Assembly (NCBI RefSeq): GCF_004145405.1 | Contig: NZ_SELQ01000008.1 | Span: 1-64,000 of the forward strand | Direction of reading: 5' to 3' | Source of the DNA: Salipiger sp. IMCC34102 | GTDB lineage: Bacteria; Pseudomonadota; Alphaproteobacteria; Rhodobacterales; Rhodobacteraceae | DNA length: 64,000 nt | In this document: piece by piece, positions 1 through 64,000 of the stretch | Numbering within the stretch: the stretch's first letter is position 1 | Layout of the letters: each line of letters starts with the position of its first letter | Translations under genes and position numbers: made by a program | The notes under the pieces: generated by a model | The model's input: only the letters and a program-made list of their open reading frames with translations | What the model was told of the DNA's origin: nothing | The model's database searches: none

Positions 1-1
1 C

Positions 2-1234
2 CTGCGCCCCTCCTCACCCGAGATCGCGCAGATCGCGGCCCGTGCGGTTCGCGCGGCGGGCGCGCAGCCGGTCCGGTTGGGGCCGCTGCCCACGCCCGCC
101 CTGGCGCTGGCGGCCCAGGCGCAGGGGGCCGGGGCCATCATGGTCACCGGCAGCCACATCCCCGCCGACCGCAACGGGCTGAAGTTCTATCGTCGCGGCG
201 GATCGGAGATCGACAAGCCCGACGAGGCCGCCATCGTGACGGCCGCCCGCACCCCCGCCCCGGTGCTCGGGGAGGGGGTGGAGATCGACCGGGCGGCCGC
301 CGCGCGGGCGCTCACGGGCTATCGGGCGCGCTATCTCGACGCCTTCGGTGCGGGCGCGCTGCGCGGCCTGCGGCTTGGCCTCTACACCCATTCCAGCGTC
401 GCGCGCGATCTGCTGGCGGAGATTTTGCGCGCCTTCGGGGCAGAGGTCACCGAACTGGGCCGCGCCACCACCTTCGTGCCCGTCGATACCGAAGCCGTGG
501 ATCCTGCGACCCGCGCGCGGCTCAAGGCCTGGGCGGCGCAAGGGCTCGACGCGATCCTTTCCACCGACGGCGACGCCGATCGTCCCTTGCTCGCGGACAA
601 AACCGGAGAGGTCATCCGCGGCGACCTCCTCGGCGCGATCACCGCCCGGCATCTCGGCGCGACCCACGTGGTGACGCCGGTGACCTCGACCACCGCGCTC
701 GACGCGATGGGGTTCGCGCAGGTGCGGCGCACGCGCGTCGGTTCGCCTTACGTCATCGCGGGCATGGCCGACGTGGCCCCCGCACGCGTCGTGGGGTTCG
801 AGGCGAACGGCGGCGTCCTCTTGGGCTTCGACGCGGGCCCCCTGCCTGCCTTGCCGACCCGCGACGCGGTGCTGCCGCTGATCGCCCCGCTTCTGGCCGC
901 GCGCGGCGCGCCCCTCTCCACGCTCGTCGCCGCCTTGCCGCGCCGCGTGGCCCTGGCCGACCGCCTGCAAGGCATCGACCGCACCCGTGCCGCGGCCTGG
1001 ATTAAGACCTTGACCCAAGACGACCGGGCCCGGGCCGCATTTTGGGACGGCGCGCCTGCGGCGCTCGACGTGACCGACGGGCCACGGATGACCCATGCGT
1101 CCGGCGACATCCTGCATTTGCGCCTGTCCGGCAACGCGCCGGAACTGCGCGTCTATGCCGAGGCGGAAGACCCGGAGTTGGCGCAAGCGCTGCTGGACAA
1201 AGGGTTGGCACTGGCGCGTGCCGAGGTGGTCTGA
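2..1234 (+). CDS. Phosphomannomutase/phosphoglucomutase family protein (5' end missing)
   Basis: Alpha-D-phosphohexomutase family enzyme that would interconvert mannose-6-P and mannose-1-P (or the glucose equivalents), supplying nucleotide sugars for polysaccharide. The frame is open from base 2, so the N-terminus lies outside the window; 410 residues are visible. The phosphoserine loop TGSHIPADRNGLKFY, the metal-binding loop STDGDADRPLL and the sugar-specificity loop GFEANGG are all present. The C-terminal phosphate-binding domain is visible but less typical (LRLSGNAPELRVYAEA). The exopolysaccharide islands further along fit a mannose-1-P supply role, but substrate choice cannot be read from sequence alone. 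Confidence 0.88.
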   Translation: MRPSSPEIAQIAARAVRAAGAQPVRLGPLPTPALALAAQAQGAGAIMVTGSHIPADRNGLKFYRRGGSEIDKPDEAAIVTAARTPAPVLGEGVEIDRAAAARALTGYRARYLDAFGAGALRGLRLGLYTHSSVARDLLAEILRAFGAEVTELGRATTFVPVDTEAVDPATRARLKAWAAQGLDAILSTDGDADRPLLADKTGEVIRGDLLGAITARHLGATHVVTPVTSTTALDAMGFAQVRRTRVGSPYVIAGMADVAPARVVGFEANGGVLLGFDAGPLPALPTRDAVLPLIAPLLAARGAPLSTLVAALPRRVALADRLQGIDRTRAAAWIKTLTQDDRARAAFWDGAPAALDVTDGPRMTHASGDILHLRLSGNAPELRVYAEAEDPELAQALLDKGLALARAEVV

Positions 1235-1286
1235 GCCCATGCGCGCGGCGTGATCCGGCCCGGCGCCGGAGAGAAAGACCGGTCGC

Positions 1287-1760
1287 CTAACTCGGGAAGA
1301 CCAGGCCGGGGCGATCCTTCATGGTCCGCAAGACGATGTCGGATCGCACCTGCGAGACCTGCGGATGCGGCAGCAGGAACGTGTGGATGAAGGTGGCGAA
1401 GGCATCGAGATCGGCGACGCGAATGTCCAGGACGTAATCCGCATCGCCCGAGACGGAAAAGGCCATGGCGATCTCTGGGCGTTCGGCGATGAATCTGGCG
1501 AACTCGTCCTCGCGCTCCTGCCCATGGTGGCGCAGGTTGATGCGGGTCATCGCCCGCATGCCGAAGCCGAGTTTCTGCGGATTGAGGCGGGCGGCGTAAC
1601 CTTCGATCACCCCGGCCGCTTCCAGCGCCTGACGGCGGCGCGAGACCTGGCTGGCCGACAGGTTCACCCGTTCGGACAGCGCGGCATTGGTCATCGCGCC
1701 ATCGTCCTGCAGGGCCACGAGAATCGAGATATCGAATTGATCCATGCGCATTTCGTGCAT
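1287..1760 (-). CDS. Lrp/AsnC family transcriptional regulator
   Basis: DNA-binding regulator of 157 residues, the usual Lrp/AsnC length. An N-terminal winged helix-turn-helix (about residues 6-55, MDQFDISILVALQDDGAMT then LSASQVSRRRQALEAAGVI) is followed by a RAM/AsnC ligand-binding domain (about 70-150, with VSGDADYVLDIRV). The chosen ATG has a GAGG seven bases upstream; ATGs at codons 4 and 6 are alternatives. It is transcribed divergently from hpd, and such regulators commonly sense amino acids, so control of hpd by an aromatic amino acid is a reasonable inference. Its stop lies 52 bases from that of the convergent mutase gene. Confidence 0.9.
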   Translation of the reverse strand: MHEMRMDQFDISILVALQDDGAMTNAALSERVNLSASQVSRRRQALEAAGVIEGYAARLNPQKLGFGMRAMTRINLRHHGQEREDEFARFIAERPEIAMAFSVSGDADYVLDIRVADLDAFATFIHTFLLPHPQVSQVRSDIVLRTMKDRPGLVFPS

Positions 1761-1786
1761 CCTGGCACCTCAATCGGGCGAAGTCA

Positions 1787-1832
1787 TGCATAAAGGCGCG
1801 CCACCGTGCATCACTATACGCGGACCTTGCAT
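1787..1832. promoter_or_regulatory. Phased TGCAT repeats in the regulator-hpd intergenic region
   Basis: Three TGCAT words begin at 1787, 1807 and 1828, spaced 20 and 21 bases apart, about two helical turns. A fourth lies at 1756 over the regulator start. The region separates the divergent AsnC-type regulator from hpd. Lrp/AsnC octamers bind several helically phased sites, so these are candidate operators. This is inference from spacing; the repeats are only 5 bp long. Confidence 0.4.
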
Positions 1833-1878
1833 GGTGAACCAGCTAAGATCGACCGGAACACTGCGAGGAGACAAAGCC

Positions 1879-2991
1879 ATGGGACCCTTCCCCCACGACG
1901 CCCCGAAAGCCACGATCACGCCCGAGAACCCCGCTGGCACCGATGGCTTCGAATTCGTCGAATTCGCCCACCGCGCGCCCGAGCAACTGGACAAGATCTT
2001 CCGGCAGATGGGTTTCGCAACCGTCGCGAAACACAAGACAAAGGACATCACCCTCTACCGCCAGGGCGACATCAACTACCTTCTGAACGCGGAACCGGAC
2101 AGCCATGCGGCGGCCTTCGTGGCAGACCACGGCCCCTGCGCCCCCGCCATGGCCTGGCGCGTTGTGGACGCGAACCGGGCGCTCAAGCGGGCGGTCGACC
2201 TCGGCGCCACCGAGTACACCGGCCCGGGCAAGTCGCTCGACGTGCCCGCCGTGATCGGCATCGGTGGATCGCTGCTGTATTTCGTGGATACCTACGGTGA
2301 CGAAGGCAGCTGCTACGACCGTGAGTTCGACTGGCTGGGAGAGGCCGATCCCCGGCCCGAGGGATTCGGGTTCTACTACCTCGACCACCTGACCCATAAC
2401 GTAATCCGCGGCAACATGGACACCTGGTACCGCTTCTACAGCGAGACCTTCAACTTCCGCGAAATCAAGTTCTTCGACATCAAGGGCAAGCAGACCGGGC
2501 TGGTGTCGCGCGCGCTGACCTCGCCCGACGGCAAGATCCGCATCCCGATCAACGAAAGCACCGACGAACATAGCCAGATCGAGGAATACCTGCGCGAATA
2601 CAAGGGCGAGGGGATCCAGCATATCGCCATCGCCTCGGAGGACATCTACGGCGGAACCGACAAGATCGCGCAGGCCGGGATGGAGTTCATGCCCGCCCCG
2701 CCCGCGACCTACTACGAGATGTCCCACAAGCGCGTTCAAGGCCACACCGAACCGTTGGAGCGCATGCAGAACCGCGGCATCCTGATCGACGGCGAAGGCG
2801 TGGTCGACGGCGGGACGACCCGCATCCTGCTGCAGATCTTCTCGAAGACCGTGATCGGGCCGATCTTCTTCGAGTTCATCCAGCGCAAGGGGGACGACGG
2901 TTTCGGCGAAGGTAATTTCCGCGCGCTCTTCGAGTCGATCGAGGAAGACCAAGTGCGTCGCGGCGTGCTCAAGGCCGAGCCGGCGGAGTGA
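1879..2991 (+). CDS. hpd: 4-hydroxyphenylpyruvate dioxygenase
   Basis: Fe(II) dioxygenase that converts 4-hydroxyphenylpyruvate to homogentisate in tyrosine catabolism. The 370-residue protein has two VOC-type halves. The three expected iron ligands are visible: H170 in LDHLTHNV, H248 in GIQHIAIAS and E332 in FFEFIQR. The C-terminal helix region FGEGNFRALFESIEEDQ is typical of the family. The start was placed at the ATG preceded by GAGGAG (1865-1870, eight bases away); the frame stays open further upstream but lacks a ribosome site and homologous sequence there. A Rieske gene follows with a one-base overlap. The next homogentisate pathway genes (hmgA, fumarylacetoacetase) are not adjacent. 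Confidence 0.95.
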   Translation: MGPFPHDAPKATITPENPAGTDGFEFVEFAHRAPEQLDKIFRQMGFATVAKHKTKDITLYRQGDINYLLNAEPDSHAAAFVADHGPCAPAMAWRVVDANRALKRAVDLGATEYTGPGKSLDVPAVIGIGGSLLYFVDTYGDEGSCYDREFDWLGEADPRPEGFGFYYLDHLTHNVIRGNMDTWYRFYSETFNFREIKFFDIKGKQTGLVSRALTSPDGKIRIPINESTDEHSQIEEYLREYKGEGIQHIAIASEDIYGGTDKIAQAGMEFMPAPPATYYEMSHKRVQGHTEPLERMQNRGILIDGEGVVDGGTTRILLQIFSKTVIGPIFFEFIQRKGDDGFGEGNFRALFESIEEDQVRRGVLKAEPAE

Positions 2992-3392
2992 TGCGGGCAA
3001 GGGGCCGGTTCGCCGGCCCCGACTTCGCGGAACCGCCCGTGCCCTGGACCGATTACGCCTCTGCCCCGCCTGCCGGAACCTTTGTCTGCGCAAGCGATGC
3101 GGTCATGTCCGTCACGTCCGTCGAGGTGACCAGCCCGAACGGCGCGCTGCCGATGATCCTTCTGCGCAAGGCGGAAGGTCTGCGGGCCTACGTCAACGCC
3201 TGCCCGCATCAGTACCTGCCGCTGAACTACCGCGGCGATCAGGTGCTTTCGGCCTGCGGAACCAAGCTTTTGTGCACCGTCCACGGGGCGAGTTTCGACG
3301 CCGACAGCGGTGCGGCCGTCGAAGGAGCGCCCTGCGGTCTCGACCCCGTGCCGGTCAAGGAAGAGAACGGCGAGATCCGGATCGCGCCCTGA
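2991..3392 (+). CDS. Rieske [2Fe-2S] domain protein coupled to hpd
   Basis: Small stand-alone Rieske ferredoxin-like protein of 133 residues. The cluster ligands appear as CPH (in NACPHQYLPLNYRG) and CTVH (in LLCTVHGASF), spaced as in the NirD/ferredoxin-component type. The ATG overlaps the hpd stop by one base (TGATG), so the two are probably translationally coupled; a GTG one codon earlier is an alternative start. HPPD itself needs no electron donor, so the Rieske protein may feed an unidentified oxygenase or another redox step. A strong hairpin lies inside the first codons (3001-3020). Confidence 0.85.
   Translation: MRARGRFAGPDFAEPPVPWTDYASAPPAGTFVCASDAVMSVTSVEVTSPNGALPMILLRKAEGLRAYVNACPHQYLPLNYRGDQVLSACGTKLLCTVHGASFDADSGAAVEGAPCGLDPVPVKEENGEIRIAP
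3001..3020 (+). promoter_or_regulatory. UUCG-tetraloop hairpin at hpd/Rieske junction
   Basis: GGGGCCGG, loop TTCG, CCGGCCCC: a perfect 8-bp GC stem closed by a very stable UUCG tetraloop, starting ten bases after the hpd stop codon and inside the Rieske reading frame. No T-run follows, so it is not a standard intrinsic terminator. It could protect the hpd mRNA 3' end or dampen translation of the downstream gene. Confidence 0.6.
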
Positions 3393-3608
3393 CGGGGTGC
3401 TTCCACAGCATTGGCCATGCGCGCGGTGCGACGAATATTGAACCGGGTCGACCTTCGTGTGATCCTGTCGGCAGACCTACGGGATCGGGTCAGGCTTACT
3501 GCGGCAAGGACCGGGGGGCCTGCCCATATATCGCAAGATGCCGGTCATCTGCCGTATCTTGTCCGGCGATCCGGCAGACGGGTAAACGGTAAGGAAAGTC
3601 CGACGCAA

Positions 3609-4106
3609 ATGGCACATGACCACCATCACGCTAAGACTGCGGACGATCGCTGGAAACACGACGGGATCCGCGTCATCAAGGGCGATCAGCTGGACGACAA
3701 CACGGCGCAGACGCCGGGCATGTACCGGCAGGCCGCCATCAATCACGCGCGCGTCGGGGCACAGAAGATATGGGCCGGCACGGTCGCCATCGAACCCGAT
3801 GCCAAGACCGGCGTGCATCACCACGGTGAGCTGGAAAGCGTGATCTACGTGCTGCGCGGCAAGGCGCGGCTGCGCTGGGGCGAGCGTCTGCAATTCGTGG
3901 CGGAAGCCGGACCGGGCGATTTCATCTTCGTTCCCCCGTACTGCCCGCATCAGGAAATCAACGCCGAACCGGACAAGACGCTCGAATGCGTGCTGATGCG
4001 TTCGGACAACGAAGCGGTCGTGGTGAACATCACCGACGTGGATCCCGTAGAAGAGCCGAGCGAAGTCTACTGGGTGGATCCGATCCACCAGGATCCCAAG
4101 GGGTGA
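3609..4106 (+). CDS. Cupin domain protein
   Basis: Predicted single-domain cupin of 165 residues. The metal-binding motif 1 is seen as TGVHHHGELESVIYVLRG (H-H-E) and motif 2 as GDFIFVPPYCPHQEINA with the final His. The N-terminus is His-rich (MAHDHHH). The start was set at the ATG after AAGGAA (3591), since the upstream open frame has no cupin character. It lies 216 bases after the Rieske gene in the same direction and may belong to the hpd transcript. Such proteins bind a metal and often a small carboxylate; the substrate is unknown. Confidence 0.82.
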   Translation: MAHDHHHAKTADDRWKHDGIRVIKGDQLDDNTAQTPGMYRQAAINHARVGAQKIWAGTVAIEPDAKTGVHHHGELESVIYVLRGKARLRWGERLQFVAEAGPGDFIFVPPYCPHQEINAEPDKTLECVLMRSDNEAVVVNITDVDPVEEPSEVYWVDPIHQDPKG

Positions 4107-5117
4107 AGTGCCCCGACTGAAGTGGTCTACTTCATGGGTTGGGCTCATCCCGTTCTCGGACGGACTGCGGCCGGGGCGAGCGCCCGGGTTACCTTGCGGC
4201 CGTGCGAAACGGGATTACCCGGGCAATGGGTGCGCTGTTGTCGTGGATCTGACCGCAGCTCGGGGCAGGTCTGCCGGACCTGCAACAGTCGGTCGAAGTT
4301 CGAAATGGCAATCGACCCCGCGGGCATGTGAACGCCCGACGCGTCGCTTGCTTTGGTACCGGACCACCGGCGTATCTGCCTGCTCGACGCAATCAACCAA
4401 TCTAGCCGCGAAAATACCCCGGCGAACATTCCACCGCGGCGAAACACTCGCCGGGGCAGGCTAAAAAAGATGACTGAAATTCATTCTTTGTTAATATATT
4501 ATGCATATCATCCGGCGGCTTAAAAAACAATCAAATGCTGCCGTTGCGCCCCATTCCCGACATAATCTGGATAAGTCTTTCGATTCCAATCGGCTAGGCC
4601 TGTCGCGCTGGTGACGGTCGGTGCGTTCACCATTGCGCGAGACTTGCGTGTCTTCCCGAGGTTGCAAATTTGAAAGCGAATCACCCGCCCCTGCAGATCG
4701 GCACCCACTAAGCAGACGAAAGACGGTGCAACCTTCGGATTAGATTGGTTGTTCTGGATCGTCTGAAAGTTGCGCGCCCGTTCGCCTTGGCTTGCCCCTG
4801 CATGTGCAGACCTTCACGACACCGGAGCAACATCATCACTTTCGCGGCAACGCAGGCCCCGCGCCCCGGCCGAATCGTCTGATCGGGATTCACCTTTCCC
4901 CCGGGCAAGTTCCTCAGTAGGGCGCGGCCCGGTTCCAACGATGTGTGTAGCAGCGAGGCGAGCTTGCGGGTGGTCCGGGATTACGTGCTGCCGATCGTCT
5001 GCTGCATGGGCCGCAACCTGCTTTCGCGCCTGAACCGCAGGTAACGGGCGCCGTCCGCCCAACGCGGTCCGCGCGCCGGGGCAGGGGCCGCGTCCGTCCG
5101 AAGGGGCAGGGGGTCCG
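4107..5117. other. 1 kb gene-poor region
   Basis: No convincing gene on either strand. Short open frames have no recognisable domains and low-quality composition. Bases about 4460-4530 are clearly AT-rich within GC-rich surroundings, including runs of A and a TTAATATATTATGCATAT stretch, which could be a promoter region or a scar of past insertion. I see no terminal inverted repeats. Confidence 0.5.
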
Positions 5118-6767
5118 TCAGCTTGCCTGCGCCGCAAGCGGGGCAGTCCGCTGCCGGGCGGCCAGGATCAACTCTGCCGCGCGCGCGCCGATCGCCATGG
5201 CGGTTGCGTTGGTGTTGCCCGACACCGGCGTCGGCATGATCGACGCGTCGGCGACGCGCAGTCCCTTCAGGCCGTGAACCCGCAACTGCGGATCCACCAC
5301 GTCGCTCGCAGGATCGGGTCCCATCCGGCAACTGCCGTTCCCGTGAAAACCCGACGCGACGGGGACCTCGACCGCGTCGTCGACGCCCGCGACCGATGCG
5401 TGGCCCTGTGCCGGCGGGACCTCGGCGCCGAGGAAGGCAGACAGCGCGCGGGTCCGCGCGAAGCGCCGGATCTCGTGGACGATCCTGGCGTGGGCCGCGC
5501 GATCTTCGGAATGGGCGGTCCAGTCCATCGCGATTTCGGGCGTCGCGCGGTGATCGGGCGAGGCGATCTCGACCGTTCCGCGCACCTTCGGGCGCAGCAG
5601 GTAGCCCAGGAACATGACCGCGGGCCGGGTCGCATTGCGTTTGCGCGACAGGATCCCGCGGCGGGGGTGCCGATCCTCGACCGCGATGGGGACCATGCCA
5701 AGCTGGATGCCCGGCCAGAGCGTGTCGCCACCGTCCGACATCATGGCCGTGACCGGCACCGCCCCCGTCGCCATGAACCCCTTCAGTCCGAGGTAATATT
5801 GCAAGACCCGCAAGTAGAGCCTGTAAGTGGTAAACTCGCGATGCATCTTCTCGTCGTTGTCGAGCTCGAAGGTGATGGAGACCATCGGGTGATCGCCCAG
5901 GTTCCGTCCCACCGCCTCCAGCGGGTGAACCAGCGGAACGCCGGCTTTCGCAAGCACCGCGGCGGGGCCGACGCCCGAGAGTTGCAAGATCTTGGGCGAC
6001 TGGATCGCACCCGCGGCCAGGATGATCTCTCCCCTCGTGCGGTAGATCCGCTCGCGCCCGCCGTCGTCGCAGACCAGGCCACGGGCGGTGCCGTCCACGA
6101 TCTCGATGCGCTTGACCTCGATCCCGTGGCGTACGACCAGGTTCGGGCGCGCCTTCACCGGCTTGATAAAGACCGAGTAGCTGGATCCCCGGCGGCCCAT
6201 CCGGTCGATCGAGAACTGCGAGAGGCCGACCCCTTCGGTATCGGGCTGGTTGATGTCCTCCAGGACGGGCAGGCCCATTTCCGCCCCGGCTTCGAGCATG
6301 GCCTCCACCACCGGCGAGCGATAGACGCTTCGCGTGACCTGCAACGGGCCGTCCACACCGCGCGAGGCATGCGCCCCGCAGTCCCTGTAGCTTTCGAGGG
6401 ATCCATAGACCCGCTGCATGTCGCTCCAGCCCCAGCCCGGGTTTCCCGCCGTCCGCCAAGCCTCGAAGTCGGAGGGCGTTCCGCGCATGTACCACATGCC
6501 GTTGACCGCGCTCGCACCGCCGTATCCCTTGCCGTAGCGCCAGGTTTCGGGTGCGCGATCACGGGCGGGCCTGAGCTTGTATTCCCAGAAATAACCTGGC
6601 TTGGCCGAGATCCTGTGAAAGCCCCTGGGCATGGCCACGAAAGGGTGGGAATTGGGGCCGCCCGCCTCGATCAAAAGCACGCGGACGTCCGCGTGATCGG
6701 ACAGCCGTCGGGCAAGCACGCAGCCGGCGGATCCCGCCCCGACAACGATATAGTCGAATTCTTCCAA
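5118..6767 (-). CDS. GMC family FAD-dependent oxidoreductase (choline dehydrogenase-like)
   Basis: FAD-dependent alcohol dehydrogenase of 549 residues, full length for the glucose-methanol-choline family. The N-terminal dinucleotide motif VVGAGSAGCVLA, the GMC signature around GYGGASAVNGMWYMRG, and the C-terminal active-site region GFHGNGSCRMG and PVSGNTNAT are visible. The start is a TTG preceded by AAGGA eight bases upstream; no ATG gives a better fit. Relatives oxidise primary alcohols such as choline or polyethylene glycols. It stands alone between two gene-poor stretches, so its substrate cannot be inferred from neighbours. Confidence 0.92.
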   Translation of the reverse strand: MEEFDYIVVGAGSAGCVLARRLSDHADVRVLLIEAGGPNSHPFVAMPRGFHRISAKPGYFWEYKLRPARDRAPETWRYGKGYGGASAVNGMWYMRGTPSDFEAWRTAGNPGWGWSDMQRVYGSLESYRDCGAHASRGVDGPLQVTRSVYRSPVVEAMLEAGAEMGLPVLEDINQPDTEGVGLSQFSIDRMGRRGSSYSVFIKPVKARPNLVVRHGIEVKRIEIVDGTARGLVCDDGGRERIYRTRGEIILAAGAIQSPKILQLSGVGPAAVLAKAGVPLVHPLEAVGRNLGDHPMVSITFELDNDEKMHREFTTYRLYLRVLQYYLGLKGFMATGAVPVTAMMSDGGDTLWPGIQLGMVPIAVEDRHPRRGILSRKRNATRPAVMFLGYLLRPKVRGTVEIASPDHRATPEIAMDWTAHSEDRAAHARIVHEIRRFARTRALSAFLGAEVPPAQGHASVAGVDDAVEVPVASGFHGNGSCRMGPDPASDVVDPQLRVHGLKGLRVADASIMPTPVSGNTNATAMAIGARAAELILAARQRTAPLAAQAS

Positions 6768-7129
6768 GAAATTAGTCCTTTTGCAGATCGGAAGACCTGC
6801 CTGAATCGATATTGAAATATATCATGCCGCGGCGAAATAATGGCGCGACACCGCCGGAATGCTATGACCCCTGCCCGAAAAGGACAAGTGTCGAGCAGGA
6901 ACCGCAGCGGGAAACGGGGCAGGGACACATTCCCGGCCCACAGGCGTGATCCGTCGATTGGCGACGGGGGATAAGGCGGCATTGCCAAGCCCAGCATGCA
7001 TTCGGAACGACACGCCGGGAAGTCCAATGTGTTGCGCCGATCGAACAGGCAGATTTTCGCTATCCGCGTTTTCCGAAGCAGCGCGGCAAATCTGTCCCTC
7101 GGCGTGCCTCGGTACGGAATGCCGAAGGC
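6768..7129. other. Intergenic region without identified gene
   Basis: About 360 bases separating the GMC oxidoreductase start from the end of the glycosyltransferase at 7130. It presumably carries the GMC gene promoter. The AT-rich part around 6800-6840 (TGAAATATATCATG) is the most promoter-like. No gene is supported. Confidence 0.4.
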
Positions 7130-8152
7130 CTATTTGTATTCAATGAGTGACGATCTTTGCCCGATCTTGCGGCGGATGTGGAATTCCGCGATTCCCAGCG
7201 TTTCCGGCAATTTCCCCAAGGTCAGGAAGCAGGCGGACACCAGGGCGTTGCGTCCACCGCCGTCGCGTATCGTCATGCGCAGGATCTGCGCGGGGTAGGC
7301 CAGAAGCAACAAAAGCGCCCAGGGCGACACCAGCGCTGCACCCGCCAGCGCCACGACGGGCAGGGCACCCCCCCAGAACAGCGTGCGGCGCAGCTCCGCC
7401 ACCTTGAGCCGTTCGGGACCCGCACCGTGCAGGAAGGCACCTTCCGCAAAGGCATGTCCGCTGCGCTTCGACCGGCGCCACCATTGCGAGAACCGCGTCA
7501 TGGCGGCGTCGTGGAGCGTCATCTCCTCGTCGATGCGCCAGACCGACCAGCCCGCGCGGGCCAAGCGCATGCACATCTCGGGCTCTTCGCCCGCGATCAG
7601 GTCGTCACGGAAGCCACCCACCGCGCGCACCGCGTCCAGGCGGACCAGCGCGTCGCCGCCGCTGGTCTTGGCCTGTCCCACGGGGGTGTTCCATTCCTCG
7701 TCGCAGAGCCGATTGTAGACCGAGGCATCGGGCCGCCGCTCGCGCCGTCGACCGCAGACCACCGCGCAATCGGGGTGGGCGTCGAGGAAGGACCGTGCCG
7801 CCGGCAGCCAGCCGGGCTGCAAGGCGCAATCGCCGTCGAGCAGCTGGACGTAGCGGATGCGATCCTCCGGCAAGGCCGCCATGCCGGCGTTGCGCCCCCG
7901 CGCCGCGGTAAAGGGGCGATCCTCCGCCAGCCGCACGATCTCGGCCCCGGCGGCTTCGGCGATGGCGATGCTGTTGTCGGTGGAACCGGAATCGACATAG
8001 ACGATGCGCCCGAACTTCCCCTGCAAAGAGGCCATGCAGGCCTTCAGGCGGGCCCCCTCGTTTCGGCCGATGGCAACGGCCGCGATCTGTGCCGTGGTGA
8101 CAGGCTGCGAAACGGTCTGGCCCACGCGGTCTTCCGCTTTCCGGAACGGCAT
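7130..8152 (-). CDS. Glycosyltransferase family 2 protein
   Basis: Inverting glycosyltransferase of 340 residues with a GT-A fold. The nucleotide-sugar region VAIGRNEGARLKACM and VDSGSTDNS is at about residues 26-60, the metal-binding LLDGDCAL (DxD-like) near 108, and the acceptor-side EEPEMCMRLARAG at about 200. Two hydrophobic segments follow near residues 258-295, suggesting membrane attachment. It is the first gene of the exopolysaccharide island and probably adds one sugar to the lipid-linked repeat unit. It is divergent from the secreted SGNH-like gene. Confidence 0.88.
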   Translation of the reverse strand: MPFRKAEDRVGQTVSQPVTTAQIAAVAIGRNEGARLKACMASLQGKFGRIVYVDSGSTDNSIAIAEAAGAEIVRLAEDRPFTAARGRNAGMAALPEDRIRYVQLLDGDCALQPGWLPAARSFLDAHPDCAVVCGRRRERRPDASVYNRLCDEEWNTPVGQAKTSGGDALVRLDAVRAVGGFRDDLIAGEEPEMCMRLARAGWSVWRIDEEMTLHDAAMTRFSQWWRRSKRSGHAFAEGAFLHGAGPERLKVAELRRTLFWGGALPVVALAGAALVSPWALLLLLAYPAQILRMTIRDGGGRNALVSACFLTLGKLPETLGIAEFHIRRKIGQRSSLIEYK

Positions 8153-8344
8153 GATGATCTCGTGCTAAAAAATAATTCAGGTATTCCCGCAATCTGCACG
8201 GGCACCGGGCGCCGCGCAAGTTTTCTGTTCGGTAAGATGCACCTTGACGCAGCGAGCGGTGGACGCTGGAATGGTCCCATTCATTCCAGGCGCACTCATA
8301 TTCTCGCGCCGCAGCCCGCCCGTATTTTGCCAAGGATCTTTTCG

Positions 8345-9193
8345 ATGAAGACGTCTATCGCCCTCGTGTTCGCTCTTCTTCTCACCGCACCGACTGCAGC
8401 CGACCCGGTCGACACGGATGGCGACACGCTTTTCATCGGCCATTCGCTCATCGCCTTCGACATTCCGACCATCGTGCAGGCCTTCGTGGCCCATGCGGGC
8501 GGGGCCGGTCGCACCGAGGCGCAGATCACCAACGGCGCGCCGATGCTGTACAACTGGCAGCACAGCGCCCAGGCGCAGGGGGTCGACGCGCGGGCCGTGC
8601 TTCCCTCCGGCCGCTTCGACGCGGTGGTCCTGACCGAGGCGATCCCGCTGGCCAACCATCTTGCATACAGCGACAGCGTGGGGACCGCGGCGAAGTTTCA
8701 CGCCCTTGCAACCGGCGCGAACGCCGGCGCGCAGGTGTTCCTCTACGAGACCTGGCACGATCTGCGCAGCGGCACCGGCGTCGACGTCCAGTGGGACGAG
8801 GGGGACGACGTGGCCTGGCGCGCGCGGCTCGACGCGGACCGCGGGCTTTGGCAGGGAATCGTGGACGAGGTAAATGCGCAAAGGGCCCCGGGAAGCCCGA
8901 AGATGCGCGTCATTCCGGCCGGACAGGCGATGGGCGCATTGGCCGATGCCATCGCGGCCGATCGCGTGCCCGGTGTCGCCGCCATCGACGATCTGTTCGA
9001 CGACAGCATCCATACCAACGCGACGGGGGCTTATTTCGTAGCCTTGGTCATGGTCGCCAGCATCTATGGCATCGATCCAGTGGGCCTGCCGCATCGTGTC
9101 CCGCTTGCCTCGTACAACAGGCACGCGGTGCCACCCGAAACCGCCGCCGCCTTGCAACGGGTCGCGGCCGATGTGCTGACCGACCGAGGCTGA
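8345..9193 (+). CDS. Secreted SGNH-hydrolase-like protein
   Basis: 282 residues beginning with a clear signal peptide (MKTSIALVFALLLTAPTAA, cleavage before DPVD). The mature start contains GDTLFIGHSLIAFDIP, resembling block I of SGNH esterases (G-x-S), and DDSIHTNATGAYFVALV near the C-terminus resembles the block V D-x-x-H. The start follows an AAGGA eight bases upstream; a longer open frame upstream is antisense to the neighbouring glycosyltransferase. In this setting a periplasmic or extracellular esterase acting on an O-acetylated polysaccharide is plausible, but not shown. Confidence 0.75.
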   Translation: MKTSIALVFALLLTAPTAADPVDTDGDTLFIGHSLIAFDIPTIVQAFVAHAGGAGRTEAQITNGAPMLYNWQHSAQAQGVDARAVLPSGRFDAVVLTEAIPLANHLAYSDSVGTAAKFHALATGANAGAQVFLYETWHDLRSGTGVDVQWDEGDDVAWRARLDADRGLWQGIVDEVNAQRAPGSPKMRVIPAGQAMGALADAIAADRVPGVAAIDDLFDDSIHTNATGAYFVALVMVASIYGIDPVGLPHRVPLASYNRHAVPPETAAALQRVAADVLTDRG

Positions 9194-9209
9194 CGGCAGG
9201 CCGCCCGGC

Positions 9210-9437
9210 TCAGATCCTGTTGGCCGACGGATCCTCCGGCGGGCATGGGGTCTTGTTCTTACCGGTGCAGCGCCGTCTCAATCCGGAGACGCGGGCCGCC
9301 CAGAGTGCGGATCCGATCGCGACGAGCGTGCCACTGGCGACAAGGCCCACAAAACCCGCCGTCCAGCCATATCCCGTGACCACAATCACAAATCCGACGA
9401 TATACCCGGCGATGGCCCCCAAGATGACGTGTCCCAA
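9210..9437 (-). CDS. Small predicted membrane protein
   Basis: 75 residues with two hydrophobic stretches (ILGAIAGYIVGFVIVVTGYG and FVGLVASGTLVAIGSALWAA) followed by a basic, Cys-containing tail. The start is a TTG with GGAG nine bases upstream. I recognise no family. It is convergent with the SGNH-like gene 17 bases away. Membrane-protein composition makes it more likely real than chance. Confidence 0.5.
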   Translation of the reverse strand: MGHVILGAIAGYIVGFVIVVTGYGWTAGFVGLVASGTLVAIGSALWAARVSGLRRRCTGKNKTPCPPEDPSANRI

Positions 9438-10008
9438 AGGTGCATTCTCCAGTCCAGGTTCGCCCCGTTGCGGACGTAACGTCGTCGATAAATCCTTAAC
9501 GCAACGCTAGAAAGCAAACCCTAACAAAAATTTAACAAGCGCTCGAATGGTGCACCAACCCTTGCCATGCGACAAGAGGCGCGAAGTGTCGCGGGAGGCC
9601 GATCGGGCAGTTTCCGCCGTCCCGTTCGAATATCTCCCGCATGTTTCCGCCGATGTTGCGCGTCTGGAGACAATCGCTTGTCGGAGGCCCCGAGAGCCGA
9701 TTCGAAGAAACTGCGAGATGGCCGGAAATTCGGCCGACCCGACGCCGCTCGTAGAGCAGAAGGGCATCATTGTTGCGCCATACATACTATATGTAGTGAT
9801 ATTAGACACTATGAGCGTAGATGTGGTGCAAGCGAAATATATGTTCTCACGGAAAATTGACCTATAGGTCGTGTCGGATTTATGGTTTAAATACGTCTTA
9901 TTGAAGGCGTAAGCCGGCATTTTATTTGAGCGACCGCCCTGCCAGGCGGATATTTCTTGGCAGGTCGAGCGACCCATTTTTTCGGGGCGCTCTGCCAAAA
10001 AGACTATA
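9438..10008. other. AT-rich leader region before the sugar transferase
   Basis: About 570 bases without a supported gene. The segment 9770-9930 is distinctly AT-rich compared with its surroundings and likely holds the promoter of the downstream sugar transferase gene. Its last part contains the three-arm inverted repeat described separately (9928-9998). Confidence 0.5.
9928..9998 (+). promoter_or_regulatory. Attenuator-like leader with competing hairpins
   Basis: Three arms are visible. Arm A (9938-9944) reads CCTGCCA, arm B (9957-9964) reads TTGGCAGG, arm C (9992-9998) reads CTGCCAA. B can pair with A, or with C in a longer stem that also brings AGCGACCC (9968-9975) against GGGGCGCT (9984-9991) around a T-rich loop. 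The word GAGCGACC occurs both at 9928 and at 9967. The two hairpins exclude each other and end 10 bases before the first possible start codon of the sugar transferase gene. This resembles an attenuator or a translation-control switch; no ligand class is recognised. Confidence 0.5.
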
Positions 10009-10728
10009 TTGTGGGGACTATTCGTTTTGGCTGATTTTGAATCTCAGGTGCGCCTGTGTGATTACGGCACGCAGGTCACTGCCTCTCATCCCGACTACCA
10101 TTCGTCGCTTGCGCAACCGCGCAAGTTCTACGGTCGGTTGGGCAAACCGATCTTCGACATCTTCTTCGTGCTCCTGCTGTTGCCGGTGCTCGTTCCTGTC
10201 ATCTGCGTTCTGGCCCTGATCGTGTCGCTTGACGGGGCCGCCCCGTTCTACACGCAGCGGCGGGTGGGCCGGAACGGCCGGCTCTTCTGGATCTGGAAGT
10301 TGCGGACCATGGTCCCGGACGCCGACGCGCGGCTCGAGGCCCATCTCGCCGCCGACCCCCGGGCCCGCGAGGAATGGAACGACAAGCAGAAGCTGACCGA
10401 CGATCCCAGGATCACCCGGTTCGGCCGGATCCTGAGGCGCACGTCGATGGACGAGCTTCCCCAGTTCCTCAACGTGCTCTCGGGCCAGATGAGCGTCGTC
10501 GGACCGCGCCCGATGATGGCAGGACAGGAAGTGCTCTATCCCGGTCGAAGCTACTATGCCCTCTATCCCGGCGTGACCGGGTCCTGGCAGGTGTCCGATC
10601 GCAATGCCACGTCCTTCGCCGCGCGCGCGGCCTATGACGACGCCTACGCACGGTCCGTCTCATTCCGCACCGACCTTGCCGTGATCCACAAGACGGTGCG
10701 CGTCGTTCTGCGCGCCACCGGGTGCTGA
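10009..10728 (+). CDS. Initiating sugar transferase (ExoY/WbaP-type undecaprenyl-phosphate glycosyl-1-phosphate transferase)
   Basis: Catalyses the first step of lipid-linked polysaccharide assembly, moving a sugar-1-phosphate onto undecaprenyl phosphate at the inner membrane. Up to 239 residues. A hydrophobic segment at about 48-75 (IFDIFFVLLLLPVLVPVICV) precedes the catalytic domain with WIWKLRTM, TSMDELPQFLNVL, SVVGPRPM and YPGVTGSWQV. These are the family hallmarks. The start is uncertain: TTG at 10009, or TTG at 10027 with a GGGGAC upstream. It is the short, ExoY-like form lacking the four-helix N-terminal domain. It converges on the GT4 gene 20 bases downstream. Confidence 0.92.
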   Translation: MWGLFVLADFESQVRLCDYGTQVTASHPDYHSSLAQPRKFYGRLGKPIFDIFFVLLLLPVLVPVICVLALIVSLDGAAPFYTQRRVGRNGRLFWIWKLRTMVPDADARLEAHLAADPRAREEWNDKQKLTDDPRITRFGRILRRTSMDELPQFLNVLSGQMSVVGPRPMMAGQEVLYPGRSYYALYPGVTGSWQVSDRNATSFAARAAYDDAYARSVSFRTDLAVIHKTVRVVLRATGC

Positions 10729-10747
10729 GGGGCGCGGCCGAGCGCGG

Positions 10748-11953
10748 TCACGAGGCGGCCGCGCGGATGTGCTGCGCGATCCGCGCCGCTTCGCGGTCGA
10801 TGTCGTGACGGGCCAGGGCCCTGGCGCGGGCAGCGGTGCCCATCCGGGCCCAGACCTGCGGCCCTGCGGCGGCGATCCGGTCGAGCGCGCTGGCCATCGC
10901 CTCCGCATCGGAGGCGGGAACGAGCCACCCCGTCTCGGGCGTCACCAGCTCCGGGATGCCTGCGATATAGGTCCCCAAGACGGGGCGCCCCATGGCCATC
11001 GCCTCCATCATGACCATGGGCAGGCCTTCGGCAAAACTGGACATTGCAAGAAGATGCGACCGACCGATCAGCTCCTCGACGTCCCCTTCGGACACCCAGC
11101 CCGTCAGGGTGACAGCGTCCTTAAGGGACAGCGTTGCGATCCGTGCCTCGATCAGGGCGCGCATAGGACCGTCGCCGACCAGCGTCAGCGTGGCATGCCC
11201 CCCCGCCGCCCGGTGCCGCGCGAGCGCATCGAGCAGCACGAGCTGCCCTTTCTGTTCCACGAAACGCCCGATCGAGATCACGCGCAAGGCGCCTCCGGGC
11301 AGGGGCACGGGCTCTTCGAAGCGCGTGGGGTCGATCCCGCAGTGCACGATCTTCAGCTTGTCCCAGCCGTCGGGGTCGGTCCAGCGGCACAGCTGGCTGC
11401 GCCCGAAGGCGCTGACCCCGACCGCGAAGGCGCAGTGCGCAAGCTTGATCGGAAGGCCGATACTGGTGGGCGCGTCGAATTCTTCCGGCCCGTGCACCGT
11501 GAAACTGTAGGCCGGCCCGCCGAGCTTGTGCATCAACAGCACCACGCTGGTCGAGTTGGTGCCGAAGTGCGCATGCGCGTGGGTCAGCTCCCGTTGCGCG
11601 AATCGCCGCAACAGGTAGCTCGCCTCGCCGAGGTAGATCAGATGGCGCAGCACGCCGCGGTCCGAGCGGCGTCCCAGGGTGACCGCCAGCCGCAACGCCT
11701 GCGCGAACCGGCGCGGATCCCGCGACAAGGCGCCCAGCAGGGACCGCGCAAGCCCCAGACTTCCCGCGCGTTCCAGGACCAGTTCGGTCTTGTCCAGCTC
11801 GGCCAGATCACCGGGATCGACCAGCCGGTCCCGGTCCGTGCGCATCGCGAAACGCGCCACCTCGACGCCCTGCCGTTCCAGCGCGAGGATCTCGCGGCGG
11901 ATGAAACTGTGCGACGGCATCGGATAGGAATTGATGACGTAACCGATTTTCAT
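10748..11953 (-). CDS. Glycosyltransferase family 4 protein
   Basis: Retaining GT-B glycosyltransferase of 401 residues. The N-terminal acceptor domain begins MKIGYVINSYPMPSHSFIRRE, and the C-terminal GT4 domain shows ISIGRFVEQKGQLVLLDAL and the E-x7-E motif in SSFAEGLPMVMMEAMAMGRP. The start is the ATG at the conserved beginning; earlier in-frame codons lie in the intergenic region. It is divergent from the Wzz-like gene, and the 190-base gap between them probably contains both promoters. It likely adds a sugar to the exopolysaccharide unit in the cytoplasm. Confidence 0.92.
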   Translation of the reverse strand: MKIGYVINSYPMPSHSFIRREILALERQGVEVARFAMRTDRDRLVDPGDLAELDKTELVLERAGSLGLARSLLGALSRDPRRFAQALRLAVTLGRRSDRGVLRHLIYLGEASYLLRRFAQRELTHAHAHFGTNSTSVVLLMHKLGGPAYSFTVHGPEEFDAPTSIGLPIKLAHCAFAVGVSAFGRSQLCRWTDPDGWDKLKIVHCGIDPTRFEEPVPLPGGALRVISIGRFVEQKGQLVLLDALARHRAAGGHATLTLVGDGPMRALIEARIATLSLKDAVTLTGWVSEGDVEELIGRSHLLAMSSFAEGLPMVMMEAMAMGRPVLGTYIAGIPELVTPETGWLVPASDAEAMASALDRIAAAGPQVWARMGTAARARALARHDIDREAARIAQHIRAAAS

Positions 11954-12144
11954 GATAAAATCCGATCTTGCAAAAAGTGCTTCAACCCGGACCGCGCCGG
12001 ACCGCGTCAGCGGCGGATCGGACCGGAAACCCATATTGAATACCGGAATTTCATGACCCGGGACCATACGTAATTGAATTTTCGATAACCCGCGACCGAT
12101 GACGCATTTCCAGGCACGGGTCGCTTATTTGAAACAGGGCTTTC

Positions 12145-13662
12145 ATGGACCAGATTTCGATCATCCGCGATCTTTTCCGCATGGTGATGCGGCGTTTCTT
12201 CCTGTTCTGCCTGATCGCAGGCTTGGGCAGCCTCGGGGCGGTGTGGTACGCGCTGAGCCTCAGCCAGGTGTTCGAAGCCGCGGCGGTGGTGCAGATCCAG
12301 CGCCCGCAAATCGCCACCGACCGGGGCGATCCCGGCACGATGCAGACGACCGCCCAGCGGATCCAGCAGATCGAGCAGCAGCTCAGTTCCCGCGACAACC
12401 TGCTCGAGGTCGCGAACAAGTACGGTCTCTTCGAGGCTGCCGACATCACCACCGCGGAGCGCATACATCTCATGCGCCTTGCCTTCCGGTTGGAAAGCGT
12501 CCCCGGGATGCGGCTGCCCAACGGGCTGGCGGGCGAGCCTTCGGCGCTGATCATCACGACCCGGCTGGCGGAGGCCGAGCAATCGGCACTCGTCGCGAAC
12601 GAATTCGTGAGCCGCCTTATGGAGCGCAACCTGCGCGACCGGGAAACGCGCACGGCCGAGACGCTGGCGTTCTTCCGGCGAGAGGAGGAACGCCTCGCGC
12701 AGCAGATCGCCGATCTCGACACGCAGCTTCTGGAGTTCAAGTACGCCAACGCGAATTCGCTTCCCGAGGGGCTGGAATTCAAGCGCGACGAGATCGTGCG
12801 CCTCGACGAAGACGCGCGCGAGATCTCGCGGCAGCTTCTGGCGCTCGACCGGCAGGTGGCGATCCTGGAGCAGGGCGACATCGGCCCGCTGGGCGACACC
12901 GGCGCGCCCGATCCCGTGAGCCTCGAGATCAGCCGGCTGAAGATCGACCTGTCGCGCCTGCTGGCCACCGCGCCGGGACATTTCAACATCCCGCGCCTGC
13001 GCAACGAGATCGCGGCCCTCGAGGAGAACGAGACCGCCCTGTCGCAGCAACGCACGGACAGCCAGCGCGTGCTGATCGAGGACGAGGTCGCGCTTCTGAA
13101 CGAACAGATTGCGTCGATCGCCGATCGGCGGGCCCGGTTGGACGAGCAGATCCAGACCACGCCCGGGGTCGAACAGGAGCTGGCCGCCTTCGCCCGCCGT
13201 CGCGAGCAGTTGCAGCAACAACTCGACGCCGCGATCCAGGGGCGCGCCGAGGCGGAGGTCGAACAGCGGCTCGAGGCCAACCGCCAGGCCGAACGTTTCG
13301 AGGTGCTCGAAAGCGCGCTCGTCCCCGACCACCCGGTCGAACCCAGCCGCAAGAAGATCGTGCTCGCCGGAAGCATCGCCTCGATCGCGCTGGCCTTCGG
13401 GGTGATCTTCCTGCTCGAGCTTGCGAACCCGGTGATTCGCTCGACCAGCCGGTTCCAGCGCGCCTTGGGCACAGTGCCCACGATTGCGCTGCCGCATGTG
13501 GCGACGATCTGGGAAACACGCCGCAGGCGCCTGGGGCGAGGGGTGGCCCTCTTGTTCGTGATCGTGGGAATTCCCGCGTCCTTGATGCTGATCGACCAGA
13601 AGGTGCTGTCCTTCGAGGAGATGGCCGAAGTGGTGGACACCTGGGACCTGCCGATCTTCTGA
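12145..13662 (+). CDS. Polysaccharide chain-length determinant / GumC-like protein
   Basis: 505 residues with the PCP (Wzz/GumC/ExoP-N) layout: an N-terminal membrane helix (about 16-38, FFLFCLIAGLGSLGAVWYAL), a long periplasmic part rich in coiled coil (about 150-390, many Glu/Arg/Gln heptads such as RREQLQQQLDAAI), a membrane helix at about 408-430 and another near 465-485. There is no fused kinase domain; the separate CpsD-like ATPase at 49.2 kb could be the partner. It controls polymer length or export together with the Wzy-like protein that follows. The start has an AGGG a few bases upstream. Confidence 0.88.
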   Translation: MDQISIIRDLFRMVMRRFFLFCLIAGLGSLGAVWYALSLSQVFEAAAVVQIQRPQIATDRGDPGTMQTTAQRIQQIEQQLSSRDNLLEVANKYGLFEAADITTAERIHLMRLAFRLESVPGMRLPNGLAGEPSALIITTRLAEAEQSALVANEFVSRLMERNLRDRETRTAETLAFFRREEERLAQQIADLDTQLLEFKYANANSLPEGLEFKRDEIVRLDEDAREISRQLLALDRQVAILEQGDIGPLGDTGAPDPVSLEISRLKIDLSRLLATAPGHFNIPRLRNEIAALEENETALSQQRTDSQRVLIEDEVALLNEQIASIADRRARLDEQIQTTPGVEQELAAFARRREQLQQQLDAAIQGRAEAEVEQRLEANRQAERFEVLESALVPDHPVEPSRKKIVLAGSIASIALAFGVIFLLELANPVIRSTSRFQRALGTVPTIALPHVATIWETRRRRLGRGVALLFVIVGIPASLMLIDQKVLSFEEMAEVVDTWDLPIF

Positions 13663-13808
13663 TCGCGGAGGGGATGTTGGCACCGCCCCGGTCCCTCACC
13701 GCGCCGCGGTCACGCCAGACGGTCGGCGCGCCCGTCAGGAGCCGGGTCTCGCGCGTCGAGAGCAGGGCGCTGCAAATCTGAATTGCCCGCACGAAAGGGG
13801 CATCGTCC

Positions 13809-15206
13809 ATGCCGAATATCTTTGCCTACCTCGTCTTGGCATCATGGCCCGGTGTGTCGCTGTGGCTCTTCGCGCGGTTGAGCGTCGAGCGGGCTTTGAT
13901 CTGGACTATCGTCGGCGGCTACATGGTGCTTCCCCCGACCGCGAGCTTCGATCTGCCGGTCGTTCCGGCCTTGGACAAGTACGGCATCGCGAACCTCTCG
14001 GCGCTGATGGGGTGCCTGATCTACGCGGGACGACGGTCGATCGCCTTGCCCCGATCGCCGCTGATCTGCCTCTTGCTCGCGGCGTTCGTCTTCAGTCCGC
14101 TCGCGACCACGTTGACGAATGAAGACGCGCTTTACATCGGGATTGGCGCGCTGCCTGGTCTGAGGCTTTACGATGCCGCCTCGATCCTGGTCTCGCAACT
14201 GCTGTTCGTGTTGCCGTTTTTCCTGGCGCAAAACCTCTTGCGCACGCCCGGTGCCCATCGCGATCAGCTGAAGATATTCATCGCGGGCGCGTTGATCTAC
14301 TCGGTCCCGATGCTGATCGAAATCCGGCTGAGCCCGCAGTTGAATACCTGGATCTACGGGTTTTTTCAGCACAGCTTTGCACAGATGATGCGGTCTGGCG
14401 GTTTCCGGCCGATCGTATTCATGCCGCACGGGCTTTGGTTGGCCTTTTTCATCATGACGGCGACCGTCGCTGCTGCGACGTTGTCTCGTGACAATACCGA
14501 TAATTCCCGTTCTCGTTGGCTGCTGGCGACGGGATATCTGTTCGTCCTTCTGTTCCTGTGCAAAAGCCTTGCGTCACTGGTCTATGCGCTGGTCTTGCTG
14601 CCATTGGTTCTCATGGCGCCGGTTCGGATCGTCTTGATGACGTCTCTGGGCTTCGCGGCCGTCGCGCTGAGCTACCCGATCCTGCGCGGGAGCGATCTGG
14701 TCCCTGTCGTTCAGCTGTTGAACTGGGCCGAAAGCATCAACGTCGACCGCGCCCAGTCGCTGGCCTTTCGGTTCACGAACGAGGACATGCTTCTGAGCAA
14801 GGCAAACGAACGCCCCATCTTCGGATGGGGCACCTGGGGCCGGAACCTGATCTACGATTTGCAGACCGGGGAGAATATTTCGGTCACCGACGGGCGATGG
14901 ATCATCGTGATCGGAACATTCGGCTGGCTCGGTTACCTGGCCGAATTCGGACTACTGACCGCGCCGATCTTCGCTCTGTTCATGACTTCGCGTCGCAACG
15001 CGATACCGGCGGTTGTTGCAGCAACGGCGTTGCTGCTTGGTATCAACCTGATCGACATGCTCCCGAACGCGACGTTGCTGCCGATCACCTGGATGATGGC
15101 CGGCGGTCTTCTCGGGTATGTAGAATGCAACGCTGTCGAAGAGCCGAACAGTAGTGCTCCGATCCCCGAAAGATCGGTTATTCGACCTTTGAATTCGATC
15201 CTTTGA
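13809..15206 (+). CDS. O-antigen/exopolysaccharide polymerase (Wzy/ligase-like membrane protein)
   Basis: 465-residue protein that is mostly hydrophobic helices. The long periplasmic stretch near the C-terminal third reads RPIFGWGTWGRN, then DGRWIIVIGTFGWLGYLAEFG, matching the usual pattern of O-antigen ligase/polymerase family proteins. An AGGGG sits before the ATG. It follows the chain-length protein by 146 bases and precedes the flippase, a standard Wzx/Wzy order. It would join lipid-linked repeat units on the periplasmic side. Primary sequence conservation in this family is low, so polymerase versus ligase is unresolved. Confidence 0.78.
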   Translation: MPNIFAYLVLASWPGVSLWLFARLSVERALIWTIVGGYMVLPPTASFDLPVVPALDKYGIANLSALMGCLIYAGRRSIALPRSPLICLLLAAFVFSPLATTLTNEDALYIGIGALPGLRLYDAASILVSQLLFVLPFFLAQNLLRTPGAHRDQLKIFIAGALIYSVPMLIEIRLSPQLNTWIYGFFQHSFAQMMRSGGFRPIVFMPHGLWLAFFIMTATVAAATLSRDNTDNSRSRWLLATGYLFVLLFLCKSLASLVYALVLLPLVLMAPVRIVLMTSLGFAAVALSYPILRGSDLVPVVQLLNWAESINVDRAQSLAFRFTNEDMLLSKANERPIFGWGTWGRNLIYDLQTGENISVTDGRWIIVIGTFGWLGYLAEFGLLTAPIFALFMTSRRNAIPAVVAATALLLGINLIDMLPNATLLPITWMMAGGLLGYVECNAVEEPNSSAPIPERSVIRPLNSIL

Positions 15207-15456
15207 TGGAGTGGGGGGGAGCCTAGTGAGAAGACAGTTTGAGAAGCGGACCTGCGAAACTTACGGCATCGAACTTATAGGGGCTCACGTCGAATTTCAT
15301 CAATCGAACCTGCTGAAAGCGGCCTTACTGGAAGTGAGAAAATAAATTGGGCCGGAACTATACTCTGAACCCGCCTTTTAGATAAATACCCTTTTTAGCG
15401 ATGAATTATGCACGATAATAATATCATAAGTCCGAACGAAAATCGGAGTTCGACCG

Positions 15457-16839
15457 GTGAGCGTTGAGGCCGGCATGGGGCAGGTCGCATCCACGGGGTT
15501 TGGCCTACGCGCTCGATTGATCAGAAGTTCCGGATGGTCCGCTGGCGGTTTCCTGATTTCGCAGGGTCTTCGACTTGGCTCCAACCTCGTGCTGACTCGG
15601 CTGCTTTTTCCGGAAGCCTTCGGTTTGATGGCACTGATCACGATCTTCATTGTCGGCCTGACCTTGTTGTCGGATATCGGCGTTTCGCCCTCGATCCAGC
15701 AAAGCGCTCGGGGCGACGATACCGATTTTCTCGATACCGCGTGGACCATCCAATGCATCCGCGGCATCGTGCTTTGGCTGAGCTGCTTCTTTCTTGGAAC
15801 CTTCGCGGCCTGGATCTACGACGACACGCGCCTGGAGCTCATGCTGCCCGTTGCCGGATTGACGCTTCTTGTTTCAGGCTTCAATCCCACGCGGATCGAA
15901 ACGGCGAGCAGGCACCTGATGCTGGGCCGCGTCACGATGCTGGACGTGATAGCGCAGGTCCTTTCCCTGGCCGTGATGATCGGGCTTTCATTTTCCATGC
16001 GGTCGGTCTGGGCCTTGATCATCGGTGGGGTGATCGCGGCCGTGATCCGCCTGATCATCATGCAGTATTACCTTCCGGGGCCACGGAACCGCTTTCGTTG
16101 GGATCAGTCCGCCGCAGTCGAACTCATCAACTTCGGGAAATGGATATTCCTCAGCACGTTGTGCGGTTTCGCCCTGACACAAGGCGACAAGGCCATTCTG
16201 GGGAAATACCTCAGCCTCGAGGTCCTGGGTATTTACAACATCGGGTACTTCATGGCGGGATTTCCGCAGGCGATGATTTCCAAGATCATGTCGCAGGTCA
16301 TGATCCCACTGCATCGCGAGTGCCCGCCGGGCGCGTCCGACGCGAACTACGCCAAGGTGCGCAAGCTTCGCGCAGTGATGACGGCCCTGGTATTCGCGGC
16401 ACAGTTTAGCTTGGCGTTTTCGGGATTGTGGATCATCGCGCTTCTCTACGACGATCGGTTCCTTGCCGCGGGTGCGGTTGTGGTCGCCGTCGCCTGCATG
16501 AACGTCCCCTTTCTCATAGGTATGACCTATGATTTTTCTGCCCTCGGGCAGGGGGACTCACGCGGTGTCTTCCGGCTTTTGTTGGTCAAGGCCACGGTTC
16601 AGACGGTCTTCTTCATTGCGGGGATGGAATATTATGGGCTTCTTGGCGCGTTCGCAGGGCTTTGGGTGTCGCAGGTACTTGTCCACCCATTCGTGATCCA
16701 GTTGGCACGCCGGCATGGTGCCTGGGATCCGTGGCACGATCTATCGTATGCCGTGCTGGGCGTGATCCTGACGGCACTCGTCCTTCATGTCCACGGCGAT
16801 GCACTGCTTTCGTTGCAGTCCTTGACGCTGGACCAATAG
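15457..16839 (+). CDS. Polysaccharide flippase (Wzx/MOP superfamily)
   Basis: 460 residues with about a dozen hydrophobic helices and the oligosaccharide flippase N-terminal pattern (GGFLISQGLRLGSNLVLTRL then LFPEAFGLMALI). It would move undecaprenyl-linked repeat units across the inner membrane. The start is a GTG at 15457; an ATG six codons later is possible. Its 3' end overlaps the convergent glycosyltransferase gene by 55 bases. Confidence 0.88.
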   Translation: MSVEAGMGQVASTGFGLRARLIRSSGWSAGGFLISQGLRLGSNLVLTRLLFPEAFGLMALITIFIVGLTLLSDIGVSPSIQQSARGDDTDFLDTAWTIQCIRGIVLWLSCFFLGTFAAWIYDDTRLELMLPVAGLTLLVSGFNPTRIETASRHLMLGRVTMLDVIAQVLSLAVMIGLSFSMRSVWALIIGGVIAAVIRLIIMQYYLPGPRNRFRWDQSAAVELINFGKWIFLSTLCGFALTQGDKAILGKYLSLEVLGIYNIGYFMAGFPQAMISKIMSQVMIPLHRECPPGASDANYAKVRKLRAVMTALVFAAQFSLAFSGLWIIALLYDDRFLAAGAVVVAVACMNVPFLIGMTYDFSALGQGDSRGVFRLLLVKATVQTVFFIAGMEYYGLLGAFAGLWVSQVLVHPFVIQLARRHGAWDPWHDLSYAVLGVILTALVLHVHGDALLSLQSLTLDQ

Positions 16840-17882
16840 CTTTCCCAACGTGCCTGCAGGTCAGGCTTCATCCAGGTCTGAGACCTGAGCTGTTTGCCGG
16901 AGAATCGGCTGAAATCCGAGGGATGCGCGTTGGTATCCCGCGTCCCCCACGTGAGCATGGCCAAGCCCGCATCGGCCCAGACGTTTGCCAGATCGGGATC
17001 GGACTTCCGATGCGACAGGGCGCTTCGATAGGCCAAGTAAGCATAGCCGAGCTCGGGACCTGCGGCGCGGCGCATCCGCATCGCCCGCGCCGCCACCCGG
17101 TGCCGCAGAGCAATCGGCGGGGAACGGCGCAAGGGCGGCAGTGGCATGTCCGGATCAGCGATTCTCTTGCCCTCGAGCACGCCGGGAAACATCCGCTGCA
17201 TCTGGTAATGGTAATAGGCCCGCGGCCCGTCCCAATAGTGCTCGACGAGATCCTCGCAGGTCGACACATGCCCCTGGTCGAACACCAGGGACGCAGCCAG
17301 CTGAACGGCGGTGAACATGTCGGAGGTCGCGCGGATGTCGATCATCGCGGCTTCGACATCGTCTAGACGGTCGGCATCCGACGGACAAAGCCCCAGGATG
17401 CCCGCGTTGTACATCACGCTGTCGGGCGTTACGGCTTGCCCGCCCACACGCCCACCGCTGCGGTCGATGAGGGATCGCCATTCGGGCCAGGCATCGCTGT
17501 CGCGCAGGGTTCCTTCCCGCGCGTGCATCAGCATCTTTCCGGGGCCGATCCGATCGAAGAGCCTTCGCGGGTGGTCATGAAAGATCGTGTCGCTGTCGAC
17601 GAGGATCACGGGCGCATCGAAATGGCGAACCGCATGGTGGAGCGCGTAGGCCTGGATGGCGTGATTGTAGGTTCCGCCCATCTGCCATCGATGCAGCATC
17701 TCCGGCGTCATGGTCAGCGCCTCGACGGGAAGATCCGGCCGACTGTTGGCCTCGTCAGATGCAAGGACGACGCGGATTCCGGCCTTATCTTCCTTCAGAA
17801 AACGAAGGACCGAAAGTATGCTGTATGTCAGCTCCAGGTGATAGACCCGCCGGTTGCCGTAGATTTGAAAGAGAATGATCAT
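16785..17882 (-). CDS. Putative glycosyltransferase (DxD-containing, uncharacterised)
   Basis: 365 residues. The N-terminal half looks like a GT-A nucleotide-sugar fold: MIILFQIYGNRRVYHLELTY, then PVILVDSDTIFHDHP with a D-x-D motif at about residues 97-99, and SVMYNAGILGL further on. The C-terminal part (EDLVEHYWDGPRAYYHYQ and beyond) matches no family I know. The ATG overlaps the stop of the upstream glycosyltransferase by one base (TGATG), indicating coupling. It probably belongs to the exopolysaccharide set, but donor and acceptor are unknown. Confidence 0.68.
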   Translation of the reverse strand: MIILFQIYGNRRVYHLELTYSILSVLRFLKEDKAGIRVVLASDEANSRPDLPVEALTMTPEMLHRWQMGGTYNHAIQAYALHHAVRHFDAPVILVDSDTIFHDHPRRLFDRIGPGKMLMHAREGTLRDSDAWPEWRSLIDRSGGRVGGQAVTPDSVMYNAGILGLCPSDADRLDDVEAAMIDIRATSDMFTAVQLAASLVFDQGHVSTCEDLVEHYWDGPRAYYHYQMQRMFPGVLEGKRIADPDMPLPPLRRSPPIALRHRVAARAMRMRRAAGPELGYAYLAYRSALSHRKSDPDLANVWADAGLAMLTWGTRDTNAHPSDFSRFSGKQLRSQTWMKPDLQARWESYWSSVKDCNESSASPWT

Positions 17883-18943
17883 CACGACCCTTCCTGTGAT
17901 CGCGGCACCGGGGGAAACGATTCGTAGAACGTCTTTGAACACGTCAGGAAGTTCTGTTCAGCCAACTGCGAAGCGTCACGGAACCGGTAAGCCTGCTTGC
18001 AGGCAAAGCGAAAGGACGAATCTTGGACAACGGCGATCCTGTTTCGATCTTCACCATGCTGCCAGACCTTTTTGGCCACCTGTGCGCGCTCCCGTTCGGC
18101 AAAATTTCCCGCGAATTTGTAATGCCGCAGCAAGAGCGTGAAATCCGCGCATCGAATATTGCTGCTGCAATGCGGGTGCGAGTATATCTCGATGTCAGGC
18201 GCATTCTTGACCATGCGGTGATTCGTCAAGGCGCAATTTTCGCCGAAGAGCTCTTTCCGAATACCGCCGAATTTAAGGTGGATCTGCGGGTTCGATACTG
18301 TGTTGTTACGCAGGAACCAGGAAAACCCGACGGACGGGTCGTGATAACTGAAATCCTTGATCGCATTCAGGCTATATCGATCAAACCGCTGGATCGATTG
18401 CGCGTAATCCCAGGTTAGCGTTTCCGACAAGGGCAAGTCAGAGAACAGGTCAAGGCACTGACCTACGACGGCGTCGTATTCGTTGTCGTTGCAATAGCGC
18501 GCGTAATCCCGGAACGTTCGGCCCGTCGCATTGACCATGTCGATCAACTCGTCGCTGTCAACGAAGAGGAACCATCCCCCCTTGATGAACCTTCGGGCGA
18601 TCTGCGAACGCAGGAGTGCCTCGTGGGTCGCGACCGGAAGCGTATTGATCACGACCGTGATATAAGGGTGACCCGCAAGCATCTCTCGGGTTCTATCGTC
18701 GGACCCATTGTCGATGAACAGAAAGTTTCTGATGCCGAGCGCCCGGTGATGCGTCAGCAATTCGTCAATATAGTAGGCCCCATTTTTCAACATGCAAACC
18801 AAGGCGACATCATCGTCGTCCTGGAGAATGATTCCGGGGCCGGACAGATGGCGAGTATTCCACCGGATACGGAGCCGCGCGTTTATTCCGTCCGCAACGC
18901 TTCTGGCTTTTTTTGTCGCGCGGTTGAATTGATGAGAATACAT
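17882..18943 (-). CDS. Glycosyltransferase family 2-like (Glyco_tranf_2_4/GT92-like) protein
   Basis: 353 residues. Conserved features are VALVCMLKNGAYYIDELLTH, FLFIDNGSDDRT, and FLFVDSDELIDM (the D-x-D), followed by the long Cys/His-containing region with KFGGIRKELFGENCALTNH. This combination is typical of bacterial glycosyltransferases of the 2_4 subgroup. It is the first gene of a two-gene operon with the 16785-17882 gene. Its upstream region is the long AT-rich gap at 18944-20116. Confidence 0.8.
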   Translation of the reverse strand: MYSHQFNRATKKARSVADGINARLRIRWNTRHLSGPGIILQDDDDVALVCMLKNGAYYIDELLTHHRALGIRNFLFIDNGSDDRTREMLAGHPYITVVINTLPVATHEALLRSQIARRFIKGGWFLFVDSDELIDMVNATGRTFRDYARYCNDNEYDAVVGQCLDLFSDLPLSETLTWDYAQSIQRFDRYSLNAIKDFSYHDPSVGFSWFLRNNTVSNPQIHLKFGGIRKELFGENCALTNHRMVKNAPDIEIYSHPHCSSNIRCADFTLLLRHYKFAGNFAERERAQVAKKVWQHGEDRNRIAVVQDSSFRFACKQAYRFRDASQLAEQNFLTCSKTFYESFPPVPRSQEGS

Positions 18944-20116
18944 TTTTTTCTAGTGTATAAAACTTATTTATAATTGAGCAGCTTCTCAGGGGAGGATCTG
19001 ATCGGCCTTTTTCCTAGTTAAATCGTTTGATGTTTTACTGACGCTTCATGCTGAATGGCACGTAAGCGTTGCCGAGGCCTTCAAGGGTATAATACAAATT
19101 CGGCGACAGAAGTTCGAATGATTTCTTGAAAAAATCATAACTGATGCTCCTGACGATATCACCGTCGGGCAGTTCGATCCATCATAAATTTCACCCGATC
19201 CATTGACCGATATCATTCGGGATGGGGCATTTGAGCTGGTGAAGCAGGCTGCCGAGGCGATGATTCCAACATTGCCGACGGCCCTTGCCGACGACCGTCG
19301 GAGGATCGACACGCCCTTGGTATCTCAAAGAGTACAACGTCGTGATCTACGTCTAATCAGCTAAGGTATAGTGACACCTATGCTAACACGCAAATTTACG
19401 AAGGAAGGACGACGTCAACGCAGAGCAGACCGATGCAGGAAGTCACTCGAAGAGATGCGGCCTTGGCTCTTCCATTGTCGTATGTCTGCCGGTGAGCTGA
19501 GCGAGGCGCACGACGGTATGCTGTAACGGCGCCGATCGCCATGCAAAATGACCCAACAGTCAGCAGAGTTTTCCGAGCAAAGGCGGGAACCGCGAGGGAT
19601 TTTTTAAAACGGAGCCGCCTGGAAACGAACCCATGTTCCTCCGTCACGTTTTCTCCAAAGCTCGCTTTCAGCTTCACGGAGTAAATACGCGAAGCACCAA
19701 TTTTTTTCTCGATGGAAGTTGCGCGTTAAAACTGACCGTCTAATCAGAGTTATGTTATATATTTGGCGGGACGGGGTCATACGCAGGCTGGGCTGCGCGT
19801 CGTTCGGTCGACGAGGATGAAGCTGAAGAACCGCCTTTCGGTGCGTTTCCTTCGCAGTTTGAATTGCGTTCCGCTTTTATTTGTCCGCGTTTCGCGGCTC
19901 GATTAGTGTGTGCAAAGACCCCTGCGAAGCGGACCAGTTGCCGTGAATACGTCGGGTTCAGCCAGGTTTCCGGTCCTGCCGCATTCTCTGCCGGCTACTC
20001 AACGAACCACGTGCACGATGGATCTCGGGTCGGAGTTGAGAACGTTTCCGCTTTGCCGCACCATGTCGCCCGACGTGTGCAATTGGCCTGCGGATGGACG
20101 TCGGGAAGGCGAAGAC
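18944..20116. other. 1.2 kb gene-poor, AT-richer region
   Basis: No intact gene. Composition is less GC-rich than the flanks, notably at 18950-19050 and 19690-19770. The minus strand around 19047-19312 reads like decayed coding sequence (separate entry). The end of the stretch should contain the promoter of the lyxose isomerase gene. No inverted repeats of an insertion sequence were noticed. Confidence 0.45.
19047..19312 (-). pseudogene. Decayed coding fragment of unknown family
   Basis: On the minus strand the end of this segment reads as protein-like sequence: IELPDGDIVRSISYDFF, then KKSFELLSPNLYYTLEGLG and a stop after FSMKRQ. Just upstream, the adjacent frame reads ISVNGSGEIYDG, and one base lost at about 19185 would join the two. 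It looks like the C-terminal end of a frameshifted gene, possibly a former member of the exopolysaccharide island. I do not recognise the family. Confidence 0.3.
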
Positions 20117-20803
20117 ATGAAGCGATCCGAGATCAACGAGATTTTGGCCGAGACTGCGGCCACGATCCGGCGGCACGGCTTTGCCCTGCCCCCTTTCGCG
20201 GGTTGGTCGCCCGACGACTTCCAGGCCCGCGCGGCGCAGGCCCGGCACGTCATCGACGCCCGCTGCGGCTGGGACATCACCGACTACGGTGCCGGTCGCT
20301 TCGATCAGATGGGGCTGAGCCTCTTCACCCTGCGCAACGGCCTGCTCTGCGATCTGCGCGCCGGTGGCGGGATGTGCTACGCCGAGAAGCTGCTGATCTC
20401 GAAGCAGGACCAGCTCAGCCCGATGCACACCCATGTCCTCAAGGCAGAGGACATCATCAACCGTGGCGGGGCCACGCTGGTGGTGGAACTTTACGGCTCC
20501 GACGACGCCGGGCACTTTTCCGAGGACCGTGGTGGAGAGGTCCTCTGCGACGGCATCCGGCGCGCTTACGCCCCGGGCGAGCGGCTGCGCCTGAAGCCGG
20601 GCGAAAGCGTCACGCTGCGCCCCGGCGACTGGCACGCCTTCTGGGGCGAGGGCGGAGAGGTGCTGATCGGTGAGGTCTCTACCGTGAACGACGACGAGAC
20701 CGACAACATCTTCCGCGATCCAATCGGCCGCTGGGCCAGCATCGAGGAGGACGAGCCGCCCCGGCACCTTCTGGTCAGCGATTACCCTTCCTGGCTGCCT
20801 TGA
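20117..20803 (+). CDS. D-lyxose/D-mannose ketol-isomerase (cupin fold)
   Basis: 228 residues, the normal length for D-lyxose isomerases, which interconvert D-lyxose/D-xylulose and D-mannose/D-fructose with a divalent metal. The metal site is visible as QLSPMHTHVLKAEDIINRGG (H-x-H and E) and the second His in LRPGDWHAFWGEGGEV. The ATG is preceded by GGAAGG; the open frame upstream lacks family sequence. With the phosphomannomutase at the left edge it could connect fructose and mannose pools for polysaccharide, though sugar catabolism is equally possible. Confidence 0.9.
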   Translation: MKRSEINEILAETAATIRRHGFALPPFAGWSPDDFQARAAQARHVIDARCGWDITDYGAGRFDQMGLSLFTLRNGLLCDLRAGGGMCYAEKLLISKQDQLSPMHTHVLKAEDIINRGGATLVVELYGSDDAGHFSEDRGGEVLCDGIRRAYAPGERLRLKPGESVTLRPGDWHAFWGEGGEVLIGEVSTVNDDETDNIFRDPIGRWASIEEDEPPRHLLVSDYPSWLP

Positions 20804-21584
20804 TCGCGGGTTCGGCCCCCGCGCCGTCCTGACGGATCTGTTCGGGAAAGCGGTGTTTTGGGCGACCCGACCCCGCCCGTCCCAAAGGCTGCATCGTCAA
20901 GGTCGAGGCGGAAAAAGCCCATCGGCGCGCAACGGCTCGTGAGCGCCGAATGCCGGACAGAGATGCTGCAAAGCCCGTGTGATGACACCTGTAGAGTCGA
21001 AGAAAGGCAGACAACCGTGATGCCCTATGCCCTGCGAAATGGCGGAAGGTGAATGGGATCGCGGGGTAAAAATGACGTCGGTTCGGCCACGGCACGGATG
21101 TTTGGATCAGATTTCTTCCACGCCGTCCGATGCCGAAACAGACCGCAAGAGTCGATTGCCTGCGGATCCCGGGTGCGGTGCGAAACTCCGTCGGGGACGC
21201 GGCGCGGGGCAAACATACTCGAAACGACCGCTCATTCGCACTTGTGGCGCGTCGTCCAAGGGTGCTGCGGGTGTCGACGGATTGCTCGACGCCAGGGCTT
21301 CGGTTGGAAGATCGCAGCGGAAACCAGCCGTGACTGCATCGCCACTCGAAACCATTTGTGTGGTGGTGCAGCGATCAACGCCGATCACCGCGATCCCGCA
21401 AAAGGCATACGTTCACTCTAAGGCAGGTTCCGGAAACCATTTCCGAACCGCCGGTATCATGACCTCGGCTTCGACGTGCCAAGGGATGATCCAAGGTTTG
21501 TCCGCACCGCCGGGGCGTGCCGATCGTCGACAAGGCGGGAAAGCCGCGGTCGCGGCTTTCCCTTATCTTGTGATGCACCGGGTC
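20804..21584. other. Gene-poor region with a terminator-like hairpin
   Basis: Almost 800 bases with only short, domain-less open frames on both strands. The only structured element I can support is the hairpin at 21537-21562 close to the 3' end of the PRC-barrel gene. Confidence 0.5.
21537..21562 (-). terminator. Hairpin downstream of PRC-barrel gene
   Basis: GGGAAAGCCGC, loop GGTC, GCGGCTTTCCC: a perfect 11-bp stem 22 bases beyond the stop codon of the minus-strand PRC-barrel gene. There is no clear T-run, so termination strength is uncertain. Confidence 0.55.
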
Positions 21585-21908
21585 TCAGTCGTCCCAGACC
21601 GGAAGGTTTTCCATCTCTTCGGGTGTCATGGCGGTCGTATACTGCCCATTGTCCCAGGTCAGGGCATCCATTTCGACCACCACCTCACGGTCGCCGAGGT
21701 CGAGAAAGCCGTCATCCACTTCCACGACGAGTGCGGCGGGCATACCGGAGGCGTTGATAAGGACGGTTTCCACTTCGCCGATCCGTTCGCCGGCCGCATC
21801 GACGACCTTGATGTCGTCCGCCTCCATGTAGCCGGACAGATCGGCCGATTGGGCGGAGGCGGCGGTGGCAAGCGGCAGCATCATTGCGCCGATGATCAGA
21901 TTCTTCAT
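21585..21908 (-). CDS. Exported PRC-barrel domain protein
   Basis: 107 residues with an N-terminal signal peptide (MKNLIIGAMMLPLATAASA). The mature part is a single PRC-barrel: YMEADDIKVVDAAGERIGEV and VLINASGMPAALVVEVD, then FLDLGDREVVVEMD. Short periplasmic PRC-barrel proteins are common in Rhodobacteraceae; their role is not established. It is a single-gene unit ended by a hairpin. Confidence 0.85.
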   Translation of the reverse strand: MKNLIIGAMMLPLATAASAQSADLSGYMEADDIKVVDAAGERIGEVETVLINASGMPAALVVEVDDGFLDLGDREVVVEMDALTWDNGQYTTAMTPEEMENLPVWDD

Positions 21909-22289
21909 GGGTCATATCCTTCACTGTGTTCAGCGTCGCAACGTTGGCCGAAACAGATCGTTCCAATGAAGGTCATTGCCGGTTCCGAAAGCGGCGGTCT
22001 TCCGATGTCCTGCCCTGCCCTGGCGGCATCCGGATCCTGCCCGCGACACACCCTGCATTCGAATGACCGAGGTCTTGAAAGGGGTCTGCCGTGATCTTCT
22101 GCGAAGCGTGCGCCTCGACCGAAGGTCAAGACCTCGATTTTTGGATGGCTAGCGCCTGACGCATCTTCTCCGGTACGGCGCCGGGGTCGATCCGCGCTCG
22201 ACCTTACCCGGCTGTTCGACGTCGGCCCGGAAAGGGCGCGCAGGGCCCGAGGCCCTTGCGATGTCATGCATTTCCGTAGTCCCGCCCTT
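21909..22289. other. Intergenic region, no gene identified
   Basis: About 380 bases between the PRC-barrel gene start and the nucleotidyltransferase stop. It should contain the PRC-barrel promoter. No domain-bearing frame or strong repeat is seen. Confidence 0.4.
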
Positions 22290-23309
22290 TCACAAAACTT
22301 CGCGCAGAAGATTTTCCGTTTCCGGCAGGAGTTTCAGGCTCGACGCGATGCGCTCTCGCCAGCGCGGCCCCTGCGACAAGGCGTGCGCGAAGGCCTCTGC
22401 CAGGTCGTCGGGGCGATCCTGTGCAAGAACCCGGACAAGAAACGCCGCCTGTGCCCGATCCTTGCGGGCTTTCGCCTCGTCGGGTCCGCCGCGGCGCCGG
22501 CTGGCCACGATCAGCTTGTGAATCGCGAACCGCTCCGGGCGCGGGATCTGCACCAGAACGCCGGAGCGGTAGAGGGCCAGGGCGGGGATCGGTTCGGCGA
22601 TCAGGAAGTTGAGGTAGTTCAGGGCCTGCGCGCTGACGCCCAGGGCCGGAAGTTGCTTGATGCCCTCCTCTCCGAACGCGGGCGTCAGGAATTCGACCAT
22701 GGCCTCGCCGCCGCTCTGACGCCACCGCCAGACCTGCCTGTCCCAGACCCCCGGAACCGCGTCGAACTTCATCGCACGCAGGATATCTCCGGGCGCATCC
22801 TCGACCCGGTCGCCCAGAGCCACCGAAAGCCGCTCGAAGCTTGCGAAATCCATGTCCCCGGTCTGCGCGAGCTCATCGGCATCGAAGCGGACGCCAAGCT
22901 CTCCCTGATAAAGGGCATAGGCCCCGGTCCCGATCAGGGTGCCGCCCAATCGGAAGACACCGGCGCGTGCGAAGGCCAGCAGCAGCGAGCCGGTTTCGCG
23001 ATCGGTCGCGATCATGCCTTCGGCCCGCAGCACGCGCGCAAGACGCGACATGCGGGCCTTGCGCTCTTGACCCTGCGCCTTGAGGTTCGCCGCGCGGGCC
23101 AGGCGATCGCGCAGGTCGGGGCTGTCCTCACCGAGGTAACGGCTCTTCATCTCGGTCCCGATCCGGAACCGATCGTAGAGATAGGTCCGTCCGTTGCGAT
23201 GCCGTTCCTCGATGCTTCCCACGATCCCGGACGCCGCCTCGTCGAGGTGCAGGCGCAGGAGATCCTGGTACGCGACCTGAGCCGCGCGCGAGTGGGATGC
23301 TGGGTTCAT
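22290..23309 (-). CDS. GSU2403-like nucleotidyltransferase-fold protein
   Basis: 339 residues. The central part (about 125-165) resembles the nucleotidyltransferase core: FRLGGTLIGTGAYALYQGEL and then TGDMDFASFERLSVAL, with the acidic pair expected for metal binding. The N-terminal part (about 10-110) is helical and charged; the C-terminal part includes RPERFAIHKLIVASRR, typical of the same family. The ATG has a GGAGG six bases upstream; further in-frame sequence upstream is antisense to an IS110 remnant and is not coding. Function is unknown; some such proteins sit in accessory islands. No partner gene is adjacent. Confidence 0.72.
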   Translation of the reverse strand: MNPASHSRAAQVAYQDLLRLHLDEAASGIVGSIEERHRNGRTYLYDRFRIGTEMKSRYLGEDSPDLRDRLARAANLKAQGQERKARMSRLARVLRAEGMIATDRETGSLLLAFARAGVFRLGGTLIGTGAYALYQGELGVRFDADELAQTGDMDFASFERLSVALGDRVEDAPGDILRAMKFDAVPGVWDRQVWRWRQSGGEAMVEFLTPAFGEEGIKQLPALGVSAQALNYLNFLIAEPIPALALYRSGVLVQIPRPERFAIHKLIVASRRRGGPDEAKARKDRAQAAFLVRVLAQDRPDDLAEAFAHALSQGPRWRERIASSLKLLPETENLLREVL

Positions 23310-23980
23310 GGAGGGCCTCCGACGCGTGTGTGCATCAAATTTTATATTGATACCCATCTTCGCCAGATGCTGCAACACGTCTGACGCCCCTTGCCCCCAA
23401 ACGACGGCACAAGGCTGCGGCGGAGAAAGGGGCCTACAGACCGGCGCCAGGCGGCAGCGACGTTCCCAAGGGGCCATTGAGCGTATTGCCCTCATGTGAC
23501 CAGCCTGCGACGAGCGTTCAGCGGGGCATTGCAGGCCGGACCGGAACCGCAAAGCGACCGCGACGTTCTGTGGTGGCCGGGCCGCCCGGTTGGGCCTGGA
23601 GCTCGATGCTTCCGATGCCGAAGCGATTTGCGAGACGGTCACTCGGCCTACCATGCGCTTCGTGCCGGTGAGGTCGGCCGAGCGGCAGGTGGCCTTGCTC
23701 GACAACAAAAGTCTGCAAGTCGGATCTCGATGTCGGGCTTACCCATCTGGTGCGCGTAGGCGGACGCAGCGGTTCCGGATCGCTCGAACGCCCGGCGTGC
23801 GCCTTGCAAGGCTCGGTGGACCGGGTCGCGCCGCGGAAGGGATGAATGAGGGTCCCGCTGTCAAACAAGTCCTCCCGCGCCGCGCCCTTGAATATCCACG
23901 CTCCGGCCCCACCGGATCTGTAGCACATGCGATATTGCGCCTCTCGCGAAAACGCTGGCGCGCCCGGTCGGCCTTTGTCG
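23310..23980. other. Gene-poor region with transposase scar
   Basis: About 670 bases between the nucleotidyltransferase start and the end of the P450 fusion gene. It contains the IS110-type fragment annotated separately. The remainder shows no supported gene. Confidence 0.5.
23608..23703 (+). mobile_element. IS110-family transposase fragment
   Basis: The plus-strand frame reads SDAEAICETVTRPTMRFVPV and continues RSAERQVALL. This matches the strongly conserved IS110 transposase core (the DAEAIC and MRFVPVKSAEQQA region). Similarity stops abruptly on both sides, so only about 30 codons of the former element remain. It marks past insertion and deletion between the nucleotidyltransferase and the catabolic island. 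Confidence 0.7.
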
Positions 23981-26278
23981 TCAGAGGGCGATCTTGATCG
24001 GTTTGCCGTTCGCGGCGCGTGAACAGCAGCTCATCATGCGGCGGCCTTCCTGCCGCTCGGCCCGTGTCAGCACCATGTCGCGATGGTCGATTTCGCCTTC
24101 GACGACCGCGACCTCGCAGGATCCGCAAAGCCCTTCCCGGCAGTCGCAGGGCACGTCGATCCCCGCCGCCTGGATCGCATCGAGCAGCGTTCCGTCGCGC
24201 GGCACCGTGACGGTCAGACCGGAATCGACCAGCTGCGCCTCGAACGGCACTTCGTTCTCGGGGTCGAGCCCCGCCGCGGTGCTGGCGAAATGTTCGGACC
24301 GGAAGGTGCCGGGCGGCAGATCGGCGGTCCGGTCTTCCAGCGCGGCGAGCAGCCCCCCCGGCCCGCAGGCGTAGATCTGCCCCCCCTCCGGCAGATCGGC
24401 GACCAGCCGGGAGAGGTCCATCATCGACCCTTCGTCCTCGGCGTAGAGTGTCAGCGCCGATCCGTGATCGCGGTTGAGCCGGTCGAGAAAGGCCATCGAC
24501 CGACGCGCCCGCCCGCCGTAGTGGAGCGCGTAGGATTTACCTAGCGCCCGAAGCCGGTCCGCCATGGCCAGGATCGGCGTGATCCCGATGCCGCCGGCGA
24601 TCAGAAGGTAGTGCGGCGCGCTTTCGTCCAGGCGGAACAGGTTGGAGGGTCCGCGCAGGCCGATTTCGGCCCCGGCCCGCAGGGTGTCGTGGATGTGGGC
24701 CGACCCTCCCTTCCCCGCGGCCTCCCGCAGGATCGCGACACGGTAGGTGCCGTCGTCGGCCGGACCGCAGAGCGAATACTTGCGGTCGAAATCCCCGACG
24801 CACAGCTCGACATGCGACCCCGGTGTCCAGTCCGGCAAGGCGCGTCCGTCCGCCGCTTCCAGGGTAAGGCCAAGCACGGCCTCTGCCTCCCGCCGCACGT
24901 CGGTGACGCGGACGGCGCGCGCGACGTCGCGCCGGTTCGGCGCACCCACGGCGAAGTCGCGGCGCGGGCGCGGTGCGGCGTCGGCCTGGCGCTCGGGATT
25001 GCGTGCGGGATCCCAGTGCACCCAAAGCGCCTCCGGCCCCCGGAACGACGTGTTGGGCATGTAGCTGAACGTCTGCTCGGCCAGGCGCAGGTGCGGCAGG
25101 CGGCGCGAAACCTCTTCGAGGAAGATCCGCATTTCCATCCGGCCGATGTTCTTGCCCATGCACTGGTGCGCGCCGTAGCCGAAGGTCAGGTGGTCCACGG
25201 CATTGTCGCGGTAGATGTCGAAGACCTCCGCGTTCTCGAAGTGTCGTGGGTCCCGGTTGGCGGAGGCCTGGACGATCAGCAGCTTGGCCCCTTCCGGCAG
25301 GTCCACCCCATTCAGCGCGGTAGGCGCCGTCGTTTGCCTGCGCCAGGCCACGATGGAGCCCGCGTAGCGAAGGCACTCCTCGACCGCGTTGGGAATAAGC
25401 GCGGGGTTGGCACAGATGTCGTCCCAGGCGTCGCGGTGGGTCAGCAGCGTCTTGAACATGTTGGCCGAGGCCAGGGATGTCGTCTCGTGGGCAGCCACGA
25501 TGATCGCCATCATCATCGAGTGGACGTAGCTGTCGGTCACGATGTCCGGTCGTTCCGCGTTCATCCTGATGGTGTGGTGCATCCAGCCGGTGCCGTCCGG
25601 CTCTGACCGCATCCGCTCGATCACCTTGCCGGCATAGGCCCAGAACCGTCCCACATCGTGCGCGACCTGAGCCTGCTTCTCGTCGGAGGGGCGCCCCCAG
25701 GTGTTCACCGAATGCGCCAGCGAGAAGGTCCGCAAGGTCTCGACCTCGTCCTCGGGCACACCGAGGAAGTGAAGTGCTACCAGCAACGGCACCTCGTAGA
25801 GCATCTCTTCCACCAGATCGGCGCGGCCTTCGTCCACAATCGCGTCCAGCCGCTCCTGCGTCAGTCGCCGGATCATGTCCCGGTGCTGTTCGAGGTTTGC
25901 GGGAAGGAAATGGTCCAGAAGAAGGCGCCGCCGCTCCATGTGGGCGGGCTCGTCCTCGTTCACCAGCGTGCGGTCCATCGCGTAGTCGTAGCTGAGCAGG
26001 ATCTTCATGGCCTCCTCGGTCGGGGGCGAGATCTTTTCCAGCACGTTGCGCGGCGAGAACAGGATCGGGTCGCGGAACACGGCCTTGATGTCATCGTAGC
26101 GCGATACGACCCAATAGCCGAGCTTGGGGGCGTAGAACACCGGCGCCTGCGCCCGCGCCCAGGCCAGCGCCTCTGCCGGATCGGCTTGATAAGGGGCGTC
26201 GAACGGGTCGAAGTCACGCGCCATCGCCGCGGGATCGCCCATCGGGCAGCCGCCTTGGCCAGTGTCATGTTTTGCCAT
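23981..26278 (-). CDS. Self-sufficient cytochrome P450 fused to phthalate-dioxygenase-type reductase (CYP116B-like)
   Basis: 765 residues in one chain. The P450 domain (about 1-440) shows the I-helix AAHETTSLAS, the E-x-x-R helix EECLRYAG and the heme loop FGYGAHQCMGKNIGRMEM with C373 as the thiolate ligand. The reductase follows: FMN site RKYSLCGP, NAD site LLIAGGIGITPILAMADRLR, and a C-terminal plant-type ferredoxin with CDCREGLCGSC and a later Cys. This is the CYP116B arrangement, which receives electrons from NAD(P)H without partners. The start was set at the ATG with GGGGAGG upstream rather than at 26335, which lacks a ribosome site. A palindrome lies 65 bases before the start. Likely role: hydroxylation or O-dealkylation of an aromatic substrate feeding the pathway nearby. 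Confidence 0.94.
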   Translation of the reverse strand: MAKHDTGQGGCPMGDPAAMARDFDPFDAPYQADPAEALAWARAQAPVFYAPKLGYWVVSRYDDIKAVFRDPILFSPRNVLEKISPPTEEAMKILLSYDYAMDRTLVNEDEPAHMERRRLLLDHFLPANLEQHRDMIRRLTQERLDAIVDEGRADLVEEMLYEVPLLVALHFLGVPEDEVETLRTFSLAHSVNTWGRPSDEKQAQVAHDVGRFWAYAGKVIERMRSEPDGTGWMHHTIRMNAERPDIVTDSYVHSMMMAIIVAAHETTSLASANMFKTLLTHRDAWDDICANPALIPNAVEECLRYAGSIVAWRRQTTAPTALNGVDLPEGAKLLIVQASANRDPRHFENAEVFDIYRDNAVDHLTFGYGAHQCMGKNIGRMEMRIFLEEVSRRLPHLRLAEQTFSYMPNTSFRGPEALWVHWDPARNPERQADAAPRPRRDFAVGAPNRRDVARAVRVTDVRREAEAVLGLTLEAADGRALPDWTPGSHVELCVGDFDRKYSLCGPADDGTYRVAILREAAGKGGSAHIHDTLRAGAEIGLRGPSNLFRLDESAPHYLLIAGGIGITPILAMADRLRALGKSYALHYGGRARRSMAFLDRLNRDHGSALTLYAEDEGSMMDLSRLVADLPEGGQIYACGPGGLLAALEDRTADLPPGTFRSEHFASTAAGLDPENEVPFEAQLVDSGLTVTVPRDGTLLDAIQAAGIDVPCDCREGLCGSCEVAVVEGEIDHRDMVLTRAERQEGRRMMSCCSRAANGKPIKIAL

Positions 26279-26342
26279 TCCGCACGATCCTCCCCATCGC
26301 TCTTGCCGGTTCTCTAGCAGATCGAGCACGTTCATTCAATCC

Positions 26343-26357
26343 GATACGCGTCGTATG
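26343..26357. promoter_or_regulatory. Palindromic operator candidate 1 (P450 fusion)
   Basis: GATACG-CGT-CGTATG, 11 of 12 positions of the palindrome consensus GATACGNNNCGTATC. It sits 65 bases upstream of the P450 fusion start, in the region divergent from the first FAH gene. Confidence 0.65.
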
Positions 26358-26438
26358 CATTAATTACAGCGGAGGTCCGGGGTCCTGATTGCAGTGAAAT
26401 AATCGGATCTAGCAGAAACACCTGCCTCGGCACCCCTC

Positions 26439-26481
26439 TTGACCAATGTTGCCGACTGTATAATACGATACGTAACGAATA
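26439..26481 (+). promoter_or_regulatory. Promoter and palindromic operator candidate 2 (first FAH gene)
   Basis: TTGACC, a 16-base spacer and TAATAC form a plausible sigma-70 promoter. GATACG-TAA-CGAATA at 26467-26481 is a weaker copy of the palindrome directly downstream of and touching the -10 region, 17 bases before the ATG. A repressor here would block initiation. Confidence 0.5.
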
Positions 26482-26497
26482 TAAATGGAGCGAGTCT

Positions 26498-27497
26498 ATG
26501 AAGTTTGGACGGATCGCGAGAGAGACGCCGGACGGCAAGAGGGCACGACTCGTCATGGTCGAGCCCGAAAAGAACCGCGTGGTCGATCTGGCGCGGGCCG
26601 CGGCTCTGCACTTCGAAGCGACACGCGACGCCGGAGGCGGCGCGCCGCTACGCCCGGACCGCGTTTCCGGGCAGCATGACCGAAGCGCTTGGGTTCGGGT
26701 CGTTCCTGATCGATCACGCGAACGACGTCGTGGCGGCCCGTGGCGACGACGCCGCGCTGGAGATCGACGCCGTCGACTGGCTGCCCGCCAGCGATCCGCC
26801 CTTCGTGCGCGACGGGTTGAACTTCCTCGGCCATCTCAAGGGATGGAGCGGCAAGATGGGGCGTCCGCTTCCCGACAGCATCGAACGTATCATCCCTTAC
26901 ACCCATCAGGCCGGATCCATGGCGATCGGACACGGGGCGGAGGTCCCCTGGCCGGGCTATATCCAGAAGATGGACTACGAGCTCGAGCTGGGTTGGGTCA
27001 TCGGGCGGCAGACCTCCAACCTGACGCCGGACAGGGCGCTGGATGCGTTGTTCGGGGTCACGATCTACAACGATTTCAGCGCGCGTGATCTGCAGCACGA
27101 CGAGTTGCCCATCGGAATGGGGTGTACCAAGAGCAAGAATTTCGCCCAAGGCATCGGTCCGTGGATCACCACGAAGGACGAATTCGACGACCTCTATGCG
27201 ATCCCCATGCAGGCGCGCGTCAATGGCCAGGTCACCGCGACGGGCGACAGCGGCGGGGTCCTGTGGACGCTGGACAAGATCCTCGCCTTCGTCTCGCTCG
27301 GCGAGCGGCTGATGCCCGGCGACGTCATCGGGTCGGGGACCATTCAGGGCGGATCGGCCTGGGAGCATGACATCGCGCTCAAGCCCGGCGACACGATCGA
27401 GTTGGAGGCGGGCGGCATCGGAACTCTGCGCAATACCTTCGGGGCGCGGCAGGAGGGCCTGTGGTGGCCCACCCCGCAGCCTGGAACGATCGTCTGA
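26498..27497 (+). pseudogene. Fumarylacetoacetate hydrolase family protein, frameshifted
   Basis: Coding starts at ATG 26498 (MKFGRIARETPDGKRARLV) and runs in one frame to about 26633; homologous sequence then continues in another frame (EAARRYARTAFPGSM onward) to the stop at 27497. Removing one G in the CCGGAGG at 26631-26637 restores a full protein of about 330 residues. The body is a typical FAH domain: QKMDYELELGWVIG, TIYNDFSARDLQ, SKNFAQGIGPWITT and SGTIQGGSAWE. Such enzymes hydrolyse or hydrate 2-oxo acids from ring cleavage. The lesion may be true inactivation or a sequence error. Confidence 0.85.
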
Positions 27498-27615
27498 AAT
27501 TACCCCGCGCTGTCGCAACCGGGCGGAGGTGACGGCGCGCGCTCGCCGACGAAAAGGCGCGATCGAACCGGCGATCCCCACAGGGGTCACCGAACAAACC
27601 AAGGGAGAGAGATCA

Positions 27616-28101
27616 ATGGCCGATATGGCACGCACCGCCCAGGGCGACCCGGTGACGCCCGCTGACGACATCGAGGCGCAATTCACCAGCGCCGACCCCG
27701 AGCTGCATCGCAACAAGCAGGCAGCCTACAAGATCTTCACCATCCTCGACGAGGCCGGGAATTGGGACCGCGTGAACGAATTCAAGACCGAACGCTATAT
27801 CCAGCATGATCCATTCGTGCCCTCGGGCAGCGCGGCAGTCGTCAAGTTCTTCACTGAAACCCATGGCGTGAAGCCGCGTCCGGTCGAGGACAAGTTGCGG
27901 ATGAAGGTCGTGGCGGTCGTGGCCGAAGGCGACATGGTGACCATTGCCTCGGCGCGATACCTCACGAACCCGCATGATCCTTCCGAAACCTATACGACGA
28001 CGTGGTTCGACATGTTCCGTTTCGTCGATGGCCGGGCCGACGAACACTGGGATTGCGCGACGCTCGACATGAAGGAAGCGCCGAACCTGGTCGGGGTCTA
28101 G
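27616..28101 (+). CDS. SnoaL-like / NTF2-fold protein
   Basis: 161 residues with an NTF2-like fold of the SnoaL-like aldol-condensation/ester-cyclase group: HRNKQAAYKIFTILDEA, RYIQHDPFVPSG, and FDMFRFVDGRADEHWDCA. A GGGAGAGA stretch lies before the ATG. It follows the first FAH gene by 118 bases on the same strand and probably shares its promoter and operator. Proteins of this group isomerise or cyclise small polar substrates; which one here is unknown. Confidence 0.82.
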   Translation: MADMARTAQGDPVTPADDIEAQFTSADPELHRNKQAAYKIFTILDEAGNWDRVNEFKTERYIQHDPFVPSGSAAVVKFFTETHGVKPRPVEDKLRMKVVAVVAEGDMVTIASARYLTNPHDPSETYTTTWFDMFRFVDGRADEHWDCATLDMKEAPNLVGV

Positions 28102-28184
28102 CGCACGGCGACGCGCCCCTCGACTGCCCCACGTCCATCAGGGCGCGAGATCCCGGAACCGGGCGTGATGGCAGTCTCGACGAA

Positions 28185-28212
28185 AACGCCTCCTTCGATT
28201 GAAGGAGGCGTT
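28185..28212 (-). terminator. Intrinsic terminator between convergent units
   Basis: AACGCCTCCTTC, loop GATT, GAAGGAGGCGTT: a perfect 12-bp stem. Read on the minus strand the stem is followed by TTTTCG, so it terminates the FAD monooxygenase transcript; it may also stop the plus-strand SnoaL-like transcript ending at 28101. Confidence 0.8.
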
Positions 28213-28234
28213 CATGTTCGCAGGCGTTCTCACG

Positions 28235-28260
28235 GGGCCCGCGCGGCCTGTCGCGGGCCC
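28235..28260 (-). terminator. Second hairpin downstream of the FAD monooxygenase
   Basis: GGGCCCGCG, an 8-base loop and CGCGGGCCC form a perfect 9-bp GC stem 14 bases past the monooxygenase stop codon. No T-run; with the stem at 28185 it forms a tandem hairpin pair between convergent genes. Confidence 0.5.
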
Positions 28261-28273
28261 GCCGCGCCTTGCG

Positions 28274-29389
28274 TCAAAGCGGTTCCGCCATCAGCTTCAG
28301 GATGCTTTGCCGGATACGTCCGAGGTCCTGCTGGCTCTTGGCAGTCTCCAACTCCGACGAGCCGTCGATGATGGCCTTCACGCGGTCGAACCGGCGGGCG
28401 TTGAAACCGTCGAGCGCCGTCGCGATGTCATCGGGGTGGCGCGCCACTTCGTCGGCCAGCACGATCCCGTCCTCGATCCCCATGGCGGCCCCTTGCGACA
28501 GGGACGGGGAATGGACGTGCGCCGCATCCCCGATGATGACGGCGCGCCCCCTGTGCCACGGCACGGGCAGGAGCATCGTGATGACGGGCCGGCACCAGAC
28601 ATCCTCGGGCGAAGTGATGTGCTGCGACAGCTCGGGTACGAAACCGCCGAAACCCTCCAGCAGCTCGCGCATCTGCACATGCAGCGTGTCGTCGTCGCGA
28701 CGGGACGAATCCTCGCTGCTCTGGCCGATGTAGATATAGGCATCCGTGTCGTCGAGCGGGACGATACCGACCACGCTCTTGTTCTCGCCAATATAGATGT
28801 GAGAGCGGTCCAGCCCCTCGATCCGCGGCGTCTTGGCCCGCCAGACGATGGCGTTCGAGAATTCCGGCTCGAGCTCGGGCAGGAGTCGCTTGCGAGTGGG
28901 AGAGGCGACACCCTCGGCCGCCACCAGCAGCGCATACTCCCCCGTGCTGCTGTCCGACAGCGTCACCTGCATCGCGTCGCCGATCTCTTCCCAGTCCGTG
29001 ACGGTCATGCTGCACCGCATCGTGACGCCTGCGTCCACGGCCGCGTCCACGAGGGCCCTGTGCAGGTTCCGCCGTTTGATGTTGAGGTTCGTGGGCAGGT
29101 GCGCACCGCCGATCCGCGGCTGCGGCAGGTCGATGACCAAGGTCCCGTCCTGCGTGTGCACCGCCTGGCTGTCCGCCCAGACCCCGGTATCGAGGCACTT
29201 CTGAACCGCACCGATCTCTTCCAACGCCCGCAGCGCGTTGCCGACGAGGGTCAGCCCGATCCCGCCCGCGTCCGACAGTTCCGGCTTGCGCTCGACCAGG
29301 TCGACTGAAAGCCCCTTGCGGGCCATCGCCGCCGCGGTGGTGAGACCGGCGATTCCGCCGCCGACCACCAGTATCTTCGTATCCGTCAT
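28274..29389 (-). CDS. FAD-dependent aromatic monooxygenase (group A, salicylate/3-hydroxybenzoate hydroxylase-like)
   Basis: 371 residues. The N-terminal FAD motif is ILVVGGGIAGLTTAAAMARK, and the second conserved FAD segment is VIIGDAAHVHSPSLSQGAAM; between them WRAKTPRIEGL and MLLPVPWHRG fit NAD(P)H-dependent flavoprotein hydroxylases. The ATG has an AGGGAGGA upstream. It would hydroxylate an aromatic ring before cleavage by the VOC dioxygenase. It forms its own unit with a perfect palindrome 90 bases upstream and a terminator downstream. Confidence 0.9.
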   Translation of the reverse strand: MTDTKILVVGGGIAGLTTAAAMARKGLSVDLVERKPELSDAGGIGLTLVGNALRALEEIGAVQKCLDTGVWADSQAVHTQDGTLVIDLPQPRIGGAHLPTNLNIKRRNLHRALVDAAVDAGVTMRCSMTVTDWEEIGDAMQVTLSDSSTGEYALLVAAEGVASPTRKRLLPELEPEFSNAIVWRAKTPRIEGLDRSHIYIGENKSVVGIVPLDDTDAYIYIGQSSEDSSRRDDDTLHVQMRELLEGFGGFVPELSQHITSPEDVWCRPVITMLLPVPWHRGRAVIIGDAAHVHSPSLSQGAAMGIEDGIVLADEVARHPDDIATALDGFNARRFDRVKAIIDGSSELETAKSQQDLGRIRQSILKLMAEPL

Positions 29390-29478
29390 CTCGCATTCCT
29401 CCCTGGATTGGTCCGGCCCCCCAGACCGTCCGGTCCGAGGCCTCGGCGCCTCCCGCGTCGCGACTGAATTTAACATAC

Positions 29479-29493
29479 GATACGTGGCGTATC
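29479..29493. promoter_or_regulatory. Palindromic operator candidate 3 (FAD monooxygenase), perfect copy
   Basis: GATACG-TGG-CGTATC, a perfect 6-3-6 inverted repeat extended by one further pair (C...G) on each side. It lies between the alpha/beta hydrolase stop and the monooxygenase start, 90 bases upstream of the latter. This copy defines the consensus. Confidence 0.7.
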
Positions 29494-29519
29494 GATACTA
29501 TCGACGTCAAGCGGCGTCT

Positions 29520-30296
29520 CTACCCGCTGACAAGATCCGCGACCGCGACGGGGTTCTGGATGTGGGCGTTGTGGCCCATCCCCTCCAAGGCCGCGGCATC
29601 GGGGTCGAACCGACGGTGCGCGGCCAGATCGGCGATCGCGTCCTCGGTCCCGCAGGCCAGGGTGAGCGGGCATCGCAAGGCTTCGAACAAGGGTGCGATC
29701 GGGGGGCCTACGGCACCGAAGACACCGGGCACCATGGCGAGAACCGCCGCCTCCGCTCCCCTACGGATGCCGCGGGCGGTTTCGGGGGCATCCTCCCGGA
29801 CGAGGCCGGACAAGCCAGAGATCTTGAGATGACGTGCGCGCGCCTCAGAGGTCGTGGCGAATGCGCGCGGTGGCTTGGCCGCAACCGCCTGGGCCTGGGC
29901 AATCTCCGTCGGGGTCCAGTCGAACTTGACGCCGAAGGCCGCCAATCGCGCAGGCGGCGGCCCGAAAAGCCCGCCCGCCAGGCAGGCGCCGACCACGCCG
30001 CCGAAGGAATGCCCCAGAACGGTGATCCGATCGGGATCTTCGCTGCGTAGCAACATCGCGATGTCGGCGGCGTGCATGCCGAACCCGTAGGGCCCCTGCC
30101 CGGTCGAGCCGCCGTGGCCGCGCAGGTCCGGCGCGATCCACCGGAGGCCCCGGCTTTCCAGAACGCGGGCGACCTTGACCCAGACGGCCGCGGTCGCCCC
30201 AATGCCGTGCAGCAGGACGACGACCCGGCCACCGTGTCCGCCGCTGGCGACCCACAGCGGTCCGTCGCCCCGCGGACGATCCGCGCTCAAGTCCAT
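29520..30296 (-). CDS. Alpha/beta hydrolase (meta-cleavage C-C hydrolase-like)
   Basis: 258 residues with the alpha/beta hydrolase elements in order: oxyanion region VVVLLHGIGATAAVW, nucleophile elbow VLGHSFGGVVG, an acid region near CGTEDAIADL and the catalytic His in EGMGHNAHIQNP. The ATG at 30296 overlaps the end of the upstream dioxygenase gene by 10 bases, suggesting coupling. In this order (dioxygenase, hydrolase, FAH-family enzyme) it most likely hydrolyses the ring-cleavage product; this is inference from context. Confidence 0.87.
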   Translation of the reverse strand: MDLSADRPRGDGPLWVASGGHGGRVVVLLHGIGATAAVWVKVARVLESRGLRWIAPDLRGHGGSTGQGPYGFGMHAADIAMLLRSEDPDRITVLGHSFGGVVGACLAGGLFGPPPARLAAFGVKFDWTPTEIAQAQAVAAKPPRAFATTSEARARHLKISGLSGLVREDAPETARGIRRGAEAAVLAMVPGVFGAVGPPIAPLFEALRCPLTLACGTEDAIADLAAHRRFDPDAAALEGMGHNAHIQNPVAVADLVSG

Positions 30297-31222
30297 TCTT
30301 CGAACCAGGTCTTGGGCGGCGCGGGTCCCCACATGTTCATGTGATACCAGTGCTCGTGCTCGACCGTCGACGGCGTGTAATCGTGACCGACGTAGGCCAT
30401 CGGACCTGCGACCTCGATCCGGTTGCCGAAAGGATCGCGCACGTAGGCGAACAGCGACCGGACTTCGTAGTGGCGACCGGGGCCGTATTCCACCGGGATA
30501 TGTTCGCGCTCGATATGGGTGAGGAAAGCGAAGAAATCGTCCTTGTCCATCGAGAGCGCGACATGGTGAAGCCCCGGCTTGCCGGCCAGGATCGCGAGCT
30601 GGTGGTGGTAGTCGTTGATCCGGGTGAACTGGATCATGTGATTGTCGCCATCGGGTGTGGGCACGTAGTTGGTCACGCGAAAGCCCAAGGCGTCCTGAAC
30701 GAACCGGGAGAGGCCCATGACATCCGGGGTCCGCAGTTGCAGATGGCTGGTGCGGATGTCGAGCGCGCCGGGCGTCAGCCCCCGGGTCGACGGCTTGTCG
30801 CGCGGAGCGGCCTGCATGATCTGCTTGGTCTGGCCTTCCGGCAAGGTCAGGCGCAGGGCGCGTTCGGTGTCGGGGCGGGTGCGGTCCGCGCTGTCGTCAT
30901 AGGCGACGCCCGCGGATTTCATCCGATGCGCCAGCCGATCGAGCCCGTCACCCTCGTGCACGCGAAAGCTCATGTAGTCGAGACCGGTGCCGCCTTCCGC
31001 CAACCCCAGCACGATCTGTCCGGAAACGGGGCTTGCAAGATACGCGATCCCACCGCGCCGGTCCGCGACGGTCAGGCCCAGGAAACGATTGTACCAATCC
31101 GCCCCCTCTACGAGATCGGGCACCTTGATGACGGTGTGGTCGAGCGCGGCGAGGTTGCCGGCCCAATCCTGCTTCGGGGGCAGCATGGGATCCACGGTCG
31201 GGATCATGGTGTCTTGTGACAT
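30287..31222 (-). CDS. Extradiol (VOC family) ring-cleavage dioxygenase
   Basis: 311 residues with two VOC modules, the catechol 2,3-dioxygenase architecture. The Fe(II) ligands are visible in the second module: His in TSHLQLRTPDV, His in GLHHVALSMD and Glu in GNRIEVAGPM. The first module starts at LAALDHTVIKVPDL. GGAGGAGG precedes the ATG. It lies between the second FAH gene and the hydrolase in one operon and would cleave a catechol or hydroquinone-type ring made by the monooxygenase or P450. Confidence 0.9.
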   Translation of the reverse strand: MSQDTMIPTVDPMLPPKQDWAGNLAALDHTVIKVPDLVEGADWYNRFLGLTVADRRGGIAYLASPVSGQIVLGLAEGGTGLDYMSFRVHEGDGLDRLAHRMKSAGVAYDDSADRTRPDTERALRLTLPEGQTKQIMQAAPRDKPSTRGLTPGALDIRTSHLQLRTPDVMGLSRFVQDALGFRVTNYVPTPDGDNHMIQFTRINDYHHQLAILAGKPGLHHVALSMDKDDFFAFLTHIEREHIPVEYGPGRHYEVRSLFAYVRDPFGNRIEVAGPMAYVGHDYTPSTVEHEHWYHMNMWGPAPPKTWFEEWT

Positions 31223-31261
31223 GGGGTCCTCCTCCAGGGCGTGTGTCGGGGTGCGGGCGGT

Positions 31262-32287
31262 TCACTCGAACGGTGGTAGCCCGAAATGCGGGGTGCGGGT
31301 GGTCTGTTCTGCCACCAGCCGGTTGCGCTGGCGGCCCAGCCCGGTGATCTCGACGTCGAGCGTGTCGCCGGCCTTCAGGAACTGGCCATGAACACCGCCG
31401 TTTCCGGGGGGAGATCCGGTCATCACCAGATCGCCCGCAAGGATCGGCAGCCGCTCGGACGCGTAGGCGACATAGTCCTCGGGCGTGAAGATCATGTCGT
31501 TGGCGGGCCAGTCCTGCTTGATCTCGCCGTTGACTTTCAACTGGATCTGGAAGCCATCGAGCGTGTCGAAGAATGGCTTCGGGACGACGAAAGGCCCGAC
31601 CGGCTTGAAGGTCGGCGAATGCTTGGCGATCCAGTCGGCGTTCCACTTGATGTCGCTGCGACTGAACATCTCGCAGGTGTGCATGTCGTTGACGATGCAG
31701 TAGCCCGCGATGAAATCCCCGGCTTCGTCCGGGGTGATGTAGCGCGGGCTTCCGCCGGTCAGGACCAGACCCAGTTCGGCCTCTCAGTCGTGTTGGTCCC
31801 CCACCAGCGGCAGACGGACATCGTCACGAGCGCCAACGAGGCAGCCATGCGTGGCCATCCAGATGAAGGGCATGCCCGTCGCGCGTTTCTGTTCGACGAA
31901 CTCCATGTTGCGGGCGAAGAACGCATCGTCGCTCTCTCCCTCCTGGCGGGCCTTCTGGTACTCGCCTTCGTTGTAGGTATACATTTCTGCCGCGTGCTTG
32001 CGGTAGTTCGACCCCGCCCCGAAGACCTGCGGTCGTTCGGTGGGGGGCAGCAGGTGCAGGTCGTTGATACCGACGCCGCCCGCCGCCTCGCGTTCGTTTA
32101 GATCGACGAGCCTGTCGAAGGCCCGCGGCCAGTCCTCGTAGATGTCGTTGGCCCGCGCGTAGGACGCGGTCAAGTCGAGGACTTCCCCGTTCGGACGCAC
32201 GAGCGCGGGATAGCTCCGCGTACCGTCGCTGACCCGCGCCAGTCCGAAGGTATCCTTGCCAAGGCCGGTGGTCGTGTCGATGTCCAT
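31262..32287 (-). pseudogene. Fumarylacetoacetate hydrolase family protein with in-frame TGA
   Basis: The frame starts at ATG 32287 (MDIDTTTGLGKDTFGLARV, GGAGA upstream) and runs to 31262, but codon 168 (31784-31786 on the minus strand) is TGA. It falls exactly where FAH-family proteins have the Trp of the D-W-E-A-E-L metal-site motif; here it reads HD-stop-EAELGLVLTGG. All other sequence continues in frame: GSNYRKHAAE before, FTPEDYVAYAS and DLVMTGSPPGNGG after. One TGG-to-TGA change explains it. Either the enzyme is lost in this strain or the base is wrong. It is the first gene of the dioxygenase operon. Confidence 0.88.
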
Positions 32288-32479
32288 GATGTCTCCGTTT
32301 TCTGCTGGGCCCGCGACGTCTGACCGTCGCAAGGCGGGATTGAGATGGGATCGCCGCGTCGATCCGACGCGAAGGGCAAGGTCACGGCATGTCCAGATCG
32401 GCCGACCCGCTGCGCCGGTGATCCTGCATGTCCTACGCATGTCTCCGCGTTAAGTTACGTCCTCCCCGTATTGCGAAGC

Positions 32480-32509
32480 AATATAGAACGGCACGTTTCG
32501 TTTTGTCAA
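32480..32509 (-). promoter_or_regulatory. Sigma-70-like promoter with degenerate palindrome (dioxygenase operon)
   Basis: On the minus strand TTGACA (32509-32504), an 18-base spacer and TATATT (32485-32480). This is the best promoter match in the island. The spacer contains a degenerate copy of the palindrome, AAAACG-AAA-CGTGCC, matching 8 of 12 positions, between -35 and -10. It lies about 190 bases upstream of the second FAH gene. Confidence 0.6.
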
Positions 32510-32628
32510 CGGCGCGCTGGAAGTCAGGTTCAGCGATACGAGGCCCCGCGCAATCCACCGCACGAGGGCGCGGTCGTGCCGGACGGAAAACGACGGACGG
32601 GCATGTTGTGCGCCGGTCGCGCGCCGCT

Positions 32629-33480
32629 TCAGGCCAGCGTCCGGAACAGCCGGTCGTCGACCAGCATCTCGATGCCCCCATCGGCGCCTGGCAAGCCAAG
32701 ACGGCGGCGTTGGTCCTGAAAGATCTCGGCATTCCGCGGTTGGAAGCTGTCGGGAATTCCGGCAAGCAGCGTGTCCACGACAGGGGCGGGAACGCCGGTC
32801 TCCTCCACGATCGCGCGTGCGGGGCCTGGGTTTTCGGAGGCCCAGGCGCGGGCTTCGTCCATGGCACCCAGCCAGGCGCGGATGGCCGGTTCCGCGCGGG
32901 CCATCGCGCCGGTGCGCACGGCCAGCCCCTGCCCCGGCATCCCGGGAAAGAGCGTATCGATCCGGGCCAGCGTGTGAAACCCGGCCTGGACCGCGGCGTC
33001 TTCGACGAAGGTCGCGAGCAACGTCGCCTGACCGCGTCCCGCCTTGAACGCCCCGAAGCGTTCGCGCACGCCTCCGACGACGATCATCCGGTAGGCCTCC
33101 GCGGGAATGCCTGCGTCGTGAAGCAAGGCACGAAGGGCAATGGCAAAGCCGTTCTCGGCCGAATCCACCAGCAGATCGGACCCAACGAGGTCCTCCACCC
33201 GGCCCGCATCCGCGCGCGCGACGAGGATGAATCCGGTCGCGGCTTCAATCTGGGCGACGATCCGAATATCCTCTATGCGCCCGCGCCGGTTCCACATCAG
33301 GACGTTGTCCATCGCCGTCACCACGGCGTCCGCCTCGCCTGCGCAGAGTGCTTCGAATTGCGCATCGGATCCCGTCGTGACGGTCGCAAGGACCTCGAGC
33401 CCCCGCGCCTGGTCGAACCCTCTTGCCTTCGAAATCAGCGAAAGCGGCGGCGGGACGAACCAGTTGACCTTCAGCTTCAT
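32629..33480 (-). CDS. NMT1/SsuA-like substrate-binding protein without signal peptide
   Basis: 283 residues of the NMT1/THI5-like periplasmic-binding fold: MKLKVNWFVPPPLSLISKARG, GSDAQFEALCAGEADAVVTA and FILVARADAGRVEDLVGSDL. The ATG at 33480 has a GGAGAGG ten bases upstream and encodes no export signal; the upstream in-frame residues (MKTDRSDRLPERAHA) are not hydrophobic. No ABC permease or ATPase gene is nearby. It may be a cytoplasmic ligand-binding or scavenging protein, or an enzyme of the same fold. The ligand is probably the aromatic substrate or an intermediate. Confidence 0.8.
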   Translation of the reverse strand: MKLKVNWFVPPPLSLISKARGFDQARGLEVLATVTTGSDAQFEALCAGEADAVVTAMDNVLMWNRRGRIEDIRIVAQIEAATGFILVARADAGRVEDLVGSDLLVDSAENGFAIALRALLHDAGIPAEAYRMIVVGGVRERFGAFKAGRGQATLLATFVEDAAVQAGFHTLARIDTLFPGMPGQGLAVRTGAMARAEPAIRAWLGAMDEARAWASENPGPARAIVEETGVPAPVVDTLLAGIPDSFQPRNAEIFQDQRRRLGLPGADGGIEMLVDDRLFRTLA

Positions 33481-33505
33481 CGCGTGTGCCCTCTCCGGTA
33501 GTCGA

Positions 33506-34042
33506 TCAGACCGATCCGTCTTCATCGAGCGCCATCAGCACGAAGGCCATGCGGCACGGTGCGTCGGACCTGTTCGACCAACTCTGGTTCGTCGCACGCT
33601 GAATCAGGACGTCCCCGGCGGTCATCACCGTTTCGTCCTCGTCCAGAAGGGCGTGGATCTCGCCCGAAAGGCAGATCGCGTAATCCAGGGATTCGGTCTT
33701 GTGGAACCAGAAATGACGTGGCGCATTTTCGTCCCGGACCCCGTGGGTGTCCAGAAAATCGGTGAGCCGGTCCTTTCGCGTATAGGTGTCGTCGGGCGGA
33801 AAATCGACGATTCTCAGGATCGACCCCTTCGGAGAGTGAAACCCGAACTTGTGCCCCGCGGGGGCAGGCTCTTGACCCTCTGCGGCGCTTTCGCCGGTGG
33901 CCCAGAGCACCTGCACGAAGGACGGCGCGTAATCCGCCATGAAGTGGTTCGGCGCCGGTCCGTCCGACAGGATCGTCGATCGACCCTGTGCGTCTTCGCC
34001 TGTCACGATTCGCCTTACGCGGCGAGGGCTTACATCTGGCAT
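33506..34042 (-). CDS. Cupin domain protein
   Basis: 178 residues. The C-terminal half is a cupin: HFWFHKTESLDYAICLSGE (motif 1, with the normal first His pair partly replaced) and ETVMTAGDVLIQRATNQSWS (motif 2, where Asn replaces the usual His). The N-terminal half contains IVTGEDAQGRSTILSDG, typical of cupin proteins in aromatic catabolism clusters. Weak metal ligands suggest a non-metal binding or structural role. It precedes the binding protein on the same strand by 26 bases; a palindrome lies 24 bases before its start. Confidence 0.83.
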   Translation of the reverse strand: MPDVSPRRVRRIVTGEDAQGRSTILSDGPAPNHFMADYAPSFVQVLWATGESAAEGQEPAPAGHKFGFHSPKGSILRIVDFPPDDTYTRKDRLTDFLDTHGVRDENAPRHFWFHKTESLDYAICLSGEIHALLDEDETVMTAGDVLIQRATNQSWSNRSDAPCRMAFVLMALDEDGSV

Positions 34043-34065
34043 ATCCGACCCTATTCAAACAATTC

Positions 34066-34080
34066 GATACGGTCAGTATA
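34066..34080. promoter_or_regulatory. Palindromic operator candidate 4 (cupin/binding protein unit)
   Basis: GATACG-GTC-AGTATA, 10 of 12 positions of the palindrome, 24 bases upstream of the cupin start, in the gap after the TetR stop. Immediately beyond it the sequence is AT-rich (TATAAATATCTATC), as expected for a promoter. Confidence 0.55.
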
Positions 34081-34150
34081 TAAATATCTATCGCCAGGGG
34101 AACTGTAAATTTATCGTTTGGCCCGTTCCTTGCGGTGTGACGCGCCGAAT

Positions 34151-34771
34151 TCAGGCCGCCAGGCGTCCGGCCTCGTCCATCTCAAGACCCAGCAACCGGA
34201 AGAAATTGATCGGGAAATTGGCGATGAAATCCGCGTCGACAGGCCGGTGACGCCATGACAGCCGCATGTAGAGCGGCGCATAGAAGAGGTCCATGAACTC
34301 CTCGACGCTCATGTCGCCGGAGGGCCGCCATTTCTGGAAGAGATCGTCCACGACCTCGCGCACGACCGCCCGTCGGCCATAGTGGAACCTCTCCCGGAAC
34401 TCGCGCAGGACCTCCGGGTCGCTTTGCCCTTCGGCCAGGATTTGCGCGACGAGATTTCCAGGCCAGCCGGAGTATTGCTCCGCCAAAAGGCGCCAGTGAT
34501 GCACCAGCGCCTCCGCGGGATGGCAATCGCGTGGCATAGGCGTGCGGACGATATGATTTTCGACGAAGGCGTCGATCACGACCGAAGCCTTCGAGTTCCA
34601 CCATCGGTAGATCGTGGCCTTGCTTACGCCGGCCGACTTGGCGATGGCCTCGATCGTGATGGTCTGGACCGAATTTTCCCGTGCCAACTCCAGCGCCGCG
34701 GCCAGCACGGTCTCCCGCGCGGCCTCGCTTCGTGGTCGGCCACTTCTGCGCTTCTGAACGACGTCACTCAT
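34151..34771 (-). CDS. TetR/AcrR family regulator of the catabolic island
   Basis: 206 residues. The N-terminal TetR helix-turn-helix is clear: ETVLAAALELARENSVQTIT then AIAKSAGVSKATIYRWWNSK at about residues 20-66. The C-terminal ligand domain has the LVAQILAEGQSDPEVLREFR pattern of the TetR subgroup found with P450 and FAH genes. A basic patch (KRRSGRPRSEAARE) precedes the HTH. It sits inside the island and has a palindrome 51 bases upstream of its own start, so it is the best candidate for the factor that binds all seven palindromes and represses them until an aromatic ligand is present. Confidence 0.9.
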   Translation of the reverse strand: MSDVVQKRRSGRPRSEAARETVLAAALELARENSVQTITIEAIAKSAGVSKATIYRWWNSKASVVIDAFVENHIVRTPMPRDCHPAEALVHHWRLLAEQYSGWPGNLVAQILAEGQSDPEVLREFRERFHYGRRAVVREVVDDLFQKWRPSGDMSVEEFMDLFYAPLYMRLSWRHRPVDADFIANFPINFFRLLGLEMDEAGRLAA

Positions 34772-34821
34772 GCGATTCCCCTTACCGTCTTGCGCCCGGC
34801 GGCCCATACGAGGCGACGACC

Positions 34822-34836
34822 GAGACGTTTCGTATC
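34822..34836. promoter_or_regulatory. Palindromic operator candidate 5 (TetR gene)
   Basis: GAGACG-TTT-CGTATC, 11 of 12 positions, between the BKACE stop and the TetR start. It implies autoregulation of the TetR gene. Confidence 0.6.
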
Positions 34837-34848
34837 GCATGACCGCCG

Positions 34849-35784
34849 TCAGAATGATACCGCTTCTCGTCCCTTGAGATCCAGAAGGACCCGTGCCTCC
34901 GTGGGGGTCGCAAGCTCCAATCCCAGCTCGTCCAGGATCCCACGCATCTTTCTCACCTGGTCCGCGTTCGACCGTGCCAGCTCTCCGCGGGATATATAGA
35001 GGCTGTCCTCGAGACCGACCCGAACGTTGGCGCCCATCAGCGCCGCGGTGACCGCCACGCGGAACTGGTTCGGCCCGCCCGCCATCACCGACCAGCGCAG
35101 ATCGTCGCCGAACAACCGATCCGCGGTGCGTCGCATATGAAGGATATCCTCCGGGTCCGCCCCGATCCCGCCGGACAGGCCGAAGATCGTCTGGACGTGA
35201 AGCGGTGGCTTGACCAGGCCTTCCCGCAGGAAATGCGCGAGGGTGTAGAGGTGGCCGATGTCGTAGCATTCGAACTCGAATCGCGTCCCGCCCTTCTGGC
35301 CGATCTCGGTCAGAATCCAGGCGATATCCTCGAAGGTGTTCTTGAAGACCGCGCCCCGTGTGGCCTCCAGGAACCGTTGCTCCCAGTCGTGTTTCCATTC
35401 GCGGTCCCGCTGCGCCATTCCCGACAGGTTCAGGTTCATCGACCCCATGTTCAGAGACGCAAGCTCGGGGCTGAGCATATGGGCGGCGTGGGCGCGCTCG
35501 CTCACGGGAACGCCCGGTCCGCCGCCGCCGGTCGAGATATTGATGACCGCGTCCGTCGCCTTCTTGATCGTCGGAAGAAACGCCCGGAACACCTCCGGAT
35601 CCCCCGAGGGTTTGCCCGTCGCATCATCCCGCGCATGCAGATGCACGATCGCGGCCCCCGCTTGGGCGGCGTCGATGGCCTGTTACGCGATCTGCTCGGA
35701 ATCGACCGGCAGGTATGGCGACATGGAGGGCGTATGGGCGGCGCCGGTCACGGCGCAGGTCAGGATTATCTTCGGTCGGGGCAT
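34849..35784 (-). pseudogene. Beta-keto acid cleavage enzyme (BKACE/DUF849) with early stop codon
   Basis: The gene starts at ATG 35784 and reads MPRPKIILTCAVTGAAHTPS then MSPYLPVDSEQIA, followed by TAA at codon 34 (35685-35683), then QAIDAAQAGAAIVHLHARDD in the same frame to 34849. BKACE proteins usually have Glu or Gln at this site (IAEQA), so GAA-to-TAA is the simplest explanation. The rest is typical: metal residues HLHARDD, NISTGGGG and VGLEDSLYISRGEL. These enzymes condense a beta-keto acid with acetyl-CoA to give acetoacetate and a CoA ester. A downstream ATG exists, but it would remove the first strand of the TIM barrel. Confidence 0.85.
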
Positions 35785-36197
35785 CTGGGGGTCGTCCTTC
35801 TACAAAGAGCGCAGGCCGGACGGTCCCGTAGCACCGCGGCTGCCGGTCGTCCCAAGCCGTGATGTACGGCAACCCGCAACAAGCGGCACCTTTATAACAA
35901 TACGTTTCGTATCGTTATTTCTATGGAAGATTTTGCATTGTCGGCCCATGTGAAAAATAAGATTTGCGGGAATGCCCGGATCGCCTGCTTCGCGACGGAT
36001 CCAGCCGCGTCATGTAACAGCTGCTCCCGCTTCGGCAGGATCGGCCAGACTTCCGGGTTCCCCTCAACGCCGATCCCCTCGCTTTTTACCGGCCCGAGGT
36101 TCGTCCGGGATGCCAGGGCAAAGATGCTGAACAAGCGTCAGACACACGGACCGGTCTGATACTCGGCGGCATTGAAAACGCCAAAGTTGACGCTGTT
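35785..36197. other. Intergenic region with operator, no gene
   Basis: About 410 bases between the BKACE start and the end of the second TetR gene. It holds the palindrome at 35899-35913 and an AT-rich promoter-like stretch (35890-35930). A short minus-strand frame (35892-36134) shows no known domain and is not claimed. Confidence 0.45.
35899..35913. promoter_or_regulatory. Palindromic operator candidate 6 (BKACE gene)
   Basis: AATACG-TTT-CGTATC, 11 of 12 positions, 115 bases upstream of the BKACE start in an AT-rich patch. The central TTT and right half are identical to those of the TetR gene's own site. Confidence 0.65.
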
Positions 36198-36833
36198 TCA
36201 GCGACGCGACGGATGCGCGGTGCTTTCGTGCAGGGCAGGCAATACGATCTGGTCGACGAGGCGCACCAGCAGGTCCTTTTCGATCGCGACCCTCAGGATC
36301 AGGGCGCGATAGGCCGCCATCGAGGGGATGATCTGGGCGGCCAGTGCGATATCGGCCGCTGCGGGGATCTCGCCGCGCTTGGCGGCGCGTTCCATCAGGA
36401 TCGTGTTCGCCGCGATCCACGGCGCGAAGATCGAATAGTCGCCCGTTTCCGCAAGGCCCGGCATCTGGCTGATCATCGACACGACCCCCGCCATGGCGCG
36501 CGAGGTTCGATCCAGTTGCGCGCTGTCGGAAGGCTGGAACAGAGCCAGAAGATCGCCCCGCAAAGAGCCGGTATCGGGCAGCGCCTCCAGGTCGATCTGC
36601 TGTGCCTTCATGTGCGCGACGGCGTCCAGCACGAGATCGGTCTTCGTCGGCCAGCGGCGATACATCGTGCCCTTGCCGGCCAGGGCGCGATCCGCAACTT
36701 TCGCCGTGCTCAGACCGTCGTAACCGACCTCCGCCAGCAGATCGATCGTCGCCTCGAGGATGGCGATGTCGCGGTCGGGATCGCGTTTGCGACCGCGTGG
36801 GCTAAGTGGAGGATCAATTTCAGGCATCAACAT
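36198..36833 (-). CDS. Second TetR/AcrR family regulator
   Basis: 211 residues from the ATG at 36833 (an ATG two codons later is possible; neither has a good ribosome site). The HTH reads IAILEATIDLLAEVGYDGLS then TAKVADRALAGKGTMYRRWP. The C-terminal domain fits the TetR group with MERAAKRGEIPAAADIALAA. It lies at the boundary between the catabolic and carotenoid islands, so it could control either. A palindrome of a different spacing (36842-36859) overlaps its promoter region. Confidence 0.88.
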   Translation of the reverse strand: MLMPEIDPPLSPRGRKRDPDRDIAILEATIDLLAEVGYDGLSTAKVADRALAGKGTMYRRWPTKTDLVLDAVAHMKAQQIDLEALPDTGSLRGDLLALFQPSDSAQLDRTSRAMAGVVSMISQMPGLAETGDYSIFAPWIAANTILMERAAKRGEIPAAADIALAAQIIPSMAAYRALILRVAIEKDLLVRLVDQIVLPALHESTAHPSRR

Positions 36834-36841
36834 CACCAATT

Positions 36842-36859
36842 CGATACTGGAAGGTATCG
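36842..36859. promoter_or_regulatory. Palindrome upstream of the second TetR gene
   Basis: CGATAC, spacer TGGAAG, GTATCG: a perfect 6-bp inverted repeat with a 6-base spacer, nine bases upstream of the second TetR start. It uses the same half-site as the catabolic palindromes (CGATAC-N5-GTATCG) but with one more base between the halves. Confidence 0.55.
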
Positions 36860-36913
36860 GAACAAGCTGGTCACGTATCTTTCGAGCGGCCGAATGACAA
36901 GCAGAGGATACCT

Positions 36914-37319
36914 ATGCGCGACATGACCTCGGACCGAACCGGCCTCTTCGCGCCCGAGACCCTTGTCGGCACCGTAACCCGTGGCGCAGGTGGCGGCGCC
37001 TACGCAACCGTTGGTGGCGTCCCGCTCGACGATGCGACGGCGATCCCGTGCCGGACAGTCGGCGCAAGGGTGCGCGGCGTCGTCCATCGGTCCGCGAGCG
37101 ACGCGGATCGCCCGTATCGGCATGCTCCGGTTTGCCAGCAAGCATCTGGTCGAGCGCATGATCGCGGCGGGCGCGCTACCCTCGACGTTCTGCGCGCTAG
37201 GTAATTCACGCAGACAGACGCCGCAGATGGCCTGGCTGACCGAAATTTGGAAGGATTACCGTCGGTTGCACATGATTGATCACCTTCGACAGGGACGAAT
37301 GGAAAGAAGACGGGCGTGA
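36914..37319 (+). pseudogene. Possible degraded gene preceding the carotenoid desaturase
   Basis: An ATG at 36914 with AGAGGA upstream opens a frame (MRDMTSDRTGLFAPETLVG). Around 37080-37120 protein-like sequence appears to switch frame and continues as LRFASKHLVERMIAAGALP, then TPQMAWLTEIWKDYRRLHM, ending with a TGA that overlaps the desaturase ATG (TGATG at 37317). The coupling suggests a real former gene of about 130 codons with one frameshift. No family is recognised. Confidence 0.3.
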
Positions 37320-38857
37320 TGGACGGAACGTTTGACGCCCGTGCGGACAGGAAGGGCGACGGATCCGACAAGCACGTTGTCGTGATCGGCGCAGGTCCGG
37401 GCGGTCTTGCCACCGCCATGCTGCTGCGGGCGCCCGCGTCACGTTGCTGGAGAAAGAGCCGCAGCCCGGCGGAAGGACAGGATCACTGGTCCGCGACGGG
37501 TTTACCTTCGATATCGGGCCGACGTTCTTTCTCTACCCCGAAATCCCGCGCGAGATATTCGCCGCCTGTGGCCGCGACTTCGACGCCGAGGTCGACCTGA
37601 TCCGACTCGATCCGATGTATCGTCTGCAGTTCGACGACGGCCGTCGCATCGACGCCACGGCCGATCCCGAACGTCTGGCCGAGCAGGTCGCGCGGATCAG
37701 TCCCCGCGATGCCGCCCGGGTGCCTGCCTACCTGGAGGCCAACCAACGCAAGTTCGGCACCTTCCGGTCGATCCTTCAGCGGCCGTTTCTGTCCCTTGCA
37801 GATCTCTTGCGCGGCGACATGCTGCGGGCACTGCCGCAGCTGCATCCCTTTCGAACGGTGGACGGCGAATTGCATCGCTGGTTCGACCATCCGGATGTTC
37901 GGGTCGCCTTTTCGTTCCAGTCGAAATACCTGGGCATGTCCCCGTTCAAGTGCCCGTCTCTCTACACGATCATCGCCCATATCGAATACGGCTTCGGCGT
38001 GTATCACCCGCGCGGTGGATGCAATGCCATCACCGCCGCCATGGCGCGCGTGGCAAAGGAGATGGGGGTCGATATCCGGCTCTGCGAACCGGTGCGAGAG
38101 CTGATCCTCGACGGACGACGGCCGGTACGAGGCCGACGCCGTGATGATGAACGCCGATTTTGCCCATGCGATGACGACCCTCGTGCCCGATACCGCCCGC
38201 AAGCGGTGGACCGACCGGCGCATCGCATCGAAAAGCTTCTCCTGCTCGACCTTCATGCTTTACCTCGGGATCGAGGGCACACTGCCCGAGATGAGCCATC
38301 ACACCATCGCCTTCTCACCCGACTACGCCCGCAACGTGGCCGAGATCGATGCCGGCCAGGCGCCCGAGGATCCGACGATCTACATACAGAACGCCAGCGT
38401 CACGGACCCGTCCCTGGCGCCCGAGGGACATTCGGCACTTTACGTGCTGGCACCCGTCGGCAACCTGACGGGCGGGGTCGATTGGTCCGCCGAAGCCCCG
38501 GGCTACCGGGAGAAGATCCTGGATCGTCTGTCGCGGATCGCCGGGCGCGACATCCGTCCGCTGATCCGGACCGAAGTGATGTACACCCCCGACGACTGGC
38601 AGTCCAAGATGGCGGTCTATGAAGGTGCCACCTTCATCCTTGCGCACAACCTGGGCCAGATGCTGACCTTCCGGCCCCGCAACCGGTTCGAAGATCTGGA
38701 TGGCGTCTACCTTACCGGCGGCGGAACGCATCCGGGCTCCGGCCTGCCGACGATCTTCGAAAGTGCGCGGATCGCCAGCCGGCTTTGCGCCGACGACCTG
38801 GGTCTGCCGGGACGACGCAACCTGACAACGGAACTCGCACGGGAGGCCGCGGAATGA
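37319..38857 (+). pseudogene. CrtN/CrtP-like carotenoid desaturase, two frameshifts
   Basis: Phytoene-desaturase-family flavoprotein split over three frames. Segment 1 starts at ATG 37319 and has the FAD motif VVVIGAGPGGLATAMLLR; segment 2 (from about 37435) reads VTLLEKEPQPGGRTGSLVRD and FDIGPTFFLYPEI up to about 38125; segment 3 reads DDGRYEADAVMMNADF and ends GVYLTGGGTHPGSGLPTIFE. Small deletions at about 37432 (in GGGCGCCCGC) and 38120 (in a GACGGACGACGG repeat) explain the shifts; segments together cover about 510 residues. The end is ATGA-coupled to the next desaturase gene. In C30 pathways the two paralogues desaturate diapophytoene or oxidise a terminal methyl group. Loss of this one would block the pathway unless the lesions are errors. 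Confidence 0.85.
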
Positions 38858-40386
38858 GCAAGACGGCAGTAATCGGAGGCGGCCTTGGCGGTCTGGCCGC
38901 GGCCTGCACCCTGGCCGCACGCGGTCATCGTGTGGTGCTGTTCGAAAAGAACGACTGGCTGGGTGGAAAGGCGGCGGTGCTCGAGGAAGGCGGCTACCGC
39001 TTCGACATGGGCCCCACGATCCTCACCATGCCCAGTGTCTTGAAGCGCATCTTCGGCGAGGCCGGTCGCGATCTGCACGAGGATCTGGATCTGCGCCGGA
39101 TCGATCCGCAGTGGCGGTGCTTCTACGACGACAGCACGGTGTTGGACCTGCGCGACGACACCGCCCTCGCGGCCGAGGAAATCGGTCGGTTGTCGCCCGA
39201 AGACAAAGCGGGGTTCGAGCGTTTCATGGAGGTTGCCCGGCGCCTGTCGGACGTGTCGGACCGCTTCTTCTTCTGGAAGTCGGTGGAGGATCTGCGCGAC
39301 ACGATGGACATGCGTGCGAACATGAACCTGTCGACGCTCTCTGACGTGATGGCCCTGCGGAGGCACCGGACCGTGGCCGGCGAGATCAAGCGCAACATCC
39401 GCGACCCGCGCGTCACGCAGATGCTGGAGCACTTCATCCAGTATGTCGGCTCCTCGCCGCTCGCCTCTCCGGCGGTGCTGTGCGGAATCGCGCAGATGCA
39501 GCAGGGTGAAGGCGTCTGGTATCCGATGGGCGGGACACGGGCGGTGCCTCTGGCACTTCAACGTCTGGCCGAGTCCCTGGGGGTCGAGATCCGCGAGGGC
39601 TGCGGCATCGCCCGGATCGAACTGGAAGGCGGCCGTGCGGCCGCCGTGCTGACGGACGCCGGCGAGAGGGTCGCGGTCGATCAGGTCGTGTCGAACATGG
39701 ACAGTGTGCGCACGTACCGGGAGCTTGTCGGGGGGGACGCATGGGAGACGTTCCGCAAGTCCCGCAAACGCGAAGCGGCCTGTTCCGGCGTGGTTCTCTA
39801 TCTCGGCCTGCGGAAGGCCTACGATCATCTGGCGCATCACAATTTCGTCTTCTCGCGCGACCCGAAGGAAGAATTCGCGGCGATCTACGACGACGGCGTG
39901 CCCGCCCCCGATCCGACGGCCTACGTGGCCGCGCCCGCGCGAACTGAACCGGGCGTCGCCCCCGAGGGCGGAGAAGCTCTCTACGTGCTGGTCCACACGC
40001 CTTACCTGCGGCCCGGGCAGGACTGGTCGCAGATGTTGCCGGACTACCGCCGAACCATACTCGACAAGCTCAAGCGCACGGCAGGACTGGAGGATATCGA
40101 GGATCGGATCGCGGTGGAACGCACCCTTACCCCGCAGGACATCCATGACCGCTACCGGGTGCTGGACGGCGCGATCTACGGGCTGGCGAGCCATGGCAAG
40201 GTGCTGGGGGCGTTCAAGCCGGGCAATCGATCGCGGCAGGTGCCGGGGCTTTATCTGGCCGGCGGGTCCGCGCACCCGGGTCCGGGAATGCCGATGGCAT
40301 TGATGTCGGGCTGGATCGCGGCGGACACGCTCGACCAGGACGCGGGCGGCATGACCACCGAGGCCGCGAATGTCGCGGCAGGTTGA
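38854..40386 (+). CDS. CrtN/CrtP-like carotenoid desaturase/oxidase
   Basis: 510 residues, full length for the CrtI/CrtN/CrtP family. N-terminal FAD motif AVIGGGLGGLAAACTLAARG, followed by EKNDWLGGKAAVLEEGGYRF and DMGPTILTMPSVL; C-terminal signature LYLAGGSAHPGPGMPMALMS. The ATG overlaps the stop of the preceding paralogue (ATGA) with GGGAGG upstream. The neighbouring hpnCDE, aldehyde dehydrogenase, acyltransferase and glycosyltransferase genes point to C30 substrates. Whether it acts as desaturase (CrtN) or terminal-methyl oxidase (CrtP) cannot be told from sequence here. Confidence 0.92.
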   Translation: MSKTAVIGGGLGGLAAACTLAARGHRVVLFEKNDWLGGKAAVLEEGGYRFDMGPTILTMPSVLKRIFGEAGRDLHEDLDLRRIDPQWRCFYDDSTVLDLRDDTALAAEEIGRLSPEDKAGFERFMEVARRLSDVSDRFFFWKSVEDLRDTMDMRANMNLSTLSDVMALRRHRTVAGEIKRNIRDPRVTQMLEHFIQYVGSSPLASPAVLCGIAQMQQGEGVWYPMGGTRAVPLALQRLAESLGVEIREGCGIARIELEGGRAAAVLTDAGERVAVDQVVSNMDSVRTYRELVGGDAWETFRKSRKREAACSGVVLYLGLRKAYDHLAHHNFVFSRDPKEEFAAIYDDGVPAPDPTAYVAAPARTEPGVAPEGGEALYVLVHTPYLRPGQDWSQMLPDYRRTILDKLKRTAGLEDIEDRIAVERTLTPQDIHDRYRVLDGAIYGLASHGKVLGAFKPGNRSRQVPGLYLAGGSAHPGPGMPMALMSGWIAADTLDQDAGGMTTEAANVAAG

Positions 40387-41167
40387 GCACGATCCCATCG
40401 CTGCAAGGTCCCCGGCGGCCTGCCGCTTCTTCTCTGGCGTGATGCGGCGACAGCTTGCCGCGAATTTCCGCGCGGTGAGGCTCGCCCGTCCCGGCCTGCC
40501 GGACCTGCCCGTGGATCGCCCGGTGATGATCTACACCAATCATCCGTCGTGGTGGGATCCGGCGGTCTTCATCGCGTTGCATCCGCGACTCTTTCCCGGC
40601 CGGCAGGGCTACGGGCCGATCGACGCGGCGATGCTGGAGCGCTACCGCTTCATGACAAAGCTGGGCGTTTTCGGAATCCGAACGGAGGATGCACGCGGGG
40701 CGGTCGACTTCCTGCGGCACGCTTTGCGGGTCACCGAAGCGGCGAATCGCGTGCTCTGGATGACCGCGCAAGGCAGGTTCGCGGACGCGCGCCTCCGGCC
40801 CTTGGCGCTGCGCCCGGGTGCCGCTCATCTGATGGCGCGGCGGGCGGGGTTGGTGGCCGTGCCGCTGGCCCTGGAGTATCCCTACTGGTCCGAAAAACGC
40901 CCGGAGGCCCTGCTGCGCTTTGGCGCACCCATCGAAGCCGCCCCGGGCGAGGGGGCCGCGGACCTGGCCCCTCGGCTGGAAGCGGCCCTGACCGAAACGG
41001 CGGACGCCTTGGCGGAGCTTGCCATCGCGCGCGATCCGGCCCCCTTCGATACGCTGATCAGCGGCGCGCGCGGGAAAGGGGGCGTCTACGGCCTGTGGCA
41101 GCGTCTCAGATCCGCCGCCGCCGGACAGCACCCTGCGAAGGATCACGCGCCGAAAGAGCAGCTTTGA
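40370..41167 (+). CDS. PlsC-type acyltransferase (carotenoid esterification candidate)
   Basis: 265 residues of the lysophospholipid acyltransferase family. The catalytic H-x4-D motif is in IYTNHPSWWDPAVFIALHP; the second conserved block reads LWMTAQGRFADARLRPLALR. The ATG overlaps the end of the desaturase gene by 17 bases. Related clusters with CrtN-type genes in Halobacillus and Planococcus carry such an acyltransferase, thought to add a fatty acyl group to the sugar of a carotenoid glycoside; a membrane-lipid role is the alternative. Confidence 0.85.
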   Translation: MSRQVEHDPIAARSPAACRFFSGVMRRQLAANFRAVRLARPGLPDLPVDRPVMIYTNHPSWWDPAVFIALHPRLFPGRQGYGPIDAAMLERYRFMTKLGVFGIRTEDARGAVDFLRHALRVTEAANRVLWMTAQGRFADARLRPLALRPGAAHLMARRAGLVAVPLALEYPYWSEKRPEALLRFGAPIEAAPGEGAADLAPRLEAALTETADALAELAIARDPAPFDTLISGARGKGGVYGLWQRLRSAAAGQHPAKDHAPKEQL

Positions 41168-41177
41168 TGGAGGCGGC

Positions 41178-42323
41178 ATGATCCTCGCGCTTTCGATCGC
41201 CGGGCTGGCGCTGGCCGCGTTCTTCGCCGTCATGGCGGCCGTGAACCTTGCCGTGCTGCGTCCGCCGCCTTCCGCGGATGGCAGCCCGTTGCCGCCCGTG
41301 TCGATCCTGATCCCGGCACGCGACGAAGCGAGGAACATCGCGGCGGCCATTGAGGCTGCGCTGGGGCAGACGGGCGTGGCGGTCGAGGTCGTGGTGCTGG
41401 ACGACGGATCGACCGACGGCACGGATGCCATCGTCGCCGCCCGCGCGTCGGAAGACCCGCGACTTCGTCTGATCCGGGGTCTGGACCTGCCGCCCGGGTG
41501 GATCGGCAAGACGCACGCTTGCTGGCAACTTGGCCAGGCGGCACGCCACCCGATCCTGCTGTTCGTCGACGCGGACGTGCGGCTTGCGCAGGATGCGGCC
41601 GCCCGGCTGGTCGCCGGGATGGAGCAGTCGATGATTGACTGTCTCAGCGGTTTCCCCCGGCAGATCACCGCGACGCTGGCAGAGAAGATCGTCATCCCAC
41701 AGATCTTTACCACCCTGCTGGGCTACCTGCCCTTGCCGATGGCGCGGCGCAGGCCCGACCCGTCCTTCGGCGTGGGCTGCGGTCAGCTGATGGCGGTGCG
41801 GCGGAGGGCCTACGATGCGGCGGGCGGGCATGCGGCCTTTGCCGGGCGGATGCACGACGGGCTGATGCTGCCCCGCAACGTCCGGCGCGCCGGCGGCGCC
41901 TCGGACCTGACCGACGCGACCCCGATCGCGGGCTGCCGCATGTACGACAGCCTTCCCGGCATCTGGCACGGCTTTTCCAAGAACGCGACCGAGGGGATGG
42001 CGACATCGCGCGCCCTGCCCGTCTGGACGGTCCTGCTTTTCGGCGGCCATGTCCTGCCTGTGCTGACCCTTTCCGCCGCCCTCGCGGCCGGCGCGTCCCT
42101 CTCCGCCGGCTTGTCGGCGCTGAGCATCGTCATGGTCCTGCTCGCGCGGGCGGCGATGGCGGTCCGATTGCGCCAGTCATGGCTGTCGGTTCTGGCGCAT
42201 CCCTTGGGGGTCCTCTTCGTACTGGCGATCCAGTGGACGGCGCTGGTCGGCGCCCGGCGCGGGCGGCCCGCGGTCTGGCGCGGGCGCCGCTACGACCCCG
42301 CGCCGTCCTCAGCGGATCAGTGA
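41178..42323 (+). CDS. Glycosyltransferase family 2 (CrtQ-like, carotenoid glycosylation candidate)
   Basis: 381 residues. An N-terminal membrane helix (MILALSIAGLALAAFFAVMA) is followed by a GT2 domain: VSILIPARDEARNIAAAIEA, VVLDDGSTDGTD, FVDADVRL and the characteristic WIGKTHACWQLGQAARHP. Two or more C-terminal hydrophobic helices follow (about 280-350). The layout is that of CrtQ-type and hopanoid-type glycosyltransferases. GGAGG lies just before the ATG. It likely glycosylates the terminal carboxylate of a C30 carotenoid acid. Its 3' end overlaps the convergent aldehyde dehydrogenase gene by 15 bases. Confidence 0.87.
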   Translation: MILALSIAGLALAAFFAVMAAVNLAVLRPPPSADGSPLPPVSILIPARDEARNIAAAIEAALGQTGVAVEVVVLDDGSTDGTDAIVAARASEDPRLRLIRGLDLPPGWIGKTHACWQLGQAARHPILLFVDADVRLAQDAAARLVAGMEQSMIDCLSGFPRQITATLAEKIVIPQIFTTLLGYLPLPMARRRPDPSFGVGCGQLMAVRRRAYDAAGGHAAFAGRMHDGLMLPRNVRRAGGASDLTDATPIAGCRMYDSLPGIWHGFSKNATEGMATSRALPVWTVLLFGGHVLPVLTLSAALAAGASLSAGLSALSIVMVLLARAAMAVRLRQSWLSVLAHPLGVLFVLAIQWTALVGARRGRPAVWRGRRYDPAPSSADQ

Positions 42324-43715
42324 GCGCAGGATCCGTTCCATCGACGCGCCATAGGGCGGTCTGACAAGACGCGACAGCGACGGGCGGGCCGTGACCACGC
42401 TCCGCAGGCGGGTCATGGCGCGGAACCCCTCGTCGCCGTGATACGCCCCCATCCCCGACGCGCCGACCCCGCCGAAGGGCAGCGATTGGACGCCGACGTG
42501 CTGCACCGCTTCGTTGATCATGGCCCCCCCCGCGCGGATCTGCGCGACTGTCGCCCGGGCGGCGCGAATATCCTGGCCATAGACGTAAAGCGCCAGAGGT
42601 GCGGGCCGGTCGTTGACGAAGCGGATCGCCGCGGCGGTGTCGTCGCAGGGGATGATCGGCAAGACGGGTCCGAAGATTTCCTCGCGCAGGAGGGGATGAT
42701 CGGTGGGGGGGTCGACAACGGCCCAGCCCCCGATGCGGGGGGCCTGCGGCATCGTCTTCATCAAGGGTCGCGCGTCGAGGCCATCCAGCATCGCCTTCAG
42801 CCGCGCGCGGTCGGCGGGGCGCGCCATCGCCGTGTAATCCGGTCCGGAAGGATCGGGATAGAGCGTGGCCGTTGCCCGCGCGAGTGCTGCGACCACGTCT
42901 TCGACCATGCCGCGGGGCACCAGCAGATAGTCGGGTGCCACGCAGGTCTGGCCCGCGTTCAGCAGCTTGCCCGCCATGACAGATCGCGCCGCTGCCTCCA
43001 GGTCGACATCGCCTAGGAAGACGGCCGGCGACTTGCCTCCCAGCTCAAGCGTGACCGGCACCAGGTTTTCGGCCGCCGCCGCCATCACGCGCCGCCCGGT
43101 CGCGGTGGAGCCGGTGAAGAACAGGCCGTCCAGCGGCAGCGCTGACAGGGCGGCTGCCACGTCGGGTCCACCGGTCACGACCCGCGCCCGGTCCGGAACC
43201 GCGCCGCCTACGAGATCGGCCAGAAGGTCGGCCGTGCGCGGTGTGTGTTCGGACGGGTGCAAGATCGCCCGATTGCCGCCCGCCAGAGCCGCGACGAGCG
43301 GCACCAGTGCCAGTTGCACCGGGTAGTTCCAGGGCGCGTGAATACCGACGAGACCCAGCGGCTCCCGTTCGACCGAGGCGGTCGAGGGCCACATGTGCGG
43401 CGGCAGGATCACCCGGCGCGGCCGCATCCACCCGCGCAGGTTGCGCCGGGCGTGGCGCACCGACTGGACCACCATCGCTACCTCGGTCAGCAGCGTCTCG
43501 GGCCGGGCCCGGTGGCCGAAATCGGCGCTGACGGTGCGGGCGATGTCCTCGGCCGCGTCTTTCACCGCCCGGCCGATGGCCGCCAGATGCGCATCACGCT
43601 CCGCCCGTGCGGGAGCGGGGCGGTAACCGCTGAGCGCCTGGAAGGCCGGGTCCAGCGTGGCCGCGTCGTGCGATGCAGCCTCGTTCCGCGACGAAGGGTC
43701 GGGCACGGGTGTCAT
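42309..43715 (-). CDS. Aldehyde dehydrogenase (4,4'-diapolycopenal dehydrogenase candidate)
   Basis: 468 residues, the short ALDH type lacking an extended tail. Visible are the NAD-site WNYPVQLALVPLVAALAGGN, the general base in VTLELGGKSPAVFLG, the catalytic Cys in NAGQTCVAPDY and the C-terminal LPFGGVGASGMGAYHGDEGF. The ATG overlaps the idi stop (ATGA). In C30 carotenoid clusters such enzymes oxidise the terminal aldehyde made by CrtP to a carboxylic acid ready for glycosylation. The protein also resembles coniferyl-aldehyde dehydrogenases, so assignment rests on neighbours. Confidence 0.87.
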   Translation of the reverse strand: MTPVPDPSSRNEAASHDAATLDPAFQALSGYRPAPARAERDAHLAAIGRAVKDAAEDIARTVSADFGHRARPETLLTEVAMVVQSVRHARRNLRGWMRPRRVILPPHMWPSTASVEREPLGLVGIHAPWNYPVQLALVPLVAALAGGNRAILHPSEHTPRTADLLADLVGGAVPDRARVVTGGPDVAAALSALPLDGLFFTGSTATGRRVMAAAAENLVPVTLELGGKSPAVFLGDVDLEAAARSVMAGKLLNAGQTCVAPDYLLVPRGMVEDVVAALARATATLYPDPSGPDYTAMARPADRARLKAMLDGLDARPLMKTMPQAPRIGGWAVVDPPTDHPLLREEIFGPVLPIIPCDDTAAAIRFVNDRPAPLALYVYGQDIRAARATVAQIRAGGAMINEAVQHVGVQSLPFGGVGASGMGAYHGDEGFRAMTRLRSVVTARPSLSRLVRPPYGASMERILRSLIR

Positions 43716-44227
43716 GCCGACAGAAGATGCCGGTGATCGGCCAGATAGATGCGCAGCCAGGGCACGAAGGAGGCGGGCTCCGCGGCGATTTCTCGCTCCA
43801 GCAGGGTCCAGTCGATCCAGCGGGTGTCGCCGACTTCATCCGGGTCCGGGTCGGGCGTCACCTGGGTTGGCATGTCGACGGTGAAGATCTCCACCACCTC
43901 GTGCTCGATCAGGCCGCCGCCGACGTCGGCGCGGTAGGTGACCCGGCCGCGGTGGTGCACGGTATCGACGGCGATACCCAGTTCCTCGCGCAGGCGGCGT
44001 CGTGCGCAGGCCTCGGGCGCCTCGTCCCAGGCGGGATGGGTGCAGCAGGCATTGGCCCAACATCCCGGAGTATGGTACTTGCCAGCAGCACGCTGCTGGA
44101 TGAGGGTCGAGGCCCCATGGTTCACGAAGACGGACACCGCCTTGTGACGCAGCCCCTCGCGGTGCACGCGCAGCTTCTCGACCGGTGTCAGTTCTCCATC
44201 CACCCAGGCGGGAATCAATATCGTCAT
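43712..44227 (-). CDS. idi: Isopentenyl-diphosphate delta-isomerase type I
   Basis: 171 residues with the NUDIX-like type I IDI fold. Active-site Cys block GKYHTPGCWANACCTHP and the acidic block GLIEHEVVEIFTVD are present, and the NUDIX-like helix RRRLREELGIAVDTV lies between. It balances IPP and DMAPP for isoprenoid synthesis. The ATG overlaps the stop of the upstream membrane protein gene (ATGA) and its own stop overlaps the aldehyde dehydrogenase start, so three genes are translationally coupled. Confidence 0.95.
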   Translation of the reverse strand: MTILIPAWVDGELTPVEKLRVHREGLRHKAVSVFVNHGASTLIQQRAAGKYHTPGCWANACCTHPAWDEAPEACARRRLREELGIAVDTVHHRGRVTYRADVGGGLIEHEVVEIFTVDMPTQVTPDPDPDEVGDTRWIDWTLLEREIAAEPASFVPWLRIYLADHRHLLSA

Positions 44228-45018
44228 GTCGTCTCCATCCGCGTCGTCACGTCGTTGTCTGGCTGCCCGGAGGTCTGATGGAACGGGACGCCCGGCCATG
44301 CCCCGTAGATCAGCCTGTTGGAATTGCAGAAGTCCAGCAAAAGCCCCGACAACGGTAGCCGGGTTCCACGCTTGAGCGCCAGTTGCCCCGCAACGGCGCC
44401 GTAGATCGCGCCGGTGATGTTGGCGGCCACGTCACCCATCGTATCCCGCAGGCCGGACCGCTGGGCATTGGTGCCGAAGATCGCGTCGATCGAGAACTCC
44501 ATCAACTCCCAGGCGGCGCCGACCAAGGCGGCGAAGCCGACGGCGAGGATGCTGCCGATCCACAAACCGGTCCGAGGCGGCGCGCCGGCGCTCACCAGCA
44601 GGACCAGCGCGTGGCCGACCAACGCCAGCACCGCCGCCGACACCAGGTGCAGCGCGATGTCCCACCACCAGTTCCAGGTGTAGGCCCCGGACCATTCGCC
44701 CACCACGAAGGCGGCGAGTGAGAAGGTCAGAACACCGGTGGCGAGGCCGGCAGGCATCACGATCCCGGACAGGCGCGTGTAGGCCGGCAAGGCGAGCGCC
44801 ATCACCATGGCGCCCAAGGCTCCGACCGCCAGGACGACATCGCCCCTGGCCACGCCACCGATCGCAAGGCCAAGCGCGGCACACCAGACGATCGCCGCGA
44901 TTATCGCACTCGGTCGGCGTCTCCCCTTGAGGTGTGCGAGCGCGATGTTCGTCATGCCCGAAACAATAGTCCGGAACCCGGCGTGGTCACGTCCCGCCTT
45001 GCGCGGATTTCGCTTCAT
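44224..45018 (-). CDS. DUF2238-like integral membrane protein
   Basis: 264 residues, several hydrophobic helices. The motif WELMEFSIDAIFGTNAQRSG then LRDTMGDVAANITGA matches the hallmark of the DUF2238/YjdF family. The ATG at 45018 has GAGGGAG nine bases upstream; ATGs at 45027 and 44955 are alternatives. It is the first gene of the coupled trio with idi and the aldehyde dehydrogenase, 48 bases after hpnE. Its function is unknown; the tight setting in the carotenoid operon suggests a role at the membrane step of pigment synthesis or transport. Confidence 0.75.
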   Translation of the reverse strand: MKRNPRKAGRDHAGFRTIVSGMTNIALAHLKGRRRPSAIIAAIVWCAALGLAIGGVARGDVVLAVGALGAMVMALALPAYTRLSGIVMPAGLATGVLTFSLAAFVVGEWSGAYTWNWWWDIALHLVSAAVLALVGHALVLLVSAGAPPRTGLWIGSILAVGFAALVGAAWELMEFSIDAIFGTNAQRSGLRDTMGDVAANITGAIYGAVAGQLALKRGTRLPLSGLLLDFCNSNRLIYGAWPGVPFHQTSGQPDNDVTTRMETT

Positions 45019-45065
45019 GCAATCCATCTCCCTCGAAATGACGATATCGCGCGCGTGTCTTTCGC

Positions 45066-46331
45066 CTACGAGCCTCGGGCCGGTTCGGGCAACGTCCCGA
45101 GTACGGCCCTCGCACTCGCACGGCCGGACATCACGGCGCCTTCCAGGGTGGACGGCAACGGAGAGACGACATGATCGCCTGCCAGGACCAGATTGCGCAG
45201 GCCGGTATGCATCGGAAGTCGGGCAGCAAGGCTCGCCGGGGTCGCGGCGAAGGTGGCCGCGGTCTCGCGCAGGAGCCGTGTCGCGTGTGGTTCGCCCTCG
45301 ATCCGCAGGACCTGGGCCACTTCGGCCCAGAGGCGCGCGGCGTCCGCCCGCGCGCTGCCATGGGCGTCGGCGGCCGAGACCGTCACCGATACCACGTCAC
45401 CACGCACGAAGATCCACTGCGCAAGCCCATTCAGCACCCCTATCACCGGCGGCGCACCGGCGACGGCGGCAGCCGGCACGCGGAAATGCGCGTTGAGGAT
45501 CGGCCGCCCGTCCGTCGGTGCGCTGCGCCCCAGCAACCCGCCCGCAATCTCCGCCGGGACTGCGAGGATCACCGCGTCCTGCGGATCGAGCGGCACCCTG
45601 GTCTTGTCGAAGATCAAGGCCTGAACAGTATCCCCCGACCGGTCGATCGCCCGCAGCGGTGCGCGCCAGACGACACGGGCGCCCAACGCCTCGATCATGC
45701 GCAAGGCCGGCGCGATCAGCGTCGGTCCCAACCCGTGCGGCATCGTGATCGGACGGCAGGCGCGGCCGCCCTTCAGAAGCGTGCGCCGCAGAACGGCGGC
45801 AAGAGGAACGGCAGAGCCCGTGTCGGGCGGCTCGTTCAGCACGGCAAGGGAGAGCGGGTCCCACAACCTGTCCCACGCCGCCCCGCGCCGCCGCAGGGTC
45901 TGCGCCACCGTCCGGGTTGGATCGGCCGTCAGCAGGCGCGCCAGATCGGCCACGAGACCGCCCGCCCCCACGTCGGGCGGCAGCGCCATCCGGCCACGTA
46001 GCAGATCGACCGGCCCGTCGGGGATCCGCAAGGTCCATTCCGCCCCACCGGCCAGATCGTGGAACGGCAGGGCAGCGTCCTGCGCGATATCCAGAAGATC
46101 GAAGGTGCCGATCCGGCGGCAATGGTCCAGCACCGCCCCATTGCCGGAAAGGACAAGGTGATTCCCGTTGTCGATCAATCGGTCGAGGCGCGCGTCGTGA
46201 AAGCTCCAGCACCGCCCCCCGGCCCGGCCGGTGGCCTCGTGCAGGTGGACCTCGACCGCGCCGGAGCGGGCCAGGTCCAGTGCTGCGGCAAGCCCGGACA
46301 GCCCCGCGCCGACGATGTGCACCCGTCTCAC
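45066..46331 (-). CDS. hpnE: Hydroxysqualene dehydroxylase
   Basis: 421 residues from a GTG that overlaps the hpnD stop by four bases (GTGA); another GTG at 46352 is possible. FAD motif VHIVGAGLSGLAAALDLARS, conserved GRAGGRCWSFHDARLDRLID and NGNHLVLSGN, and the C-terminal NLVLAGDHVVSPLPSTLEGA VMSG segment identify the squalene-associated flavoprotein. HpnE reduces hydroxysqualene to squalene, completing the HpnC-D-E route. No squalene-hopene cyclase lies in the window, while carotenoid genes do, so squalene here probably feeds the C30 carotenoid pathway. Confidence 0.92.
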   Translation of the reverse strand: MRRVHIVGAGLSGLAAALDLARSGAVEVHLHEATGRAGGRCWSFHDARLDRLIDNGNHLVLSGNGAVLDHCRRIGTFDLLDIAQDAALPFHDLAGGAEWTLRIPDGPVDLLRGRMALPPDVGAGGLVADLARLLTADPTRTVAQTLRRRGAAWDRLWDPLSLAVLNEPPDTGSAVPLAAVLRRTLLKGGRACRPITMPHGLGPTLIAPALRMIEALGARVVWRAPLRAIDRSGDTVQALIFDKTRVPLDPQDAVILAVPAEIAGGLLGRSAPTDGRPILNAHFRVPAAAVAGAPPVIGVLNGLAQWIFVRGDVVSVTVSAADAHGSARADAARLWAEVAQVLRIEGEPHATRLLRETAATFAATPASLAARLPMHTGLRNLVLAGDHVVSPLPSTLEGAVMSGRASARAVLGTLPEPARGS

Positions 46332-47170
46332 GCGCGCCCGCGCAGGGTGCACCGCAATCCGTCGCGCAGCTTCTGCAAGCCGTTGCGCGGTGGCGGGGGT
46401 CGGGTCGGGTCGATCTCGATCGCGGTCAGCATCCGCGCGTAGGGACCCATCATCATCAGCGCCGGAAGCAGCCGCAGCCGATTGTGGCTCGGGACTTCGG
46501 CCTCGGCCGCCTCGAAGGCGGTCCGGGCACGGGCGGCGAGCAGTGCCCGCACCTGCGGCAGGCCGTCCGCCCCAGGCACCCGCCGCGGGTCGGTCGGAAC
46601 GCCGGCGCGTTCCATCAGGTCCGACGGAAGGTAGATGCGTCCAATCGCCGCGTCCTCCTCCACGTCCCGCAGGATGTTGGTCAACTGCAGCGCCCGGGCC
46701 AGCGAGAGCGCGAACCGGTGCGAGCTCTCGCCCCGCCAGGCCCCGAAGATGTGCATCGACAACAGCCCGACCGACCCCGCGACACGGCGCACGTAGGCGT
46801 CCAGCGTCCGCCAGTCAGGGGCGCACATGCCGCCCACGTCCATGCGCATGCCTTCGATGACCAGATCCAGCTCCGCGTCCGGCAGTCCGAAGTTGCGGAT
46901 CGCCCAGGTGAGCTCTGCCCCCAAAGGCGTGTCGGCCTGACCCTCGCGCGCGAGGTCCACCTCGCGCTGCCAGGCATCCAGCGCAAGGGTCTTGGCTTCG
47001 ACGTTGCTGCCGCCGTCCGCGATGTCGTCGACGACCCGGCAAAAGGCATAGACCGCGAAGATCGCCCGTCGCCGGTCGTGCGACAGGCAGCGCATGCCGG
47101 CCGTGAAGGAACTGCCCGAGGATCTGACGATCTCGGCCGCAGGGCGCTGCATGTCCATGTCCAGCGCCAT
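46328..47170 (-). CDS. hpnD: Presqualene diphosphate synthase
   Basis: 280 residues, squalene/phytoene synthase family. Both aspartate-rich motifs are present: VYAFCRVVDDIADGG and LQLTNILRDVEEDAAIGRIY. FAGMRCLS-type spacing is seen as SSFTAGMRCLSHDRRRAIFA. It joins two farnesyl diphosphates to presqualene diphosphate. The ATG overlaps the hpnC stop by one base (TGATG), and hpnE starts within its last codons. Confidence 0.93.
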   Translation of the reverse strand: MALDMDMQRPAAEIVRSSGSSFTAGMRCLSHDRRRAIFAVYAFCRVVDDIADGGSNVEAKTLALDAWQREVDLAREGQADTPLGAELTWAIRNFGLPDAELDLVIEGMRMDVGGMCAPDWRTLDAYVRRVAGSVGLLSMHIFGAWRGESSHRFALSLARALQLTNILRDVEEDAAIGRIYLPSDLMERAGVPTDPRRVPGADGLPQVRALLAARARTAFEAAEAEVPSHNRLRLLPALMMMGPYARMLTAIEIDPTRPPPPRNGLQKLRDGLRCTLRGRA

Positions 47171-48072
47171 CAGTACCGGTTCCCCGATGGCATGGCGACG
47201 AGCCGCAGCAGTCCCGCCGCACCGGCCCGCGCGGCATCCCGTCTGCGCGGGGCAATGCGATGGGCAAGCGGATCACCCACGGCCAGTCTGCGCCTCAGGG
47301 ACCGGGCCAGCGACAGGATCACCCGCGCTTCGGCTGCCAGCCGACGCGAGCCGATGACCGCGGGTAGCGGTGCAGCCCGATCCAGCAGGCCGTCCGTTTT
47401 CGCCAAGGCGCAGTCGAACGCACCTCGCAGACCGGGTGTGAGGGCGGCACGGTCCAGATCCTCGACCCCGCTGCCTGCAGCCTCGATCATGCGCAGCGGC
47501 AAGTAGACCCGCCCAAGCTCACGCCGGTCCGCGCCCATGTCCTGAAGGTGATTCAGAACTTGCAGGGCCGAGCAGAGCGCGTCCGACGCATCGGTCGCAT
47601 CGTCGCCCTCGCCGTGCAGCTCCAACAGGAAGCGCCCGACCGGATTGGCCGAAGCGTGGCAGTAGCGCATCAGGTCGTCCCAGTCGCGGCAGGGTTCGGC
47701 CCGGATATCGCTGCGGAAGGCGTCGAGCATATGCAGCGCGTGTCGTGCAGCAGACCGCTGGCCGATCGCGCTCAGCACCTGTAGCAGCGTCAATGCACGC
47801 GCGTCGCCTGCCGGATCGCCCGCCAGCCCCGCCTCTATTTCGTTCAGCCGCCGGGCCTTCGTGGCGGCTGCAAGCTGCGGGTGGTCCGCAATGTCGTCGG
47901 CGGCGCGCACCACGTCATAGAAAGCGCGCACGGACGGTCGCAGAGGGGCTGCGATCAGGACGGAGGCGACGGGGAAGTTTTCCCGCACGGGCGCTGGCGC
48001 CAAACCACCACCAACGTCACCGGCATCTGGATCGATCCGCACGGCGCGCAAGTTTTTCGTGGCCTCAGTCAT
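47170..48072 (-). CDS. hpnC: Hydroxysqualene synthase
   Basis: 300 residues, squalene/phytoene synthase family, HpnC branch. First aspartate motif FYDVVRAADDIADHP, middle conserved RYCHASANPVGRFLLELHG, second motif NHLQDMGADRRELGRVYLPL. HpnC converts presqualene diphosphate to hydroxysqualene. The start is the ATG at 48072 with AGGAAAG upstream; a TTG at 48114 is an alternative. It is the first gene of the hpnC-hpnD-hpnE operon. Confidence 0.92.
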   Translation of the reverse strand: MTEATKNLRAVRIDPDAGDVGGGLAPAPVRENFPVASVLIAAPLRPSVRAFYDVVRAADDIADHPQLAAATKARRLNEIEAGLAGDPAGDARALTLLQVLSAIGQRSAARHALHMLDAFRSDIRAEPCRDWDDLMRYCHASANPVGRFLLELHGEGDDATDASDALCSALQVLNHLQDMGADRRELGRVYLPLRMIEAAGSGVEDLDRAALTPGLRGAFDCALAKTDGLLDRAAPLPAVIGSRRLAAEARVILSLARSLRRRLAVGDPLAHRIAPRRRDAARAGAAGLLRLVAMPSGNRY

Positions 48073-49163
48073 CCGCGTCCAATCTTTCCTCTCGTTCGGG
48101 GATAATCCAAGCAATTAGCACGATATCCGCCGTGGCGAGGATCTCGTGGACGGTCCCAAGTGCACGCCATCGTGAGGCTGGCAGATCGCCCCCCAACGGT
48201 CCGGTATTTGGCAACGCCGTCCGGTCGTGCTGTTTTGCAATTATCTGCCCGAGTGCGTCCACCGCGAGATCGGTTCTCGTCGGCCAGACCCTGTCCTCGC
48301 TCGGGATCGCGCGCAAGGGCGTGGTCCTGTCGGCCAAGTTCGAGCACGGCACCAGCGCGGGCCCGAACAGCGATCTTGCAGAAAGGTCTGCTTGCGACCG
48401 TCCTGAACGCGACGCTCTATGCGTTCGCGCACCTGATGTTCTGGAACTGGGTCGTCCTGTTGGTGTCGTTCCTGGGCGGGCTCCTCTTCGCGCGGTCCTA
48501 CCGTCAGCGCGGCCTAGTCGAGGCATGGGCGCTTCATGGCGTGACGGGCTTCGTGCTCTTCGCCGTCGGCATCGGCTCGTATTTCACATCAGAGGCGTCG
48601 GCGCGACCGTTCGGACCCTTCTCTTCCATATCGAGTTGTGTCGTCAGGAGGTTGATCCGAGCTACTCACCGTCTCCCGAACGGGATTCGAAGTAAATTAG
48701 GCGACTCGCTGCAACGGCCGATCGGGTTGGTTGCCATTATTTTCTTGCCAAAAGACCAACGTCAAAGGCTTCTCGCCGAGGGGTGAGTAAGGGCCCAATG
48801 AACAAAGAGGGTCATCCATTTCCGGATGATTGCTGCTGTTCGAGCGGCATCTTCCAGTGCTGCAATGCAAAGATCTTCTGCTCGACCACAATAGTCACGG
48901 CGCATAAAGTTCCCCGAGGCAATGCAAATGCAGAGATTCACCGAAGGGTTGGCACAGCGGATTTTGGGGACAGCTTATCAAAGGTCTGGATTGGCTTCTC
49001 CGGCCATTATCTGACATGCGCAGACGGTTGACCCGGCTCTCAATCAAAGAAGCTTCCGATCTTCAGTCGCCTCTTCACCACAGAATTCGCCTTATCTGAC
49101 TTGCAGGAGCTGCGCCTTTCAAGCTTTGGGCCAAGCTCGCGCAAACCGGCTATCCGCTCCGCC
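48073..49163. other. Gene-poor region between carotenoid and exosortase islands
   Basis: About 1.1 kb holding the decayed CPBP-protease fragment and presumably the hpnC promoter. From 48650 to 49150 no domain-bearing frame is seen and GC content drops. It separates two functional islands and probably marks a past rearrangement. Confidence 0.5.
48361..48597 (+). pseudogene. CPBP-family intramembrane protease remnant
   Basis: The frame reads LQKGLLATVLNATLYAFAHL then MFWNWVVLLVSFLGGLLFAR and ALHGVTGFVLFAVGIGSY. This is the C-terminal half of a CPBP (CAAX/Abi-like) membrane protease, with the His of FAHLMFWN and the His of ALHGVTGF. The N-terminal EExxR motif is not in frame upstream; sequence there is shifted and unclear. 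The gene is truncated or frameshifted. Confidence 0.6.
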
Positions 49164-49952
49164 CTAGCCGCCGTAATAGGACGCGGTGCTGGCGTCCTCC
49201 GCCTCGTTGAGGACGGTCGCCAGGATCGGCAACTCGCCGTCCAGCAGGGCTTCGGTGTTGCGGACCTGCTGCGCGGTCGTCTTCTCGCCGTGGCTGACCA
49301 GGACGACCGCGTCGAGCTGGTACTTGAAGGCCAGGATGTCGTCGCAGACCAAGGCCGGCGGGAGATCGTAGATCACGACATCTGGCCGAAGCCGGGTCAT
49401 CACCTGGCCCAATGCGGCGCGGGTCTGCGTGGCGTGAAGCGTCTCGGCCGGGCTGTCCGAGACGGTATCGTTGGGCATCACCGCGAAATTGTCCGCCAGC
49501 CGCACCACGCGCCGCAGGAGGATCGCTGCGTTGTCCAAGGCGCTCGCGAGCGACCCCGCCTCCGGAATTTCGAGCGCGCGGGTCAGGCCGGGATTGCGCA
49601 GGTCCATGTCGCACAAGAGCGTGCGCAGGTGGGCCTGGCGGGCCAGGCTGAAGCCCAGGTTCGCGGCCAGGAACGTCTTGCCGCAGCCCCCCGTGGGCGA
49701 GGTAATTCCCAGGTGCGTCCAGCCGCGCTCCTCCATCGCGTTGAGCAGCCGCGTGCGCAGCAGATCGATGCCCACCGCAGCGGGATCGCGGCGGGCCTGC
49801 GTCACGATCCGGTTACGGTTCAGGCGGGCGGGCCCGGGTTCGAACCTGCGAAGATTGAACCAGGTCGCATCCGGGTCGGCGGCACTGGCGGGGCGCGCGT
49901 AGACTAGCGCTTTGGTGTCACGGGAATCTTTGAGCATCTGAACGGCTTCCAT
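49164..49952 (-). CDS. CpsD/CapB-like polysaccharide tyrosine-autokinase domain protein
   Basis: 262-residue P-loop ATPase. Walker A is ITSPTGGCGKTFLAANLG, Walker A' LLCDMDLRNPGLTRAL and Walker B VVIYDLPPALVCDDI; these are BY-kinase/MinD-type features. The C-terminus has only SYYGG instead of a long Tyr-rich tail. It is a stand-alone cytoplasmic partner for a Wzz/GumC-like protein such as that at 12.1 kb. ATG at 49952; another ATG five codons later follows GGAAG. It is divergent from the WecG-type gene. Confidence 0.85.
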   Translation of the reverse strand: MEAVQMLKDSRDTKALVYARPASAADPDATWFNLRRFEPGPARLNRNRIVTQARRDPAAVGIDLLRTRLLNAMEERGWTHLGITSPTGGCGKTFLAANLGFSLARQAHLRTLLCDMDLRNPGLTRALEIPEAGSLASALDNAAILLRRVVRLADNFAVMPNDTVSDSPAETLHATQTRAALGQVMTRLRPDVVIYDLPPALVCDDILAFKYQLDAVVLVSHGEKTTAQQVRNTEALLDGELPILATVLNEAEDASTASYYGG

Positions 49953-50078
49953 GGCGCCCGGTTGCGATCATGCGGGCCCGCGACGGAAGAAAAAACCGTC
50001 TTTCGGGTAATCACCGGGTCAGGCAAAATGAATTTGGAGTCTTGATCTTTCGAATATTTGACCAGTCTATTTCAGAAC

Positions 50079-51017
50079 ATGCCACATCGCAAGAATTTCG
50101 GTCCCGCCTCGCTGGTGGCGCGCAGCCTGCGTGCTCCCGCGGTCCGGCTTGCGGATTGGCTGACCGAGCCGCCACAAGAGGCCGGCCCCGATGCACGGCT
50201 CGATCGCGCGCGCGCCGCTCTGTCACGGCCTTCGCGCGAACCGGACCAGCCGATCGGGCGCGTGGCGATCCTGTTCCGGAAGCTGCACATCGTCCCGGAC
50301 GAGGCAGCGCTTGCCCGCCTCCTCGACGACTTGGCGGAATCGCCCGCGGGTTTGCGAATCGGTTTTCTCAACGCGCATGCGATCAACCTGGCGTGGCGCG
50401 ATTCGGAGGCGGCACGGGCGTTTTGCGATCTCGACCTTCTGCTGCGCGACGGGATCGGAATGAAGATCGCCCTGCGCGCGATGAAGTTGGACCCGGGGCT
50501 GAACATGAACGGCACCGATCTCATTCCCCGGATCCTGAAGGCCAGGGGCCATGACCGTGTGGCGATCTACGGGACGGAGGATCCCTGGCTTTCCCGCGCG
50601 GCCGACCGGCTGCGCACGCAAGGGGTGCAGATCGTGGACACACGCCACGGTTTCGATCCCGAGGGCCACTATGCCGAACGGCTGGCCAGAACCCCGGCAG
50701 ACGTGGTGCTGCTGGCCATGGGAATGCCCAAGCAGGAACGTGTCGCGGCGGGCCTGCCGGCGGGGGAGCGGCGACTGATCCTGTGCGGCGGTGCGATCGT
50801 CGACTTCATGGCCGGACGTGTCCCCCGCGCGCCCGCCTGGATGCAGCGCGGAAACCTGGAATGGCTGTTTCGCCTGTGGTGTGAGCCGGTGCGGCTGTTC
50901 GACCGCTACGTGATCGGCAACGCGGCCTTCCTGGTGCGGACCGCGTTCCTGCCTGGGCGGCGCCCGGCCAGGATGACGCTGGCGCTGCTGGACTGGATTG
51001 TGGCAAAATTGCGTTAA
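50079..51017 (+). CDS. WecG/TagA/CpsF family glycosyltransferase
   Basis: 312 residues with the family core: RIGFLNAHAINLAWRDSEA, LLLRDGIGMKIALRAM and LNMNGTDLIPRILKARG, DVVLLAMGMPKQERVA, and the C-terminal RAPAWMQRGNLEWLFRLWCE PVRL. GT26 enzymes transfer N-acetylmannosamine-type or glucosyl residues onto lipid-linked intermediates. The ATG at 50079 is preferred over an upstream TTG. It lies at the head of the exosortase/PKS transcription direction. Confidence 0.93.
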   Translation: MPHRKNFGPASLVARSLRAPAVRLADWLTEPPQEAGPDARLDRARAALSRPSREPDQPIGRVAILFRKLHIVPDEAALARLLDDLAESPAGLRIGFLNAHAINLAWRDSEAARAFCDLDLLLRDGIGMKIALRAMKLDPGLNMNGTDLIPRILKARGHDRVAIYGTEDPWLSRAADRLRTQGVQIVDTRHGFDPEGHYAERLARTPADVVLLAMGMPKQERVAAGLPAGERRLILCGGAIVDFMAGRVPRAPAWMQRGNLEWLFRLWCEPVRLFDRYVIGNAAFLVRTAFLPGRRPARMTLALLDWIVAKLR

Positions 51018-51148
51018 CAAAATGTTGACGGAATCACGACCCGCGGCTACGGTCAGCTTGCGTATAGGCACTCAAGATTCTCCCTATTTCAAAGAATCGC
51101 GCAGTTCTATTTTCAAAACGAGGGCCGGAGTTTTCCGGTATTTGCATT

Positions 51149-51832
51149 ATGAATTTCAGACTACCCGGCCTTCTGGCCGCTCTCGCCGTATCTGTCGGTG
51201 GAATTCTCTCCTCCGGATCGGCACAGGCACAGGCGGCGACCTGGCCCACCTTCGAACTCGACCTCGCCGCGTCATCCATCTCCGTTGAAGCGGAAGGATG
51301 CGTCGTGTCCTGCACGGGGTTCAACGGCGCGTTCGGTCAGGGCGCCCATGACTTCTCCTGGACGCCCGCCTCCGCGCGGGAGTCGCACTACGTGGACGAT
51401 TTCTTCACCTGGTCCACGAGTGATCGCGGGTTCGGGACGGAGCTTTACACCGTCTCCACGGAACTCGTCTTCTCGTCGCCCGACTTGCAAACCGCCTCCA
51501 CCGCCAATGGCGGCGGCCTGGTGGTCCAGCTTTGGGGCGATTTCTCGGCCGGTGTGCTGCACTGGACCGACGCGGCCTCCGTGACGTTCCAGCAGGGCTC
51601 GACGCTGGACGTGGTCTTCGACGGGCTTGCGGGCATGTGGAACGGCTCGGTCGAAACCGGCGTGCGCTTCATGGGCAACCTGATCCAGGCCGGCACCGGC
51701 GGGGGCGACGGCGTCTCCTCCGTTCCGCTGCCGGGATCGCTCGTCCTGCTGCTGTCGGCCTTCGGGGCCTTTTTCGGCGGGCGGCGCCTGATGGGCGCGG
51801 GCGCGACCGGCGACACGCCAAGGGCCGCTTGA
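51149..51832 (+). CDS. VPLPA-CTERM sorting-domain protein (XrtD substrate)
   Basis: 227 residues. Signal peptide at the N-terminus (LPGLLAALAVSVGGILSSGS, then AQAQA). A beta-rich middle part follows, with no known domain. The C-terminal tripartite sorting signal reads VPLPGSLVLLLSAFGAFFGG followed by RR, i.e. the VPLPA-type motif, a membrane helix and a basic end. Such proteins are cut and anchored or released by exosortase D, encoded next door. Its sequence upstream contains an AT-rich promoter-like region. Confidence 0.9.
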   Translation: MNFRLPGLLAALAVSVGGILSSGSAQAQAATWPTFELDLAASSISVEAEGCVVSCTGFNGAFGQGAHDFSWTPASARESHYVDDFFTWSTSDRGFGTELYTVSTELVFSSPDLQTASTANGGGLVVQLWGDFSAGVLHWTDAASVTFQQGSTLDVVFDGLAGMWNGSVETGVRFMGNLIQAGTGGGDGVSSVPLPGSLVLLLSAFGAFFGGRRLMGAGATGDTPRAA

Positions 51833-51952
51833 TCGCGACCTGATCCAGCCGCCGGGGTCTGCGCACGCAGGCGCCGGCGGACCTTTCTCATCCTCTACCG
51901 GCAAGGCCCGCGGCGCGCATTTCGCGTCCGCGCCTTCGGGGGCGGTCGAACG

Positions 51953-53590
51953 ATGGTCACAACCGATCTCACGATACCAGGGACAGGCCCGACCGGGGTC
52001 CGCCGCGTCGCGGTCGCGGGGCTTGCGACCCTCGTCGCGGTGGCGGCCTTCATCGTGTTCCGCGACGGGCTTACGCTGCTGTGGTCTTCCTGGGCGCTGC
52101 CCGAATACGCCCACGGCCCGGTCATTCCGATCCTGTCACTCCTGCTTCTGCACCGTCAGGTGGCGCGGGCGGGCGATGCCGACACCTGGGGCGGCGCGCC
52201 GCGACCGACCGTCGTCGTGGCGGTCGCCCTGTCGCTTCTCGCCGTGCTGCTGGGGATCTTCGGCTCTCTTTCCGGCCTGACCGAGGTTTCGGCCTACGGC
52301 CTTCTGCCCTTCGCGATGGCACTGGTGGTCGTCGCCACGGGCTGGCCCGCCGCCGGCCACTTCTGGCATGCCATCGTGCACCTGGGCTTCATGCTGCCGC
52401 TGCCCGGCCTTGTCTACTACGCCACCACGACCGCCTTGCAGGCCTTCTCCTCCGAGGCGGGCGTGATCCTGATCCGGCTCTTCGACATCCCGGTCGTCCT
52501 CCAAGGCAATGTGATCGACATGGGCGCGGTGAAACTTCTGGTGGCCGAGGCCTGCTCGGGCCTGCGCTACATGTTCCCGATCCTCAGCTTTTCCTACATC
52601 TTGGCGATCTTCTACCGCGGTGCCTTCTGGAAAAAGCTCGCGATCCTGGCCATGGCGGTGCCGATCGCGGTGGCGGTCAACGCGCTGCGGATCGCCACGA
52701 TCGGCGTGGCTTACGGGCTTTACGACATCGCCCCGGCGGAAGGCTTCGCCCATCTCTTCGAAGGCTGGGCCGTCTTCCTGCTTTCGATCCTGCTGATCCT
52801 GGCCGCCGCTGCGGCCCTGTCGTCGGGCGGGCGGATGTCGTTCGACACCGGGTTGGGCCAGACCCGCGTCGTGATCGCGCGCCTGCGCCGGGCGGGCTCT
52901 CCCGCCGCATTCGGCGCCGTCGCAGCAGTCTTCTGTCTCGGGGCCGCGATCCTTCTCGCCCTGCCCGAGCGGACGCATACCCCCGTCGCGCGGGTGCCGT
53001 TCTCGCTCCTGGACGACACCCTCGGCCCCTGGACGCTGGAGTCGCGCACCACCCTCGACGCCGCCACGCTGGCCGAACTGGCCGCCGACGACGTGCTGGC
53101 CGCGAATTTCACCCGCGACGCGGCCGAGAGCGCCCCGGTGGAGCTTTTCCTTGCCTACTACGCCGACCAGCGCGCGGGCGGCATCCACTCGCCCGAGATC
53201 TGCCTGCCCGGCGCCGGGTGGGAGATCGAAACCCTCACCCCGATGACCCTGACGGACGTGCAGGGCACCAACGTCCCCGCGTTGCGGGCGGTGATCCGCC
53301 GCGACCTTGAGCGGCGCGTCGTCGTCTACTGGTTCGACCAGCACGGACGGCGGACCGCCCGCGACTACGTCGCCAAGGCCACGCTCGTCTGGGACAGCCT
53401 GCGTCACCAGCGCACGGACGGCGCGCTGGTTCGGCTGGTCACCTCCGTCCGGCAAGGCGAATCGCCCGAGGCGGCCACGGCCCGGCTGACCGATATGGCA
53501 CGCCACCTCGGGCCCGCGCTGCCGCCGCATCTGCCGGGCCTTGGCCCCGCGACCGCCGCCTCCCTTTCCGTTTTCCCCAAGGACACCTGA
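51953..53590 (+). CDS. xrtD: Exosortase XrtD with fused EpsI domain
   Basis: 545 residues. The N-terminal 300 are eight or so membrane helices with the exosortase catalytic triad: C201 in VAEACSGLRYMFP, R246 in NALRIATIGV and H267 in GFAHLFEGWAVF. The C-terminal part (about 335-530) is an EpsI/DUF3485 domain with GGIHSPEICLPGAGWEI. This fusion is the VPLPA-CTERM-specific exosortase layout of Rhodobacteraceae. It processes proteins carrying VPLPA signals at the inner membrane, usually alongside exopolysaccharide synthesis. It lies 121 bases after its likely substrate gene. Confidence 0.93.
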   Translation: MVTTDLTIPGTGPTGVRRVAVAGLATLVAVAAFIVFRDGLTLLWSSWALPEYAHGPVIPILSLLLLHRQVARAGDADTWGGAPRPTVVVAVALSLLAVLLGIFGSLSGLTEVSAYGLLPFAMALVVVATGWPAAGHFWHAIVHLGFMLPLPGLVYYATTTALQAFSSEAGVILIRLFDIPVVLQGNVIDMGAVKLLVAEACSGLRYMFPILSFSYILAIFYRGAFWKKLAILAMAVPIAVAVNALRIATIGVAYGLYDIAPAEGFAHLFEGWAVFLLSILLILAAAAALSSGGRMSFDTGLGQTRVVIARLRRAGSPAAFGAVAAVFCLGAAILLALPERTHTPVARVPFSLLDDTLGPWTLESRTTLDAATLAELAADDVLAANFTRDAAESAPVELFLAYYADQRAGGIHSPEICLPGAGWEIETLTPMTLTDVQGTNVPALRAVIRRDLERRVVVYWFDQHGRRTARDYVAKATLVWDSLRHQRTDGALVRLVTSVRQGESPEAATARLTDMARHLGPALPPHLPGLGPATAASLSVFPKDT

Positions 53591-53597
53591 TTTCGCC

Positions 53598-56033
53598 ATG
53601 TTCCGCATCCTAGCCATCCTCGTCACCCTCGGCGTCGTAGCCGTCCTTGCCGCCCCCGCCGCCCTGCGCCTCGCCGGCGGCACCGGTGGCATCGCGCGGC
53701 TGATGCAGGCCGGGGACGACCAGGCGGCGGATGGCGACTGGGTCGCCGCGCGCCTGCGCTACGAACAGGTGCTCTCCAACGATCCCGAGAACCTCGACGC
53801 CCGCCTCGGGCTGGCCCGTGCCCTGCGCGACGGCGGCCTCTTCGAGCTTTCGGCGACGCATCTTCTCTACATCATCGGCAAGGATCCCGAGATGCCCGCC
53901 CCGCGGATCGAGTTCGCCGAGATGCTCTTCATGGCCGGTGAGCTGTCCGAAAGCCGGATGCACCTCGACCGCGCTGGCGTGACGGAGGGCGCGCTGCTGC
54001 CGCGGGCGCAGGCGCTGACGGCGGCGCATGCCGCGGCCGAGGGCGACGATGCCCAGGCGCTCGCGCAGGCCCGCGCGGCGCTCGCCGCCGATCCGGGCCT
54101 GTCGCATGCCTACGCCACGCAGGCCGCCGTCGCGTTGCGGGCAGAGGACTTCGACACCGCGCTCGCGGCGCTGGATGCGGCCCGGACGGCGCAGGCGGAG
54201 ACACTGTCGCACGGGCTGATGCGCCTGGGCATCCTCGAGCGGCAGGGGCGCACCGACGCCATCGGCTCCGAGTTGCGCGTGCTTTCCGAAACCTACCCCG
54301 ACGTGCCCGAACTGCGGCTGGCGCTTGCACGCTGGATCGCAGGTCGGCACCCCGACCGGACCGAGGACGCGCGCGAGATCCTCATCTCCTTGGTGCGCGA
54401 CAGCGCCGACGATGCGGCCGCCCTGTCCAGCCTTACGAGCGACGCGGTGGCACTTCTGGGTAACGCGGCGGCGTTCGACGTGTTCAACACCGCGGGCGCG
54501 GACCCCGCGCTTTCGGGTCAGCTCGAACAGCAGATCGCCGTCCTGGAAGGGGCCGCAGGAGACACCGCCGCCGCCCGGGCACGGCTGTCCCGCGAGATCG
54601 AGAACGCCCGCACCCCAGAAGCGCGCAATTCCGCGCGCATCCTGCTGGCGCGGCTGATGGACCCCGTGACCGAAGGGGCGGCGCGCCTGGCGCTTGCCGC
54701 AGCCGTGCTCGAGGACGATCCGCAGAACCCCTCCGCCCACCTGTTGCTGGCCGACGCAGAAACCCGTCGCGGCGCGCCGGAGGCCGCGATCTCGCACCTG
54801 CGCACCGTGCTGAGCGTCCGGCCCGACGATGCCGGCACGCTGATGGCGCTGGCGCGGGCCCACGCGCTGGCGGGGTCGCTCGAACTGGCGCTCGACCGGT
54901 TGTCGAAGGCGGTTCAGGTATCGAACCACGCCCCGGACCTCGCGCTGACCCACGCCGGGCTGATCGAGGGACGACAAGGGGCGGCACCGGCGGCAGAGCT
55001 CATCGACATCGCACTCGAACAGCATCCGCAGGACCTTGACCTGCTGACCCGGCGCGCCGCCCTTGCACTGCGCGCGGGCGACGTGGCGACCGCGCGCGGG
55101 CTGCGGTCGCGGCTCGCAGACCTGCCCGGCGGTGCCGACACCGTGCCGGAGCTGGACCTGGCCATTGCCGCCCAATCCGGCACGCTCCAGACGGACATGG
55201 ACGCGCTCGCCCGCGACGACAGCCCCGAGGGGCAACTGCTGCTGGCCCGCGGCGCATTGCGTGCGGGCCGTGCCGCCCAGGCGGCGGAGATCCTGGACGC
55301 GCGTCTCGCCGCCGCCCCGGGGACCGTCGACGCCCTCTTGCTGCGTGCCGATGCGGCCCTCGCCTTGCAGGACACCGACGCCGCGGTCGCGAACCTGGAC
55401 GAGGCGATGCGACTGGCCCCCGAACGCCCCGCGATCGCGGCGAGCCTCGCCCGGCTGCTCCTGGCACTCGACCGGCCAGAGGCCGCGGACGAGGCGATCG
55501 CGGGCGGCCTGGCCCATGTGCCGCAGGACTACGAACTCGCGGTGCTTCAGGCCTACCGGCTGGACCGCACAGGGCAGACCGACGCCGCGCGCGACGCCTT
55601 CGACGCGCTCTCGCGCCGCGCCCCAGGCGATCCGCGCGTGGCCTTCCGCCTCGCCCGGCTGCTGACGCGGCCCGGCACCTCCGCCGCAGAGGTCGACCGG
55701 GCGCTCCAGCTCACCGCGCCGCACGACCTCTCGGACGACCCCGAGCGGCAGGCGATCCGCGGATGGGTGCTGCACCGGGCCGGGTCCTCGACCGCGGCGC
55801 TGGATCTGTTGCGCGACGCAGCACCCCGGCGGGTGGAGGATCCCCAGACCCAGGCCTGGCTGGGCCTTGCGGAACGCGGCGCGGGCAACCCCGAGGCCGC
55901 GCTGGCGGCGGTGTCGCGGGCGCTCGACCTCGCGGCGGGCGGCGCCGCCTTCGACGACGACGAGGTGCGCCGCGCCACGCGCCGGGCCCACGACGAGATG
56001 CGCGAGGCCTCGCACTCGGCCCGTTCGAACTAG
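53598..56033 (+). CDS. Large TPR-repeat protein of the exosortase/EPS locus
   Basis: 811 residues: an N-terminal membrane anchor (ILAILVTLGVVAVLAAPAAL) then almost continuous TPR-like helical repeats (for example AARLRYEQVLSNDPENLDAR and LGLARALRD, later DAAVANLDEAMRLAPERPAI). It resembles the TPR proteins of PEP-CTERM/exosortase loci that support polysaccharide synthesis in the periplasm. It begins seven bases after xrtD ends and very likely shares its transcript. Strong Ala and codon bias reflect the GC-rich genome. Confidence 0.85.
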   Translation: MFRILAILVTLGVVAVLAAPAALRLAGGTGGIARLMQAGDDQAADGDWVAARLRYEQVLSNDPENLDARLGLARALRDGGLFELSATHLLYIIGKDPEMPAPRIEFAEMLFMAGELSESRMHLDRAGVTEGALLPRAQALTAAHAAAEGDDAQALAQARAALAADPGLSHAYATQAAVALRAEDFDTALAALDAARTAQAETLSHGLMRLGILERQGRTDAIGSELRVLSETYPDVPELRLALARWIAGRHPDRTEDAREILISLVRDSADDAAALSSLTSDAVALLGNAAAFDVFNTAGADPALSGQLEQQIAVLEGAAGDTAAARARLSREIENARTPEARNSARILLARLMDPVTEGAARLALAAAVLEDDPQNPSAHLLLADAETRRGAPEAAISHLRTVLSVRPDDAGTLMALARAHALAGSLELALDRLSKAVQVSNHAPDLALTHAGLIEGRQGAAPAAELIDIALEQHPQDLDLLTRRAALALRAGDVATARGLRSRLADLPGGADTVPELDLAIAAQSGTLQTDMDALARDDSPEGQLLLARGALRAGRAAQAAEILDARLAAAPGTVDALLLRADAALALQDTDAAVANLDEAMRLAPERPAIAASLARLLLALDRPEAADEAIAGGLAHVPQDYELAVLQAYRLDRTGQTDAARDAFDALSRRAPGDPRVAFRLARLLTRPGTSAAEVDRALQLTAPHDLSDDPERQAIRGWVLHRAGSSTAALDLLRDAAPRRVEDPQTQAWLGLAERGAGNPEAALAAVSRALDLAAGGAAFDDDEVRRATRRAHDEMREASHSARSN

Positions 56034-56059
56034 TCCGCACCAAGGGGAAAGGGATCTTC

Positions 56060-56992
56060 GTGACACAGTCGACCGCCACCGCGACGTCCCCCCGCCACCG
56101 CCCCGTCCGGGCGCCGGCGCGCACCTCCCGGTCCGGACCGCGCCCCCGGATCAGCGTCATCATCCCGGCCCACAACGAGGAATCCTACCTCGGGGCCTGT
56201 TTGTCCGCGCTGCTTTGCTCGGCGCCGGTGCTGTTTCGGGACGGGCAGCCCGTCCCGGTCCAGGTGGTCGTGGCCGCCAACGGCTGCACGGATCGCACCT
56301 GCGCCGTCGCGCGCGGCTTCGGGTCGCGCATGACGCGCCGCGGCTGGAAACTCGTGATCCTCGACATCGCGCAAGGCAGCAAGATCGGCGCGCTGAACGC
56401 GGCCGACGCCCGCGCCTCGGGCGACGTGCGGATCTACCTCGACGCGGACGTGAACGTGGGACCCGACCTGCTGCGCCAGACGTGGGAGGCCCTGCAAGGC
56501 CCCCTGCCCCGCTACGCCAGCGGCCGAATGGACATCATCGAACCGGCCTGCTTCGCCAGCCGGGCCTACCGCGAGATCTACCGCCGCGTGCCGTTCCAGA
56601 CCCGCACGATCCCGGGGGCGGGCTATTTCGCCGTCAACGCGGCAGGCAGGGCGCGCTGGGAAATCTTTCCCGACGTGATCGCCGACGACCTGTTCGTCCG
56701 GCTTCAGTTCGACAAGAACGAGCGCATCCAGCTCAGCGATTCGTTCCGTTGGGAACTGACGGAAGGCTTCCGTGCGCTGGTGCGCGTGCGCCGGAGGCAG
56801 GACACCGGCACCCGTGACCTGCTGGCCCGCTTCCCCCGCCTCGTCGCCAACGAGGACAAGCCCCGGTTCGAGCCGGGCGAACTGCGGCGCCTGGCACTGA
56901 GATTTCCCGTGGGCATGGCAGTTTACTGTGCCGTTGCGCTGATGTCGCGGCTTCCCGCCCGCTCGGAGGCCTGGGCCCGTGGGCGAAGTTGA
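56060..56992 (+). CDS. Glycosyltransferase family 2 protein
   Basis: 310 residues from a GTG with AAGGGGAAAGGG upstream. GT2 motifs are RISVIIPAHNEESYLGACLS, VVVAANGCTDRTCAVARG, IYLDADVNVGPD (the D-x-D) and VIADDLFVRLQFDKNERI. A C-terminal hydrophobic segment is short (FPVGMAVYCAVALMSRLP). It starts 26 bases after the TPR gene in the same operon. The acceptor is unknown. Confidence 0.87.
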   Translation: MTQSTATATSPRHRPVRAPARTSRSGPRPRISVIIPAHNEESYLGACLSALLCSAPVLFRDGQPVPVQVVVAANGCTDRTCAVARGFGSRMTRRGWKLVILDIAQGSKIGALNAADARASGDVRIYLDADVNVGPDLLRQTWEALQGPLPRYASGRMDIIEPACFASRAYREIYRRVPFQTRTIPGAGYFAVNAAGRARWEIFPDVIADDLFVRLQFDKNERIQLSDSFRWELTEGFRALVRVRRRQDTGTRDLLARFPRLVANEDKPRFEPGELRRLALRFPVGMAVYCAVALMSRLPARSEAWARGRS

Positions 56993-57185
56993 TTGCTGCA
57001 AGGCCGATACCGAAACCCCCGGGCCACGCACGCGGGTTTCAATTGATTTTCGCGACCGGAAAGATAGAATGGCGCCTGATTATTACCATAGGCCTCGGGG
57101 CATTTTTTCCCGGCACTTGGCCGCATTCTATTTTAGCGACGCCGCCCTGCACGGGGAATTCGCGGCAAAGACATTGGATTGATGA

Positions 57186-60100
57186 ATGTTTGATCATGAT
57201 CGCCAGAACGATCGTGTCGATACCGATATTGCGATCGTCGGCATGGCCGCTCATTTGCCCGGTGCGGCGAACGTTGCCGAATTCTGGAAAAACCTGACCG
57301 CCGGCAAAAGCGCGATCCGCGAATTGACTGCCGCCGAACTGGAGGCCGCCGGCGAACGCCCCGAGCGTCTTTTGGATCGCAATTACGTCCCCTTCGCCGC
57401 CGCGCTGGACGATTTCGACCATTTCGACGCGGAGTTCTTCGGCTTCTCGCCCAAGGAAGCCGCGATCATGGACCCCCAGCACCGCCAGTTCCTCGAAGTG
57501 TGCTGGGAAGCGTTGGAGAACGCGGGCCGCATGCCCGAGACCCACCCCGGCCCGATCGGCGTCTTCGCGGGTTGCGGGATGGGCAGCTATTTCTATTTCA
57601 ACCTGTGCTCGAACCCCGGTCTGGTCGACGACGTGGGCATGTTCCTGCTGCGCCATACCGGCAACGACAAGGACTTCCTGGCGACCCGGGTCAGCCATGT
57701 CTTCGACCTCAAGGGGCCCAGCATCAACCTTCAGACCGCCTGCTCGACCTCGCTGGTCGCGGTGCACTACGCGGTGCAATCCCTGCTGAACGGCGAATGC
57801 GACATGGCGCTGGCGGGGGGTGTCACGATCGAGTTGCCGCACCGGCGCGGCTACATCTACGAGGAGGGAGAGATCCTGTCCCCCGACGGGGCCTGCCACG
57901 CCTTCGATCACCGCGCGCAAGGCACCGTCTTCGGCTCGGGCGCGGGGGCCGTGGCGCTGCGCCGGCTGGAGGACGCGCTGGCCGACGGAGACCACATCTG
58001 GGGCGTGGTGAAGGGAACCGCGATCAACAACGACGGGGCGGCCAAGGCGGGCTACCTCGCCCCCAGCGTCGAAGGCCAGTCCCGTGCCATCCGCGAGGCG
58101 CAAGCGGTGGCCGAGGTCGACGCGGGCAGCATCGGCTACGTCGAATGTCACGGCACCGGCACCTACCTGGGCGACCCGATCGAGGTCGCGGCCCTGACCG
58201 ACGCCTTCGGCCTGGACCCCGCCGCGCGCGGCACCTGCCGGATCGGGTCTGTGAAGACCAATATCGGCCACCTCGACACCGCCGCGGGTGTGGCCAGCCT
58301 GATCAAGGCCACCCTGTCCGTCCACGAAGGCCGTATCCCGCCTTCGCTGGGATACGAGAAACCCAATCCCGCCATCGACTTCGACACCAGCCCCTTCCGC
58401 GTGAACGATCGGTTGCACGACTGGCAGTCCGAGCGGCCGCGGCGCGCGGGAGTGAATTCCTTGGGCGTCGGCGGCACCAATGCCCACGCCATCGTCGAAG
58501 AGCCGCCGCAGGTGGCCGCGTCCGAGCGGGGCGACTGGCCCTTTGCGCTGCTGTGCCTGTCGGGGCGCAACCTCAAGGCGCTGGACGCGAACGCGGGCCG
58601 TCTTGCCGCCCACCTGCGCGACCGGCCCGACCAGGCGCTCGACGACGTGGCCTGGACCCTGAAGAACGGCCGCCGCGCCTTCGAGAAGCGCCGCGTCATT
58701 GTCGCCGAAACCCATGACGAAGCCGCGGCAAAGCTCGAACGGGGCGACCGGCGCGAGGTCTTCACCCATACTGCCCTGGGCGACGATCCCGGCGTGGTCT
58801 TCATGTTTCCCGGCGGCGGCGCACAACACGTCGGCATGGCACGCGACCTCTACGAGACCGAGCCGGTCTTCCAGGACTGGATGGATCGCGGGTTGGACAT
58901 CCTGCAGCCGCAGATCGACTACGACGTCCGTGCGCTCTGGCTGGCGAAAGGCGCGGAGGCCGCCCGCGCCGCCGAGAGGCTGAAGACGCCTTCCGTCCAG
59001 TTGCCGCTCATCATGATCGTCGAATACGCGCTGGCGAAGCTCTGGATGTCCTGGGGGGTCGAGCCGGAGGTCCTCGTCGGGCATTCCATGGGCGAGAACA
59101 CCGCCGCCTGCCTCGCCGGCGTGATGTCCTTCGAGGATTGCATCGGCCTGGTGCTTTTGCGCGGGCGTCTTTTCGACACGGTGGCGCCGGGAGGCATGCT
59201 CTCGGTCCCGCTGTCGGCGGATGCGGTGGCCCCCTACCTCGGCGGCGATCTGGACATCGCCTGCGTCAACGCCGCAGAGCTCACGGTCGTCTCCGGCCCG
59301 GTCGCGGGATTGGAGCGGGCGCGCAAGGCCCTTGCCGCGGACGAAATCGACGCGCAGCGCATCGCCATCGACATCGCCGCCCATTCGCGGATGCTCGACC
59401 CGATCCTGCCGCGCTTCCGCGACTACCTCGCCGGTATCGATCTGCACGCGCCGCGGATCCCCATCGTCTCGAACCGCACCGGCGCGGTGCTGACGGATGC
59501 GCAGGCGCAGGACCCCGACTACTGGGCAGGCCACCTGCGCGGGACCGTGCATTTCGCCGAATGCGTGACCGGGCTTTGCGAGGATCCCGACCGTGTCCTG
59601 CTGGAGGTCGGACCGGGCAAGGCGCTGGGATCGCTGGCTCAGGCCAATGCCCGCGTGACGCCGAACCAGGTCATCAACACCCTGCGTCACCCCGATCACG
59701 ACGTGGCCGACGACGCTTACTTCCTGGCCACGCTGGGGCGGCTCTGGGCCACGGGGGTCGAGATCGACTGGGACCAGATCTGGGGCACCGCCCGGCGCCG
59801 CCGCGTGCCGCTGCCGGGCTACGCCTTTCAACGGCAGCGCTACTTCATAGAGGCCGGCACCCCCGCCACCGCCACCCCGCCCGCGCCGCCCCTGCAGCGC
59901 ATGGAGGATATCGCGGACTGGGGCTGGCAGCCGCGCTGGATCAAGAGCGTGGCGCCCGGCGCCCCCGATCCCGCTCATGACCTGCCCCGCGCCCGCCGGG
60001 ACGTCTGGCTGATGTTCTGCGACACCCTCGGCGTGGCGGACCGCGCCGCCGACCGGCTGGCGGCGGCGGGCGAGCGGGTGATCCGCCTGCGCACCGGCGA

Positions 60101-63100
60101 CGTCTTCGAACGCACCGGCCCCGACAGCTATACCCTGCCGCTGGACCAGGGGCGCGCGGGCTACGACCAACTGGTCGCCGGGTTGGTGGCGGAGGGCATC
60201 GTTCCCACGCGGGCCGCGCATTTCTGGACCCTGACCGGTGCCGCCCCCGAAGGCCGCGACATGGGCAGCTTCAACGCCACGCAGGATCGCGGGTTCTATT
60301 CCCTGCTCTACCTCGGGCAGGCCATCGCGGGCGAGGACCTGCCCGGCGCGGTCCACGTCACCGTCTTCACCGACGGCGCGGCCAGCGTCGCCGGAGAGCC
60401 GTTGCGCGCCCCTGCCAAGGCCACCCTGGCCGGTCCCGCCCAAGTGCTGCCGAAGGAGCGCGAGGGTTTGACGATCCGGCTCGTGGATCTCGACACCCCC
60501 GCCTCCGCCCCCGCCCGGCGGCGCGGCAAGGTCGCCGCGGCCGACTGGACCGCCGGGACCGAGGCGCTGGACGACGCCATTCTGGAGGAGCTGCTCGCCA
60601 CCCCCGGCAACGAGATCGTGGCCCTGCGCGGGCGGGCGCGCCACACCCGGACCTTCCGAAAGACCCCGCTCGCCCCCGTGGCGGACCCGCGGGATCTGCC
60701 CCTGCGCCGGGGCGGGACCTACGTGGTGACCGGCGGGTTCGGCGGCATCGGCCTCAACGTGGCAGAGACCCTGTGGCACAATTGCGCGGCCAACATCGTG
60801 CTGGTCGGCCGCAGCCCCATGCCCCAGCGGGACGACTGGGACGCGCACCTGCGCCGGGCCGGACCCAACGATTCCGTCTCGCGCCGCATCGCCGCGGTCC
60901 GTAGACTCGAAGGCCTGGGCGCGCAGGTGCTGGCCCTGAGCGCCGACGTGGCCTCCCTGCCGGAGGTCATGACCGTCGTGCGCCGCACCGAAGAGCGTTT
61001 CGGCCCGATCAACGGCGTCGTCCATGCCGCGGGTGCGATCGACGACGCGCCCTTCATGACCAAGTCGCAATCCTCGGTCGAGGCGGTCTTCTCGCCCAAG
61101 ATCCGCGGCGCGCAGATCATCGAGGAATGCCTGCCCCGCGCGGATCTCGACTGGCTGGTGCTGTTTTCGTCCACCTCGACCGTCACGGGCCCGGTGGGCC
61201 AGGTCGACTACGTCGCGGCCAACGAATACCTCAACGCCTTCGCGCAATCCCACGCCGCGGGCCCGATGCGGGTCGTGTCGCTGAACTGGGGCGTCTGGAA
61301 CGAGATCGGCATGGCCGTCGAGGCGCTGGCCGATCGGACCGGCGCGCGCGCGCCCGCCCCGGTCGAGCCGCTGGACCTGCCGCTGTGGGACAGCCGGACC
61401 TTCGACGACAAGGGCCGCAGCGTCCTTTCGGCGACCTATGACGCGGGCAGGGACTGGATCCTGGACGGTCACCGGACGCGGGCGGGCGACGCGCTGATCC
61501 CCGGCACCGGCTACATCGAGATGATCGCCCAGGCGATGACGGCCCAGGGCGAAACCGGTGCCTTCGAGATCCGCGACCTGATCTTCCTGCGGCCACTCTC
61601 GATCGAGGACGGCACCCCTCGGCCCGCGCGCCTGCGCCTGTCGCGCACCATCGACGGCTACCTTTGCGACATCCAGAGCGGCGTCCGGATCGACGGGCGG
61701 GAGGGTTTCGTGACCAACGCGCGTGCCAACTTGTCGCTGATGCCGCTCGATCCGCCCCGGCGCCCGGACCTGGAGGCCGTACGCGCCGCCTGCGACCGCG
61801 TCGCGCGCGCGCAAGACGGCGGCAGCCTCGTCTCGCCGCAGGAAGCGCACCTCGATTTCGGCCCACGCTGGCGGGTGCTGCAATCGACGGCCTTCGGGGA
61901 CGGCATCGGCATCGCGGAACTCGCGTTGCCCGACGCGTTCCGCGCCGACCTGCGCGACGGATGGCTGGCGCATCCAGCCCTCCTCGACCTTGCGACCGGT
62001 TGGGCCATCGAGCTGATCCCGGGCTATACCGCGGCCGACCTGTGGGTGCCGGTGTCCTACCAGTCGATCCACGTCCATGCAGCCTTGCCCGCCCGCCTCG
62101 TGTCGCTGGCGCGGATCCGCGACCGGGCCGGTGCGGAGGGCGATTTCGCCAGTTTCGACATCCTGCTGACAGACCCCGACGGCGCCGTCGTGATGGAGGT
62201 GACCAATTTCACCATCCACCGCATGACCGACCCGGCCTTTACCCGGCCCGCCGCACCGGGATCACGCGACGTCGAGTTCACCGCAACCGACGCCACGGCC
62301 CCCCGCGCCCTCTCCCCCGAGGAGGAGCGGATGCAGGACACCATCGCGCGCGGCATCCGCCCCGAGGAAGGCTCGGAGGCCTTCTTGCGCGCCTTGGCCG
62401 GGGGCGCGCCGCAGATCGTGGTGACCTCCGTCGATCTCGACGCGCTCGTGGCCTCCGCCGCGGCGAACCGCGCGACGCGCGACGACGGCGCGGACAAGTT
62501 CGACCGCCCCGAGCTCGACACCGAATTCGTGGCCCCCGAGACCGATGTGCAACGCATGCTCGTGAAGATGTGGGAAGACCTTCTGGGCGTGAACGGCGTG
62601 GGCATCGCCGACAGCTTCTTCGACCTCGGGGGGCACTCGCTGATCGCCGTGCGGCTCTTCTCGCAGATCAAGAAGGCCTACCGCGTCGAATTTCCGATCT
62701 CGACCCTGTTCGAGGCCCCCACGATCGCTGCCTGCGCCGCCTTGATCGAGGACCGGATCGGCCCCGCCGCAGCCCCCGCCGGCGACGACGGTGACACGCC
62801 GCCTGCCGCATCCGCTGCCCCCGCGCGCCGCAGCCGTCACCTGGTGGCGATGCACGACGACGCCTGCGGGCACGGCACGCCCTTCTTCTTGGTCGCGGGC
62901 ATGTTCGGCAACGTCATGAACCTGCGCTACCTCGCCTCGCTCCTGCAGTCGGACCGCCCGGTCTACGGCCTGCAGGCGCGCGGCCTTTTCCGGGGCGATG
63001 CGCCGCATGAGAGCTTCGCGGAAGCCGCGCGCGACTACATCGCCGAGATCCGACAGGTCCAACCCAGGGGGCCCTACACGCTCGGCGGCTATTCGGGCGG

Positions 63101-63692
63101 CGGGCTGATCGCGTTTGAAGTGGCGCAACAACTCACCCAGGCGGGGGAAACCGTGTCGGCGCTGGTCTTCCTCGACACGCCGCTGCCGGTGCGCCCGCCG
63201 CTTGCGGCGCGCGACAAGACGGCGATCAAGCTTCAGCAGATGCGCGAGAGCGGTCCCGGCTTCCTTGCCCGCTGGGCGCGTGATCGCGTGGTGCAGCGGC
63301 TGACCGGACGCATCGATCCCGCGCAGGCGCCGCGCGGCGGCTCCGTCGTCGAGAACACGCAGATCGAGGCGGCCTTCCATCGCAGTCGCTTTGCCTATGA
63401 CCTGCGCCCCTACGACGGGCCGGTGACCTTGTTCCGGCCGCCGGTCGCGGCGCGCTGGACCGCCGCCGACGGGACCGCGATCGACGAGGATCGCCATTAC
63501 GTCGCCGAGGACAATTTCTGGCGCGGCCACCTGCCGCAGATCGACGTGCGGATCACGCCCGGCGATCACCACTCGATGGTGCTGGAGCCCAACGTCCGGG
63601 CCCTTGCGCTGGACTTGCGCGCGGTTCTGGGCCGGGCCGACCGCCAGGCCGAGGACGCCGCCGTCTGGCCGCACCTGCAGGCCGCGGAATGA
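57186..63692 (+). CDS. Type I polyketide synthase, KS-AT-KR-DH-ACP-TE
   Basis: 2168 residues, one module. KS (about 14-440): C186 in TACSTSLVAV, His in GTGTYLGDPIE and KTNIGHLDTAAG. AT (about 535-840): FMFPGGGAQHVGM and S634 in VGHSMGENTAAC. KR (about 1175-1380): VVTGGFGGIGLN and Y1342 in DYVAANEYLNAF. DH hot-dog region (about 1410-1690): H1429 in LDGHRTRAGDALIPGTGY and D1601 in HPALLDLATG. ACP: S1818 in FFDLGGHSLIAV. TE (about 1900-2150): S1970 in LGGYSGGGLIAF. No ER. DH follows KR, unlike the usual order. It would make and release a partly reduced chain, possibly an acyl group for a glycolipid or the polysaccharide. The ATG at 57186 lies 193 bases after the GT2 gene. Confidence 0.93.
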   Translation: MFDHDRQNDRVDTDIAIVGMAAHLPGAANVAEFWKNLTAGKSAIRELTAAELEAAGERPERLLDRNYVPFAAALDDFDHFDAEFFGFSPKEAAIMDPQHRQFLEVCWEALENAGRMPETHPGPIGVFAGCGMGSYFYFNLCSNPGLVDDVGMFLLRHTGNDKDFLATRVSHVFDLKGPSINLQTACSTSLVAVHYAVQSLLNGECDMALAGGVTIELPHRRGYIYEEGEILSPDGACHAFDHRAQGTVFGSGAGAVALRRLEDALADGDHIWGVVKGTAINNDGAAKAGYLAPSVEGQSRAIREAQAVAEVDAGSIGYVECHGTGTYLGDPIEVAALTDAFGLDPAARGTCRIGSVKTNIGHLDTAAGVASLIKATLSVHEGRIPPSLGYEKPNPAIDFDTSPFRVNDRLHDWQSERPRRAGVNSLGVGGTNAHAIVEEPPQVAASERGDWPFALLCLSGRNLKALDANAGRLAAHLRDRPDQALDDVAWTLKNGRRAFEKRRVIVAETHDEAAAKLERGDRREVFTHTALGDDPGVVFMFPGGGAQHVGMARDLYETEPVFQDWMDRGLDILQPQIDYDVRALWLAKGAEAARAAERLKTPSVQLPLIMIVEYALAKLWMSWGVEPEVLVGHSMGENTAACLAGVMSFEDCIGLVLLRGRLFDTVAPGGMLSVPLSADAVAPYLGGDLDIACVNAAELTVVSGPVAGLERARKALAADEIDAQRIAIDIAAHSRMLDPILPRFRDYLAGIDLHAPRIPIVSNRTGAVLTDAQAQDPDYWAGHLRGTVHFAECVTGLCEDPDRVLLEVGPGKALGSLAQANARVTPNQVINTLRHPDHDVADDAYFLATLGRLWATGVEIDWDQIWGTARRRRVPLPGYAFQRQRYFIEAGTPATATPPAPPLQRMEDIADWGWQPRWIKSVAPGAPDPAHDLPRARRDVWLMFCDTLGVADRAADRLAAAGERVIRLRTGDVFERTGPDSYTLPLDQGRAGYDQLVAGLVAEGIVPTRAAHFWTLTGAAPEGRDMGSFNATQDRGFYSLLYLGQAIAGEDLPGAVHVTVFTDGAASVAGEPLRAPAKATLAGPAQVLPKEREGLTIRLVDLDTPASAPARRRGKVAAADWTAGTEALDDAILEELLATPGNEIVALRGRARHTRTFRKTPLAPVADPRDLPLRRGGTYVVTGGFGGIGLNVAETLWHNCAANIVLVGRSPMPQRDDWDAHLRRAGPNDSVSRRIAAVRRLEGLGAQVLALSADVASLPEVMTVVRRTEERFGPINGVVHAAGAIDDAPFMTKSQSSVEAVFSPKIRGAQIIEECLPRADLDWLVLFSSTSTVTGPVGQVDYVAANEYLNAFAQSHAAGPMRVVSLNWGVWNEIGMAVEALADRTGARAPAPVEPLDLPLWDSRTFDDKGRSVLSATYDAGRDWILDGHRTRAGDALIPGTGYIEMIAQAMTAQGETGAFEIRDLIFLRPLSIEDGTPRPARLRLSRTIDGYLCDIQSGVRIDGREGFVTNARANLSLMPLDPPRRPDLEAVRAACDRVARAQDGGSLVSPQEAHLDFGPRWRVLQSTAFGDGIGIAELALPDAFRADLRDGWLAHPALLDLATGWAIELIPGYTAADLWVPVSYQSIHVHAALPARLVSLARIRDRAGAEGDFASFDILLTDPDGAVVMEVTNFTIHRMTDPAFTRPAAPGSRDVEFTATDATAPRALSPEEERMQDTIARGIRPEEGSEAFLRALAGGAPQIVVTSVDLDALVASAAANRATRDDGADKFDRPELDTEFVAPETDVQRMLVKMWEDLLGVNGVGIADSFFDLGGHSLIAVRLFSQIKKAYRVEFPISTLFEAPTIAACAALIEDRIGPAAAPAGDDGDTPPAASAAPARRSRHLVAMHDDACGHGTPFFLVAGMFGNVMNLRYLASLLQSDRPVYGLQARGLFRGDAPHESFAEAARDYIAEIRQVQPRGPYTLGGYSGGGLIAFEVAQQLTQAGETVSALVFLDTPLPVRPPLAARDKTAIKLQQMRESGPGFLARWARDRVVQRLTGRIDPAQAPRGGSVVENTQIEAAFHRSRFAYDLRPYDGPVTLFRPPVAARWTAADGTAIDEDRHYVAEDNFWRGHLPQIDVRITPGDHHSMVLEPNVRALALDLRAVLGRADRQAEDAAVWPHLQAAE

Positions 63693-63702
63693 GGATGATC
63701 CC

Positions 63703-64000
63703 ATGACCCCTGCCCTGCCCCGGGTGCTGACCAGCATCCTGAACTACCGCACGCCGGAAATGACGATCCGCGCGGTCGCGGCGGCCCGCACCGCGATGGA
63801 AGGAATCGCGGGAGAGATTCTCGTCGTCGACAACGCCAGCGGCGACGGCTCCTTCGAGGTCCTGCGCGACCACGTGGCCACGCGCGGGTGGGACCGGGAC
63901 GACCGGGTGCGCGTGCTCGCCTCGCCGGTCAACGGCGGCTTCGGCGCGGGCCACAACATCGCCCTGCGCGCGGGCCTGTCGGACGGGGCGCGGCCCGACT
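63703..64000 (+). CDS. Glycosyltransferase family 2 protein (3' end missing)
   Basis: The first 99 residues of a GT2 protein, cut by the window edge. Visible motifs are VLTSILNYRTPEMTIRAVAA, ILVVDNASGDGSFEVL and ASPVNGGFGAGHNIAL, typical of rhamnosyltransferase-like GT2 members. It starts 10 bases after the PKS stop and is probably in the same operon, supporting a glycosylated product or a joint polysaccharide role. Confidence 0.88.
   Translation, partial: MTPALPRVLTSILNYRTPEMTIRAVAAARTAMEGIAGEILVVDNASGDGSFEVLRDHVATRGWDRDDRVRVLASPVNGGFGAGHNIALRAGLSDGARPD

Follow-up and report, generated by a model that had tools for sequence, protein, structure and literature searches.

Which regulator, if any, acts on the repeated palindrome of a putative ring-degrading gene island in Salipiger sp. 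IMCC34102? We analyzed a window of 64,000 nucleotides (contig NZ_SELQ01000008.1, positions 1 to 64,000), in which a preliminary description had claimed seven copies of one palindrome, each upstream of a separate transcription unit, and had proposed a single TetR repressor with an aromatic ligand. Judging from sequence comparison, the seven palindromes very probably serve as operators for TetR1, a TetR-family repressor encoded in the island itself and a member of a widespread group with a PhlF-like operator. The genes of the island look ring-degrading (catabolic) from their predicted families and are as follows.

34151..34771, minus strand: TetR1, proposed repressor, 206 amino acids, TetR_N plus TetR_C_11 (Pfam; footprint in relatives; tree)
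23981..26278, minus strand: cytochrome P450 with a fused reductase/2Fe-2S part (Pfam, NCBIfam); start at 26278 favored by eye over 26335
26498..27497, plus strand: FAH1, fumarylacetoacetate-hydrolase family (Pfam); two open reading frames (ORFs) in different frames, the frame changing near 26640 (by eye)
27616..28101, plus strand: SnoaL-like protein behind FAH1 (Pfam)
28274..29389, minus strand: FAD-dependent monooxygenase family protein (Pfam, NCBIfam; below the NCBIfam cut-offs in the matches shown)
29520..30332, minus strand: alpha/beta hydrolase, at the end of the FAH2 unit (Pfam)
30287..31222, minus strand: VOC dioxygenase, HpaD / catechol 2,3-dioxygenase-like, below NCBIfam cut-offs
31262..32287, minus strand: FAH2, with an in-frame TGA
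32629..33525, minus strand: NMT1/SsuA-like substrate-binding protein, overlapping the cupin gene
33506..34042, minus strand: cupin-like protein (Pfam Cupin_2, 26.6 bits, just under the 27.2 cut-off)
34849..35784, minus strand: BKACE, beta-keto acid cleavage enzyme of the 3,5-dioxohexanoate type, interrupted by an in-frame TAA

TetR1 scored above both family cut-offs (TetR_N, 41.2 bits against 24; TetR_C_11, 51.9 against 32). BKACE reached 473.9 bits with NF053538 (3,5-dioxohexanoate; curated cut-off, 430) when the internal TAA was read as X, while the fragment after the stop alone gave 390.9 bits, below that cut-off. Three of the island's enzyme genes are broken, and the pathway may therefore be dead here.

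All seven palindromes were present and intergenic, each ahead of one of seven inferred transcription units. Those at 26343, 26467, 29479 (perfect), 34066, 34822, and 35899 were found as earlier described, and the degenerate copy at 32486 was confirmed, with 3 mismatches to the 13-bp core ATACGNNNCGTAT. The 15-bp motif given as their unit needs correction: the more complete unit is ATACGNNACGTNNCGTAT, an 18-bp palindrome in which two 13-bp sites overlap with an offset of 5 bp. Its best copies lie at 26463 and 29475, and 26467 and 29479 are the right half of each. The candidate operators are listed below with their scores under a matrix trained on foreign DNA, except where another matrix is named.

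26339..26356: candidate operator 1, 18-mer ATCCGATACGCGTCGTAT, between P450 (minus strand) and FAH1 (plus strand); 17.5 bits; 13-mer exact
26463..26480: candidate operator 2, ATACGATACGTAACGAAT, 17 bp before the start of FAH1; 28.4 bits, the best in the window; 1 mismatch to the 18-mer
29475..29492: candidate operator 3, ATACGATACGTGGCGTAT, 85 bp upstream of the FAD monooxygenase gene; 26.1 bits; perfect 18-mer, the only exact one in the genome
32486..32503, minus strand: candidate operator 4, AAACGAAACGTGCCGTTC, in the spacer of a promoter-like site for the FAH2-VOC-hydrolase unit; 17.9 bits (22.0 with the PhlF-loci matrix)
34062..34079: candidate operator 5, ATTCGATACGGTCAGTAT, 19 bp upstream of the cupin gene; 20.2 bits
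34818..34840: candidate operator 6, two overlapping 18-mers, 46 to 51 bp upstream of TetR1; 15.0 and 17.1 bits
35895..35917: candidate operator 7, two overlapping 18-mers, 110 to 115 bp upstream of BKACE; 24.5 and 23.2 bits

A window search for ATACGNNNCGTAT with at most one mismatch returned seven places (26344, 26463, 26468, 29480, 34067, 34823, and 35900), all within the island; the matches at 26463 and 26468 overlap each other, and 32486 is absent from this set. Across the 3.58-Mb genome the same search gave 30 places, compared to 12 for a reversed-pattern control. The island (9.6 kb) holds 7 of these 30, where the density outside it predicts 0.06 (Poisson P of ~6e-13), as well as 3 of the 5 exact copies in the genome; at the 13-bp level, the motif was not equally frequent genome-wide. 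Looser definitions behaved differently. When up to 3 mismatches were allowed, the 15-mer occurred 32 times in the window (shuffle mean, 24.4; 7 of 100 shuffles as high), which is barely above chance, whereas the 13-bp core with at most one mismatch is sharp. At the same tolerance of 3 mismatches, the 18-mer showed no genome-wide enrichment (42 matches versus 41 for the control); 9 of the 42 lie inside the island. The genome was searched by pattern, and 20 stretches around pattern matches (98,163 bp) were taken, covering 22 of the 23 out-of-window matches (C44:117721 was left out); they contained no matrix hit of ≥17 bits. Twenty of the 22 outside matches overlap an ORF of at least 100 amino acids, which is weak evidence in GC-rich DNA.

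The foreign-trained 18-bp matrix was built only from DNA upstream of TetR1's foreign relatives and contains no window sequence. Under this matrix, no other place in the window outranked the seven sites, the "degenerate" 32486 among them: all 8 window hits of ≥17 bits, a threshold picked after the window had been seen, fell at the seven sites (the BKACE site gives two). Shuffled windows gave a maximum of 16.4 in 10, 2 hits in 60 when a prefilter was used, and 1 hit in 40 when it was not. With a matrix from Pseudomonas PhlF loci, all seven sites were within the top eight window hits. Because the sites used to train it had been picked by means of the foreign TetR matrix, the two matrices are not fully independent.

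The FAH2-VOC-hydrolase unit has a TTGACA/TATATT promoter-like site (32509-32480) that matches 11 of 12 consensus positions, and the 32486 site exactly fills its 18-bp −35/−10 spacer. Promoter-like sites as such were not enriched in the island (3 found versus 1.7 in shuffles), and FAH2 is the only island unit with an own-strand promoter-like site at a candidate operator.

As had been described, a TetR gene with its own site lies inside the island: TetR1, with candidate operator 6 upstream. We collected loci for the best 80 of its 495 relatives (77 loci), a set that leans to close relatives; 7 of 59 matched plasmid records were taken. In this capped collection, 47 of 83 regions upstream of relatives with 36 to 63% identity carried the 13-bp palindrome with at most one mismatch, where 0.7 would be expected. 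This association and the choice of the seven sites by matrices free of window sequence support the single-repressor model and make TetR1 the likely regulator on sequence grounds. Relatives with a close copy upstream of TetR occur in Proteobacteria, Actinomycetota, and Cyanobacteriota. In a survey of 1024 × 9 spaced 5-bp palindromes in the same collection, ATACG-N3-CGTAT was the commonest (15 of 70 nonredundant upstream regions) and ATACG-N8-CGTAT tied for second (7 of 70).

Other island families were also present in 41 of the 84 collected loci; this comparison was uninformative for the P450, whose query was out of frame. In these island-like loci, 66 of 106 sites lay upstream of an island-family gene at a distance of ≤400 bp, compared to 12% for random positions, and 23 of the 66 were at TetR itself. 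However, 36 of the 83 relatives lacked an upstream copy within one mismatch and 20 of the 41 island-like loci had no site of ≥17 bits near TetR; autoregulation is therefore not universal. The nearest relatives (L042 to L044) have copies elsewhere in the locus, and Variovorax L037 (45% identity) had no site at its TetR. In a set of 14 whole genomes from relatives, the exact 13-mer occurred 55 times, versus 25 for the reversed control; the counts for genome G298 were 0 and 4. Loci with distant TetR proteins from the same taxonomic family (27 to 35% identity) were meant as a negative control, but 10 of 13 carried a site of ≥17 bits. The operator is therefore older and wider than the island, which leaves the shuffles and the 98 kb from the same genome as the unlinked controls.

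The seven sites might instead be bound by TetR2 (36198-36839), alone or together with TetR1, which we judge improbable. TetR2 lies 1.4 kb away, is the only other TetR_C_11 protein found in the genome, and matches PhlF about as well as TetR1 does (29% identity); a palindrome upstream of it, GATACTGGAAGGTATC, shares a GATAC half with the sites. The tree joins it to proteins from loci with such sites (L029, L030, and L034), by a very long branch and in a join flagged as unsafe. Against this, TetR2's own promoter gave no matrix hit, and all 84 foreign loci match TetR1 better, a comparison that is partly circular since the loci were fetched with TetR1. Its recognition helix, GKGTMYRRW, departs from the [SGA]KxT[IV]YRWW of 100 of 111 compared proteins, a weak point because helices vary in the group while similar sites persist: 7 of 10 other exceptions (GKPTIYRHW-like or other) still have matrix sites in their loci. 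Still less probably, the sites belong to a regulator from a different family, with its gene elsewhere, that controls such clusters by coincidence. The 20 island-like loci without a nearby site would fit it, but PhlF loci carry the site, and so do all 16 cyanobacterial loci with enough upstream DNA (at most one mismatch, upstream of the TetR relative), in which a tblastn search detected no other island family. Functionless palindromes due to chance or repeats, which the loose 15-mer and 18-mer counts would allow, are practically ruled out by the 13-mer clustering and the foreign matrices.

With TetR1 as the repressor, we infer the following action. ATACGNNACGTNNCGTAT would be the full operator, with two overlapping 13-bp dimer sites 5 bp apart. 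In the absence of inducer, TetR1 would occupy every one of the seven promoters, including that of its own gene; by filling the −35/−10 spacer of the FAH2 operon, it would block polymerase there. The inducer, probably a resorcinol- or phloroglucinol-type aromatic or a polyketo-acid breakdown product, would release TetR1 and open all units together. The family assignment of BKACE also speaks for this model. The model turns a motif spotted by eye into a regulon open to testing: it proposes a regulator, gives the operator exactly, and offers one promoter at which the mode of blocking can be visualized.

Catabolic operons under a local TetR repressor commonly keep the regulator gene in the cluster, give it an operator of its own, and comprise several units. 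The island appears to be an ordinary local TetR regulon of this layout, differing by its PhlF-kind operator. PhlF, from 2,4-diacetylphloroglucinol (DAPG)-producing Pseudomonas (operator phO), is a repressor used in synthetic circuits. Both TetR1 and PhlF are TetR family proteins associated with an 18-bp double palindrome, and their recognition helices (VSKATIYRWW in TetR1 and ASKPTIYRWW in PhlF) both fit [SGA]KxT[IV]YRWW; each of 10 close PhlF loci has two matrix sites of ≥22 bits. In a PhlF-type operator group of our own definition, ATACGNNACGTNNCGTAT-like operators stand near regulator and target genes, as the candidate operators do here; TetR1 also has the group's helix, which is not strictly required. 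PhlF represses antibiotic synthesis genes, whereas TetR1 would repress catabolic genes at seven promoters. TetR1 was rejected as a PhlF orthologue: the proteins are 26% identical, and in the tree TetR1 falls outside the PhlF clade, together with proteins from Novosphingobium and Croceicoccus (support, 100/98). PheR was rejected as a relative; in PMC13273656, it is compared with IclR-family regulators and has another motif.

A search of one literature collection by operator sequence and gene combination found no report of the regulon. A broader reading, which we offer tentatively and consider rather doubtful, is that TetR1 represents a large repressor subfamily of Proteobacteria, Actinomycetota, and Cyanobacteriota, undescribed in the searched literature, with ATACGNNACGTNNCGTAT as its one operator code. 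Its catabolic branch would control aerobic breakdown of phloroglucinol-/resorcinol-type polyketide aromatics (FAD monooxygenase, extradiol dioxygenase, FAH hydrolases, and 3,5-dioxohexanoate-cleaving BKACE), and PhlF would be a relative of such sensors with a kept operator and a similar ligand. This apparently uncharacterized catabolic regulator group linked to PhlF may supply new sensors. PMC8003664 names DAPG and MAPG as ligands that release PhlF. Triacetate acetoacetate-lyase, a BKACE family enzyme of anaerobic phloroglucinol degradation, resembles the island BKACE, which scores above the NF053538 cut-off; CsTAL, as described in PMC10470551, has the same substrate as that predicted for the island enzyme. 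In contrast to the anaerobic route, the island has oxygenases, which points to an aerobic one, and no phloroglucinol reductase or cyclohydrolase was named in the family matches seen for island proteins. The 3,5-dioxohexanoate enzyme hints at which ligands to try first.

Seven palindromic sites in a 9.6-kb catabolic island (~26343 to 35913) are, on sequence evidence, probable operators resembling that of PhlF, and the local regulon of a TetR repressor that they outline is well supported. All seven copies listed in the preliminary description were found in the sequence (26339-26356, 26463-26480, 29475-29492, 32486-32503, 34062-34079, 34818-34840, and 35895-35917). The motif stands out in the island as the 13-mer core ATACGNNNCGTAT with ≤1 mismatch; the original 15-mer with ≤3 mismatches occurred 32 times in the window versus 24.4 by chance, only a slight excess. 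ATACGNNNCGTAT (≤1 mismatch) occurred at 7 places in the window, every one inside the island; two of these overlap each other, and 32486 falls outside the set because it has 3 mismatches. The 3.58-Mb genome held 30 such places (12 for the reversed control pattern), and the density outside the island predicts 0.06 within it (P about 6e-13). Three of the five exact copies in the genome also lie within the island (P about 3e-8). Several of the seven sites carry a second copy overlapping at a 5-bp offset, and the combined element is ATACGNNACGTNNCGTAT. Its sole exact genome copy is at 29475 and its sole one-mismatch copy at 26463; with ≤3 mismatches, genome-wide matches were at noise level (42 versus 41 for the control), 9 of the 42 being in the island.

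All seven sites are intergenic among the annotated island genes. With units grouped from strand and spacing, there are seven (P450; FAH1-SnoaL; FAD monooxygenase; FAH2-VOC-hydrolase; cupin-NMT1; TetR1; BKACE), each preceded by a site, as had been proposed, so that all 11 island genes are covered. At FAH2, the operator coincides exactly with the 18 bp that separate the hexamers of a promoter-like site, TTGACA/TATATT (11/12 matches). The region is not enriched in promoter-like sites (3 versus 1.7 expected); of the other two, just one touches an operator, that at 29475, and its strand is opposite to that of the FAD monooxygenase.

Relatives of TetR1, the proposed repressor, were sought by tblastn of plasmids (7/59 records taken) and, with TetR1 aligned to six homologues as the query, in genome contigs of 84,980 species (best 80 of 495 retained). 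This gave 84 loci with 36 to 63% identity. Upstream regions of 83 were compared (one was too short): 21 had an exact 13-mer, 26 had one with one mismatch, and 36 had neither, while shuffling predicts 0.7 regions with ≤1 mismatch. When all 5-bp palindromes with a spacer were counted, with no motif given in advance, across 70 non-redundant upstream regions, ATACG-N3-CGTAT came first (15/70), with ATACG-N8-CGTAT tied second (7/70). Exact 13-mers numbered 55 in 14 whole genomes of relatives (reversed control, 25) and were present in 13/14, one relative (G298) having none. Among cyanobacterial loci with enough upstream DNA, 16/16 had a ≤1-mismatch copy upstream of the TetR relative, 10 of them exact, and other island families gave no tblastn match there. 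Exact ATACGNNNCGTAT lay 50 to 54 bp upstream of the matched start of cyanobacterial TetR relatives in L076, L077, L090, L093, L100, L103, L104, L109, and L113, all likewise without any other island family by tblastn.

A foreign matrix was built from 40 foreign 18-mers (≤3 mismatches to the consensus), without window sequence. It gave 8 window matches of ≥17 bits, all at the seven sites, a threshold set after the window result was seen; the best match elsewhere scored 10.5 bits. The top score in 10 shuffled windows was 16.4, and matches of ≥17 bits numbered 2 in 60 shuffles with a prefilter and 1 in 40 without. In 41/84 loci (best 80 of 495 plus plasmids), two or more island families were present in addition to TetR and FAD monooxygenase. 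Each of these 41 island-like loci had one or more matrix sites away from TetR, but only 21/41 had one at TetR itself; sites away from TetR numbered 105 in 826 kb, versus 28 in 764 kb for the other 43 loci. In such island-like loci, 66/106 sites had the start of an island-family gene ≤400 bp downstream (random positions, 12%): FAH1 24, TetR 23, NMT1 9, cupin 6, others 4. Because some loci share a contig, these neighbourhood counts are not fully independent. A 24-bp palindrome in the same genome (ATACGAATCATATATGTTTCGTAT; L003:4001-4024, contig C4) looks like the motif yet scores only 10.4 bits; it is not covered by any ORF of 100 aa and precedes by ~70 bp a reading frame that resembles, by eye, methionine aminopeptidase.

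The interest of these sites lies in how widely the operator is shared and in its link to PhlF. A PhlF sequence used as the query matched 10/298 genomes of a Pseudomonas genus at 83 to 97% identity and 2 more at 37 to 38%; TetR1 itself is 26% identical to it (E 1e-20). All 10 close loci had two matrix sites of ≥22 bits, and the two distant loci had none of ≥12 bits. The letters seen in one compared stretch, L127, are presumably the phO operator. A matrix of 13 sites from the PhlF loci, picked with the foreign matrix, placed all seven window sites among its top eight matches. According to PMC8003664, a PhlF dimer binds phO, and DAPG and MAPG release it.

Two TetR_C_11 proteins were found in the genome, both inside the window:

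34151-34771, minus strand, TetR1
36198-36839, TetR2, a TetR_C_11 regulator whose recognition helix differs
36842-36857, palindrome upstream of TetR2 (GATACTGGAAGGTATC), differing from the island palindrome

No matrix match was found at the TetR2 promoter. The TetR2 helix reads GKGTMYRRW versus [SGA]KxT[IV]YRWW in 100/111 compared proteins; since matrix sites are present in the loci of 7 of the 10 remaining exceptions, this difference does not decide the regulator. In a tree, TetR2 joined L029, L030, and L034, distant TetR loci of its own family, on a very long branch flagged as an unsafe join; TetR1 clustered with Novosphingobium and Croceicoccus proteins (support 100/98). TetR1 matches were found in 13/294 other genomes of its own taxonomic family (E up to 1e-15, identity 27 to 35%) and not in the single further genome from its genus that was covered; the island was therefore probably gained from outside, the alternative being loss in relatives. 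Distant TetR loci of the family (L022-L034) had operator-like sites in 10/13. Several are TTACG/CGTAA variants, and the proteins next to them have the helix GKPTIYRHW or GKPTIYRNW, possibly a matched pair of protein and operator changes.

With its stop read as X, BKACE scored 473.9 bits (cut-off, 430) as a 3,5-dioxohexanoate:acetyl-CoA acetone transferase; the other island enzymes fell under specific NCBIfam cut-offs among the matches listed. PMC10470551 describes a BKACE-family enzyme with a 3,5-dioxohexanoate substrate in anaerobic phloroglucinol degradation. From family knowledge, the presence of a flavin monooxygenase, an extradiol-type dioxygenase, and two FAH proteins alongside this substrate suggests that a ring of the resorcinol or phloroglucinol type is degraded aerobically. 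Three of the enzyme genes are broken:

26498-27497, FAH1, frame change near 26640
31262-32287, FAH2, in-frame TGA
34849-35784, BKACE, in-frame TAA

The regulator and operators look intact, and the regulon may outlive its own pathway. Because the rpoB and gyrA reading frames are open, local decay seems a likelier cause of the breaks than a genome of poor quality, though these are few genes and lie on other contigs. A phytoene-desaturase-like gene (37407-38857) also seems split over frames, the ORF scanned there covering only the family profile's first half.
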